A DNA stretch of 64,000 bases, taken from the NCBI GenBank assembly GCA_964019135.1, contig OZ025249.1, positions 37,213,759 through 37,277,758 of the forward strand, given 5' to 3'. Of the stretch, positions 1-64,000 are shown piece after piece. The position numbers were made by a program, and so were the translations under genes. The DNA comes from Arenicola marina (taxonomy: Eukaryota > Annelida > Polychaeta > Arenicolidae). Below the pieces are notes generated by a model. It was not told the origin of the DNA, searched no databases, and worked only from the letters and a program-made list of their open reading frames with translations. Each line of letters begins with the position of its first letter. Position 1 is the first letter of the stretch.

Positions 1-3000
1 TCGTGTATCCCTGGCACCATCCGTGTATCCCTGGCACCATCCGTGTATCCCTGGCACCATCCGTGTATCCCTGGCACCATCCGTGTATCCCTGGCACCAT
101 CCATGTATCCCTGGCACCATCCGTGTATCCCTGACACCACCTGTGTATCCCTAACACCATCCATGTCTCCCTGGCACCATCCGTGTATCCCTGGCACCAT
201 TCGTGTATCCCTGGCACCATCCGTGTATCCCTGGCACCATCCATGTATCTCTGGCACCATCCGTGTAGCCCTGGTACCATTCGTGTATCCCTGGCACCAT
301 CCATGTATCCCTGGCACCATCCATGTATCCCTGGCCCCATCCATGTATCCCTGACACCATCCATGTATCCCTAACACCATTCGTGTATCCCTGGCACCAT
401 CCATGTATCCCTGGCACCATCCGTGTATCCCTGGCACCATCCGTGTATCCCTGGCACCATCCGTGTAGCCCTGGTACCATTCGTGTATCCCTGGCACCAT
501 CCGTGTATCCCTGGCACCATCCGTGTATCCCTGGCACCATCCATGTATCCCTGGCACCATCCGTGTATCCCTGACACCATCCATGTATCCCTAACACCAT
601 CCGTGTATCCCTGACACCATCCGTGTATCCCTGGCACCATCCGTGTAGCCCTGGTACCATTCGTGTATCCCTGGCACCATCCGTGTATCCCTGGCACCAT
701 CCGTGTATCCCTGGCACCATCCATGTATCCCTGGCACCATCCGTGTATCCCTGGCACCATCCATGTATCCCTGACACCATCCGTGTATCCCAGACACCAT
801 CCATGTATCCCTAACACCATCCATGTATCCCTGGCCCCATCCATGTATCCCTGGCACCATCCGTGTATCCCTGGCCCCATCCATGTATCCCTGGCACCAT
901 CCGTGTATCCCTGGCACCATCCGTGTATCCCTGGCACCATCCATGTATCCCTGGCACCATCCGTGTATCCCAGACACCATCCATGTATCCCTAACACCAT
1001 CCATGTATCCCTGGCCCCATCCATGTATCCCTGGTACCATCCGTGTATCCCTGGCACCATCCATGTATCCCTGGCACCATCCGTGTATCCCTGGCACCAT
1101 CCGTGTATCCCTGGCACCATTCGTGTATCCCTGGCACCATCCGTGTATCCCTAACACCATCCATGTATCCCTGGCCCCATCCATGTATCCCTGACACCAT
1201 CCGTGTATCCCTGACACCATCCATGTATCCCTAACACCATCCATGTATCCCTGGCCCCATCCATGTATCCCTGGCACCATCCGTGTAGCCCTGGTACCAT
1301 TCGTGTATCCCTGGCACCATCCATGTATCCCTGGCACCATCCGTGTATCCCTGGCACCATCCGTGTATCCCTGGCACCATCCGTGTAGCCCTGGTACCAT
1401 TCGTGTATCCCTGGCACCATCCATGTATCCCTGGCACCATCCGTGTATCCCTGGCACCATCCGTGTATCCCTGGCACCATCCGTGTATCCCTGGCACCAT
1501 CCGTGTATCCCTGGCACCATCCGTGTAGCCCTGGTACCATTCGTGTATCCCTGGCACCATCCATGTATCCCTGGTACCATCCGTGTATCCCTGGCACTAT
1601 CCGTGTATCCCTGGCACCATCCATGTATCCATGGCGCCATCCGTGTATCCCTGGCACCATCCGTGTATCCCTGGCACCATCCATGTATCTCTGGCACCAT
1701 CCGTGTATCCCTGGCACCATCCGTGTATCCCTGGCACCATCCATGTATCCCTGGCACCATCCGTGTATCCCTGACACCACCTGTGTATCCCTAACACCAT
1801 CCATGTCTCCCTGGCACCATCCGTGTATCCCTGGCACCATTCGTGTATCCCTGGCACCATCCGTGTATCCCTGGCACCATCCATGTATCTCTGGCACCAT
1901 CCGTGTAGCCCTGGTACCATTCGTGTATCCCTGGCACCATCCATGTATCCCTGGCACCATCCATGTATCCCTGGCCCCATCCATGTATCCCTGACACCAT
2001 CCATGTATCCCTAACACCATTCGTGTATCCCTGGCACCATCCATGTATCCCTGGCACCATCCGTGTATCCCTGGCACCATCCGTGTATCCCTGGCACCAT
2101 CCGTGTAGCCCTGGTACCATTCGTGTATCCCTGGCACCATCCGTGTATCCCTGGCACCATCCGTGTATCCCTGGCACCATCCATGTATCCCTGGCACCAT
2201 CCGTGTAGCCCTGGTACCATTCGTATATCCCTGGCACCATCCATGTATCCCTGGTACCATCCGTGTATCCCTGGCACTATCCGTGTATCCCTGGCACCAT
2301 CCATGTATCCATGGCGCCATCCGTGTATCCCTGGCACCATCCGTGTATCCCTGGCACCATCCATGTATCCCTGGCACCATCCGTGTATCCCTGGCACCAT
2401 CCGTGTATCCCTGGCACCATCCATGTATCCCTGGCACCATCCGTGTATCCCTGACACCACCTGTGTATCCCTAACACCATCCATGTCTCCCTGGCACCAT
2501 CCGTGTATCCCTGGCACCATTCGTGTATCCCTGGCACCATCCGTGTATCCCTGGCACCATCCATGTATCTCTGGCACCATCCGTGTAGCCCTGGTACCAT
2601 TCGTGTATCCCTGGCACCATCCATGTATCCCTGGCACCATCCATGTATCCCTGGCCCCATCCATGTATCCCTGACACCATCCATGTATCCCTAACACCAT
2701 TCGTGTATCCCTGGCACCATCCATGTATCCCTGGCACCATCCGTGTATCCCTGGCACCATCCGTGTATCCCTGGCACCATCCGTGTAGCCCTGGTACCAT
2801 TCGTGTATCCCTGGCACCATCCGTGTATCCCTGGCACCATCCGTGTATCCCTGGCACCATCCATGTATCCCTGGCACCATCCGTGTATCCCTGACACCAT
2901 CCATGTATCCCTAACACCATCCGTGTATCCCTGACACCATCCGTGTATCCCTGGCACCATCCGTGTAGCCCTGGTACCATTCGTGTATCCCTGGCACCAT

Positions 3001-3978
3001 CCGTGTATCCCTGGCACCATCCGTGTATCCCTGGGACCATCCAAGTATCCCTGGCACCATCCGTGTATCCCTGGCACCATCCATGTATCCCTGACACCAT
3101 CCGTGTATCCCAGACACCATCCATGTATCCCTAACACCATCCATGTATCCCTGGCCCCATCCATGTATCCCTGGCACCATCCGTGTAGCCCTGGTACCAT
3201 TCGTGTATCCCTGGCACCATCCATGTATCCCTGGCACCATCCGTGTATCCCTGGCACCATTCGTGTATCCCTGGCACCATCCATGTATCCCTGGCACCAT
3301 CCATGTATCCCTGGCACCATCCGTGTATCCCTGGCACCATCCGTGTATCCCTGGCACCATTCGTGTATCCCTGGCACCATCCGTGTATCCCTAACACCAT
3401 CCATGTATCCCTGGCCCCATCCATGTATCCCTGACACCATCCGTGTATCCCTGACACCATCCATGTATCCCTAACACCATCCATGTATCCCTGGCCCCAT
3501 CCATGTATCCCTGGCACCATCCGTGTAGCCCTGGTACCATTCGTGTATCCCTGGCACCATCCATGTATCCCTGGCACCATCCGTGTATCCCTGGCACCAT
3601 CCGTGTATCCCTGGCACCATCCGTGTAGCCCTGGTACCATTCGTGTATCCCTGGCACCATCCATGTATCCCTGGCACCATCCGTGTATCCCTGGCACCAT
3701 CCGTGTATCCCTGGCACCATCCGTGTATCCCTGGCACCATCCGTGTAGCCCTGGTACCATTCGTGTATCCCTGGCACCATCCATGTATCCCTGGTACCAT
3801 CCGTGTATCCCTGGCACTATCCGTGTATCCCTGGCACCATCCATGTATCCATGGCGCCATCCGTGTATCCCTGGCACCATCCGTGTATCCCTGGCACCAT
3901 CCATGTTTCCCTGGCACCATCCGTATATCCCTGGCACCATCCGTGTATCCCTGGCACCATCCGTGTATCCCTGGCACC
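1..3978. repeat. 20-bp minisatellite array with higher-order repeats (truncated at window start)
   Basis: About 199 head-to-tail copies of a 20-bp unit, consensus CCATCCGTGTATCCCTGGCA, with recurring variants (CTAACA, CTGACA, CTGGTACCATT, CCATGTATCC, GTAGCC). Variant order repeats at long range: the run starting at 131 recurs at 2,451 (offset 2,320 bp, 116 units), the run at 1,561 recurs at 2,241 (offset 680 bp, 34 units), and the CACTATCCG variant occurs at about 1,597, 2,277 and 3,817. The unit has no stop in any frame on either strand, so very long open frames appear. Because 20 is not a multiple of 3, all three frames on a strand give the same 20-residue periodic peptide. I treat these frames as non-coding. 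The array ends at about 3,978 in unique sequence. Confidence 0.97.
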
Positions 3979-6703
3979 ACGTGGGGAGTGGGGAATGTAC
4001 TGCAAAGTTCTTCCGTGTAGCACGCATTAAGCCCAATTTCTACCATAGGTTCATACATCAAATTGGCTCGTGGTCCAAATTATTACAGATTACAGGGCTG
4101 TACAGTCACTACGGCAGACACAAGGCGTAAACTGATCTTTTCAATAATGGAGCACATTACATTATATACTATAGCAACCTAGCAGAAAAAGTTATGATGC
4201 GACATGAATTTATTTATGACGACACACAGGATTTATTAACAAATAACATGTCTTGGTGCCCTTGTCATAACCGTAGTATAATGTAGGAGAAGGAACAGTG
4301 ACAACTTGAAATTGTTTGTCAACATACCCATGAAAACTATGAATGTAAAAGAACTGAAATAATTTAGGAATATATTGCTAACTCAATACATATCCAGGAT
4401 TGGTCTTTCGAAATTTGCCTATTTGAGTTTCAGTTGTATTGATGATTGAAAAACGGAAATTTGGACTGTCCATACTTGTCACCCGGTTCAAAGTGTCATC
4501 TACCAATATATTGATATTAAACAGTTTACAGGTTTGTTTCGTTTGCCTCCAAACTGCCAGGCCGGGAAGTAGAAACCGCGAGAACTGACATGCCCTATTG
4601 TCAATTCCTAAAAACCTCATATTCACCAAATAAGTCATCGTTTCATGATGAGTGCACCCAGGTCGTAAAAGTACGAACGCGTGCACATATGGCCTGCCCA
4701 AGGGAAGCAGGCTTAAACACCAACATATTCGCTGAAATATCCGATGATACCCCACCAAAAGCAGACACCATACCATATCGAACTCGCAAACGCCCATCAG
4801 GCAATACGTTTTGTACTTTCGTGATATATTGTACCGTATACGCCGCACCGTTAAGATCCCCCTTCCTGGAAAGGGGGCTGGGGCGGCTTCCTATCTCAGC
4901 TAATAAACAGGCTGACCTCCAGATCATCATGTCGTGGATACATGGCCAGGTGGCACCTGCCTCCGAGGTATGTAGAGGCAACGACAGGCGAAACGAATGA
5001 AGACAAAATACCGCCAAGAACATGCTGTGCTATCGTACCCACCACGTGCTCTCCGGACAGCGGTACCAGTGATATATGCCAATGTATATGCTATACCTCA
5101 CATCGCAATTAAGTAACAGGTGCGAAATACTCGCCAGCCGCTATTACGTCATTAGTTCCTTTGGGTCTGAGGTAACAGATATCTGACGGACGGTGACGTG
5201 GGAGGTGACACCCGCGGCACCTGAGTAATGAGAGAATATGTCTCCAGGTGAGGCAAGCGGCCGCCCCCCCCCCCCACCCCCACCCCCCGCGGTTACACAC
5301 ACCCGACGGTAATAACTATTTGATGCCGGTCTCTCAACTCTGATGTCTGTCTGCCGAGCCAACTAGGCGGGCATGACCGCTGACCCCTCGTCAGCATGGC
5401 TTCACGCTCATTACACTAGTATGGCGACCGCGACGTGTCTGCAGCGGCCGTTCACCGCTTCTCGTGTGACGATTACCGGGACGAAGTGATGCTCAAGCCG
5501 GCTACCCTTGTTGTAAGATTAGTTCGGTAATCAAGGGAGACGAAGTATCTCCCGCGAACAGCCTAAAGGTCGGTTACCGCCGTGGCCTTTCAAAGTGGCT
5601 ATCTACACTTCCATCCAACATATTAAATCGCCCCAAAAAGCGGGTCGTTCTGCCTTCTGTTACACTCGTTAGGGCGGTCACCTCGTGCTGGCAAGGCGCG
5701 AGTACTGCGGAAGCTATGCGGAAACAAGGGTGCTCCTGTTGAATTGCGGGCAGGGCATGGAAGATGTTATTATTAATCAGCGTGAAATTGAGTGGTAACA
5801 AGTCACCATACCAACCTCTACGCTTCTGACCTCCCCCCCCCCCCCCCCCCGCCTCGCTCCCCCTCGCCTCGGCACATGGCAAACATTTTGTACATGACAA
5901 ACTGATCACTTATAGTCGCAACGAAAATTCTCCGGACAACGAAATTTTCCGTTTACGAGAAAATATTCACTGATTCGAAGAAAAAAATACTTTCTGTGTG
6001 AACTTCAAATCGGGGCCTAATAAGTGTATGTCAACTCACGTTTCCTTAGACATTGCAAATAAACTATCAGCAAATGTTGCTTTGCTGCACTTCGAAGCAG
6101 CCGATCGGCTTGATGGCGCCATTCACTGTTTACCGTGACGTCACTGGGCGATACCATTTACATCTTTATAAGGAGTCCTAGGTTTGAATCCCTTTGTAGT
6201 GTTTTATCATTAACTCTGTTTTTAAGCATTGACGCATACCTAAAGTCACCCAGAGTGAACTTGAAACCAGTTTAGTATCAACTGAGGCTAAACTTGAATT
6301 CATTGCGCGAAAGCAAACGCCTCCTGCAAAAGTGGGTACAGCAGATCAACCACTACCCCCTGACCATTGCATTCAACCTCGGTACCCTCGTCAAATGAAG
6401 CGATGGACTTCGCCAACCTGACCTAGATTTTGAACCAATCCGTTGGCAGTTGGATGACCTTTACATTTGCGCGACTGACAAGAGAACGAAAAAACAACAT
6501 CGTCTGTTCTATTAAATAGCATGGCAGGTCATGTATTGTGAGGATAGGAATATAACTGCAGATCGGATAAAATTGTTCAGACGGGCCCCAAGTCATATGT
6601 AAGGAATATGCATAGATTTCGTCATCAACTCGTAAAGTAAACAAATAATTCGCAAATGTCGATGTACGGAGAGTTTCCGTTTTGACTATAGTACATTATA
6701 TAC
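3979..6703. other. Non-genic interval, no gene recognised
   Basis: No reading frame here resembles a protein I know. Visible items are poly-C runs near 5,263-5,288 and 5,832-5,851, a palindromic CRE-type TGACGTCA at 6,136-6,143, and an AGGGCTGTACAG motif near 4,093 that matches the inverted termini described at 7,192-8,003. The rest looks like ordinary intergenic DNA. Confidence 0.6.
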
Positions 6704-7197
6704 TATAACAATAGCGCGAGTTATCGGGACGTTAGGCAGTGTTATTGGCCCGACATCAAGCCAATTTTCATTATCCGCCCGAGGCCGCGTAGAGGCCGAG
6801 GGCGGAAAATGAAATTGAAGGGCTACAAAGGCCGTGCAAAACTCGCGCTATTGCTATTATTACGAGTTAAATCTAAATTTAAGGCGTTAACTTGTCTCTG
6901 CTTCTTTGGTTTGATTTCCGCATGCAACGATCAAAGTAAAGCATTTTCTGACTGACTGCCTGCAACTCGCGACCTTTCCACATATAAGTTGGCCAGTCAC
7001 CTTTTTGATACCATATCGTTGCCAAGAAACATGGCACGTGCAACTAGGCAACTTGGTACGTATGCGGGCCATTTAAAGCTATAACTAGAATTCTTTTGTG
7101 CGTGATGTCATGTTTCATTGTTCTATGCAACGTCGCTATGGCAACGGTTGTCGATTGCATGGGCAGCAGGGCGGTTTGGATCAGAATATAACAATAG
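6704..7197 (+). mobile_element. Palindrome-bearing dispersed repeat, copy A
   Basis: This segment shares most of its length with 8,002-8,527 in the same orientation, from ATAGCGCGAG at the left to GGCAGCAGGGCGGTTTGG at the right. The left third is an imperfect inverted repeat (ATTATCCGCCCGAGGCC against its complement, with CGCGAG arms outside). Copy A has lost part of the stem that copy B keeps. The 11-bp TATAACAATAG flanks it at 6,704-6,714 and 7,187-7,197, which looks like a target-site duplication. There is no coding capacity, so a non-autonomous element is the likely identity; the superfamily is unknown. Confidence 0.65.
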
Positions 7198-8003
7198 GGC
7201 TGTACAGTTCTCGCGGGTTCTATTTGCGGTTTAGTTCTTTTGGGGACCAACAAAAGAACACGTGCTCTTAGAGCGAGTGCGCATCACGCTGGTGCCTTGC
7301 TGCAACTGCGTGACTCGCACTCATTGTAGTCAACGTTTTAGTGTTGGGAACCGGCCGGCTGCGCGGTTTGTGCGTGAAGAATCGAGTGGGTGTCAAACTA
7401 TTTTTTGTTTGCTTTGGTCCAGGCATGGCTAACTATAAAATCACAATATAATTGAAATTAAGATATTTATCTTTCCATAATGCATGTGGTCCGTTCGACG
7501 AGACTGTTGGAAGCGTTGTATGTTGAGGCAAATCATCGATGTTTACAGTTCCACGACTAACGGAGCACCATTGTCCTCACCTGCTCAGTCCATATAAGGA
7601 GCGTTGTTACGTAGCCATAGATACCGCGCGCAGACACGCGCGTCATGATGATTATTACGTCATACGACATAGAAAACCCCGCGCAACACGTTAGTTCGCC
7701 TGACACTGACAGTCACTCATGTCCATGAGACAACCGCATTCTGGTTTATCAACTGCCTAACCGCTCATACATTACATAAATCTACTCTGATGGTTATAAT
7801 TCTCATATTAACATAACTTCAGTGGTTATACTTGTGCTTTACAAGGACAGCTTTAGCCGATCTTGTGTGTGAGGCGAGTGAAGGCAAACAACCGGAAGGT
7901 AGGCAGCACGTACAGGCCGTTGATGCTAGGCATTGACGTAGAGCTTAGGTATCCCTGTCTCGTGGGGTTTTGATAAGATCCCGAAGTGATTGTACAGCCC
8001 TAT
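7192..8003. mobile_element. Segment bounded by inverted ATAGGGCTGTACA termini
   Basis: The interval between repeat copies A and B begins with ATAGGGCTGTACA and ends with its exact inverse complement TGTACAGCCCTAT, with weaker complementarity continuing a further 15-20 bp inward. The same core (AGGGCTGTACAG) also occurs near 4,093, so it is a repeated motif. No transposase or other coding region is visible inside about 810 bp. It may be a non-autonomous DNA element nested between the two copies, or the outer part of a larger composite. Confidence 0.4.
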
Positions 8004-8527
8004 AGCGCGAGATAGCGGGGCGTTAGGCAATGTTATTGGCCCGACATCAAGCTGTAGCAGCCCGTTAATTTTCATTATCCGCCCGAGGCCTCTACGCAGC
8101 CTCGGACGGATAATGAAATTGAAGGGTTGCTACAGCTTGATGAAGGGCCAATAAAATGCCTAACGCCATGCACAACTCGCGCTATTACTATTATTACGAG
8201 TCGAATTTAAGTTTAAGGCGTTGACTTGTCACTGCTTCTTTGGTTTTATTTCCGTATGCAACGACCAAAGTAAAGCATTCTAGGACTGGCTGTCCCCAAA
8301 TCGCAAGCCTTTCCACATATAGTTGGCCAGTCGCCTTTTCATACCATATAGATCGTTGCCAAGAAACATGGCACATGCAACTCGGCAACTAGGCATGGAA
8401 GCGGGCCGTTTAAAGCTATAACTACAATTCTTTTGTGCGTGACGTCACGTTTCATTGTTTTATGCAGCGTCGCTATGGCAACGATTGTTGATTGCATGGG
8501 CAGCAGGGCGGTTTGGGTCAGAATACA
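8002..8527 (+). mobile_element. Palindrome-bearing dispersed repeat, copy B
   Basis: Homologue of copy A at 6,715-7,186, in the same orientation. The first 190 bp (about 8,002-8,190) form a long imperfect hairpin. The arms run AGCGCGAG, CGTTAGGCA, TTGGCCCGACATCAAGC, TGTAGCAGCCC and ATTTTCATTATCCG, then return in reverse complement to end at CTCGCGCT. The remaining 340 bp are single-copy within the element. No coding region is seen. It is probably a fold-back or MITE-like element. Confidence 0.65.
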
Positions 8528-8820
8528 GCATTTTAGAGGCCTTCAGATGTAATGCTATTGTACTAGTTAACATGACTACCAACTCGTAATAATACAGCAT
8601 TTATCGGCCTTCAGATTTAATGCTATTGTACTAGTAAAAGCAATAATACATGGCATACTAAGCACATTATACATAATATACTAAGTACATAATACATTAT
8701 ATACTGAGCAATAATACATGGCATACTAAGCACAGTATACCTAATATACTAAGTACATAGTACATTATATACTAAACAATTATAGTGATATACTCAGCAC
8801 ATAGTACTTGACTGCATATG
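8528..8820. repeat. Short AT-rich tandem duplications
   Basis: A roughly 70-bp block containing GGCCTTCAGAT and AATGCTATTGTACTAGT occurs twice (about 8,529-8,640). A second 70-bp block with AATACATGGCATACTAAGCA also occurs twice (about 8,645-8,790). Both pairs are imperfect. There is no coding potential. Confidence 0.7.
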
Positions 8821-10317
8821 AGCGTAGTATACTACATCCAAAGCATAGTTTTAGCTTATAGCATACTTATTCATACCTATATATATATATATTTAGTATG
8901 TTATATACTGTGCATACTTTTTCGCTATGAGATACAGATCAAAACAATCTTAATCACATAGATAAGCATGCATGTTCTTAGTGCAGAGCGGCAGGAGCCT
9001 CTGTGCATGCCAGGTTTCGGGCATTTTGGTGATCTCGAGCTATCTTCTTGTCAAAGCACAGTGTTTGCTAATTAAGTTGAAGATGGGCAGTTGGTACCAT
9101 GGAAATAAAACCATCTGGGATGTTGTATATGACAATAGTTGACCTTTGCTTAAGTACTGATGGATTCTGTGCAAATGTAAATACTATTAAAATAAATAAA
9201 TAAATGTAAGAGGTGGCGCGTCTTTTTTGCTTCAAGATTATATAATCGGTTGCATATATGGAAGTTGCATTTTGAGGTGGCCGTTTATATGTGTATTCGT
9301 TATTGGTAACCTCGTTAAATAAATAAGGTTTATACATGAAAACAATCTAGAAAGTCAGTGCCACCCGAAAACATTTCCCTAGGACGGACGACGTGAACTT
9401 ATACAGGGAGGGCAATTGGACCGCGGTTTTGACGGGTTGGCTACCTTGCAAAAATGAAACTGTCATCTCCATTAATTTGAACATGTCAGATGGCGCATAT
9501 CTCGTCAGTGTTTAAGCCACGATTTCTTTAACAACGGCTCTACCACCTGTCCTGGTGGTTGAAGAACTCCCACTGGTCGGCCGGCCAAGACAGAGCAAAA
9601 GGTGTCAGGGTGTCAGTTGAGATAAGCTACCGGAAATTACACTCTCATGGACAGGATATATATACTTCTATATCATATCTATCGCTTAAGCATATTCTGT
9701 GGCATCGCAGAGTTAGGGTGAACATTGGGTAAAGTTTGTTTCTTTGAAAAGAAAATCCGCTCCTTATAGCTGATGTCGCAAGAAAGTGCACAACATTCGT
9801 CGGGGCCCGGCCAGCAGTAAGTCTAGGTCAGTATCAGTAAAAACACACATATATATATATAAATGTTTAGTTATTGTACACATGTCACTCCATATTCCCT
9901 TGGAGTGGTGTGTCATCCGTGGTGCAGTGTGGGCAGTGGTGTAGAGTGTGGAAGGGTCAGGTGCCCCCCCCCCGCCGCCTCCCCACTATCTATACCCGGC
10001 CTACTTTGGCCTCCCCGGGTTTAATGCATTAGCGTAAAATGAGAGAACACTGGGCGGTATACATCAACCACATTTAGGCTACACCAATACACTTTGTTAA
10101 ACGGTTGTCGATCGATTATCTCGTTTAAAAGAAAAGTATTGATCCAAGAGGTGGATTATCTGAATTAAGAAGACGCAAAATTATATTTCTTATGATTTTT
10201 GGACTGCGCATCACCACAACGAGCTGCGGTTTTTGTGCTTAAGCTAGGTGTGCTTTCTGAATGCGAAGCCTCATGACTCATCAGCCACCCCGTCACAGGG
10301 ACCTTGTGAACCGACAT
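8821..10317. other. Non-genic interval, no gene recognised
   Basis: AT-rich sequence with a TATATA run near 8,880, an ATATAT run near 9,848 and a poly-C run near 9,965. The short open frames show no recognisable domain. Confidence 0.55.
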
Positions 10318-12019
10318 ATGGGATCCTGTATACCACACCCACTGCCCTAGGTAGGCATGTGTGATTCCTGTATGCCACACCGACTGCCCTAGGTAGGCAT
10401 GTGTGATTCCTGTATACCACACCGACTGCCCTAGGTAGGCATGTGTGATTCCTTTATATCACACTGACTGCCCTAGGTAGGCATGTGTGATTCCTGTATA
10501 TCACACTGACTGCCCTAGGTAGGCATGTGTGATTCCTGTATAACACACCGACTGCCCTAGGTAGGCATGTGTGATTCATGTATACCACACCGACTGCCCT
10601 AGGTAGGTATGTGTGATTCCTGTATACCACACTGACTGCCCTAGGTAGGCATGTGTGATTCCTGTATACCACACCGACTGCCCTAGGTAGGTATGTGTGA
10701 TTCCTGTATACCACACTGACTGCCCTAGGTAGGCATGTGTGATTCCTGTATACCACACCGACTGCCCTAGGTAGGTATGTGTGATTCCTGTATACCACAC
10801 CGACTGCCCTAGGTAGGCATGTGTGATTCCTGTATACCGCACTGACTGCCCTAGGCAGGCATGTGTGATTCCTGTATACCGCACTGACTGCCCTGGGTAG
10901 GCATGTGTGATTCCTGTATATCACACTGACTGCCCCAGGTATAGGCATGTGTGATTCCTGTATATCACACTGACTGCCCTAGGTAGGCATGTGTGATTCC
11001 TGTATACCGCACTGACTGCCCTAGGTAGGCATGTGTGATTCCTGTATACCGCACTGACTGCCCTAGGCAGGCATGTGTGATTCCTGTATACCGCACTGAC
11101 TGCCCTAGGTAGGCATGTGTGATTCCTGTATATCACACTGACTGCCCCAGGTATAGGCATGTGTGATTCCTGTATACCGCACTGACTGCCCTAGGTAGGC
11201 ATGTGTGATTCCTGTATATCACACTGACTGCCCCAGGTAGGCATGTGTGATTCCTGTATACCGCACTGACTGCCCTAGGTAGGCATGTGTGATTCCTGTA
11301 TATCACACTGACTGCCCCAGGTATAGGCATGTGTGTTTCCTGTATATCACACTGACTGCCCTAGGTAGGCATGTGTGATTCCTGTATACCGCACTGACTG
11401 CCCTAGGTAGGCATGTGTGATTCCTGTATACCGCACTGACTGTCCTAGGCAGGCATGTGTGATTCCTGTATACCGCACTGACTGCCCTAGGTAGGCATGT
11501 GTAATTCCTGTATATCACACTGACTGCCCCAGGTAGGCATGTGTGATTCCTGTATACCGCACTGACTGCCCTAGGTAGGCATGTGTGATTCCTGTATATC
11601 ACACTGACTGCCCCAGGTAGGCATGTGTGATTCCTCTATACCGCACTGACTGCCCCAGGTAGGCATGTGTGATTCCTGTATATCACACTGACTGCCCCAG
11701 GTATAGGCATGTGTGATTCCTGTATACCGCACTGACTGCCCTAGGTAGGCATGTGTGATTCCTGTATACCGCACTGACTGCCCTAGGTAGGCATGTGTGA
11801 TTCCTGTATTCCGCACTGACTGCCCTAGGCAGGCATGTGTGATTCCTGTATACCGCACTGGCTGCCCTAGGTAGGCATGTGTGATTCCTGTATACCGCAC
11901 TGACTGCCCTAGGCAGGCATGTGTGATTCCTGTATACCGCACTGACTGCCCTAGATAGACATGTGTGATTCCTGTATATCACACTGACTGCCCTAGGTAG
12001 GCATGTGTGATTCCTGTAT
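10318..12019. repeat. 42-bp minisatellite array
   Basis: About 40 tandem copies of a 42-bp unit containing GACTGCCCTAGGTAGGCATG and TGTGATTCCTGTATA. Variants include CCCCAGG for CCCTAGG, TATCACAC for TACCGCAC, and a 2-bp TA insertion (GGTATAGGCATG) in several units. The 42-bp period keeps frames open on the minus strand (a 14-residue periodic peptide), but the recurring 2-bp insertions break the frame, which argues against coding. Confidence 0.97.
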
Positions 12020-12020
12020 G

Positions 12021-12113
12021 TTTTTTGAAGGTAACCATTTCACGCTGTTTACCGGTCATCAACCTCTGAAATGGATCCTGAGTCAACTAACCATCTTCCC
12101 GGCTTGCTCGTAG
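12021..12113 (+). pseudogene. Ty3/Gypsy-type RNase H fragment
   Basis: Directly after the last minisatellite unit the plus strand reads FFEGNHFTLFTGHQPLKWIL, then a short tail and a stop. This is the RNase H segment of Ty3/Gypsy-like polymerases, whose usual pattern here is F-x-(V/I/L)-x-T-D-H-x-(P/S)-L. The Asp that normally precedes the His, a catalytic residue in this family, is Gly here (TGH). Only about 20-30 codons remain, with no reverse transcriptase or integrase recognised on either side, so this is a dead fragment. Confidence 0.7.
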
Positions 12114-13835
12114 GTAACACACGTCAAATACTGTTGTGCCCGACGCTGTCTCTCGCATTACCTGGCCTGTCTCTAAGGTCACAGGGTCTAACGGCACACA
12201 TTTTGCTTAGCAGGCCTGGTGATCTCTTGCGTAGGATACCTGTTGACCCGAAAACCGGTTGATGAGGCCACATAAACCTTTGCGTACATTCACCCCCCTG
12301 CCCCACTTCTCGACCTCTTTCTGAGGTCCTTCACTGTCCTCCCATGTGTGCCCTCAGTCCTGGCCGACACCCCCACTCTAAGAACGCTGCCTCAGGCCAC
12401 ACGCAGAAAATGGGGGTTTTCCGCACTGACGTCATATCCGGCATCCCAAAACGAAGTCACATTTTTCATGTGGATTTAGCCCGCGAGGTTTAAATTATCA
12501 GATTCACGACTCACCAGTGCTCGACGTGGCGAAATTATGCAGGTTTCTTATGTAGAAAGTCCCTCGGTATAACGTTTCTTAAAGTTGTCAACAGGATGAC
12601 ATGGGCTCTTTAACTAGCGCACTTACGCTATCGCTGTCGCTATCGGCTGAGAAACATGACTACTCAAAGCAAAATATTCCGTAAATTTGTGTATTAGGCC
12701 TACCAACCTCTTCTCCATGTCAAATAAATATATTCTGCCTGAATTTAAATCCTGAAAGCCTTTGCCGGCTATCCGGAGAGAAGCAGATTTGTTCACCGGA
12801 GCAGACGTTAGTGGCAGGCTTTATATCCATGCGCGCCTGTTCGCTGTTCAGTAGGGTCGTCAATAAAAGGCGGAAAACTTCGGAAAACTTACGGCGGAGG
12901 CCAAGAAGTTTTCCACGGTATTTCGCATAATTTCACAGGTATTCCGCATTTAATCGAGGCCCGTTCAGCATTCTGTGTGATTGCGACCGCGGCTTGCTAG
13001 AACGTCCCCGCGCGATATAAATAAACCGCGTAGTTTTATGTTGCAATTGTTGTTTTACAGACTCAAAGATATAAATAATATACGCATCATAATTTTGAGA
13101 TTCTTTTAGTCTTCATTCTAAAATGTAAAAGATCTAAGATATCGCATGGAAGTATATTGCTTTAATGACCATCAATGTATTTTCTTGGTCAGACCAGGAC
13201 CAGGGGGTAAACTGATATATCTACGGCACAATTTCAAGGAAACTTTGTAATGCAACTTCGCTTTTTGCCTTTTATCTTTCGCCGTCATAATTTTGGTTCG
13301 TCTAATAAATCCATTAGGAACGCGTTTTACGTGCCGTCAGAGTCATGTGGCTAATATGCAAGTACAGGCTGCAAGTTTCCGCAACCATGTATCATATCAA
13401 AATAAGTAAATAACTATTCCCTTCACTGACGAGGAAATTTAAGTGAAAAATGTTGTTGCTGAGTTGTTTTGGTGTGATATATTAGGATTAGTGTAGGAAA
13501 AGGTCGCTGAATGTAAAAACAGAAAATGGATGTTTTCCGAGTTCTCGTGTATTGTGAGGCACATACAACAGGATCACGTCTATATGTTTTTAGATATGAG
13601 CTTTCTAGATGCCTGCGTGTCTTTTCCAGGGTGCTGGAAATATCAGCATGTGCTTCCGATCAAGAAAAAACACCCCGGCGGGACGAGGCTTTTTTCTTTT
13701 TGCACAATCAGTTCTTTTGCCAAGCGTTGATTGAAGACTTAATCTTCCCTTTCATGGCCAGGGAGCCAGCGGCGGCCCCCACCCCCCACCCCCTCAAGAC
13801 GGATTGATACCATGAATATCACACCACGGACCTTT
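12114..13835. other. Non-genic interval, no gene recognised
   Basis: There is no supported gene. A TGACGTCA palindrome lies near 12,428. Composition is mixed and unremarkable. Confidence 0.5.
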
Positions 13836-15600
13836 TCTTGTTATGTGGCAGATGCTGCGGGGAAGACGCTATTACCGCCGTGCCCTGTTTCCCCTATGAC
13901 CAGCACTGCCTCATCCCCTTCCCTCCCCTTCTCTTCCCCCCCGAGCGAGGCTCTCTCTTGTTAGCGTTTGCCGCAGATTTTATAGGCATCGTCGACTTCA
14001 TCGCGACGACAACACGCCAACCGACATCATGACCAGCAGCCGACAGATTCACCTCCACCCTCGCAGCACCACCTCACCCTCACAACTCCCCCCTCCCCAT
14101 CGCCCCCCCCCCCATCGCCCCCCCCCACCCTCGCTCGCCCCTCGTCGCATCAACTGTCGCGCATCTCCCGTTCACTCCCGGCGATCCCTTCCCATCTAGT
14201 CAACAGCCAATATATGCCCTCCATCCCCATCCGCCACTTCTCCACCCTAGCCCACTCATGCCATTCTGTCGCATCCATTCCTTTCTCCCACCCTCTTCAG
14301 CGACACCCATCCAGCCCCACCCTCTCCTCCTTAGCCACCCTCACTCCCTACCCCGACTTACGCCTTATCCCTCCTCTGTCCTCCAAACTCCTGGCCATGG
14401 TGACGGCCCCACGTGCGCGCTCGGCGTCTCTATTATCGTCACCACAGACGCCGTCATTAACTCACAGCCCGGAACCCGTCGCCCTTGTCTTCCCGGGTCC
14501 TCAAGCTGCTTTCGTCTTCCCTTCCTGTCGGCTTCCCAATCCCCTACCTAGCTACCTACCAACCTACATAGCTACCACCACACCACTCCCACCCCGACCC
14601 TCACTCCAACACACACACACACACACACACACACACCTCCCTCCCTCCCTCCCTGTCTTCCTCCTCGCCCGCTACAACCCATTCTTTTTTTGGAATCTCC
14701 GCCCCCGCCCCCCCCCACCCCAACCTACACACCGAACCCTCCCTCCATCCTTCCCCTACTACACCCCGTTCTTCCCCCCGAATCCCCACGTCCCCTTCAC
14801 CGCCTTCCCCTCCGGCCCTGCCTACCCCACGTCCCCTTCACCGCCCCCTCCTCCCCCCCCTTGGCTGCCCTATTCTGCTGGCCGTGTGCCGCACGTTGGT
14901 ACTTCCCTCTACCCGTGTCCGATGTCTCGAGGAACAAAAGCGACGCTTCCTGCGAGTCGTTTTAGACCCGGTCGCCGACCCGTTGGTAGCTGGGTAATTA
15001 GCCAACCCAACCACACTCTCAAGCGCGTCACGATCGGCTTATACGTGTGTCTGCGCCCTCGCCCCGCGGTCTTTACCCCTTGTCTGACTCACCTACCCAC
15101 TACTCGATATAGCCCATATACACATAGGTACACGTATATCCTTCGGAAGGGTCTCTCCAGATTTCTGCTACTCGAATGCATAAAGAACACCTTTTAAACG
15201 GTCGCGAGGTCGGTCGAAGACTTGTCTGCCTTCCTCTTCAAAAGGCCCCCCCCCCACTCGCCTCCACCACATCCCCCACCGCCACCTCCACCCCCAAATC
15301 TCCTCCCGCCTATACCCCACCCTCGATCGACAAGCTACCCAGACACGTCGCATGGTCGCGGGGTATATACATGGACAGAGGAAATGACGGGCGAGGGGGA
15401 GAGGGAGAAAGATGGAGACGCAACAAGATTGGCCGAGCCATAATTCTCTCATCCTTTGCCACAGGTCGTGCGTCTTCCCGTTCGTGTTGATCTACGCGCT
15501 ACGCCTCGGCATATGAGGGCGGGGGACAGTGGGGGAGGGGGGGGGGCGTTGGGCGGGAGGGTCGGGGGCGACAATTCAACAATAGGATTTTAGACGGGAG
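13836..15600. repeat. Pyrimidine-rich low-complexity block with (AC)n and poly-C
   Basis: The plus strand is dominated by C and T from about 13,900 to 15,350, with runs of C near 14,105-14,130 and 15,247, an (AC)n tract near 14,610-14,635, and a G-rich patch near 15,530-15,570. A 327-codon open frame (14,214-15,197) is Pro/Ser/His-rich only because of this base bias and matches nothing I recognise. Such strand-biased DNA can form triplex or quadruplex structures. Confidence 0.75.
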
Positions 15601-16909
15601 AGAGGAGGCGGACTACTGGAGCAGAGGGAAGCACATTACAGACTGTCAGAGGACAACGGCCATTTCACGGACCCAGCGCTCGTCCTAGTCAGTGTATAAG
15701 CCTGCGTTATATATGTTTCACCGACTGTCAAGAGCGACCTCACCATGGCAAACTAGGTCCACTGGATGGCTCTTCAGTTACCAGGGTAGTACCCCGGAGA
15801 GGCTTAAGAAAAAACCAGAAAGCCGAAACACGTACGACGAACATTACAATATGTTATTGGCTTGTAGTACGTTATGCGTCAATGATCACACGTGATTTTA
15901 CGTACCTCAATGCTGAATACCATATCCGCACGTTTCCGCTGTTGCTCCGCATGAATTCCCAATTTAAATTTCCTCGTAAACACCACCACCTCTTCCATAC
16001 TCAGTGTAGCCTTTGCTGAGCCTCCTTATATTGGCACCATAATTTTCGAATTTAAATCAAATGCACAAATACAGATTAATATCTACTCATTAATTCTCAA
16101 AAGAGACAAAAGCTTTTGAAAAAAAAGGCTATTGCTACGGATTTTTTTATCGTGTATTTAGGAACAGGATATCATAGAGCAGCCCATTTTATCCACCTAA
16201 TATATATATCAGATTAGCCTTTTATGTCACGTGTAGTTTGCCCACACCGTGTCCATGCATCGGTTTAAACTGGACACTTGAGCAACGACGTGCACAACCA
16301 TATTCCCCGCGATCAGTAACATCCTTGTACTTATTTAGGTTTATGATACACTCACCGTTTGTTACGTAATTAGGGATTATATAATTGTTCATATCGGAAA
16401 TAAATCAAGTATCATTTCTTCTTCGATGAAGGATGATATTAATGTCTGCAATATCTCCAATTGAATGGCGTAGTACAGCATACACCGTGTTTCTCGTGAC
16501 AGGTATGAGCTAATCTAGATTAAAAACACTCATGATTGAGTTTCATTTGTGCAACTAGATTGCAAATAATCATTCTTATTTATAAGCGTTAAAAATGATA
16601 TGTGCTTCAAGTTGATATAGGATTAGCTTCAGGGCTGTCACTGGAAGGAACTCGCCTTGTCCAAATAATAACGCAAAAACTACAAATCAAACTTCTACGA
16701 GGCCATATTTTGTAATCAGTAGCAAGCAGGGGTTATTCCTAATACTCCACTGGCTATTCCCCCGGGTCTTTCTGTAACCATGCCAGCGATATGACTATCG
16801 TAGTTTTTATGTATCACTAACCCCCCACCATCCCCATCTCGTTTCTTAGTTACATCCAACCTGGAGCTTTTTGCATCAGGTATTTGGTATTATGTAAAGC
16901 CATGTGCGT
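15601..16909. other. Non-genic interval, no gene recognised
   Basis: Mixed to AT-rich sequence. I see no domain, RNA gene or repeat that I can name. Confidence 0.5.
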
Positions 16910-17125
16910 GCTTACTCCCCGTAGTAAAACGTTTTAGAGAACTCCATAGAATGTCTATAGACAAATCTATAGAGATATGATTTTCTATAGAACGTTTGTA
17001 CATAATTCTATAGAACAATTATTTTCTATAGAAAGTAAACATATTTCTATAGAAAACATTATTTCTATAGAAGATGTAGAGACACTTCTATAGAGCAATT
17101 GGTTGCTATGGAACGTATATAGAGA
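16910..17125. repeat. TTCTATAGAA palindrome-cluster repeat, copy 1
   Basis: Eight or more short near-palindromes (TTCTATAGAA, TCTATAGA) lie 15-30 bp apart. The left end (CCGTAGTAAAACGTTTTAGAG) reappears inverted at the right end of 29,020-29,215, and the order of the intervening blocks is also inverted there, so the two are copies of one dispersed repeat in opposite orientations. No coding potential. Confidence 0.75.
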
Positions 17126-17289
17126 TAATATTTCGACAGAGCCATTGTTTTTCTCTCGTGGCCGGTTATGATCAGGTACATTTGCAGGTGTGTAGGAGTA
17201 CTCTTTATGTGAAAGGATGCATGACGGTAATTCTCTCTTCCTAGATTTATTACGCGATTCATGGCATAAGGTTTATCAGACATCATTAC

Positions 17290-17470
17290 ACCCCGTAGGT
17301 AAATATCTTACAGAATTTCACTAAAAACAATTCTAAAGGTTTCTATCGATTTTTCTATGGAAATTCTAAACGTTTTACTGTAGAGTTTTTATGGAATTTC
17401 TATAGAGTTTTCATAGAATTTCTGTGGAGTTTCCATAGTCTCTATCGAGTTTAAATAGTTTCCATACCGG
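17290..17470. repeat. TCTATGGAA-type repeat block, plus orientation
   Basis: Contains TTCTAAAGGTTTCTATCGAT followed by short degenerate TTTCCATAGAG-like units. The same block occurs inverted at about 18,420-18,490 and in plus orientation at about 27,990-28,030, so it is part of the dispersed family described at 17,940-18,500. Confidence 0.7.
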
Positions 17471-17939
17471 CCCTAAAACTGACGGCAGGCACAACAACGA
17501 GCTCTGCATATAACACACGTAGGCTACGTTCTCTGCGACAAGCGAACGAGTAGTTTGACGAATTCTGGAATATATGGTGTAAGAAGACTCCTGCAAGCAA
17601 TATATATGGAGGGAAACCGACTGCACGGCACTATATAATGTGATATTCGCATATTAAAAACTTCGCATTTAAGTAACTTTGGAAGCCTTGCCGGCATATT
17701 GACTTTCGCACCGGTTACATGCTGCGAAGTCAGAGTAGCGGCGGAGCCAATCCTTTGGACAATAACATCATGAGCATGAGATGTGAAGGGTCTGCCCAAC
17801 AACCGTGCCTGTTCAGCCGAGACAGAGCTGGGCCTGTAAGTTCGAAACGCCAGGGGCAAATTATTTCGCACTAGAATAAGACATTAGCATGGAGCGGGGC
17901 GAAATATTTGGCCCCCGCCGTTTAAACTTACGGGCCCTG

Positions 17940-18500
17940 ATGTTAGACTCACTCAGGGCGATCTTGAAGTCTGTACCATGCACTGCCGCGACGTGCGCTT
18001 TCTTGGGAAACTCTATGGAAATTCTATGAAATGTTTGTGGCTTAGGCCGCGTTTGCACATGAAGGCCAAATCCTTCATGAAGGCTAAATCGGGGCAAGGA
18101 ACCTTCGGGACGATGAAGGATGAAAGGATAAAACATGCCCCAGATTATGTGCCCGAGCCCGGATTCGAACCCAGGACCTATTGATCTGCGGTCGGGTGCG
18201 CTAAACACTACAATAGGGAGGCCCCCCGGAAGCTCTATGGAAACTCTATGGAAACTCTATGGAAACTCTATGGAAACTCTATGGAAATTCTATGGAAACT
18301 TTATGGAAACTCTATGGAAATTCTATGGAAGTTATATGGAAAGTCTATAGAAACGCTATGGACATTCTATGGAAACTATGGAAACTCTATGAAAGTTCGA
18401 TGGAAACTCTATGGAAAAACGTTTAGAATTTCCAAAGAAAAATCGATAGAAACCTTTAGAATTGTTTTAATAGAATTTCTATAAGATATTTTCGTACTGG
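17940..18500 (-). repeat. Dispersed repeat with internal 11-12-bp TCTATGGAAAC minisatellite
   Basis: The unit runs from a unique end containing CCATGCACTGCCGCGACGTG (about 17,978) through many tandem CTCTATGGAAA copies (18,000-18,040 and 18,232-18,420) to TCGATAGAAACCTTTAGAA (about 18,445). The same order appears reverse-complemented at 27,960-28,245. A tRNA-derived SINE (18,048-18,222) splits the minisatellite. The unusual open frames here (MET-LWK-LYG type) are products of the repeat. Confidence 0.75.
18048..18222 (-). mobile_element. tRNA-derived SINE, minus strand
   Basis: On the minus strand the element starts near 18,222 with a tRNA-like head. There is an A-box-like TAGTGTTTAGCGC at about 18,199-18,211 and a strong B box, GGGTTCGAATCC, around 18,160-18,172. 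The tRNA-unrelated body follows to about 18,048, with CATCCTTCATCG and CCTTCATGAAGG direct or inverted motifs. Sequence on both sides is the TCTATGGAA repeat, so the SINE appears inserted into it. No clear target-site duplication was found, and no anticodon stem of a functional tRNA is claimed. Confidence 0.6.
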
Positions 18501-18601
18501 TCACTACATACGTAATCCCTGAGAGGTGGCTTGCCTCATTGACGTAGTCGAGTATTATAACGTGAGCATGTCTCGTGGCTAACGTCAGCCGGTCTCGGCC
18601 A

Positions 18602-18631
18602 TGACGTCATCCTGTCGCGATGATGACGTCA
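18602..18631. promoter_or_regulatory. Two palindromic CRE-type sites
   Basis: TGACGTCA occurs at 18,602-18,609 and again at 18,624-18,631, 22 bp apart, which is about two helical turns. The motif is the full cAMP-response element bound by CREB/ATF factors. No gene start is visible next to it, so function is uncertain. Confidence 0.3.
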
Positions 18632-18984
18632 CCCGACGACACCGTCATTGATAAACGGCTCTTGAAGAAAAATTAATTCAGGTTCATGTTGGCGCTCTAA
18701 ACCTTCCATTTATAATATCATCCTCACAATTTCGGTCTAGGGGTTTTATGACTTATACACATATAGCCCTCCAACTATATATTCTATCAATCGATGTCGT
18801 GGGTATAATCATTGTTCAATAGATTCTGAACCGCCTTCCGTGGCCCAATCCGCCTGTATTCGGAGAGACGAAAGTCAGAAAAAAGGCCCGCCATTCGTGT
18901 TCCTCGGCCTGGCCGCTCGCCGAGGTCGCTAATCTAGCCCTGAGTGGTGGCGCTCCCCAAATCTAAGCGGCACGTGTCCCGCCA

Positions 18985-19445
18985 TGTGCCAGGTCCTCCC
19001 CTGTGCGCCTCCCCCCCCCCCGCGCCCTTCTCTCTGCGTCTGCCCCCCACCCCCTCGATCTGCCCCTGCCCCCCCCCCCTTGCTTCCCTCCCTTTGGTTC
19101 CTGCCCACCCCGTCCCCCTCCCTCTGCGCTTGCTCCCGCCGCCTTCTCTCTGCGCCGGCCCCCTATCCCTTCCATCCCCTCATGCCCCCCCTCTACTCCC
19201 CACCCACCCTCTGCTGGCCCCCTCGCTCCCTTCTCTCTGCACCCCCCCCCCCCCGACCCCGTCACATACCCTCGCCGTTCTCGGTCCGCATAGTTGTGGA
19301 AAAGACACGTCCGTGAGATCCCGAGTCTGGTCGCTCTTAAGTACCAACAACTCGTTCAAATGTCAGCTGGACGGGGGGAGTGGGGCGGGGGGAGGGGGAC
19401 TTGATTCGCTCGTCGCCGCACCCCACCCCCCTCTCTTTCGTTTCC
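18985..19445. repeat. Pyrimidine-rich low-complexity block
   Basis: The plus strand is nearly all C/T, with degenerate CCTTCTCTCTGCGCC units and C-runs (about 19,008-19,022, 19,240-19,255), ending in a short G-rich stretch at 19,372-19,400. Open frames here are Pro/Ser-rich artefacts in all three frames. Confidence 0.75.
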
Positions 19446-20035
19446 TGCCGACATGTAATCTTAGAAACCAGTCGTGTTAATTTTTTTTATTTCTCATAAT
19501 GACGCCACGTTGTTACTGCGAAATATTTTTTTCAGAAAATACTTCATTCACCCATCGGTGATGATGCGGAGTTGGTAGATAACAAGGCAGAGTGACAGAG
19601 GGTTTTTTAGTTTTGTTTCATACTAGTCGCTTTGATATACATTCTGTTAAAACGAAGCATTGCAAGTTGCTGCTATCAGTACGTTGGCTGAATACAGATT
19701 GTCATAAAAACCGCCATCGTCGACAGGGAAAAAAGTCCGGCTGACGAGACTAAGCGAATCTCCACTACTGGTTCGACATGATGCAAGAACTGTCATGTGC
19801 CCGAAGCCATATCCCGTGATGGGCCGTAATGCCTGATGCCGAATTAGGGACTGACCGATATTCATGGATCACCTAAATTTTGGCCCCAGATTCCAAGCAC
19901 GATATCATTGCCATAACGGCGGCCATTCATCGTGTTTTGTACTTGTCGGCATCAAAGTGAAGGGGTCCGGTAACAATAGAGACGGGTCACTTAACAGGTG
20001 CAACCCGATACCCGGGTGGGGGGACGAAAGATGAA
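19446..20035. other. Non-genic interval, no gene recognised
   Basis: No recognisable gene, RNA or repeat in this mixed-composition stretch. Confidence 0.45.
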
Positions 20036-20470
20036 TTTAAGTTATGGAAAATCGATGAATAAAAAAGGCGAACACAATACAGAGGGAGGATGGGAGATCG
20101 AGAGGGTCGGAGCGAGCTGAGGCTCGAGAGAGACCCAGCCGGAGCGAGAGAAGGGGAGACACATAGTGGGCACGAGGCTGGAAAGCTGAAGGGACAAAAG
20201 GGGGTGTAGGGGAGAATGAGAGCGGGAGGAAGCGGCACCGTGCGAGACAGAGGGGTGAGAAAAAAAAAGAAGGGAAGAAGAATAAGACAGGAGGAGAAAT
20301 GGAGAGGCAAAAATGAGAGGACAAAGGTGAAAGCAACAGGAGAGGAACAGACTGGATCAGAGAAGAGGGGACAAAGGGAACACAGATGCGTGCCATGGAG
20401 AGCAGGCGGAAATGAGGCACTATCATTAATGGGTGGGGGCGAGGGGTAGGGTGGTGTGGGGTGGGGGGTG
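20036..20470. repeat. Purine-rich low-complexity block
   Basis: The plus strand is mostly G/A (AGAGAGACC, GGAGAAATGGAGAGG and similar) from about 20,075 to 20,470. This is the opposite strand bias to 18,985-19,445. The 168-codon minus-strand frame is Pro/Ser/Leu-rich and has no recognisable domain. Confidence 0.7.
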
Positions 20471-20679
20471 ATCATGGCGGTGAGGGAACACAATCCACAG
20501 AAGCTGATATATGCCTGTGATTAATGCTCAATTCCCTGATGGCCCCGCCCACCACTGTTTCCAGGGACGTTGGGTTATCACCCCGTTGCGTCATCATACA
20601 TGGCAACAGGGTCAATCTGATTCCTTCAGACACGTCGCTTTAATGAGTCCTGACCAATGATTTAATGATTGAATTATTG

Positions 20680-21040
20680 AATGGGCGTTCAAAGTCGTGT
20701 TCCGTTGCTATGCCATTGCTATGCGTGCGTTCAAAGTCGTGTTCCAGTGCTGTTACATTGCTATGTGGGCGTTCAAATCGTGTTCCAGTGCTATTACATT
20801 ACTCTGTGTGTATTCAAACTCGTTTTCCGTTGCTACGACGTTGCGATGTCTTCGTTAAAAGTCGTGTTCCCTTGCTATGACATTTCTATGTGTGCATTCA
20901 AATCGTGTTCCGTTGCTATGACTTCGCTATGTGTGTATTCAAACTCGTGTTCCGTTGCTATGACATTGCTATGTGTTCGTTCAAAGTCGTGTTCCAGTGC
21001 TATTACATAACCATAACCATAACCATAACCATTAGATAAC
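20680..21040. repeat. 42-bp degenerate minisatellite ending in (ATAACC)n
   Basis: About eight degenerate copies of GCGTTCAAAGTCGTGTTCCG plus TTGCTATGACATTGCTATGTG, followed at 21,005-21,032 by four ATAACC units. The units vary in length by 1-3 bp, which breaks reading frame. Confidence 0.85.
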
Positions 21041-21974
21041 CATCAATTCATGTTCATGGGTCACTCAAGCAAACCAATGACGACTTATCGGCAGACGACA
21101 CGAGGCGAGTGTTTCGAAGTGATATATATCCCCCCCACCCCTCTCCCCGCCTTTTCCAAATCCCAACGGTGGGAGAAGGGTTATTGTGGAGGACCAGGGG
21201 CTTCGTGCCCTGTGCCACCCACCCCCATCCCCCCACCCCCTTTTTCAGGCGTGATGGCCCGTTTTTACGGCCAATTGATTGTAATTTAGGTCTGGACCCC
21301 GTCACTCGGCTTATGTTGATCATGACATTCCTCCGGTAAGTGGTTGTGAACATCTCGCCATCTATTGGCCCAGGGTGGGACCTCACCCCCCCCCCCTTCC
21401 ACCTCCCCACACACACACACGCACCCGGCTCCCGGTGCATGAAGACATTTGTGGAAGCTCCCCCTCTAACCAGCCATCGTATATCTCTCATATCTTTTTA
21501 AGTAGCTATACTGTCAAATATCAGCCCTAATTAGGGAAGCTTTAGTGTTTTTTGTAATCATAATATTACCCGCAAGTAAAAATATCTTCATATGGGCACC
21601 GGATGAGCAATTCGGAAATGTTAGTCTCAGTCTCATTTTTGCAAAGGTAGAAGTTCCATTAGCTACATGAGTTGCCCTTTGTGTCGTCAGTCATGGGGTG
21701 GATCAGCTGGCGGGGTTGACATTCCCCCCTGAGTGCGATGTACCCAGGCAATGAGAGCCATCGACAGCAACCCTATGTGTGACACCGGCACCTAGGGTTG
21801 AGGAGAAATGGTCGCTTATTACAGCGTTTGAGACTTCCCGGATAATATATATTGCGGAGAGTAATTCATGTAGGCCTACATGTACATGCAACGCGAACGG
21901 GAGAGACACCCATGGTCATGTAGAGTATCTCCGTGTTCCGGAGACATCAAGGTAGGATCCTGGTGAGAAATACA
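21041..21974. other. Non-genic interval, no gene recognised
   Basis: Contains C-rich patches near 21,127, 21,222 and 21,388 and a short (CA)n near 21,410. I see no gene. Confidence 0.45.
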
Positions 21975-22232
21975 CCTCCGTACTTGCTGATTCACATTTC
22001 CACAAAATGATTTTTAAAGGTCTTTCTCACCGCCAAGCGCCATCCAGTTTTTATCAACGTCGCTTCCGGTCTAGACGGCGGGGTCAGCGCGTCGTTCAGT
22101 CATACGGAATAAATTCATCGAACAGTTACGGAACAGCAGCATGCGCATTAGATGACAATCGGCAACTCGATAAATTTATTCCGTAAACTTATATATTTTG
22201 TGGAAATGTGACATTAATAGGCAAGTACGGAA
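21975..22232. mobile_element. MITE-like element with about 36-bp terminal inverted repeats
   Basis: The left end reads CCTCCGTACTTGC, then CACATTTCCACAAAAT. The right end (about 22,190-22,232) reads ATTTTGTGGAAATGTGACAT, then GCAAGTACGGAAGG, the inverse complement of the left with a few insertions. The 180-bp interior has no coding potential. I could not settle the target-site duplication. The size and structure fit a non-autonomous DNA transposon. Confidence 0.6.
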
Positions 22233-24409
22233 GGGTATTACTCGCCGTGGTCCTAACTATGTGCCTCAGGAAGACGGTGACGTATTTTAGCTAAGCCCCG
22301 TTGCAAAATGTATAAACAGGGTCGATCTAAAGACAGTGTTTTCGTGCTCACCAGCCGGTAAGGGGCTTCTCTCATGGGTGAGAACGACGGCGGAGGCAAG
22401 ACCATTCATGTATACCTACGAGAGAGTGAAACAAAGGCCATGCCATTGCAGGGAACTGCCTCTCATCGCTGTACGCCCTCTCTCCCTCTCACCCTATCAC
22501 ACTCTCTCGCATTTAACCTTACACCCTTTCACTCTCTGACCCTCTTATCCTTTGCCCCTCTCACCCTCTCACCCTGATACCCCGAGCGACTGCCCCACAT
22601 ATGGGTTGTGCACTCTTGCTCAGTCAACAGTTCGACGCTCTCTGAGCTCACAAGGACTATTTTCTATCAATGAAAGGTTAGAGCATGCCTTAAGCTTGAG
22701 AGTTACCATGCCATGTCGGAACCGTGGGTCAGCTAGTTCATCTCCAACCTGATAGCCAATTAACTTTAAACTTGTTGCGGGATATATACCTGGTATCTTC
22801 TTCCAAACTTCAACATCCGAGAAGTAATATCATATTTGACTCTTGCTTCTGAACCCTTGGCAGACCGTTGCTTCCGCAAGGCAGCAACGCCATGTTTAAT
22901 TGCGATGTTTAATTAAATAGTAATTTAATTCAATCGTAGGGATTGTCCAAACGTTTCGTGTGACATGTCAGGTGAGCGCGCATCTTGAAGAGCACTGTTC
23001 ACATGTGTCTTGCATAAGGCATCAAAACCTATGTCGTTGATTATTCGAACATAACAGGTATAGGAAGTAGGTGCAAAAAGTCTCCTTCCTTTCTTTGTTC
23101 GGATAGCAGGGAATCGCGTTCGTCCTCTTCCGAATGATCTTGCCCAGACAAATATTACAGATATAAATGTGAAGAAAAACAAAGGGATAGAGAGGACGGG
23201 GGAGAGAGAGAGAGAGAGAGAGAGAAAAAAAAACAAGTTGCAAAGAGTGGGGGAGAGGGATGAGCTGATGAGGCTGGTTGGCACTGGTACTTGAAACGAA
23301 GACAGTCGTTAGGGTTAAAAGAAAGAAACCATGAGAAAAATATAAACTAAATGTCATCGTTCGTAATTAACACATAGCAGGTTGACAGTTTAACGGTCGT
23401 ATTAACACTGTGTTCCGCACAACAGCAGAACCTTCTCCGATAGGCAGTGACGCGGTAAACGGTATTTATGTCAGCGCCCAGCGAGAAAATAACGCATTGT
23501 GGGGGGTAATTGTTCTATTGCGAGCGTATCCGCATTTATTGAGTATTGAGGTGCTTGTACTGTTACAAAAACTTATATACAGTAACTACTATAATGTTAA
23601 CATAACAATAGCGCGGAAGTTTATTCAGATTTATTTAATTGGACCGAGAGAAAGTTGTAACAGCCCGGAAATGTCCATAATTGTCTGCCCGATGCCCCGT
23701 CGAGAGGAGGACATATGGTGAAACTGAAGGGTTCCTCAATAGTACATGGAATTGCGGTGTGGCACCAGAAAATCATCGACCCTGACGCATGCGCCATTGA
23801 TGCAGCATACTCTAGCTATATATACTACTTATACAGACTCACAATATATATGCCCCCTAAGCACTTTCCCAGTGGAGAGAGGTCGTTTCTCATGTAACTG
23901 CCAACATAACAGTTGACCTCAACGGTTTGGGGTTGTTTACGATTGTTTTGGTTGATTTTCCGTCGTCGATGCGGCTTTTGAAAAATAAATGCTTTTCGTT
24001 ATCGCATAGCAAAGGAGTTACGCGAAAGACACATTTTAAAATATCAGGGGTGTCAGAGTTTAAAACGCATCAGGCCTTTGACCTCGATTTTTGCCACAAA
24101 ACAAATGTAATTCATAAACAACTTCAATGGCTTCAAATTCAAATTCATCGATTTAATTTGTCGGATACGGGAACAGTATCGCATGGAACGACAGGAATAA
24201 TTTTGTGCAAAATATATGTTCGCGTAGTCTGATGCCGGAAAGGTTCTCATTTGTAATTTTGCGATTTTCCTTATTATATCGTTTTACATTTATATCGTAT
24301 GTGAGGAGCTGGGTGTGGGATTAAATTACTCCATCATCACATTAACTTAATTATATGCCTTATATAACAAGATGTCACCGATACTCACCTAGTTATTTCA
24401 CATGATGCT
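22233..24409. other. Non-genic interval, no gene recognised
   Basis: Includes a CTCTCACCC-rich pyrimidine tract at about 22,480-22,585 and an (AG)n tract near 23,205-23,225. The short open frames (about 100 codons at 23,410 and 23,927) carry no domain I recognise. Confidence 0.45.
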
Positions 24410-24424
24410 CACACTGATATATAG

Positions 24425-24640
24425 GTCGCCCGATAGCTTAGCGCGCTGATTGCCAGCGCTCTGGCCACCTGAGGGCCTAGGTGGTTCGAGCCTCGCTGTG
24501 GTCATGCCTGTACGGTCGCAGGAAAAAGATCCCATGTCCTTCTTCGCAATGAGTATATAGGGAGTTATCCCGGGAAAATGGCCCCGCTCTTCCCTTCCTT
24601 CCCCCATCGACGCGATATGATCATAAGCGTCCTGAATTAC
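24425..24640 (+). mobile_element. tRNA-derived SINE with 15-bp target-site duplication
   Basis: The 216-bp body starts with a tRNA-like head: A box ATAGCTTAGCGCG at about 24,433-24,445 and B box GGTGGTTCGAGCC at about 24,480-24,493. A tRNA-unrelated body follows (GTCGCAGGAAAAAGATCCC and onward). It is flanked by perfect 15-bp direct repeats CACACTGATATATAG at 24,410-24,424 and 24,641-24,655, the signature of LINE-mediated insertion. The intact duplication suggests a fairly recent insertion. Confidence 0.8.
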
Positions 24641-24655
24641 CACACTGATATATAG

Positions 24656-26385
24656 TATTGATATCCGCGGACGCCATACATAAAAGACTCGTAGGCCTAT
24701 CGTCTGTCTTGATACCCCAATCCTTCTCCCCTTCGTCTGGTTTGTATCCCGCCTCATAGATGGCTATATCAGAGGCCACTTGCGCTGGCTTTCATGATTA
24801 CTCTACCATTGGGTCCAGCTAATGACCATTCCAACCAACCCGCGTGGTTCCGCTTCAAGGCTAAGCAGCAAGTGCATGAAATACTTCTATGTTTGCTTGA
24901 GGTATCGTTGCAAGAAGCCGTGAATTTAAACTGGGTAATAATAGCAATGACAAACGGCCAGCCGGCGGTACAACAGGTCATGCCGAACCCGGAAAAAACA
25001 AAACTACGTAAAGATGGCGGACGTGTTTGTATGCCGGCATGCTTGGTTCGAACCCCCTTGGGTACAGAGAAGGCGTGAGTAGAATATGGGGGGGGGGGCA
25101 CTATGCACGTAACACAAGAAGTACAGATGGTGCAACGGGACTTCCGGTGAACAAAAAACGCATTTTATACAAAACCATCAGGTATTCTTTGTACAAATGA
25201 CTACACTTTCATTGTTGCCGGCTGCCGTCAGCCAGATGGCTCTTCCGGTTATAGAGGAAGATTTTTCGTCTTATATTATATAACAAAGGAGAGCCTGTAA
25301 CTATATATATTATGAGACGCGAATATAACATTGCTTGATTTGATGGTAAAGGTCAAGGCAAAAGGGTGGGAGGCTCGGCTTAATAGATTACATATCATTA
25401 AATGATAAAGTGGAGCTTCCGTGGGCGACGGGAACGAACTAGATGCGGCACCCAAGGGCAGGCTGATGAACTGATGGCCAGTGTCGGCAGATTTGGACGA
25501 CCACTACTTAATCATTTTGCAGGCGAGATGAGGTAAATTAATATAAACTGCATAAATCGTCGCTGGTGTGTTGTCGTCCTTTTCACAATGTTTTTCCGAG
25601 CTGTAAATACCCGACCACTCCTCAGACGCAGCTTATGTTGCAAGGCAACATGATTCCTCAATGCGCACCCTGTACAGTCTGGAATCAATATATATATATA
25701 TATAATTATATATATATATAATTATATTGAGATTGAAAGTCATCAACAAGTGTCGGCGAGGAGGATCACGGGATAAGTCTGTCTGGCTGGACCCTTACTC
25801 ATCGGTCTAAATCATTCAGTGCCAGCCAAATAACCCCTGCGCGTTTATGTAAAGGATGGGCGAGCGCAGGGTCATTCGCCACCCTCTGTCTCCAGAGGTA
25901 AGATCTCTGGCCAGATCACGCAAGACAACCCCATTAAATCTGAATAATCCATGAATAATTAGCCATAGCAGTCATTAGGTTCTTGACGTGTACGTGTGAC
26001 CGGCAGTGACCTTAGGTCACACTGCTGCCTAATAGTGTCAGCTTTGTCCTTCCTCAGCATTGTCCCTCATTAGCATTGTCTGTCACCATGACCCTCCTTT
26101 GTGGCTGCCATTACGGCGTAATTGGCTCCCACTCGGTTTGCCTGTTTCTCCTCGTGAGGGCTGTAGGTAGAGATTTCTCACATATGTCCAACACACGGCG
26201 CACATAGAGAAGTATCGTCTCATCGAGTGTTGTGTCGACTATGTTAGCATATATACAATCATTGGTTGTCTTCCTTCTGTATGGCTGATTAACTTCCCCC
26301 GGTAATCCTGCTTCTTGACTGCTTCCTTTGTGACACCTGCTTGTTTTGCACCTGTTTCTCTTGAATCTCATATTCAGTCCCTGAT
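24656..26385. other. Non-genic interval, no gene recognised
   Basis: Includes an (AT)n tract at about 25,687-25,733 and a poly-G run near 25,088. Overlapping frames of 94 and 110 codons lie on opposite strands at about 24,770-25,100, and neither matches a family I know. The missing TM1 exon of the receptor gene downstream should lie in this interval or further upstream, but I could not identify it. Confidence 0.45.
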
Positions 26386-27025
26386 TGATCAAACTGATTG
26401 AATTACCCTAGTACCGCTGATTGATTTACCCTTGTACCGCTGATTGATTTTCCCTTGTACCGCTGATTGATTTTTCCTTGTACCGCTGACTGATTTCTTT
26501 TTGTACCCTTGATTGATTTCCTCTTGTATTGCTGATTGATTTCCCTTGTACCGCTGATTGATTTCCCCTTGCACCGCTGATTGATTTCCCCTTGTACCGC
26601 TGATTGACTTTTTCTTGTACCGCTGATTGATTTCTTTTGTACCGCTGATTGGTTTTTTCTTGTATCACTGATTGATTTCTCTGTGTACCCTTGATTGATT
26701 TCCTCTTGTACTTGTACCGCTGACTGATTTTCCCTTGTACCGCGGATTGATTTCCCCTTTTACCGCTTATTGATTTTGCTTTGTATCGCTGATTGATTTC
26801 CTCTTGTATCGCTTATTGATTTCCCCTTGTACCGCTGACTGATTTCTTTTTGTACCCCCGATTGGTTTTCTCTTGTATTGCTGATTGATTTTTCGGTGTA
26901 ACCTTGATTGATTTCCTCTTGTATCGCTGATTGATTTCCCCTTGTACCGCTGACTGATTTCCCCTTGTATCGCTGATTGATTTCCCCTTGTACCGCTGAT
27001 TGATTTGCCTTTGTAAAGCCTGATG
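26386..27025. repeat. 23-bp minisatellite array
   Basis: About 28 copies of a 22-23-bp unit, consensus GTACCGCTGATTGATTTCCC plus CTT, with several length variants. The minus strand gives periodic Asn-Gln-Arg-Tyr-Lys-rich frames that shift at length variants, so I do not regard it as coding. The array ends about 120 bp before the first visible exon of the receptor gene. Confidence 0.93.
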
Positions 27026-27147
27026 CTCGTTACCCAAGTGCCCCATATTGACTTCTCAGACAGAGCAGACTGAAATTAACCTGGGATCACGTATCTTGTG
27101 GCAATTTACCCATAATACAATTTCATTATTTTTACGTTCTGTCTCAG

Positions 27148-27243
27148 TGGCGCTGGTGTGCATTCCGGTGACGATGGTGCAAAGTGTCTACAAAGGCTGG
27201 CTTTTGGGCGAATCAATGTGCAAGGCGACACCCTTCCTTCAAG
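27148..27243 (+). CDS. Peptide GPCR gene 1, exon encoding TM2 end, ECL1 and TM3 start
   Basis: A 96-bp exon between a good acceptor (pyrimidine tract, TCTGTCTCAG before 27,148) and a consensus donor (CTTCAAG/GTAAGTC at 27,243/27,244). It reads ALVCIPVTMVQ, then SVYKGWLLGES, then MCKATPFLQ. These are the end of TM2, the conserved ECL1 Trp, and the TM3 Cys that pairs with ECL2 in class A receptors. The acceptor leaves two bases of a codon and the donor leaves one base (G), so both junctions are phase 1. The donor phase fits the exon at 34,666 exactly, giving FLQ-G-VSVASSVFT. The preceding exon, with the N-terminus and TM1, was not found. Confidence 0.85.
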
Positions 27244-27294
27244 GTAAGTCGAAATCGTCCTCGCCAGCGGCTCGGAATCATTATCCAACCCGGT

Positions 27295-27460
27295 CCACCA
27301 ACCCGACCCCGTCATCAAACCACACCCCCCCCCCCACCCCCACGCCTCCATCTCGCCTTACATATGCCCCTGCACCCCCTCCCCCCCCCCCCACCCCACA
27401 CCCCCGTCGGCCTCCAGGCTCCCATCCCACACCTCTCTGTCCGCCTCACCACCTGTCAAT
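27295..27460. repeat. C-rich intronic patch
   Basis: Just inside the intron, CACCCCCCCCCCCACCCC-type sequence with several C-runs. Related G-runs occur near 27,740 and 27,886-27,915. These could form quadruplex or i-motif structures; nothing more can be said. Confidence 0.6.
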
Positions 27461-27954
27461 CGCTATCTGTATCCCCTTAGCAGCAACACGATGCCCCACG
27501 CACATACAGACACCGTAGAAAACCTAATACTTGAGATGGGAATGATAACAAGGGAATCAGCGGGCGACGACAGAGAGAGGCTACATAACAGTTGCGCCTC
27601 AGGCCGACAGAGGATGTCCCCGGGTAATTGTAGGGTGGACAACACCAGAGTCAGACTGACTGTCACTCGTGGTGAGGACGTCAGTCCCGCTGGATGGAAA
27701 CCTGTGTCTTCTTACCCCGGCCGCCCTCCTCAGCCTAGCCGGGGGGGGGGGGCATATGGAAGGCATGGGGTGAGCCAGACAGACACTGAGACAGTCGTGG
27801 GTTGTGTCATTAAACATGTGTCGGGGCGTGTGTACATTGAGTGAATGAGGGTGGGTGCATGCCATATGGGGGTATGGGGGAGGTAGTGGGGGGGGGGGGA
27901 GGGGGGGGGGGGGAAGCACAAATGTAGCCCTTGGTGTCAGTAAATCAGTCAGTT

Positions 27955-28245
27955 ACCCTAGGACAATATCGTATAAAAATTCTATAAAAGAAGTTTTAAA
28001 GGTTTCTATCGATTTTTTTTTGAAAATTCTAAAGGTTTCCCATAGAATTTCTCTATAGTTTCCATAGTTTCCATAGAATCTCCATAGAGTTTCTATAGAG
28101 TTTCCATAGAATTTCCATGGAGTATCCAATGAGTTTTCATGGAGTTTCCATAGAGTTTCCATAGAGGTTTCATGGCGTTTCCATAAAGTTTTCATAGAGT
28201 TTCCAAAGAAAACGCACGTCGCGGCAGTGCATGGTGTGGAGTTCA
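27955..28245 (+). repeat. TCTATGGAA-family repeat, opposite orientation to 17,940-18,500
   Basis: Runs from TTCTAAAGGTTTCC-type sequence (about 27,990) through many TTTCCATAGAG units to GCACGTCGCGGCAGTGCATG (about 28,214). This is the reverse complement of the order at 17,940-18,500. It lies in the first visible intron of receptor gene 1 and has no SINE insertion. Confidence 0.75.
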
Positions 28246-29019
28246 GGGTCGCCCTGGGTAAGTTTCGTCAACGTTAGGTCCGTCTCGGCTGAACGGTCAC
28301 GGCCCGTTGGGTAGACATTCACGCCTCATACGGCTCATGTTATTGTCCAAGGGATTAATTGCCTCCGTCGTTATTCTCACCTCGCAGCAGGCAACAGGTG
28401 CCAAAATCAATATGGCGGCAAGGCCTCGAACGTTCCTTGAATGTGAAGTTTAAATCTTCGAATATCACCTTAAATAGGGCCGTGCCGTCCGTATCACTTC
28501 ATTTATCGCTTCCGGCAGTATACTTACAGAATATGTGCTAGAATTCCTCAATCCGCTCGTTCGCTTGAGGCAGAAAATGTGCGGGTGGTAAATCTAGAGC
28601 GCTTTGTTATGTGTGCGGTCGGTTGTGAGGCTGGTATGGAAACTGGGTATTATATCCGTTCCTCGGGAATGAGCTTTTCATTTTAGCGTGAAGTGGGAAT
28701 GAGGAAAATACGTTTTCTGGGAATGGGGTATTAGCCGACCGTCATGATCAATGATTTTCATTAATCGTGGATTGGGAATTTCAATATTAAATAACAATCT
28801 GGAAATCGCCAATCTATATTATGCATATGTCCGTTCTTTGTATGCTGGAAGTTCTCATTTTAATTCATCGCGACGTGGGATTAAAGAAATTATTTTTTCG
28901 AGATAATCCCCCCCCCCCACCCCATTGCCTGCCTTCAATCTAGGAAGAACTAAGAATTACCTTCAAGTATCCTCTCACATAAAGAGTACATCTACAAACC
29001 TGCAAGCGAACCTGCAGGT
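28246..29019. other. Intronic sequence, nothing recognised
   Basis: Part of the 7.4-kb intron of receptor gene 1. A poly-C run lies near 28,908-28,917. I see no exon, RNA gene or named repeat. Confidence 0.5.
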
Positions 29020-29215
29020 TGCTCTATAGAAGCATCCCTATATCTTCTATGTATATTCACTATTCTATAAAAATATATATTTACGTTCTATAAACAAAGA
29101 TTGTTCTATAGAATTATGTACACACGTTCCATAGAAAATCCTACTTCTATAGATTTATCTATAAAACTTCTATGGAGTTCGGTAAAATGTTTTGCTACGG
29201 GTGGACTTGGCGCCA
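29020..29215. repeat. TTCTATAGAA palindrome-cluster repeat, copy 2 (inverted relative to copy 1)
   Basis: Shows the same succession of TTCTATAGA palindromes as 16,910-17,125 but reverse-complemented, e.g. TTGTTCTATAGAATTATGTA at about 29,100 and TTCTATGGAGTTC then AAAATGTTTTGCTACGG at about 29,169-29,200. Confidence 0.75.
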
Positions 29216-29595
29216 GCAAGTCCTGAAATCCGTTATGCTTGGCGTCAGGAAGTCCCCCATGGCATGCTCGCAGATGATAGTCGACAGTTGCTCAATGGGA
29301 AACCGTTCTCTCTACACGATTCCAAATCAAAACGCGCTTGTCATCGATGCGAATGCAAAATCCGAGCAAAAAAAAAACAGCCGAGTCTTTTTGACCCTCC
29401 CTCATTCGATTCAGTAGTCAACCGTCGTTAATGGATTGGGTATTATTTCTTGGCGTTAACGCGGTGCTCAGCGCGAGTCCGACACCCGAGGCTAACACCA
29501 GCTTCCCCAAAACACCGCCATTTTGTGACGTGCACGCCATGTGGGTGAAGCTTCATTAACGACCGCCTACTATTGGACAGTTTTAGCGTCGATGA
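29216..29595. other. Intronic sequence, nothing recognised
   Basis: Mixed-composition intron sequence of receptor gene 1. Two overlapping 80-codon frames at 29,172-29,431 match no family I know. Confidence 0.45.
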
Positions 29596-32500
29596 CACCG
29601 TTGCCCACAGCCACGCGGGGCTGATCACACAGTGTGTGTCCCCAGTGCGATTACCCACATCCGCGCGGGGCTGATCACACAGTGTGTGTCCCCAGTGCGA
29701 TTACCCACAGCCGCGCGGGGCTGATCACACCGTGTGTCCCCAGTGCGATTACCCACAGCCGCGCGGGGCTGATCACACAGTGTGTGTCCCCAGTGCGATT
29801 ACCCACAGCCACGCGGGGCTGATCACACAGTGTGTGTCCCCAGTGCGATTACCCACATCCGCGCGGGGCTGATCACACCGTGTGTGTCCCCAGTGCGATT
29901 ACCCACAGCCGCGCGCGGCTGATCACACCGTGTGTCCCCAGTGCGATTACCCACATCCGCGCGGGGCTGATCACACAGTGTGTGTCCCCAGTGCGATTAC
30001 CCACAACCGCGCGGGGCTGATCACACCGTGTGTGTCCCCAGTGGGATTACCCACAGCCGCGCGGGGCTGATCACACCGTGTGTGTCCCCAGTGCGATTAC
30101 CCACAGCCGCGCGAGGCTGATCACACCGTGTGTGTCCCCAGTGCGATTACCCACAACCACGCGGGGCTGATCACACCGCGTGTGTTCCCGGTGCGATTAC
30201 CGACAACCGCGCGGGGCTGATCACACCGTGTGTCCCCAGTGCAATTACCCACAGCCGCGCGGGGCTGATCACACCGTGTGTGTCCCCAGTGCGATTACCC
30301 ACAGCCGCGCGGGACTGATCACACCGTGTGTGTACCCGGTGCGATTACCCCCAGCCGCGCGCGGCTGATCACACCGTGTGTCCCCAGTGCGATTACCCAC
30401 ATCCGCGCGGGGCTGATCACACAGTGTGTGTCCCCAGTGCGATTACCCACAACCGCGCGGGGCTGATCACACCGTGTGTGTCCCCAGTGGGATTACCCAC
30501 AGCCGCGCGGGGCTGATCACACCGTGTGTGTCCCCAGTGCGATTACCCACAGCCGCGCGAGGCTGATCACACCGTGTGTGTCCCCAGTGCGATTACCCAC
30601 AACCGCGCGGGGCTGATCACACCGCGTGTGTTCCCGGTGCGATTACCCACAACCGCGCGGGGCTGATCACACCGTGTGTCCCCAGTGCAATTACCCACAG
30701 CCGCGCGAGGCTGATCACACCGTGTGTGTCCCCAGGGCGATTACCCACAGCCGCGCGGGACTGATCACACCGTGTGTGTACCCGGTGCGATTACCCCCAG
30801 CCGCGCGGGGCTGATCACACCGTGTCTCCCTAGTGCGATTACCCACAGCCGCGCCGGGCTGATCACACCGTGTGTCCCCAGTGCGATTACCCACAGCCGC
30901 GCGGGGCTGATCACAACGTGTGTGTCCCCAGTGCGATTATCCACAGCCGCGCGGGGCTGATCACATAGTGTGTGTCCCCAATGCGATTACCCGCAGCCGC
31001 GCGGGCTGATCACACAGTGTGTGTCCACAATGCGATTACCCACAGCCGCGCGGGCTGATCACACAGTGTGTGTCCCCAGTGGGATTACCCACAGCCACGC
31101 GGGGCTGATCACACCGTGTGTCCCCAGTGCGATTACCCACAGCCACGCGGGGCTGATCACACCGTGTGTCCCCAGGGCGATTACCCACAGCCGCGCGGGG
31201 CTGATCACACCGTGTGTGTCCCCAGTGCGATTACCCACAGCCACGCGGGGCCGATCACACCGTGTGTGTCCCCAGTGCGATTACCCACAGCCACGCGGGG
31301 CTGATCACACCGTGTGTGTCCCCAGTGCGATTACCCACAGCCACGCGGGGCCGATCACACCGTGTGTGTCCCCAGTGCGATTACCCACAGCCACGCGGGG
31401 CTGATCACACCGTGTGTCCCCAGTGCGATTACCCACAGCCACGCGGGGCTGATCACACCGTGTCTCCCCAGTGCGATTACCCACAGCCACGCGGGGCTGA
31501 TCACACCGTGTCTCCCCAGTGCGATTACCCACAGCCACGCGGGGCTGATCACACCGTGTCTCCCCAGTGCGATTACCCACAGCTGCGCGGGGCTGATCAC
31601 ACCGTGTGTGTCCCCAGTGCGATTACCCACAGCCGCGCGGGGCTGATCACACCGTGTGTCCCCAGTGCGATTACCCACAGCCGCGCGGGGCTGATCACAC
31701 CGTGTGTGTCCCCAGTGCGATTACCCACAGCCGCGCGGGGCTGATCACACCGTGTGTCCCCAGTGCGATTACCCACAGCCGCGCGGGGCTGATCGCACCG
31801 TGTGTCCCCAGTGCGATTACCCACAGCCGCGCGGGGCTGATCACACAGTGTGTGTCCCCAGTGCGATTGCCCACAGCCACGCGGGGCTGATCACACCGTG
31901 TGTGTCCCCAGTGCGATTACCCACAGCCACGCGGGGCTGATCACACACTGTGTGTCCCCAGTGCGATTGCCCACAGCCACGCGGGACTGATCACACAGTG
32001 TGTGTCCCCAGTGCGATTACCCACAGCCGCGCGGGGCCGATCACACCGTGTGTGTCCCCGGTGCGATTACCCACAGCCGCGCGGGGCTGATCACACCGTG
32101 TGTCCCTAGTGCGATTACCCACAGCCACGCGGGGCTGATCACACCGTGTGTCCCCAGTGCGATTACCCACAGCCACGCGGGGCTGATCACACCGTGTGTA
32201 CCCGGTGCGATTACCCACAGCCTCGCGGGGCTGATCACACCGTGTGGCCCTAGTGCGATTACCCACAGCCGCGCGGGGCTGATCACACTGTGTGTCCCCA
32301 GTGCGATTGCCCACAGCCACGCGGGGCTGATCACACACTGTGTGTCCCCAGTGCGATTACCCACAGCCACGCGGGGCTGATCACACCGTGTGTCCCCAGT
32401 GCGATTGCCCACAGCCACGCGGGGCTGATCACACAGTGTGTGTCCCCAGTGCGATTACCCACAGCCACGCGGGGCTGATCACACCGTGTGTCCCCAGTGC

Positions 32501-33118
32501 GATTGCCCACAGCCACGCGGGGCTGATCACACACTGTGTGTCCCCAGTGCGATTGCCCACAGCCACGCGGGACTGATCACACAGTGTGTTTTCCCAATGC
32601 GATTACCCACAGCTGCGCGGGCTGATCACACAGTGTGTGTCCCCAGTGCGATTACCCACAGCCGCGCGGGGCCGATCACACCGTGTGTGTCCCCAGTGCG
32701 ATTACCCACAGCCACGCGGGGCTGATCACACCGTGTGTCCCCAGTGCGATTACCCACAGCCGCGCGGGGCTGATCACACCGTGTGTGTCCCCAGTGCGAT
32801 TACCCACAGCCGCGCGGGGCTGATCACACCGTGTGTCCCTAGTGCGATTACCCACAGCCGCCCAGGGCTGATCACACCGTGTGTCCCCAGTGCGATTACC
32901 CACAGCCGCGCGGGGCTGATCACACCGTGTGTCCCTAGTGCGATTACCCACAGCCCCGCGGGGCTGATCACACCGTGTGTCCCCAGTGCGATTACCCACA
33001 GCCACGCGGGGCTGATCACACCGTGTGTCCCTAGTGCGATTACCCACAGCCACGCGGGGCTGATCACACCGTGTGTCCCTAGTGCGATTACCCACAACCG
33101 CCCAGGGCTGATCACGCC
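29596..33118. repeat. 50/48-bp minisatellite array in the receptor gene 1 intron
   Basis: About 71 copies of a 50-bp unit with core GGGGCTGATCACACCGTGTG and GTCCCCAGTGCGATTACCC, alternating with a 48-bp form that lacks one GT. Position variants (CCGCGC or CCACGC, ACAACC or ACAGCC, CCTAG or CCCAG) are ordered. A nine-unit block of 446 bp is repeated (29,832 onward against 30,278 onward; 30,130 onward against 30,576 onward). Each unit holds a TGATCA palindrome and a CpG-rich GCGCGGGG patch. Long frames on both strands are repeat products. Confidence 0.96.
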
Positions 33119-34665
33119 CCCAGTGCCACATATATATATATACTACTCACAATATGCTAAGGATCACCTCTATGCAGAGATATCTGAGTGTATAACAGGT
33201 GACTGTGTAATTCTACTATAATACAAAAACGTTTGCTTTTACCATGCATGGTGGCACACGAGTAACAGATTGGACACAGATTGGGGAAAGTTTATCTGTA
33301 TTATAGTACTATCCTTAGCAAATTGTGAGTTGTATACATGTAATGGAATAACTCGCGTCGCTCACAGCGATTTCTTCCAAAAAGAGATCAATGTTGTGCC
33401 ATTTGTATCATAATTCTCCTATATCACATTTTGGCATATGGAAGAAGACGGCGTTGGGTGCACCGCGTGGGGAGCGGTGGCTGGGGTTTAGCAACTACTC
33501 CCCCTCCACTAGTCTATTTACTTTAGTCCCCATCCCCTGACAGATCAGAGCAGTTATTGGTTACGAATGTTCCCTTTTGTACCTGTGTCTTCTTGAAGTA
33601 TTCAATATTGTTCATAACGACTAGCCAAAAGCAATTAATAGGAGATGTAATAAGTAGGGAGGGACTGAACGAACATAAGTCTTTGCCAGGGAACTGCAGG
33701 GGAGTAATTAATTACCCCAAAGTTTCCTAGCTTACGTCATAACACATATATACATATTTTATAATTATAGCGCACATGTGAAAAAAATGCACTGCATGTA
33801 GATGGAACCGGTTCACAACATACTTGGGAATCAGTCTGACCAAAAATACCTTTCTTCATTTTTTCCACGTTTCATAAAGTGCGTGTGTTTTGTCCTTACT
33901 GCATTGCCTTTCATTAATTGGTTTAATTTGCTGAAATATACCATACATTTTTTCATACGACAGCAAAACATTTTAGTCCACAGTGCTTGTGTTGCCGAAA
34001 TAATTACCAGATCATTAATGCATAAATAATTACTATACAGTAGAAAAACTAAATTAGCATGTATGCAGTAACCACAGAACTGCAGCCTATATATAGTACG
34101 GAGGATTGTTTAAGCGATCTTCCCCAAAGGAATTAATCATTTAAAACCAAGTTGGCATATTGCGAACACAGCGAGAGACTATTTAAGTGTTTCCAGCTAT
34201 GTTTGGCGTTATGGTACCCATGTTTTAAGTAACAGGTCATGCTTATTGCTTTATATTGTGGGGTATAACGTTTATATCTGTACAATAATATAACTCACAT
34301 GCACAACTGAATTGCACATTGCATTTGATAAAAAAAAAATTGTGCGGTTGTGGTCTATATGATTGGTATTTTCATCCAATATAATACAACATATCGTACC
34401 GTAAATATATCATTCTACATGAACTATAACTTACCACGTAGGTAGCTTTAAAAGAAGAAATAGCTCAAGAAATCAGAAATGCTCCCTCAAGCAATGCTAA
34501 CGGTCGGCTATCTTGGCAGCGAAGCACATGTATAAGTCATTATATAGAATCATATATTATATAGGCACATGTTTCATGTTCAGATTAAAGGCAGATTTAC
34601 ATTTCTAAGCAGCTTGTTGACATTGGAGCTGTATGATAATGATTCCTGTTTTGGAAACCCCACAG
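33119..34665. other. Intronic sequence upstream of the TM3-TM7 exon
   Basis: AT-rich remainder of the 7.4-kb intron. It starts with a TATATA run at 33,131-33,141. I see no extra exon. The intron ends at GGAAACCCCACAG (34,653-34,665); its polypyrimidine tract is weak. Confidence 0.55.
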
Positions 34666-35402
34666 GTGTGTCCGTGGCTTCCAGTGTGTTCACTATAGCC
34701 GCCATGAGCGTCGACCGCTTCCTGGCAATAAAGTTCCCCATGCTACTCAGGCGACTGAACGCGGTCTACTACACGAAGATATGCATCGCCATCACGTGGC
34801 TCCTCTCCTTCCTGCTCATGGTCCCCATCGCCATGGTGAAGCGAGTAGAGATCATCGACCTGCTGCCGGACAAGGCCGAACCCATGTACTTCTGCGGGGA
34901 GCAGTGGAACGGCGACGCCGGCAGACACGCGTACGCCATTTGCACCCTCATCGCCATCTACGTCATCCCCGGCGGCGTCATGGTAACGGTTTACGTCATC
35001 ATGGGGCGACAGCTGTGGGTGTCGGCCGAGCAAATAAACATGGAACGCGGGGGGGACACGGCGGCCGATCGCATGCACCGGCGGCAATCCGGCATCACGG
35101 TCGTCGCTGGAAGCTGTAGCCGAGGCACGGGGCGTCGGCGCGTTGCCCGGATGTGGATTATGGTGGCCGTGATCTTCACGGTTTGCTGGCTTCCCTATTA
35201 TATCTTCAGCACGATAACCGACTGGAACTTCCGCGGTACGGCCGCCGTACATCTCGCGCTGACGGGACTTCACTTCTCGTTATGTCTCGGCCACGCCAAC
35301 TGCGCAATCAATCCCATCCTGTACTGCTTCATGGGCCGCACGTTCCGCCGCAAGATGATCAAGCTGGTTCGCCTGCAGTGTCGCTCCGTCAGTCAGCAGC
35401 AG
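34666..35402 (+). CDS. Peptide GPCR gene 1, exon encoding TM3 to TM7 and helix 8
   Basis: A 737-bp exon encoding the core of a class A (rhodopsin-type) receptor. In order: TM3 SVFTIAAMSVDRFLAI, where DRF replaces the usual DRY; TM4 ITWLLSFLLMVPIAM; ECL2 with the TM3-bonding Cys in MYFCGEQW; TM5 CTLIAIYVIPGGVMV; a roughly 55-residue ICL3 with two basic, serine-bearing patches; TM6 VIFTVCWLPYYIF; TM7 NCAINPILYCF; and helix 8 RTFRRKMIKLVRLQC with a possible palmitoylated Cys. The CxxxW pattern of ECL2 resembles the orexin/allatotropin and QRFP/NPFF peptide-receptor groups; ligand unknown. The acceptor is phase 1 and matches 27,243. The donor CAG/GTAAGTG at 35,402/35,403 is phase 0 and matches 37,471. 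Reading through the donor gives V-S-A-stop (35,412-35,414). Confidence 0.88.
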
Positions 35403-35414
35403 GTAAGTGCATGA

Positions 35415-36003
35415 TGAGTCAGAGCCAAGCCCATATGGCGCTCAACACAATTGATAAATCAAGCATGTTATTGTCGTTTTTGTATAATTACTAGATGAAT
35501 TCCCTTTTCTCTGCTGTCATAGACGGTATATTTTTAAATATTGAGCCACATTTTTGTTTTAATTCAAAATATTGCATTATCATTAAATTAAATTTTAACT
35601 CATTAATCATGCCGTCCGTATGTTATACCAATTGAGGAAGCTTCGGCGGTAAAATCATTTCATATTAACTGAGACAGTATTCTGGCTGACTGATGATAAA
35701 TTCTAACCCTGAAGACGTGACAAACGTGATGTTGTTGCAACTGCAACGTACTAATGATTGGCATTGACGAATATCGCAAAACTTACCGTTGCATTTGCTT
35801 CGCTGCGGTGGCCAATCCTCTTGCCACATGGTTGCGCTGAGGAATGACATTTTTGCTGTTATTGACGTGGACTCATTTGGTTTAGCTACAGAAGACGTTG
35901 GACCATTAGTGTCTGGGTTGGGAAAGACAGTGTGGGGGGGGGGGAGGGAGGGGGGGGGGGCAAACAGCATAAGTGACTGAAACTCATACGCCAAATGGTA
36001 GGG
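35415..36003. other. Intron 3' of the TM exon, no gene
   Basis: Start of the 2,068-bp phase-0 intron (35,403-37,470) of receptor gene 1. It has a poly-G patch at about 35,933-35,960. Nothing else is recognised. Confidence 0.5.
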
Positions 36004-36930
36004 AACCATCATCATCATTTATTTCGACCAGGAATCGATACAATACAATATAGCATACAACAGGAAAAAAAACCCCTTTAAAACAGTCAAAACAGTACCT
36101 ATCAAGAAGTTTTTTTTTTCATGTAGGTTGAGTATCCCGCTATTGAATGGGTAAATATCTTCATTAAAGTCTCTTTTGGAGTTGGTTGATTAAATGGGTT
36201 AAGTAATAGCGGATGCAGTTTTCAGCAAATTTGTGCTTGGTTCTGGGTATAATTATATTTTGCTTACGTCTGGTGTTATGCTCATGTCGGTCCAATATAC
36301 GGGGAAAATGGAAAGAGGTAATAAAATAAACAGGGAGATCATCATGCAGCAGCCTGTAATAAAACTTCAAAGCCTGTAACTCATGAATGTCGTCTATTTT
36401 AAGGAGAATCAATCGCTTAAATAAGGGTTCAGTGTGCGCAATATAATGACTCTTTGTTATGATACGGATGGCTCTTTTCTGAATATTATTCAATCGAACA
36501 CTTTGGTGGCCCCAGGCTAATATACAGTAATGCAAGTGAGATAAAATGAGCGAGTTATAAATGGTTAGCAGAATATGTTGAGGAAGAGTATATTTTAGAT
36601 GCTGCATAACTCATACAGTCACCATATATGACGAAAGCAATATGGCCCTTCATTAATGCATGGTAATACATCCGGCAAGCTACACAACGGCTTTAAATAG
36701 AAGCGGTATGCAGCACCCCAAACTTCATGCACGCACGAAAAATATAAGTAATTACTTCTAGACACTTTGCAGTTTTGTCTTTAATGCATTGAACAAGTTC
36801 TTTCCAGAGCAGGCTATTATCCAGTTGAACGCCTAAAACGAATTTGTTTTCGGAGGGGATGTAAAACCAATGTCGTCGAATGTTTGAGTCTGAAACAAAT
36901 GTAATCTAGTCCTGTAGCAAATAATTTTTA
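36004..36930 (-). mobile_element. Decayed non-LTR retrotransposon 3' part, antisense in the receptor intron
   Basis: The minus-strand frame 36,164-36,607 (147 codons) contains YNSLILSHLHYCILAWG, IQKRAIRIITKS, HTEPLFKRLILLKIDDI and LQALKFYYRLLHDDLPVYF. This is the typical segment downstream of the reverse-transcriptase core in Jockey/CR1-like non-LTR elements. Further upstream on the same strand (about 36,745-36,870), NKFVLGVQLDNSLLWKELV belongs to the same protein but is separated by frame breaks. The 3' end at about 36,008 is GAAATAAATGATGATGAT, a microsatellite-like tail usual for such elements. The polymerase core and endonuclease are absent, so the copy is dead and 5'-truncated. Confidence 0.75.
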
Positions 36931-37470
36931 TTTATACAATTTAGTAGCCTATTATAAGTTGTCCTTTCAACTATTATTGAAGTAGTAGAAAGGACTTATA
37001 TAGGGCTATAATTGGTCTAAAATCATTTGCCTTAGATTTTGGAATTAGGTTCGCAATTTTGTTAATTCGTTGGGGAATTAGCCTTGGCACAACGATTGAT
37101 GACATGATACAACGGTTCAGTTAGATGATAAATGATATACTATATTTGATAATAACAGTCATGAAATGTGTGAGAAGTTGCCTTTTAGAAAGGCCAATGG
37201 TGTATCATTGGCGCTATGTATTTGAAATGTTGTACCACCAACCTATAAAACTATGTTTGCCATATACATATGTCGGGTACCTCTCTGATGATATATAGCT
37301 AGGTCCTGTCGTGTGAGGATTGACTTTAGGCATTTGGTAAGCTAATAATATATGGTACTGATACGTTCACTGCATGGTGCTGGTTTTGTCACATATTTAT
37401 TCAAGTTTGTATTAAATTTATTTATTTATTTTTCTCACGCATTCATAAAACGTATCAATTGTCCCCGCAG
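36931..37470. other. Intron end, no gene
   Basis: AT-rich end of the phase-0 intron, closing with ATCAATTGTCCCCGCAG at 37,454-37,470. No further exon is seen. Confidence 0.5.
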
Positions 37471-40400
37471 CCGACGCCGGTAACGTTCCGCTGGACGCTG
37501 AACGACATCTCTGAGCCGCCGAGCATGCGCCCTAGCGTATGTTCCTGGAACACGTGGAACACTGCCAGTCGGTCCGGGAGGTCCTCTTACTCCTACTCCC
37601 AGGCAGACGCCTTTACCCCCATCATGGGGTCGGCCCGGTCCTCCCTCTGCCTCCAGAACTCCTCGGGGCGGCCGTCCTTCGCCCTGGAGGCGCCTACCCC
37701 GCGTGGGTCCGTCTCCACCCAGGGTCGGCCCAGCATCAGCCGCTGGAGCCTGCGGTCGGCTCGCTCCTCCTTCTGCCTGGACGACCGCTCCCCGCGGCCG
37801 TCCATCTGTGTGGAGGGCCGGCCGCTGGCCTACCACTCGCCCGAGTACTGTGAAGGGATCGGGGGCGCCAGCCCCGCGGCCGGGTGTTCCCCCAGGGGGT
37901 CGGTCTCCTCCCAGGGGGCGCGCCTGGCGGTGCGGCCACACCCGCATCACCACCACACCCAGCAGCAGCAGCAGCAGCAGCAACCGCAGCACGTGTCGCA
38001 CCGGCAGTCGGTGAGCGCCCGAGAGCTCCACAACGACCCCCACAACCAGCTCTCCCCACGGTCCTGCCTGGCCTTCTTCCAGGATGGGTCCCCGGCCTTT
38101 CTCACGCCGCACGAAGAGAGGACCTCCCGCGGGGGGTCCCGGCAACCCCGGGGGTCCATCTCCGTGGAGGGGCGTAACGGGGGTGGCGGCGCCAGGAGCT
38201 CGGCCTCCTCCTCCAGAAGCCAGCAGCGGCTGTCCTTCGGCCTGGACGACCGGTCGTCCTGCTCCGGAAGGGCGTCGCTGTCGGCCGAGAGTCGGGCCAC
38301 ACAGAGCACCCAGACGTCCCTGCTGCGCGGGGCCGAGACATCCAACAGTCCCCCCGGGGAGGAGCGCGAGGAGGGTGCGACGGCGGGCGGGTCGGCGGCG
38401 GCTGGGGCAGCGGCGCGGGCCATGGGGCCGGAGGGCCAGGACCAGGACCTTCAACGGGACCTCCAGTACCTGGCCTCCCTCCTCATGTCCTCGGGGAAAC
38501 CATTAAAGGGCAAGCGCAGAGCCTCAGAGACCTACGGCGTGCCGTCCGCCAGCTACACCCTGGCCGACGAATACTACAGCCGGAGTCCAGGCAACCAGCG
38601 GGGCGCTTCGGACACCCGGGACCCCCGGGACAGGGACCCCGGGGACCGGGACAGGGACAGGAACCGGGCCGAGTCAGAAGACCACCGTGCACGGCGCGCC
38701 GGCGGCGGCCAGGGGGGCCCCGCCGTGAGCGGTGACGGTCGGGTGTGGCGCCGAATGTCGCAGCCTTACACGACAGAGTGCGTGCACCCGGCCCGCAAGC
38801 TGCCGGCCACGCCCAGCACCAGCGCCCCGGCCAGGGTGTCCATAGGCGGCAAGGAGCGGGACGGCAAGAAGGCGACCTCCTCCTCCTCGTCCTCTCAGCG
38901 CCAGCGCTCCGTCAAACAGCGCCGGGCCTCCCTGGCCCTGGAGAGGACGTCGGGCAAGCGGTCCTCCCCCAAGCCACGCCGGTCGTCGCTAGCCGCCGCC
39001 TCCGTCCGCAGCGCGTCACCCACCTCCCTGCGGCGGCGGGGATCCGGCGGGGAGGGGCGTCGCTCACCCTCCCAGAGGACCCCCGGGGTGTCCCCTGCGG
39101 GCAGCACCCGGGCCGGTCGGCGGCGTAGCTCGAGAGGAAACAGGAGCAGGAAGAGCCTGAGGACTCGCGATGGCAAGAGTCCAGTGGCCGACTCCGACCA
39201 GCAAGGGTCGACTGGCTCCCAGCGGTCCCCTGGCAGGTCCTCTGACGGCAGGTCGCCGGGCAGGTCACCAGGTAGGTCACCGGCGAGGTCACCGGCGAGG
39301 TCACCGGCTAGGTCACCGGCTAGATCACCAGCTAGATCCCCGGCGAAATCTCCTGCTAGATCTCCGGCGCGGTCCCCAGCGCGGTCCCCATGCAGGTCCC
39401 CAGCGCGATCCCCATGCAGGTCCCCAGTGAGATCCCCTATGAGGTCCCCGCCCAGGTCCCCACTACGGTCCCCCGCCCGGTCCCCCGCCCGGTCCCCCGC
39501 TCGGTCCCCCGCCCGGTCCCCCGCCCTGACCCCGAGCAGTCGGTCCCCGGCCGTCACCCCCGATAGCCGCTCGCCGGACAGTCGCTCGCCAGCCCGGTCC
39601 CCGACCACCGCGCAACAGGTCGGTGGCGCCATCAGGCGGGACTCGTTAACGCTTAGTGAACTGACTTCTCGGTCGTCGCGGCGCGGCAGCCAGAAGTCCC
39701 CGGCCCAGTCCAGGCGAGGCTCCACCACCCTGGAGCCCCACCCCATGGACTTGTCCCCTCACCCCAGGGATCTCTCTCCACACCCCCGTGACCTCTCCCC
39801 ACACCCTAGGGATCTATCCCCACCCAGAGACCTATGGGACTACACCCAGCAACAGCTCCCCAGCTCCCCCCGGGACAGGAGGGACGATGGTCCGCTGGAG
39901 TCCTACAGGGTGGGGTCCGCGGCGAGCAGCAGGAGGAAGCACTCTCTGCCCTGTAACCCCCGAGGCGGGTTCCCAGAAGAAGACGACCAATACCTACAGT
40001 CCCTTGCTGAGTCCCCGGGGACGGGGCAGTCCCACTCCCGGCGCAGGTCCTCCCTCTTCCAATTCCCACCGTCCCAGGTCTTGGAGTCTCCGGAGACACC
40101 GGGGTCCGGACGTCGGACTTCCTTCGCCATGGAGATGATCCCTAGGCGACCCCCTGGCGGCGGAGAGCGGCGAGGCTCGACGGCGTTGCTAGGGGAGACC
40201 CTAGAGACGCTGCTGTCCTCGGGGGAGGAAGCGGCCGTTGGTGGGCCCAGATCACCCAGGCGGTCCCATAACACTCCACGCCGCTCCTCATGTCATAACG
40301 GCCTCTCCTTCTCATCGAGCGCCGGGCCAACCCCACCGGACAGGGCGGAGCACCCCCGCGGCGGCGGGGCGGCGGGCCCCCGCCGGCTGACCCACACCCT

Positions 40401-40869
40401 CTCTGAGTACCCCTACTCCCAGGTGTATCCCTATGACGACGACGACTTCGAGGAGATGGAAGCCTCACCCCGATACACCCACCAGCGAGCGTCCATCTGC
40501 CTGCCGGTGGGGGGTGAGGTCGGGGCGGCCCACGGCGCACCCCGCGCCACCTACCGCCGGGGCTCCATGCACGAGGGCGACTACCCCATCCCCGAGCAGC
40601 AGCGCCACCCTGCGGAGAGCCAGTCACCCTTCTCCCCGCCGCCCCGACCCACCACGTCCCCCGGGGAGGAGAGGTCCAAGTCCTCCTGGAAGCTTCCCTT
40701 CCTGGGTCGTCTGTCGAAGAACAGGCGGTCTAGACGGCGGCCCTCTGGCGGCCAGCGGCCCGAACCAGAACACATCCTGGCCAACATGGATTACGACGAC
40801 GCCCACGATGACGCTTCTAAACTCAACAGAGAGAAACTAAGAGACCTATTTATGTCGAATTTTATTTAA
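37471..40869 (+). CDS. Peptide GPCR gene 1, terminal exon encoding a giant Arg/Ser/Pro-rich C-tail
   Basis: A 3,399-bp GC-rich exon (1,132 residues, stop at 40,867-40,869) joined in phase 0 to helix 8 of the receptor. No transmembrane segment or known enzymatic domain is visible. Residues about 25-310 carry degenerate repeats of R-x-S-(F/I/V)-x-(L/V/E), such as RPSFALE, RSSFCLDD, RPSICVEG and RGSVSTQ. A poly-Gln run lies at about 165-172, an R-S-P-A tetrapeptide array at about 587-688, and an LSPHPRD repeat at about 759-786. At least 13 R-R-x-S/T basophilic kinase motifs are spread through it. The end is acidic then basic: YDDAHDDASKLNREKLRDLF, followed by MSNFI. Polyadenylation signals follow at 41,018 and 41,058. 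Usual class A tails have 20-150 residues. The tail could instead belong to a separate transcript, but the phase match and the absence of another start exon argue for fusion. Confidence 0.75.
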   Translation, partial: PTPVTFRWTLNDISEPPSMRPSVCSWNTWNTASRSGRSSYSYSQADAFTPIMGSARSSLCLQNSSGRPSFALEAPTPRGSVSTQGRPSISRWSLRSARSSFCLDDRSPRPSICVEGRPLAYHSPEYCEGIGGASPAAGCSPRGSVSSQGARLAVRPHPHHHHTQQQQQQQQPQHVSHRQSVSARELHNDPHNQLSPRSCLAFFQDGSPAFLTPHEERTSRGGSRQPRGSISVEGRNGGGGARSSASSSRSQQRLSFGLDDRSSCSGRASLSAESRATQSTQTSLLRGAETSNSPPGEEREEGATAGGSAAAGAAARAMGPEGQDQDLQRDLQYLASLLMSSGKPLKGKRRASETYGVPSASYTLADEYYSRSPGNQRGASDTRDPRDRDPGDRDRDRNRAESEDHRARRAGGGQGGPAVSGDGRVWRRMSQPYTTECVHPARKLPATPSTSAPARVSIGGKERDGKKATSSSSSSQRQRSVKQRRASLALERTSGKRSSPKPRRSSLAAASVRSASPTSLRRRGSGGEGRRSPSQRTPGVSPAGSTRAGRRRSSRGNRSRKSLRTRDGKSPVADSDQQGSTGSQRSPGRSSDGRSPGRSPGRSPARSPARSPARSPARSPARSPAKSPARSPARSPARSPCRSPARSPCRSPVRSPMRSPPRSPLRSPARSPARSPARSPARSPALTPSSRSPAVTPDSRSPDSRSPARSPTTAQQVGGAIRRDSLTLSELTSRSSRRGSQKSPAQSRRGSTTLEPHPMDLSPHPRDLSPHPRDLSPHPRDLSPPRDLWDYTQQQLPSSPRDRRDDGPLESYRVGSAASSRRKHSLPCNPRGGFPEEDDQYLQSLAESPGTGQSHSRRRSSLFQFPPSQVLESPETPGSGRRTSFAMEMIPRRPPGGGERRGSTALLGETLETLLSSGEEAAVGGPRSPRRSHNTPRRSSCHNGLSFSSSAGPTPPDRAEHPRGGGAAGPRRLTHTLSEYPYSQVYPYDDDDFEEMEASPRYTHQRASICLPVGGEVGAAHGAPRATYRRGSMHEGDYPIPEQQRHPAESQSPFSPPPRPTTSPGEERSKSSWKLPFLGRLSKNRRSRRRPSGGQRPEPEHILANMDYDDAHDDASKLNREKLRDLFMSNFI
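39232..39535 (+). repeat. 12-bp coding microsatellite-like array (R-S-P-A)
   Basis: About 25 copies of a 12-bp unit of type AGGTCACCGGCG inside the tail exon, encoding R-S-P-A/G/C/V/M/L. The unit length keeps the frame. Third-base differences are common (CGG/AGG/AGA, CCG/CCA/CCC/CCT), so the array is not freshly expanded. The RSP pattern resembles SR-rich nuclear-speckle proteins such as SRRM2, which is unexpected in a receptor tail. Confidence 0.9.
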
Positions 40870-41017
40870 ATGACAGTAACTCTCTCCGTTGTTCACCCAG
40901 AGATAATCCTTCTCCCCGGCTTATCCACTAATTGTATTGTCGCATTCCTCTAGTTGTCGTCCGCCTTGTCATATTATTATTATTATGTTCGTGGAAAGGT
41001 TGTTAATTATATCGACG

Positions 41018-41063
41018 AATAAAAGACATCAAACTTCAATGATTAATCAAGTTGCGCAATAAA
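41018..41063 (+). promoter_or_regulatory. Polyadenylation signals of receptor gene 1
   Basis: AATAAA hexamers at 41,018-41,023 and 41,058-41,063, about 150-190 bp after the stop codon, in an AT-rich 3' flank. These are the expected positions for cleavage of the receptor transcript. Confidence 0.65.
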
Positions 41064-44000
41064 ATAAAATGTACCTGAAATGTTGAGGTCCAATAGCATG
41101 CGTGTATCGGTCTGCTCCATACGACGGACTCTGATCCAGACAGCGCCGGATACAAAATATCCCAGATTCTCAGATGTAATATACTACCGTTGTTCAATTC
41201 CATTGTGTTGCTTTGTTTCTCGCTGAAGTATAACGAATGGCGATCTGGTATGAGGAGTTAATTCCAGTGGAAGTAAAGCTCAGATTCTGGCAACGAGTTC
41301 ACATGAGTGTATGTCTGTACATTGTACCTCAACATATCAGTCTGCCGGAATGGGGTTTGTCGATTGTACATAATATATTGTCTCAGCATGGTCTTAATAA
41401 AATGTTTGCTGAAAGCAACACTTTGTGGAGTGTTGTTTTCATTTCAGTACCAGACCAATTATGTTTCACTGGACATTTCTGTCCGTACTTTTGTTCATTG
41501 TTTCTGAATTCTTCTACAATATGAGGTCAATGTCTATCCTGTCTTACGCATTATATTTTCGTTGCCATTGTTCATTAACATTGTCGAGTAGGTGGTGGAG
41601 TAGGTGGGCCGCTCGCATTGTAAGGCATGTCATCTATGTTTCCATGGATACGTTTCAATGTAAAAAATCGAGTCTCGTTTGTAGCACACACCTGGATTAT
41701 AATATACAGATGGAACTGTTTTTACATTTGCAATAATATCCGAATGTTGAAAAATACCGTGGCCCTCACTTGCAGTACAGCATTCCTCTTACCGCTAAGC
41801 TGCTCTCACCACGTAAGTACAGTTTGCTAATGATAAAGATATCCTGTCTTTCCTCGGAAATAACATGGTTCAGTCGCTTCTTAATTGACTAGATATTCGG
41901 CAGTTGGGTTAAGCGTCTGGAATAAAACAATCAGTTGACCGGATGTTACCGCAGCCAACATTTTATGACGTCATCGGTACGTCTCAACAGCGGAAAAATT
42001 CATTTTAATTTTTCAAATGGAAAAAACTGAATTTTCCCGGGCTTCCAGCCTCCAACCGTCGATGGCCTCTAACGCCGTACAGATCGTCACTCCTCACAAA
42101 CGAAGAATGGTGTTTCTATAACTCGTTATAAGCTGAGGTTATCCCCACACTGTGCTGGATGGCGTATGGAGCCGTCAGCCAGACGTAAGTACCAAGTGAC
42201 TACAGAGCAGGGATGAGAGATTTTATATTGTACCTGAAAACAAATATTGCTACATACAACATACAGATTTGCGCTTACATAGTAGTATACTGAATAATGT
42301 CCTTTATATCTAATCATATTGTATAGAGCTATATTACAAACTAATCCGCGTGAATACCGACCATGTAACGGACGGTACAGGCCGGAAGCCGGATGTGGAC
42401 GTGACATGCCGCCATAAATGGACGCTTTGTTAATGACGTAAGTCATCAAGGGAAGGTGCTAGTTAACATGTGTGACATCTCTGTGGTCAGCTTGGAGCAA
42501 TCGAAGGTCTGCATTGTCAACACATAATACGGGTCAGGGGAAACTACAAGTTTGAGCCATTCTCCGGCCAACGAATATCTACTTCCGGTATACGTCAGAA
42601 GAGAAAGCCTAGCCAGGTAGTGAATGTGACCCGTGCCGTGAACGTGCGCAGACTTGTCAAGGAGTAGGTTTTTCAGTGTGGGTTGTATTTTCGCTCTCCT
42701 GGGTACACGTAGTGAAGTAATTAGCCGCCAGATGGCGGGCTGAAAATAACCAACCATTAAATTGCCTTCAACAATACATTGGCAGCGAATTTCAACCGGC
42801 TGCCCGCTTTGTTTTTTGTAATCTCACCTATCAATCAAACCGAAAACATCAAGGGACTAATCAGAATGTCTTATCAGTACTTTCGGTGGAGGTTTCATCG
42901 CCAGTCGGCTGCCCGCGGCCAATTTCCAGGGTCCCGGCTCTGTCAGTCGAGGGGCTGATTGAGTAGCTGTATAAATGAAAGCAGCTCGTGGCCTGCACCG
43001 ACGTACATGTCGGCGTTGATGGCTCGCGTGTGATGGCGCGAGGGGGGGCGGGGTGCGGAGGTGAGGGGGGGGGGGGAGGCACGGAGGTGAGTGGGGGGGG
43101 GGGGGGGGGTGCGTGGGGGTGCGTGCAATCGGGGTAAATAGTGGTAGTGTGACATTTATGGCTGGTGGTGAAACATACTACATCATAAATAATTATGGAT
43201 AAGGAACTATTATTAATGGTGACGAATATGATTTAAAACGCAGGTTCCATGGAAGGGGTCTCACCGGGCTGGCCTGGCCGGCGGGCCAGTGGATATAGAT
43301 CAGCCAGCTAATTTCAGCGTCCGTCAGCCAGGTAACGCCGACAGCCAGTTTGTTCTGTCCGATTTCCTTTCCTACCTTGCCGTCCTTGGCATTTATATTC
43401 AACCAAATGTGTGTCACCCGGAAGGGATGCATGTAATCTCTGTCCCTTTTTCGTCCCTCAAGTTTCCCCCTTCCACCACTCGTATTCCCTGCAACCCGCT
43501 CCCAGCACGGCCATATGTACTGGCAAACCAGACCACTTTGGCGGCGAACACACCCGTTTGCTGGATAACCAAGGCATAAATATTGGGCCTATTACGGTGC
43601 GCTCCAATCCAGTCACAATCCATCACGCTGACAGGGCCTAATTGCAATCCTAATGAGTTAGTGGAAGCATAAAAAATGCCATTATTATTTCAGCCCTCTC
43701 GTGCAGATAAGTATTTCCTTATAGCGATAAGCGTGCCAGACACGTTTTTATAATTTGCGCACGTACCCCCCCCCCCCTCCCACTCCCCTTCACTTGAGAT
43801 CGATGGGTTTTTTATGCCAAGCAAATCGGTTCTCCTCAGCCAGGTCGTCAAAGAGGTGTTTACTCGTCTCCTACTCGGGGGCCATAGAAACAAGCATTAC
43901 ATCACGTAAGAACAGTTTGGCAACTAATTTGTTCCACTAAGAGCCGCATTTCCTTCAGTGGTCAGGCGGAAAGTTGCATCAGCGCATGCGCGGATGTCAC

Positions 44001-45731
44001 GTGGAGTATGACAAAGTCTGCTCGTCGAATCATGTGATAGAAAGGGGATGTACCCATGGAGATATGATCACGTGACACTTGGCCAGCTTGTTGCCAGCAG
44101 TGATAGTTAAATGAACAACTGTGGCACCATCTATCAACTGTGACAATTACTGTGCTGCTATATTGCGCTGATCATGTGATTTTGGCGTTTTTTTTTCTTC
44201 AAACAGACACTTACCTTACAGGTTTCCATGGACCGAACCCAAGGGATTGATATGCATAACACATCGATCAGGAGAATGATACCGAGGAAATCGTGTCCTC
44301 GGTATCAGCAGACCTTCCATTGACAACACTTGGTAGCAGAGAACGATTGTCCAGCCTTTCTTGCTCCCAAACGAGGCTTAAACCCGTGACATTGTTTTTG
44401 CATGTTGGAGGACGAGCACATTACGTGGCATTGTGGGAAGATCTACACTTGGCCGTCATCATTCGCGGCCTATTTGGGCCAAATCAGAAGTACCAACGAG
44501 ACCGCTTACAAGGGCCTATCGCTGTCACTGGGTAACGAAAGCGCTCACCAGGTAGCAGCACAACTCAAGGCGGCTTCTTAGCTAGCAGACATCTCACCAA
44601 TGCTTATCGGTGTTTTCCACGACGGGGCAGTCCATCGAGTGTGACGGACCCCTGTAAACGTTGGTATCATTTTATCAGTTTATTAGAGACGTCTGAGATT
44701 TCGAGAGGTAGGTAACAAGTAAAGTATAAGTCAAACCGAGAGCTCATGCACAATAACCGAGATATACTTTGGTGACATAACCGATATTATCATCAAATGT
44801 TCATGAAAAGGATTGTAAAATGTGGCTCATTTCGATATAAGTAATGGATATAACGACCATAGAAATAAATATTTCAGTTATGCCTCCAACTGTCCTGCGC
44901 AAACACTAATAGATCTACTGAATATCAAAAAAACGATAAAGCCATGAGAGCCGTTATTATGATGAGTGGATATTTGAGCTATTCGACATTTGTGTTAATA
45001 TCATCATTTATATATAGATATATTGCACCATAAGCTGAAATACGAAAATAAACCCTAAACCTTCATTGTGATGTATATATGTACATATATGTAAATTGTC
45101 TTTTCAAACTTTGAGATCTTTTCTTGAATTCCTCCATACGTTTTGATCATCAGCGCTTTTATACATGACCTTAATATCACGTACATCAAGAACTGACAGC
45201 CTAATAAGGTTGCTATGTGACCGAAACAAAGTGATACCAATTGCCCTATAGCTGTAAAACGCTGGGACAACTGGCTCCACCTGGTTTGCATAAGATTCGT
45301 TTCCGTGTTGCGAGGCAGTTATGGAATCTCCTGTGTAAGGCGGCCAGATAGAGAGCCAGTCCATCACAGCATTGTTTGCCCGGCTCTCTCTCTCCCTCTG
45401 TCTCCACCCCCCCCCCTCTGTCTCTCTCTCTTTCTCCCTCTCCTTCTATAATGCCATTGATTTCCCAGCACTTGATGTCGTGATTTATAGCAGGGCTATG
45501 GCATCCCAGGCTGACACGAGACGTCACGCCATGCATTCCCTATCCCGCAAATGACACCTTAATGTCCTCCCCGTGACAGTCCCTGCAGTCTGGCCCGGAG
45601 ACCAGTCGGCAGGGCGAGCGCCACAGTTGTATGATACACTGACAGTGCGGCAGAAATCTTAGCGAAACGTAAACCGAGAAAGCTGCTGCGAGGTGAGCGA
45701 GAACTATACAACAATGGCCATATATATATAT

Positions 45732-45733
<2 letters not shown>
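41064..45733. other. Intergenic interval between receptor gene 1 and the Tctex1 gene
   Basis: No gene was recognised. Visible items are a TGACGTCA near 41,966, long G-runs at about 43,040-43,110 (minus-strand C), a C-run near 43,767, a short hairpin TACCGAGGA...TCCTCGGTA at about 44,280-44,305, and CT-rich sequence at 45,384-45,450. Frames up to about 107 codons show no domain. Confidence 0.5.

Positions 45734-45801
<68 letters not shown>
45734..45801. repeat. (AG)n microsatellite
   Basis: About 34 AG units, uninterrupted to an AAGATATG end. It abuts the 30-bp minisatellite that follows. Confidence 0.97.
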
Positions 45802-45804
<3 letters not shown>

Positions 45805-45814
45805 TATGTAACTG

Positions 45815-46185
45815 CCGTGAATATATTTTAATATGGAGTGAACTCGCAGAAAATATTTTCATATGGAGTGAACTCGCAGATAATATTTTAATATGAAGTG
45901 AACTCGCAGAAAATATTTTAATATGTAGTGAACTCGCAGAAGATATTTCAATATGGAGTGAACTCGCAAAAGATATTTTAATATGGAGTGAACTCGCCGG
46001 AAATATTTTAACATCGAGTGAACTCGCAGAAGATATTTCAATGGGGAGTGAACTCGCAGGAAATATTTTAATATGGAGTGAACTCGCAGAAGATATTTTA
46101 CTATGGGGTGAATTCGCAGAAAATATTTTAATATGGAGTGAACTCGCAGAAGATATTTTAATATGGAGTGAACTCGCAGAAGCAA
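45815..46185. repeat. 30-bp minisatellite upstream of the Tctex1 gene
   Basis: About 12 copies of ATATGGAGTGAACTCGCAGA plus AGATATTTTA. The 30-bp period keeps a minus-strand frame open (45,704-46,222, 172 codons), giving a 10-residue repeat of type SASSLHIKIF that starts at a Met in unique sequence (MGINYHKIKVNRL). I regard this as a repeat product rather than a gene. It ends about 280 bp before the likely start codon of the downstream gene. Confidence 0.93.
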
Positions 46186-46463
46186 GCCGATTCACCTTGA
46201 TCTTGTGATAATTTATCCCCAATGGATCTATTTTCTACCGAAGATACCTTGGGAGTGAGACACATTGAATACGAATTTCTGATCTGAACCTCGGTTGACG
46301 GTTGCGTTAGTGTCGGATGCAGTGGCGTACAGATTCATCTCAACTCTGGCTGCCAGACACTGACAAAAGGATTTCGGGCAGCCACCTTGACATCCGCAGG
46401 TGTTCCAATATCTGTAAATTGCTCGTCTCATTGCAGTGTTGCCTTGACATTCTGACCGTCATC

Positions 46464-47156
46464 ATGCAAGCTACAGGTGTGACAGCCGGCGTGAAGCGGC
46501 TGCAGTCGCCCAGCTTGAAGCGCCGCGCCGTGGCCCCCGATAGCCATGTGGGGATCGGGACCGGGGATGTGACTAGCGGCGCGCCTGTCGGAGGTGACGC
46601 CGGGGTAGCGGTCCCCCAGGGCACCGGTGCCGCCATAATGACCACGTCCATGTCTTCGCTGTCTCAGCCCAGCTCGGGGCCGTCTCTATTCGGCTTACTC
46701 GCCTCGAAGCGACTCGCCCATCAGTTCGCCAACCGGATGTACGCTCGGAGAACCACGCAAAGCGGAAGTCCCTACAGCTTCCGGTTGTCCGGGCACCCCC
46801 GGGAGCAGGAGCCGTCGTACCGTTTGGAGCCGCGACACATCTTCAGTCCGGATCAGGTGGTGGCCGCCATCCGAGAGGTGGTGGATGACCGGATGTCCGA
46901 GTTCCAGTACGCGCCCTCCGAGGCTGCGATGCTGAGTCAGGATATTGCCGAGGAGATTAAAGCCAAGGTGAAGAAGATGGATCTTGACCGCTATAAGCTG
47001 GTCAGTATGGTCAGCGTGGGGGAGAATAGAGGTCAAGGCATCACTATTAGCAGTCGATGTCTGTGGGACGCCGCGCGAGATTCTTCCGCGTCTTACACAT
47101 GGCGGTGTGGCGCCATCTACTGTACGGCCACTGTATTCGGCGTCTACAACGAGTAG
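46464..47156 (+). CDS. Tctex1-domain dynein light chain family protein (DYNLT4/5-like)
   Basis: A 230-residue protein. The N-terminal half (about 1-110) is low-complexity, basic and Ser/Gly/Ala-rich. The C-terminal half is a full Tctex1 fold: PSYRLEPRHIFSPDQVV, helix IREVVDDRMSEFQY, helix AMLSQDIAEEIKAKVKKM, then DRYKLVSMVSVGE, GQGITISSRCLWD and the final strands AIYCTATVFGVYNE. Family members are light chains of cytoplasmic or axonemal dyneins or related adaptors, acting at microtubules and cilia. I prefer Met at 46,464 over Met at 46,317 because the extra 49 residues look unlike the family and include an acceptor-like TCTCATTGCAG ending at 46,435, suggesting a 5' UTR intron. The coding part is one exon, as in vertebrate DYNLT4. 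Its last 17 codons and stop lie in the first unit of a 78-bp tandem repeat. Confidence 0.88.
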   Translation: MQATGVTAGVKRLQSPSLKRRAVAPDSHVGIGTGDVTSGAPVGGDAGVAVPQGTGAAIMTTSMSSLSQPSSGPSLFGLLASKRLAHQFANRMYARRTTQSGSPYSFRLSGHPREQEPSYRLEPRHIFSPDQVVAAIREVVDDRMSEFQYAPSEAAMLSQDIAEEIKAKVKKMDLDRYKLVSMVSVGENRGQGITISSRCLWDAARDSSASYTWRCGAIYCTATVFGVYNE

Positions 47157-47330
47157 CTACTTCCGATTGTCTGTATACGAAAAAGTGGCGCCATCTACTG
47201 TACGGCGACTGTAATCGGCGTCTACCACGAGTAGCTACTTCCGGTTGTCTGTATACGAAACAGTGGCGCCATCTACTGTACGGCGACTGTAATCGGCGTC
47301 TACCATGATCAGCTACTTGCGACGTTCTAT
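47107..47330. repeat. 78-bp tandem repeat covering the gene's last codons and 3' flank
   Basis: Starts of GTGGCGCCATCTACTG at 47,107, 47,185 and 47,263 give an exact 78-bp period. Each unit contains TACGGC(G/C)ACTGTA, CGGCGTCTAC and TAGCTACTTCCG, then TTGTCTGTATACGAAA. Unit 1 is the end of the Tctex1 coding region plus its stop; units 2 and 3 are downstream copies (unit 3 partial), still able to encode GAIYCTATVIGVYH-like peptide. Confidence 0.92.
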
Positions 47331-47439
47331 ACATTGTGATTTGGCGACATTTCTGGACATGAATAGTCGGTTACCGAGGCTTATCGCGCATTCCGGCGTC
47401 CTACAGGGGCCTACTACTTTTTATTTTTTCATTCATCCT

Positions 47440-47545
47440 CCACCTGGCCAGGTGGCGCCATCTACTGTAAGGACTTTCTACGGAGCTTACTACTTGTGAT
47501 TGCTTCCTTCATCCTCCACGTGACCAAATGGCGCCATCTACGGCA
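47440..47545. repeat. Second repeat pair carrying GGCGCCATCTAC
   Basis: TTCATCCTCCAC(C/G)TG(G/A)CCA followed by GGCGCCATCTAC occurs twice, about 76 bp apart (motifs at 47,454 and 47,530). The flanks differ from the 78-bp unit, but the core motif is the same. A related GACGCCATCTACTG lies at 47,771. Confidence 0.7.
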
Positions 47546-49570
47546 AGACGAGGGTTTTAAGCGTGGTCTAAGAGTAGTTACTGGTGCTTGCGCAACGTGA
47601 TGGGTCATAATGCCTAGTAACACAGGGAATAAGCTACACAAAGGACCTTTTTATTATTTTATCGTTTTTCCCTAATTCTGAAATTTGCCACCGGCCGACA
47701 TGCATCGGTCTAAATTGGGAAACGGAACTCCACCTAGCGAATAGGATATTGGTCCTACGCGCGGCAATGTGACGCCATCTACTGTGAGAGGACGGTACTA
47801 GAGTCCTGGCAGGCGCGACGGTTTTCTATGACCTTCACGTGGCTAGGTCGCGCTATAATAGGACTCGGCGTTCACCTTCATGTGTGATCACAACACACTG
47901 TGCAACTTTGACTTGAACCTAGAAACATTCGGATCAGTGGAAAAAGTAATAGAGGTCGTCTGATTATGATTGTTTTGTGAATTTATGAATTAATTAAGTT
48001 ATTAAATGATATTGATGTAATGAATGAAATGCCTTTAATAGATTTGTGCGAATATGGTTATATCCTGCTGGCTTTTAGCGCAAATTGAACTTTTGGTATA
48101 TCATACCTCAGCTCATGGATTCCTCAGTTCATTCTTTTCTGCCAATCCATATAACATCCTAACGCTGTAACATGTTTCTAATGCCCTCTTAAACAGTTGG
48201 TGCCACGCCAAAAACACTTTAGCTCATATCAATCTTCTGTTTCCACGCTTATATTATCGAGCTTTAACGCCCCAAATAGTAGGAAGGAATACTTTTCCCA
48301 CTTGTTTTCGCACCTACCGATTTAAATTCTGGGAGCGAGGAAAGTCACGTAAAATGGGAATAGGAACGCATGTGCTTGTACATTGAGAGTCAGATTCTCT
48401 CTGCTCATTGGCTTGAACTTGAACGAAAATCACTCAACCATGAGAATAATACACGCCCTTGACAACAGATGCCAACGCATTGCCTCAAAGCTCACCTGTC
48501 AATTTGGTGACATCTTTGGGGAATTTCTAAATAACGCTCAAATGCAATGCTTCCAGAAATAAACCCGCCGGACCTCACTTTTGCTACTTTGACAAACGCG
48601 TTTATAGTGATATCGTGGACTAAACACAGTAAACTCCCATTAAGACAAATTCTCATTTGTATATCTTCCCTACACAAAGTTGACTCTGAGTTTTAAAAAC
48701 ATCGTGGCACGAACACTTTAACCAGTGAACACTCCTGTCCCAACCGACAATGGTGACAGCATTGACACCTTCGATAGTTGCGTTATGACATTCGCGAGTT
48801 TCCTTTTCAGACGAGAACGCCACCCTGTCCACCATCTCACCTGTTATTTCCCTGTCGCAGTGCAGTAATGAATATCCCGACCATCTAAACGTATATTTAA
48901 CAAAGAAAAGAAGACTCGGGGTGCATAAATGCTATCACCTGTCACAGGAGGGTAATGTAGACCTGTATAATTACGGTCACATAGACGTGTATTAATTATA
49001 TGTCTAACCCTGGTTTGGGGAGCGATGAGTTTTTCGTCCGGTGGCCGTGGATTAAATTTCACATTGTGGGGAGTCACGACGATTTATTTGCGAAGACAGG
49101 GAACGAAGAACTTGGACAGAATAATGGAAAACAATATTCCCCGGTGAGTTATAATAATTGATACAAATTATGACACGTTATCTATTACTGTCGCAACTCT
49201 TTGCCTAAGCATAATCATTCTTACATTCTTACATTTGATACACCACGCATTTCTATGTTACGCATTAATCATTTGAATCCTCATTCTGACTCAATGTCGG
49301 CATGAATCCTTCGTTTACAAATATCCATGATTATCATGCATACATCTGACTGATCCTATAATATATAACACAAACCAAGCTTGACACTCATTCTAACTGC
49401 ATTAATTCATCGATAGAGACAATATATGCATTTAAAATATTTAAAACCAACCGGCTGGGTCCCTTGACGGATTATATTTTCAGTCCAAATACTCGTCCTA
49501 GTCGTTAATCGCCCTGCCAATGTTGTTTTTGCCTATATTGTTTTTTTCGCCAAAATTACTGCACAAGACG

Positions 49571-49623
<53 letters not shown>

Positions 49624-49843
49624 TACTAAGCCGCTTTATCGGCTAAAATGGCCTATAAATATCATAAGTAAATTAAACAAATGAAAAATGAGAAAATTTA
49701 TAGACGGTTAAAAGTAGCTTGCAATATTGGAGAGAAGACGTATTGCCATCTTGTAGTTATACATGTACTATTCAAAGACCAAACATTAAAATACCAAATA
49801 CAGAAAATATTAAAATAGACTTCCTGTTAATTTTATTGGGAGG
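47546..49843. other. Non-genic interval
   Basis: AT-rich sequence with no supported gene. It includes an (AT)n tract at about 49,572-49,618. Confidence 0.5.
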
Positions 49844-50013
49844 ATGTCTACACCGGCCGACAAGATGGTAGGTAAGTTATAGACCTATCACACCAGGTAT
49901 AGATCGGCGCACCCAGGTTGTCAGACTGTGGGGATCCTGCAGCTGGCTTATGGGCGACTCAGACCAAAGTCCCCGCGAAGCCCGTCACCCTCAGCTGCCA
50001 CCCCCGTCGCCAA
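49844..50013 (+). other. Possible small coding exon pair (tentative)
   Basis: In an AT-rich region, a short GC-rich island starts ATGTCTACACCGGCCGACAA at 49,844 and meets a consensus donor (GTAG/GTAAGT at 49,871/49,872). After 53 bp an acceptor-like GGTTGTCAG ends at 49,924 and an open stretch continues to CCAAG/GTAATC at about 50,013. Joined in phase, the second part reads DCGDPAAGLWATQTKVPAK, then PVTLSCHPRRQ. I do not recognise a family. The very short intron and missing continuation make this weak, and a chance arrangement is possible. Confidence 0.2.
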
Positions 50014-50029
50014 GGTAATCGAGCCTGTC

Positions 50030-50754
50030 CACCGGGGAAGACATCTCCTTGAAGTGCGCCACAGTATGATACCACGGTATCTGGTATCGTATTCACACAC
50101 ATGTATACCATTAGCTGAATTGCTAATTGCTAATTATGGAATTGAATATTATCCAAGAAGTAAATAGATGTATGCAGTTGGCTTCATTCAACGTGTCCTT
50201 TCACATGCTAGCAAACGTAGATAATGTATGCTTCCTCTATATGGGAATGCTGGAATAAAGCATTAGTTTATAAAACAAACGGTTTCTATATTTGTTTAAC
50301 TGGACACTTGTGTTGATAAAAAATAATAATTTGTATAACTGGTGTATCTATGTTCAGCTTACTGAAGATTTGCTAATATGGAGATTTTCGTCAAGAATCT
50401 GCAACGTAAGCATACAGAATAAATATTATCAGTGTATGATTTTCAATATTCACTAACTGTTTGCTCGTACATTGCATAAAAATTATAGTAATACATCCAA
50501 GTTACTATTTGTCTCTTTACACTGGATTTGCTTCTATCATATCTCAGTTTGGGTTGACAATATATGGTTTAAAATAAAATCTGCAGGTATTTCAAATGTC
50601 ATTTAAGAATGATAAGATAAGTAGCAGATACAAAAACTAAGTGATTCTGGTCTTACGTATGCGAAACCTCTCAATATCAGATTTTGGAGTCAATGACGTT
50701 ATATGCGATCTTAATTTTTCACTGAACAGCTCACTCGCTCCAAGCTTGACGAAT
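50030..50754. other. Non-genic interval
   Basis: AT-rich, with no gene, RNA or repeat recognised. Confidence 0.45.
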
Positions 50755-51335
50755 CACGTATACCTTGTGACCTAGCCACAGAGGTAGAGGGGCATACCCT
50801 GTGACCTAGCCACTGACGTATAGAGGAATACCTTGTGACCTAGCCACAGAGGTAGAGGGGCATACCCTGTGACCTAGCCACATAGGTAGAGGGGCATACC
50901 CTGTGACCTAGCCACAGAGGTAGAGTGGCATACCCTGTGACCTAGCCACTGACGTATAGAGGAATACCTTGTGACCTAGCCACAGAGGTAGAGGGGCATA
51001 CCCTGTGACCTAGCTACAGAGGTAGAGGGGCATACCCTGTGACCTAGCCACAGAGGTAGAGGGGCATACCTTGTGACCTAACCACAGAGGTAGAGGGGCA
51101 CACGTTGTGACCTAGCCACAGAGGTAGAGGGGTATGTACTGTGACCTAGCCACAAAGATAGAGGCGCGTTCCCTGTGACCTAACCACAGAGGTAGAGGGG
51201 TATACACTGTGACCTAGCCACAGGGGTAGAAGGGCACACCCTGTGACCTAGCCACAGAGGTAGAGGGGCATACCATGTGACCTAGCCACAGAGGTACAGG
51301 GACATACCTTGTGACCTGACCACAGAGGTAGTATG
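50755..51335. repeat. 34-bp minisatellite array
   Basis: About 17 copies of GTGACCTAGCCACAGAGGTA plus GAGGGGCATACCCT. Two units with GACGTATAGAGGAATACCTT are 36 bp long and recur about 136 bp apart, so a small higher-order duplication has happened. Confidence 0.95.
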
Positions 51336-52233
51336 TCATATTGCGCATCAGACTTCATTGCTGAGTCTGCACTCACGGCTCTATAAAATCTGTTCTAGCT
51401 GAACCCAATACCATATTTCATACATTAAGACTAGGACCAGTCGGCAATGGTCCCACAAATCATCACTAATCACCTAAGGGGGTCGAGGCTCCACCTGTAT
51501 AAATGTCAGCCTAAGCCTTAATACAGCCCCAAAGGGATGATTAAATCATCACACTAACGCTTCCTGTTCGGCATGAGTTTAGCATTCATACATACCCTTT
51601 TAGGTATATAACCCCAAAATTTATTGGAGGCAACCATTATATTTGCTGCGGTTTCTAGCGGGAGGAGCGACCACAGCGAGGCTGGGATCGAGGGAGATAT
51701 CCACCGACGGGTCAGGCGAAGAAGATGGATATCTTCATGCGAATCAAAGGGGTCACCAATACCAATATAATATTAATTACAATACATTTATTTTCAACTG
51801 TAAGTACCAGGCCTCTGGCACCGATCGATATGGAACAAAACACAACATAGAACACATTCTTTTAATGTGAGATATCGGCATACATATGTTTCTCCGTATA
51901 GTTAGGTAGCATATTGCCCAACTATCGCACCACAATGTCTTAAATTGCAAACAGTTATCGGTTCTATTTCTATTCTAGGTATATTGTCCGATTGTGTTCC
52001 GAAGCTAGGTGAAAGTCTAGCCCCGAGGGACCCAGGAGTCACAAGTTCCTCCCTAGGGTCCCGAAGCAGCGCATTGACGCTCCCGCCAAAATCAAACCTT
52101 TCTGGGAGTATCATGCGTATATCTTAACATTTCCTAATTCTATGCAACTAAATCTATTACTTAACCTTTTAGTTGACGTCTTTACTCATATTATTAAGGT
52201 ATAAGAGGCGTTTTAGTCCGCTGCTTCAACTTT
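51336..52233. other. Non-genic interval
   Basis: No supported gene. Short frames (75 codons at 51,643, 60 at 51,945) have no recognisable domain. Confidence 0.45.
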
Positions 52234-52546
52234 CACGCTCTACGCAATGATAAACAAACATGTACTTGAAGATGTGCCATCTGGCGGTGAATGTTAGCGC
52301 CATATTACGCATATACGCCTTGGTGCTCATTCCCTTTGAATGCTCACTCGATACGCATGGTGAGCAAACATAAATACGCTTGAAAATAACACCCAAAATA
52401 CCGATTGTAACATAACAAGGGAATGAGCACCGAGGCGTGTATGCGTAATATGGCGCATTCACATTCACCGCCAGATGGCACAACTTCAAGTACATTCGCA
52501 CATGAGCGAACCGCCATGTTTATTTATCATTGCGCAGAGCCCGATT
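52234..52546. mobile_element. Fold-back (MITE-like) element with 100-125-bp inverted arms
   Basis: The left arm 52,234-52,337 (GCTCTACGCAATGATAAACA ... GTGCTCATTCCCTT) is the inverse complement of the right arm 52,418-52,546 (AAGGGAATGAGCACC ... TTTATCATTGCGCAGAGC), with scattered mismatches. The right arm carries an extra piece of about 23 bp (ATTCGCACATGAGCGAACCG region). The 80-bp spacer is unrelated. Open frames on both strands mirror each other because of the palindrome. There is no transposase. Confidence 0.8.
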
Positions 52547-55500
52547 TGTTCCTCCACTATTGTTTGATGACGGTTCCTGGCTACTGGTCACGTGATGTTG
52601 CTTAGTTGAGTTGCTATGGCCAGCGACAAACCTGTTTATATGCTATTTATATTGATGGTAATATGCTTAAAGTCGAATCAAGAATTAGCACAAACGCAAG
52701 CATGTAACATGTCGATCAAGAAAATTGCAATGGTCGATGTCACATAAAAAGGTATCCTTGTATCATATATAGCGCCCTCCTGGCTGTTTGTCTGCATTTA
52801 CTTTTAAATTGTAGAGATTAAATTGCAGACTCCACCCTGGTCTTACTTCCTAAGTAGTGATGACACATAACACATAACATGATGACGCCAAGAATACCTT
52901 TGAAGCATTCTCGTCACAGCTGGATTACTTGCCTTTTCTCGATGCCTTATAACCTGCCGCGGATTTCACGAACGCAATTTAGCCGACTACGGGGCTTAGT
53001 CGGCTAAAGTTACCATATAAATAATGGCAGTTTTAGTCGACTAAGCCCCTTAGTGAAATAGGCCACTGGTTCACTGGTCATTCCTCCTTTGATAGTAATG
53101 ACAGTGGCTGCGAGTCTTCTGACAATCAAATCGCGCTGGATGCGTCAGCGCGGGTGCATTGCTTTGGACCTGTACGGGTATGTCCAACCGCTTCCGGGCG
53201 GGCCAATAAGGCTACTCCGCTTGAAATGGTCACACCTGTCATGTCCGGTGCATTTAGGGGCAACGGAACTTGCCTATGCCGCCACTTCAATCAGCCGCCA
53301 TCTTCTGCCGGATACCACGTGTTGTTTTGAATGGGACACAATCAGCCTAAGAGCGTGATCGATTCGCCTCTTCCAAACTCTACCTTTGCTAGAAGAGCAC
53401 TTGCCATGCAATCGCTTCGCCTCTTCTCTTCCTGGAAGACCTCTTCTGCGCTTCCGCCCAGGCAGGTGGAAGAAAGAATAGGTAGAGGCGATTCCAAGAG
53501 GGCGGAAGCTAACTATGCAACATTCGCTCAGTGTGATCAAATAGGTTTAGGGGGGAAATACATAAATAAAACAACGAATAAAATGATGTGAAGCATATGT
53601 AAGACCTTATTTCGTTATTTAAAAGGCATGTGCGGGGTATATGATGGCCCACATATGTAGTTACCCATGTATCTGTCTGTTAATGTTGGGCGATAGTATA
53701 TGGATGTGGGCGAAAATTTTTGAGCAATGAGTGAGTTTCCGTTCGCCATATTGGAAATACTCTTCCAAGTAAGGCCCTTTTATGTACTATGTATTGTAAG
53801 GGGTTATACCCAGAAAGTTTGCTAGAATATCCTCTCCCCAAGAAATGTCGGCTCAAAAACACAATACATGTACGTTTTATTTTAAAATCACATTTATAAG
53901 CAAGAGTAAAGGTCTGAAAGAAATCATACAATCTTAAAAGAAATAGTAACATATATATATAAGACAACTATGAACAATTCATGACAGATAATTTGATACT
54001 TTATCATTATATACTGCTTAGCTCTACCAGCAGTTATACCTAAATGGATTTTATAACACAAACATACATATGAATTTATGCAGTGTAGCTCACATAGCAA
54101 AAAAGGCATCTATTGGAAAAATAAACCAACCCAGATTTAGTATACATATATTGTGAAAGGAAACACAGCTTGTGTATATTGTGTATATATATGGACATAT
54201 ATTACCACATATGTATCTACAATGAGGCTGACAATTTTTCTAATAATATTATATATGTAGAATTAATAAATTGTGCTGGTATTAGATATTTCATGTCTTT
54301 TTACAGCTTTTATTCTTTTATACATGACAGTTACATTTATCGTTATAGATAAAGTGAAGTTCACTTATATCAACCTCTTATTAACATACCCGATGCGTAG
54401 AATTAATACCAATATTAGTATCTCACACTTCCATATCTATAATAACTGATGAACTCAACAATATCAATAAAGTAATACACCGGTAAACTTAGTCATTAAA
54501 ATAAATTATTAATAAAATAAATTAATATGAATTGAATAATGAGAAAAATACATAATTATTTTATTACAGCAATATACCTGGCAGCTAGTTTCAAATGGGC
54601 CAGCATTAGGCTTGCTCCTTAAGCCGTGACAGATAATGTTTGAATGTGAGAGAGTTTAAGCAATTCGAACGTCATATTTGATCCAAATTAGGGGTGCTTT
54701 CCTTCATCAGCTAGGACCAGTGGGAATGTTGTCTTTAATCTAACCTTTCAGCATGGTGCCAAGACAATTATATCTAAAGCGAAAAATATACATGATTGCA
54801 TATGAAGTTTGTCTACCATTATGTATACTTGCCTAGATCTCTCTGCCAAATAGCTTTCACATTGCAACATTAATTTGCTCTATGTGAAGTAGATATCGGT
54901 GTATACAGGTGTATTATATTGGAATGCCTTTAACAGCTTGTAAAGTCAGCGATTCTGGGGGTCTCTTACACTCCTTGTCATGTAGTGATATATAGAGGCT
55001 CCCGAGGCTAAGACTGCCTTCATCGCTCCAAATTAAAGCCTAAAAATAGATAAATGTCGGTATATCTGTTCTGAAACCATTGGCAAACATTGTAAACACT
55101 AATTGTTCAAATAATGCAAAAGTAAGTCACCTTAAACTGGTTTGCATGCAGAAACACTTCGAAGCGCACTCACTTCAAGCTGACGGCCAATGACACACGT
55201 GCCCCTGTTTACTCACTATCTAAAAGTTGGTCAAAATGGCCGCGGAAGTTTAAACCCGTGTATTAATGGAATTTGATATAGTATTGTTGTTTATCCAAAT
55301 GTGCGCCAGCAGCAATGCCACAGCATCGGTTCGTCACATCCCCTCTTTTTCGTCGCGAACTCTCCAGCTAGATAAAACAGACACAAGCGGTTGCAGAAGA
55401 AATATGCCAACACACATTTCCGGGACATATCACAGCGCACTTCATACATTGATCGATACTCTTCAGTCCAGGCCATGACATTGACTATTCACGTCATTTC

Positions 55501-55740
55501 ATCAACGACTCCTTAAAGTAGTACGCATCGATCTCTTCGCACAGCAATACCCACTTCTGCCCTACTCAACAATATTAACAACCTCTCACAGCACTAGAGT
55601 CATTAGCAGTGACTGTCAAAACAATCCGAACTAGCTTCCTATGATGCATACAATCTTGTCACATAAGCCTAATACTAAATAATGTATCTAACGCAAGATT
55701 CCACCCCATGGACAATGACTGCCATAGTAGTGGCAATGGC
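52547..55740. other. Non-genic interval
   Basis: No gene supported. Small dyads occur at about 52,980-53,058 (GCCGACTACGGGGCTTAGTC and its inverse, AGTCGACTAAGCCCC, 50 bp away). A segment at 53,285-53,340 resembles 56,286-56,345 (TCGCCATCTTCT ... TGCTGTTTTGAACGG). The stretch 53,880-54,900 is AT-rich. Confidence 0.45.
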
Positions 55741-55995
55741 GGCACACATCCCAAGGGGTTACCGCACACTAAAGCCAAGGCACCAGTCTCCCAACGGGCT
55801 ACCGCTTACAAACAGATAGGCATAGGGCTATCGCTTTCTAATAGATAGGCACAAGGGCCACCGCACACCAACGCGTAGACGGGTAAAATCCGCCCCAAGG
55901 AGCTACCGCGCACTAAAGCATAGGCATCATGCATCCCAAGGCGTTGCCGCACATTAAATCACAGGCAACATGTACATGCCAACGGCTAACTCGTA
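55741..55995. repeat. Degenerate tandem repeat
   Basis: Four to five diverged units of type CCAAGGGGTTACCGCACACTA plus AAGC..AGGCA, of 50-60 bp. The divergence suggests an old array. Confidence 0.55.
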
Positions 55996-58900
55996 CTAAA
56001 ATGCACAGGGCGCACACCTACCATAGCTGCCACAATCAGCCGGTGTGAATCCCACAGTCAGCAGCAGCATTTCTCTCCAGCCGCCTGATCTACTTATACC
56101 GCCGTGGGCTCAGCGTCCCCTAACATTCTTAGCCAATGAGCGATAATGAGAGAAAACAGAGCCAGATGGTCCGCCCACATATGTTCTTATTCAATTTACA
56201 TATCAAGCTCTTTTGCTTTTTGAATGTCGATTTTACGTATATTAAAGACTTTGCGAAGGTCTGGAACCAACCTAATCTCATCACCGTTCAATCAGTCGCC
56301 ATCTTCTCCCGAATGTCCCGTGCTGTTTTGAACGGAGCACATCGGCGTACCGAATGGATGCGTCCGCACCCATACCTGGGTTTACCGATGCATAATGTGC
56401 GTATTCGGTTAACTGCAGGGATATACCGAGCTACCAAAGAAATGCGCCCACTGTGTCTCGAATCTCTGAACCGCTAAGTCAGCAGGTGCTCAAACACGAT
56501 AGGGGTGAATGAGGTCTAAATGGCCCTTTCCCCTCATATTTCCTTTTTTTTACCCATTGATCAACCTTTTACTTGCCGCAAACCCCAATTTAGACACTCA
56601 AGTAGCCAAGTAAGTACCGATATTCGCTAGAGGACGCTATTAAACCAGTGAGTCAGAGCGGTAAGGGGCCTGGCCGTTACAAACGAAGTGTCGGTAGGTA
56701 TACCGATGCGTATTCTGCTCTGCGGGATATACCCGGGTTACCAAGGCAGTGCACGCACTTTGTGCCAGGCCGGGGTCTGTCAAGCGCGTCAGTGTAAGGT
56801 GACCGGAACTCTCAGATGAATTAGTGTTTAACGTTTTATGCCATCATTGCGCAGACGAGGGCTAAGCTGGGCCAAGACACCTCACAATACAATGGGAACA
56901 TAAAATCTTCTTACCAACTGAGCTCGGGACCTTCCAAACGAAAGTAGGCAGTCGTACATGTTCTGCGATATTATGGCTTGGCATAAACTGTCCCACGTGC
57001 TCAACGGCGTTCCGACTGTCAGCCCAGCATTAGTGCTTTTTGTCATTAATTCAGTATTTGACCATTGCCAACACATTCAGATGATGAATCACATCGCGCC
57101 TGTTCAATTTCAAAATACAGGAGTTTTCTGAGCTAAGCAAATGGGAAAAAAAATCATATTTCGTTTCTGGTTACCTCCAGGGTAGCAATGCATCAGTCTT
57201 TAATCTTTTAAGTCGTAATCCGGCCTGCTCGTTGGCAGATTTTCAATCACCAACATTGGACTTAAATCTCAAAAACGTGGTCCAGATCGTGACACGGAGG
57301 TTCAGTAGGATGGGGTCTCTCTGGGGTCTTCGCGTCTATTGTGCTTGTATTGGCACAATGGACGTGAAAACGTGTTGCAAAGATGATACTGCATTGTAGT
57401 CCTTATTTTCACGTAGGAGTAGACATGTGCATTGAATGCGTTGAAACGCTGTGTTTTTGCCTGAACCAATACACAATTCTAAAGGGCAGCTGTGGCTGTC
57501 ATTCATTTTTTCTCCATGATCTGGACGGGTCACATTAATCTTATGCCTTGTATTGCATTTTATCATATATGAAGTCAGTAGAAATCCACCGCTTTTCAAG
57601 CATTCGGGAGTAGATTTTAGATGCCAAAATTCCCTATGAGCAAACAATAGTAAAAATTACCAAGCTTCAGATGGCCTCACTCGACCGGGACATATGCAAT
57701 GTACGGTAATTGACGCCACTAGCGGGTGGATCGAGTTTATGCAATGGATGATTTTGTAACAGGAAAGCCATTGGAAAACACTCGGCGAGCGGGCAAAGCT
57801 TCCTCGGGAAACACAACAAGCGCTAATTAATCCCAGTAAAATCTGGGTTGATTGGATCGATTGTCCAACATCATAAAATGCACATATTACCTTATTGTCA
57901 AAAAGATCGAAGATAATTTCACGCCATTTATCTGAATGGGGCCCCGAATTACGAATGCAAAGGATGACAAACTATTTATCGATCAAGTATTTCCCCTTGG
58001 GCTACAAGGGTGTTTTCACGTCACTTCCGGTCGCTTGCATTAATCGTTTCTTCGATAGGTGGCGCCCGGTGTCGAAGGTCGTTCTCATTAGCAACTGATG
58101 TGGGCGGACCATCTGGTTGGCGCCGCACCCCTCAAAGCGCTCCGGATGGGGGTAGCGAGAGTTCCCACGGCCACAGTCCTTGGGTGACTATTCATGCCAG
58201 ATCTCAAGGTTGCTGGTAGCCTACAGCTTGTGGCATGCAAGGCAAGACAGTGAGGTTTGTAGTGAGAGGAGAGGCATATGCAAAGGTAACATTCAGCGAG
58301 AGGAGGCGGGAGCGGGTGCAACGTTGCCAGGTGATGGATTATGAGGGAGTAGCCGCGATTGAAAAAGATGTTATTTCGGGAGGCTACCAAGTGCAACTTG
58401 CCAAGGGGATCACCTTTAAAGGTCGCGGCAATGAAGACAAACTTAAAGACGACCTTGACACATTTTCTTCGGAAAGGCACATTATAGTGATATTTCCGCA
58501 GAGGCCAACCAGTTATGAAACGTGACAGTAACTACATGTTTCCATGTGCCATGCGCCGTACGCTTGCTATTAACCTGCTAGACTTCGGCTGTATTTTTGT
58601 TTGTCTCTCGGTTGAGAAGGATTCCTCGGAGAAGCTAAGTCTAAAAAGGATAGGCCTGACGGTTGCTTCCGGTATGCACTGATTATCGCTTACCTACGTG
58701 TTCCCAGATCTCGAAGAATAAGAATAAATTGTTCTCTGCATAGTTCACGAAGAATTAGAAGTTTAATTCCCGGTTCACGATCGCATAAGTGAGTAACGGA
58801 ATACCAGGGGGTGCGGGGGAGTCTTTCAGGCAAAATGACATGTTTGAATAGTACTTTGATAACACCAGTATTGATAACCCTGTCGAAAGGGAATGATATT

Positions 58901-59198
58901 TTAAAATGTGGCGGACGCCATTTTTATTGTACAGTAAACGTGTGATCGGCCCTCTCTGCGTTGGCATACTGTTCCGCTCGGAGAAATCGGAGAGACGGAG
59001 GAAAGGTCTCCGGATAATTCGTTTTGAGAAGGAGATCTCTCTGGTGCAACCAAAATGAGATTTTCTGTCCGGCGGAAAACGACGTAGAAGTCGGAGAGAC
59101 ACTACAATACACTCTGCGATTGTTGACTGGGATTAAAGAACAGTTCAAACGCCTTCGAAAACAATGAGAAAAAATGCTCAACGTAACGAAAAAAAATC
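55996..59198. other. Non-genic interval
   Basis: No gene was recognised. Frames of 96-130 codons on both strands around 58,088-58,525 overlap each other and match nothing I know. A diverged internal duplication is visible between 56,395-56,480 and 56,700-56,780 (GGGATATACC...ACCAA motifs). Confidence 0.45.
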
Positions 59199-59204
59199 TT
59201 TATT
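59199..59204 (-). promoter_or_regulatory. Candidate polyadenylation signal of receptor gene 2
   Basis: AATAAA on the minus strand, 0.9 kb after the stop codon at 60,095. It is the clearest hexamer seen in the 3' flank; the real site may differ. Confidence 0.3.
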
Positions 59205-60094
59205 AGGAACAACACGGAATAACAGATCGATTTGATTCAATTAGGCGTCGAAATATTAAAGAGGATTCAAGGCTCTGGTTCTTCTCTCATGTGATCTAAG
59301 TGAAACTCGTCTTCTGTCACCCGCGTAGTTGCAATCGAAAAACACACTGAACACAATATCAATATGGGTAGACTCATCGTACATGTACGACAGATAACAG
59401 AAAAGCAAATGACCGAACGGTGTCAGTCTTGCAGCCTTCCCTCCAATGTAGAGGACATTGGTCCGTACTTAGGTGCCACGTAGCAGAACATGATGACATT
59501 CAACAAACGCTGTTTGAATCGCCAGTGCCGATTATGCTTGTCAGCGGCATGGTGAAGATATCTTCGATTGAGTTCTAAACCATACTGCAGCAGGCATGGT
59601 AAAGTAAAAATTTAAGTATTTAAACAAGTATAATCCCACGTGCAAATGGACAGATTGTAGGCGGGTAGTCCAATCAGAATTGCGACCATCATATTTCTGC
59701 CCGGATGAATAAATGTCAAAATTAAAAATATGCGCTCAGATATTCCGGTAAGATATTCCGGTAAGATCAGTTACGCTTACTGAAGCATTTGCATTGTTGG
59801 TCAGGCATGAAAATGAGCAAAACTGTTTATCGGTTACATTAGAGACATATGCGACTACTGTCTACACGGATAATCCAGTCAGACAATTTTTTTCGAATCA
59901 AGTGTTAAAAAGTTAAGAAGTTAATCTGTGCTGGGTGCCACCCTACGGATGCCACGTGAAAACGACAGACTAAACGACGGCGTGCTATGAAAGTCCAGCA
60001 GCGGACTGCCGCTGTAGTGTCTGATCTGGTCTGGATCTTCTAAAAGTCCAATGGCGTCAACCCCAAGACACACATGCCGCTAGTGCATGGGGTC
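59205..60094 (-). other. Probable 3' untranslated region of receptor gene 2
   Basis: Between the stop codon and the candidate polyadenylation hexamer. No other gene or repeat is seen apart from a short duplication AGATATTCCGGTA at about 59,738-59,765. Confidence 0.35.
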
Positions 60095-61435
60095 TCAAAC
60101 GTTGGAGTGAGCCGTCTTGGCGCTCTGACTGGTCTGATGGTAGCGACTGCTGTGGTCGTCTCGGCAGGTGATCACCTCGTAGAGGCACCGCCTGAAGCGG
60201 TCCGACAGGAAGGCGTAGAACAGCGGGTTGAGACCGCTGTTCAAGTAATAGATGACGAAGGAGATGGGCGACAGGAGGCTGGACCAGAAGGACACGTGCG
60301 GGGCGCTCCAGTGCAGCCACATGATGCGCACGTGGTAGGGCAGGACGCACGCCGCGAAGGACATGATGACGACGATCAACAGGCGAATAACACGCCTGCG
60401 CGCCAGCAGAGCGTTCTCCACGGGCCGCTTCTTCTTGTGGCTGGTCTTCAAGAGTTTCTGGAGCCCGCTGTTGTTGGGGTTTGAGTTCGCCGGGTGCGCG
60501 TAGGCCACCGACTTTATAAGCTTCTTATCCTTGCCGAGATTGGGCATCGTCGTCCCGTTGATCCTTTGCACGCGAGAGGAGGGGGTGATGAGGGCCATTG
60601 GAATAGCCGCGCGCTTGTTCCCGCTGCAGCCGTTCTTCGTGGGCCAGTCGTCTTCGTGGTCCGACTCGTAACTGTCGGTCGGTCCCTGATTATCGCCTGT
60701 ATCCAGATCCTCGCTCACGTTGGAATCCATGCGCTTCAAGAGCCGCGTGGCGCGGTCCCGGCGGTCTTCTGACGTCACCAGACACTGCTGCTCCTCGCGC
60801 ATGCTCTTGGTCATGACCTTGGGGACGTGCCGCCTGCCGTCGCCGTCAAGGCCGCTACCACAGCCTCCGCCGTTGTAGGGCTCGTTAACGACGGCCGCGC
60901 ACGGGTTGCCATGGCCATTGGTGCCGTGGGCCAGAGCCCCGATCCGGCTTCCCGAGGAGGAAGAGGAGGACACTCGGGGGGCGGCGGCGCCACCACCCCC
61001 GCCGGAAGGCCCCGTGTGGCTCCGGCACCCACCCCCGGCAGACCCACCAACCCCCTGACTGCTATGCCAGAGGACGACGGATATTCGCGTGTACATGACA
61101 GTCATCAGAAAGAGCGGCAAGAGGTACCACAGGACGAAGTTGTTGGTGGCCTGGGCGCGCATGTTCATGGAGTTAGCCAGGCAGTAGTAGTAGGTGCCAT
61201 TCTCCAGTGTGGGGACGGCAGTGGTGTTGTAGTAGACAAGGAAGGGGATTCCGGCGCAGGCTGAGATGACCCAGACGATGACCACTGTGGCCCGCAGCAG
61301 GCAGATGGACGTCAGCTGTTTACTCCGAATAGGGTGGATGATGGCGAAATACCTCTCGATGGAGATCACCGTCAAAATGTTGATCGATGCCGTGTAACTC
61401 ATGGACTGTACGAAGTAGTAGAGCTTGCACATCAC
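60095..61435 (-). CDS. Peptide GPCR gene 2 (trissin-receptor-like), terminal exon TM3 to C-terminus
   Basis: A 446-residue exon of a class A receptor. In order: VMCKLYYFVQSMSYTASIN (TM3 with its disulphide Cys), ERYFAI (DRY-type motif), TM4 around VVIVWVISACAGIPFLVYY, ECL2 with YYYC, TM5 NNFVLWYLLPLFLMTVMYT, a roughly 220-residue ICL3 rich in Gly/Ser, TM6 VIRLLIVVIMSFAACVLPYH, TM7 YYLNSGLNPLFYAFLSDRF and a short tail ending SAKTAHSNV. The combination of YTASI, FVLWYLLPL, R-R-x-VIRLL and FAACVLPYH is what I know from trissin receptors; identification at family level is moderately sure. The acceptor TTGTTGCAG precedes 61,435 on the minus strand, phase 0, and matches the donor at 63,879. The preceding in-frame residues MCLLLQ are intronic. 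Confidence 0.85.
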   Translation of the reverse strand: MMCKLYYFVQSMSYTASINILTVISIERYFAIIHPIRSKQLTSICLLRATVVIVWVISACAGIPFLVYYNTTAVPTLENGTYYYCLANSMNMRAQATNNFVLWYLLPLFLMTVMYTRISVVLWHSSQGVGGSAGGGCRSHTGPSGGGGGAAAPRVSSSSSSGSRIGALAHGTNGHGNPCAAVVNEPYNGGGCGSGLDGDGRRHVPKVMTKSMREEQQCLVTSEDRRDRATRLLKRMDSNVSEDLDTGDNQGPTDSYESDHEDDWPTKNGCSGNKRAAIPMALITPSSRVQRINGTTMPNLGKDKKLIKSVAYAHPANSNPNNSGLQKLLKTSHKKKRPVENALLARRRVIRLLIVVIMSFAACVLPYHVRIMWLHWSAPHVSFWSSLLSPISFVIYYLNSGLNPLFYAFLSDRFRRCLYEVITCRDDHSSRYHQTSQSAKTAHSNV

Positions 61436-62110
61436 CTGCAACAACAAACACAATGAAACACTATCCTCTTATGAGCTACATACATTTCGTTATCATCCAT
61501 CGAAATAATAAATAATGTTGACTTGCTCTTTGAGTGTGGGAGGGACAACCTAGTACAGTGGCTCCCTAATAACCTGACCTTACTTGGACCAAACCGACAT
61601 TCACCGGTTTGAACTGATCTACCAATGTTACTAAAAAGAAAGTAAGTCATTAGGAGCGATACAGAGATAATTTGCACTTTGCGATTTGTGGAGGGGAGGC
61701 TGCGTGTCGTGCCATAGTAGATAAACTGAGTCCTGGACGGCGAAACGTGTGGTTACTAGCCTTAGGTAAGCACCGTATTCAGCGGATGAACGAAATAATA
61801 CCCACGGGTCAGCTAACAGAAATAAACCACCCATGAATATACAATAAATATGTGTTATATATAATTTATCATCAAGAGATTATTGTCGCCACGTTACCTG
61901 CGTAAAACTTGGGCATGCATAGCAGTCAAGCATTGTACATGTATGTGCACAATTATATCATTTTGTGTATATAGAACGAGAGGGAAATCCGATATGTAGT
62001 CAAACAATTGCTTTGTATCGTCCTTGACCTTGCCCGTGAATAGCAGCACACTCTACCTCAATCGTAGCTTGTGAAATGAATAGGCTTGGATGTCAATAAA
62101 CCAAAAAATA
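61436..62110 (-). other. Intron of receptor gene 2, proximal part
   Basis: Part of the 2,443-bp phase-0 intron (61,436-63,878). No exon or repeat was recognised in this part. Confidence 0.5.
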
Positions 62111-62115
62111 GTAGT

Positions 62116-62450
62116 AGAACGACCCATCTCGGGCACAGGCAATCTTTAGAACGACCCATCCCGGGCACAGGCAATCTTTAGAACGACCCATCCCCGGCAC
62201 AGACAATCTTTAGAACGACCCATCCCGGGCACAGGCAATCTGTAGAACGACCCATCCCCGGCACAGACAATCTGTAGAACGACCCATCCCGGGCACAGAC
62301 AATCTGTAGAACGACCCATCCCCGGCACAGACAATCTGTAGAACGACCCATCCCGGGCACATACAATCTGTAGAACGACCCATCCCCGGCACAGACAATC
62401 TGTAGAACGACCCATCCTAGACACAGACAATCTGAAGAATGACCTATCAA
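62116..62450. repeat. 32-bp minisatellite in the receptor gene 2 intron
   Basis: About ten copies of AGAACGACCCATCCCGGGCA plus CAGACAATCTGT, alternating between CCCGGGCA and CCCCGGCA forms. The alternation suggests an older 64-bp doubling. Minus-strand frames are repeat products. Confidence 0.95.
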
Positions 62451-63424
62451 GGGCACTGTTAATTATCCATTTTCGGACAGATGCATTGTCAAAGAAGTAA
62501 ATAATGAGGAAGACCGTTTCTTGGTAAAACATCCACGGTTACACTCCGTTAAACATACATTTACGTAACATACAATATCGGGTATATACTATTTCAGACA
62601 TTTGAGAGGTCTTTGAGAGGAAACATAACCGGTGAAAAGCCTTGTACCACACACTGGGCGCGTTGTGACACCAGGCACCGGGCGGGATATTAACCCATCC
62701 CGTCTGGTTTTCAAAGCAATTTGTCATATAGGTTACTAATGGTGCGTGCGAGGTTTATCATATTACCTTGATAAGGCATCCTAAAGGTTCAGCCGGCAGA
62801 CTTTTGCTTGGACAAACCTGTGTTCTAGCGTCCGATCCATAAGATATGGATATGGAGACGCTTCTATGAATTAGATGTCAAGTTCGGTATTGTGAGAAAT
62901 AAAATAGACATATTAGAAACTGTAAAGAAAAGGTAAGATGTCGATGCACGGATTGGACACATGAAAGAAGAAGCTAGTGCAACCACACGTATGCACCGAC
63001 TGACAAATCTGCTTCGATCTGCGAACAAGTGGAGGACAGACGCTATCGATCATAGCGCAGCCTTGTTGCATAATTGATGAGGAGTCTTCCGGTAATTGTA
63101 AAGCCTCGATTTCATGGCATTCAGTCGCGACAAACACCGAATGAAACATAAGGAAACAATGGCTGGCGACCCGATAGATCAATAGGCCAGGCGTATTGTT
63201 GACCGCACCCGCAAGGGATGTGTACCAGATACTCTATCTGTCAGTTGAAAGGGATTCCAATAAGATCTACGTGAGACAATACCGACACCAGGGAAACGGA
63301 AGCAAAACTGAATTATTAATGGGAAAATGTAAGGCGAGGTATTCATGAGAGAGGCTAGATAATGAAACAATAATATTTTGAAACGCATTTTGATGTGGGT
63401 GAGAGTTAAAAGGATAAGCTACAT
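62451..63424 (-). other. Intron of receptor gene 2, middle part
   Basis: No exon, RNA gene or repeat is recognised here. Confidence 0.45.
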
Positions 63425-63890
63425 GGCGAGAGATAAGTGATTTACCTCCCCCAGACTGGAAAGTGAAATACTGGCTACCATACAAGGAATCCAGACTGGC
63501 GAGCTGCAAGTGACTTGCCTTACCCAGCACCCAGACTGGCCAGCTGCAAGTGACTTACCATACCCAGAACCCACACTGACGAGCTGCAAGTGGCTTACCT
63601 TTCCCAGCACCCAGGCTGGCAAGCTGCAAGTGACTTACCTTTCCCAGAACCCAGACTGGCAATCTACAATTGACTTACCATACTCAGAACCCAGACTGGC
63701 AAGCTGCAAGTGACTTACCTTTCCCAGCACCCAGACTGGCAAGCTGCAAGTGACTTACCTTTCCCAGCACCCAGACTGGCAAGCTGCAAGTGACTTACCT
63801 TTCCCAGCACCCAGACTGGCAAGCTGCAAGTGACTTACCTTCCCCAGCACCCAGACTGGCAAGCTGCAAGTGACTTACCTTCCCCAGCAC
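63425..63890 (-). repeat. 40-bp minisatellite that copies the exon-intron junction
   Basis: About eleven units (the outer ones diverged), each carrying on the minus strand GGGTGCTGGGAAAGGTAAGT followed by CACTTGCAGCTTGCCAGTCT. The first unit is the real end of the TM2 exon and its donor (63,879/63,878). Further GTAAGT-type donors lie at 40-bp steps near 63,838, 63,798, 63,758, 63,718, 63,678 (tGGTAAG variant), 63,638, 63,598, 63,558 and 63,518 (GCAAGT). Confidence 0.93.
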
Positions 63891-64000
63891 CCAGGCTGGA
63901 GAGAGGAAGGTGATGAGGTTGGGCAACACGCAGAAGACTCCGACACATAGATCGGCCACAGCGAGATTAGCCAAGAAGAAGTTGGTGATGGTCCTCATCT
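63879..64000 (-). CDS. Peptide GPCR gene 2 (trissin-receptor-like), TM2 exon (5' end outside window)
   Basis: The exon runs off the window. It reads MRTITNFFLANLAVADLCVG, then VFCVLPNLITFLSP and AWVLGK. These are the start and body of TM2 (N-x-x-x-A-N-L-A-V-A-D pattern) and the ECL1 Trp. The initial Met shown is internal; TM1 and the N-terminus lie beyond 64,000. The donor AAG/GTAAGTC at 63,879/63,878 is phase 0 and joins to VMCKLYYF at 61,435, giving the standard W-V-L-G-x-x-x-C-K spacing. The last codons and the donor are the seed unit of the 40-bp array inside the intron. Confidence 0.85.

Follow-up and report, generated by a model that had tools for sequence, protein, structure and literature searches.

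A single gene of about 43 kb encodes, in all probability, a class A peptide receptor whose core is orexin/CCK/NPFF-like, with a predicted cytoplasmic tail of 1,158 residues after its NPxxY motif. Four coding exons of this gene have been found so far, the first of which lies outside the window (the window being the whole stretch of 64,000 nucleotides that was analysed, C2:37213759-37277758 of an assembly of 867 Mb). Spliced in frame, the four exons give 1,539 codons, and translation of the join has its sole stop at the end. We infer that in the mRNA the receptor core is spliced to the tail exon.

Gene model and receptor class

The gene and the main features of its tail are laid out as follows.

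L009 7561-7948 (2,439 to 2,052 bases upstream of the window): exon A, TM1-TM2
27148-27243, plus strand: exon B, end of TM2, first extracellular loop and start of TM3; phase 1 at both ends, donor GTAAGT
34666-35402, plus strand: exon C, TM3 to helix 8, with DRF and NPILY; phase-0 donor CAG/GTAAGT
35403-37470, plus strand: intron between core and tail; read-through stops after 4 codons (stop at 35415)
37471-40869, plus strand: tail exon, 1,132 codons and a TAA stop; rich in S, R and P; net charge +76
37489-40569, plus strand: region over which the R-x-[S/T]-hydrophobic sites lie; first RWTL (residue 7), last RGSM (residue 1030)
39250-39537, plus strand: array of 24 RSPx units, with strong synonymous bias at the R, S and P codons
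41018-41068, plus strand: polyadenylation signals AATAAA at 41018, 41058 and 41063

The protein start was taken as the first Met of the open frame of exon A (MLGPSG...) and is a predicted start. The three introns are 29,199, 7,422 and 2,068 bases long, with phases 1, 1 and 0; all of them have GTAAGT as their donor, and the seams GSDLL-VALVCIPV and PFLQ-GVSVASSV fit a class A receptor. Splice sites were scored with weight matrices, for all GT and AG sites on the plus strand of the window. By this measure the donor of exon B, an exon of 96 bases, is second among 3,888 GT sites. Exons A and B were lacking from the model of an initial annotation of the window, and they complete the receptor; a receptor without TM1-TM2 is ruled out by exon A found in L009 and by exon B at 27148-27243. 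The same annotation had described an exon for TM3-TM7 that ends at a consensus phase-0 donor after helix 8, followed by an exon of 1,132 codons with a phase-0 acceptor, one stop and polyadenylation signals soon after. Both descriptions are borne out: the donor CAG/GTAAGT ranks first of the 3,888 GT sites, and the tail exon ends in TAA with AATAAA from 41018 onwards and a further copy at 41396.

Exon C matches the Pfam family 7tm_1 with an E-value of 6.6e-34 (118 bits against a curated cut-off of 30.5), and the spliced protein contains the motifs GNSLVLVV in TM1, VDRFLAI, which is a variant of the DRY type, and NPILY. The core aligns with the orexin-2 receptor structure from TM1 to helix 8. Against solved structures, it gives E-values of 8e-45 for orexin-2 and 1e-44 for CCK-B, and the bit scores for orexin-2 (156.5), CCK-B (156.2) and NPFF2 (151.4) are nearly equal. 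A peptide ligand is therefore likely for the encoded receptor, and the subfamily is not singled out. These three receptors are the best structure matches of the core, and the matched chains have no tail of such size.

The window has other features as well. A second class A receptor exon, which may be trissin-receptor-like, is located at 60101-61465 on the minus strand (Pfam 7tm_1, E 2.3e-35); it has a long third intracellular loop and is accompanied by a TM2-like piece ending near 63983. At 46455-47153 on the plus strand, an exon encodes a domain of the Tctex-1 family, of the dynein light chain type (PF03645, E 1.1e-25). A minisatellite of about 50 bases lies in the intron that separates exon B from exon C, in 63.5 copies (30000-33115, scanned from 30000). 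In the intron before the tail exon, an open frame on the minus strand at 36164-36610 looks by eye like part of the reverse transcriptase of a non-LTR retrotransposon.

Composition, selection and motifs of the tail

After NPILY the tail comprises 26 + 1,132 = 1,158 residues, in line with the roughly 1,150 given by the initial annotation. Among the 1,132 residues of the tail exon there are 197 S, 160 R and 127 P; Ser and Thr together number 250, and there is also a polyQ run, together with short repeats. An effect of composition as the source of the open frame is ruled out by 1,000 Markov-1 simulations of its composition, in which the longest run was 652 codons and the mean 285. The tail is probably disordered: AlphaFold2, run on the single sequence, gives a mean pLDDT of 32.7, which fits disorder and counts as weak evidence. 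No Pfam family was found in the tail exon at E up to 1, and the lack of an RNA-recognition motif at that threshold sets it apart from the SR proteins. In a genome search, residues 1-300 and 831-1132 of the tail returned the tail itself only. The whole tail matches elsewhere in the genome at its array region, in a search that scored 41 of 31,602 first-look candidates; in another search of the genome with the tail, the other 41 matches fall at query positions 462-544, around the CAG run.

Its codons mark the tail exon as coding sequence under selection. In the RSP array, the R, S and P codons show 36 synonymous and 3 nonsynonymous differences from the commonest codon, and two of the three nonsynonymous ones sit in the last unit (36/1 if that unit is left out). 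The fourth residue of the unit is free, with 9 synonymous and 9 nonsynonymous differences. For comparison, 11 further stretches with this period, drawn from seven of the genome's arrays, sum to 45 synonymous and 46 nonsynonymous differences when counted at the three most conserved codon columns of each, edges included; the contrast of 36/3 with 45/46 rules out a chance reading of an unselected satellite as the origin of the RSP array. The individual counts (synonymous/nonsynonymous) are 11/15 for L047, 6/3 for L048, 0/0 for L049, 7/1 for L050, 6/3 for L051, 0/0 for L052, 9/2 for L053, 0/2 for L054, 6/14 for L055, 0/6 for L056 and 0/0 for L057; some of these stretches overlap, they may or may not be coding, and four from one array on C10 hardly vary. 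L047 and L055 vary enough for a comparison and have no synonymous lean like that of the window array. L050 and L053 do lean in the same way, and may be coding. Four controls counted at hand-chosen columns, of 6 arrays, gave 13/16 for L047, 4/5 for L051, 0/4 for L056 and 8/0 for L050.

The initial annotation had also pointed to many phosphorylation motifs in the tail, and here counts against 2,000 composition shuffles of the tail exon agree with it. The pattern R.S[LIVMF] occurs 22 times against 3.3 expected, RRx[S/T] 18 times against 4.9 and [S/T]P 65 times against 27.9, and for none of the three did any of the 2,000 shuffles reach the observed count. No enrichment was found for plain Rxx[S/T] (34 against 35.3 expected), 14-3-3 mode 1 (2 against 2.8) or PxxP (10 against 14.1). 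The same is true of complete arrestin codes, with 15 short and 16 long ones against 13.5 and 13.3 expected from composition, and the suggestion that the tail acts as an arrestin platform finds no specific support in these numbers.

Sites of the form R-x-S-[LIVMFT] number 24, of which 13 are in the first quarter of the tail. They are encoded by five R and three S codons and share preferences at later positions, in columns picked after inspection: 20 of the 24 have a small residue at +4, 15 a hydrophobic one or Ala at +5, and 12 have E, D or Q at +6. With such varied codons and common preferences, the sites are therefore not as recent duplication would give them. Stretches fitting [QE]xLxxL[LFAM]xS, a pattern likewise picked after inspection, are found 4 times against 0.01 expected, and two of the four lie in or beside the only helices drawn by AlphaFold2.

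These properties bear on the idea that the tail is real and mainly of low complexity, having grown by repeat expansion and doing little beyond supplying bulk and charge. Such a spacer would be in keeping with the biased composition, the polyQ run and the short repeats, with the many arrays of similar period in the genome, and with a search that found no conserved relative of the tail. It would not account for the R-x-S-hydrophobic sites outside the array (22 against 2.9 expected), with their mixture of R and S codons and shared column preferences, nor for the synonymous bias within the array, and it appears fairly unlikely to us.

The junction between receptor and tail

Among the 76 matches to exon C listed in the same genome, its own locus included, the six closest others (L014 to L019, 36 to 43% identity) were compared. 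In four of the six, a phase-0 donor is present at about the same place after helix 8. Counted from the N of NPILY, the window gene has its phase-0 GT at codon 31; those of L018 (GTAGGT), L014, L016 and L015 (GTAAGT) fall at codons 32 to 36. The helix-8 donor of L019 is ambiguous, and L017, a decayed-looking copy, is without one. In the next match, the more distant L020, one open frame continues past helix 8 with no intron, and the helix-8 intron is therefore not universal. Coding-like stretches run to a stop after the helix-8 exon in L019 (L045 1992-2534) and L018 (L044 from 1853), with ambiguous acceptors; L014 has no convincing tail exon in the 8 kb examined there, and no tail of similar sequence was found in the genome for the relatives. 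L015, L016 and L017 are three neighbouring copies of a related receptor at C2:41.19-41.48 Mb. Elsewhere, at L059 (C18:21475800-21480800), there is a receptor exon, presumably muscarinic-like, with a third intracellular loop that extends in a single open frame over several hundred residues of low complexity. The tail gene is therefore not alone in having long disordered cytoplasmic stretches.

The receptor very probably runs on past the stop at 35415, because its donor at 35403 is the top-scoring one of the window strand and four of the six closest relatives have a similar phase-0 donor. The acceptor at 37471 (CCCGCAG/CCG, phase 0) is only fair, ranking 173rd of the 3,326 AG sites on the plus strand of the window. 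It is outscored by acceptors at 36127 (phase 0, within the intron), 37603 and 37657; the last two are in frame and would trim the long tail by 44 or 62 residues, and the first would yield a tail of 20 residues, as read by eye. A codon model trained on eight receptor exons, with the tail excluded, opens a coding segment at 37459, 12 bases ahead of the tail exon, and the same model returns exon C as 34668-35402. Among its 25 best segments on the plus strand of the window, no other is found in the intron 35403-37470. Those upstream are limited to exon C, a short segment at 14.7 kb and minisatellite stretches between 29.9 and 33.1 kb; exon B, with its 96 bases, does not appear among the 25, and short exons could escape. 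The first 18 codons of the tail exon, before its first Met, have a GC content of 0.89 at the third position and 0.50 and 0.61 at the others, and they include one copy of the tail motif, RWTL. We consider it highly probable that 35402 is joined to 37471.

It is also conceivable that the gene has two forms, in which a short receptor is made by read-through (SQQQVSA, ending at 35414) or by splicing to 36127, and the long tail belongs to a minor isoform. This is compatible with the single receptor gene preferred here, the two not being mutually exclusive, and the acceptor at 36127 has a score of 9.5, the best listed between 35403 and 37800, with AATAAA further on at 36320, 36325 and 36358. However, 36127 is located at a T run beside the antisense retrotransposon-like fragment (a label given by eye), and the long frame appears to be under selection; this reading with two forms is in our view unlikely. 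Least convincing, and very improbable, is that there are two genes, with the tail exon being a separate transcript (e.g. from the ATG at 37525) or the last exon of another gene and the receptor ending elsewhere: the ATG at tail codon 19 does have the A at -3 to which the Kozak rule gives weight, the relatives share no tail sequence, and the RS-type composition is as in nuclear proteins, but the coding signal starts from the acceptor, 18 codons ahead of this Met, with the same third-position bias and a copy of the tail motif, the intron has no plus-strand coding-like segment among the 25 best (short exons could escape), and the best-scoring donor of the receptor would be left without a partner.

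The proposal of the initial annotation, one receptor with a giant disordered tail, has good support in the sequence from the complete in-frame gene model, the helix-8 intron common to relatives, the codon-level selection, the sharp start of coding at the acceptor and, as weak evidence, the low pLDDT, with a junction that is deduced from sequence.

A possible role for the tail, and its parallels

In class A receptors, the tail is where kinases and arrestins set the duration of receptor signalling. For the locus as a whole, we lean slightly towards a single receptor gene with a tail for multisite phosphorylation. In the active receptor, many tail sites would be phosphorylated by basophilic second-messenger kinases, PKA- or PKC-like, as well as by proline-directed ones, and the strongly basic chain (+76) would shift from positive towards negative. 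The phosphorylated tail could then be a multivalent docking strip for phospho-binding partners, and the number of filled sites would give a graded setting of desensitisation and local signalling. This mechanism, with its putative kinases, partners and graded read-out, might equally well be right or wrong. A further step, which we regard as doubtful, would be that the receptor carries its own kinase-substrate scaffold, in which some two dozen R-x-S-hydrophobic-x-hydrophobic-acid sites and the selected RSP array take the tail from about +76 towards strongly negative on phosphorylation; a single class A receptor would in this way tally kinase activity and build a multivalent membrane cluster without a separate scaffold protein. 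RSP-type repeats, probably phosphorylated, are familiar from SR/RS-domain proteins; the tail differs from these in having no RRM or other Pfam domain and in being joined, in the gene model, to a membrane receptor.

Melanopsin (OPN4), also class A and with a long tail rich in Ser and Thr, has been studied as a case in which bulk charge counts for more than the choice of strict sites: its shut-off is driven by bulk phosphorylation rather than by strict sites (PMC7112210, PMC8648817). Mouse melanopsin has 38 Ser/Thr in its tail against 250 in the tail exon here, and it is an opsin, whereas the window gene encodes a peptide receptor.

In a study of 49 Drosophila neuropeptide receptors (PMC9624432), the tails of rickets, moody and CG32547 are 300+ to 500+ residues long. 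Like the window gene, rickets and moody are class A and have long tails with several phosphorylation codes; in the available text of that study an RSP array is not mentioned. CG32547, which is 1,008 residues in all (PMC3524798) and has since been named GulpR (PMC12711087), is the nearest description found: it too is class A, is placed close to peptide receptors and has a C-terminal tail of atypical length (PMC3524798, PMC9624432, PMC12711087). It is an orphan, and, in a comparison by description only, its tail is one of those given as 300+ to 500+ residues, where the tail here has 1,158. In Drosophila neuropeptide receptors the conserved arrestin codes usually number 1 to 2 and reach 7 at most (PMC9624432); the absolute number in the tail is high next to this, where the Drosophila figure refers to conserved codes and is thus a different count. 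As another example, the A2A receptor tail of 122 residues has been called unusually long (PMC3789979), and the tail here is more than nine times that length.

The initial annotation knew of no receptor with this architecture. At about 1,150 residues this still applies, as a search of the open-licence literature turned up none in class A with a tail of this kind, but long class A tails as such are known (PMC9624432). What is new is the size, the selected RSP array and the array of R-x-S motifs. If the reading of a single receptor gene with a multisite-phosphorylation tail is true, the gene would offer an extreme case in nature in which to ask whether receptor shut-off depends on individual phosphosites or on how many there are and on bulk charge.
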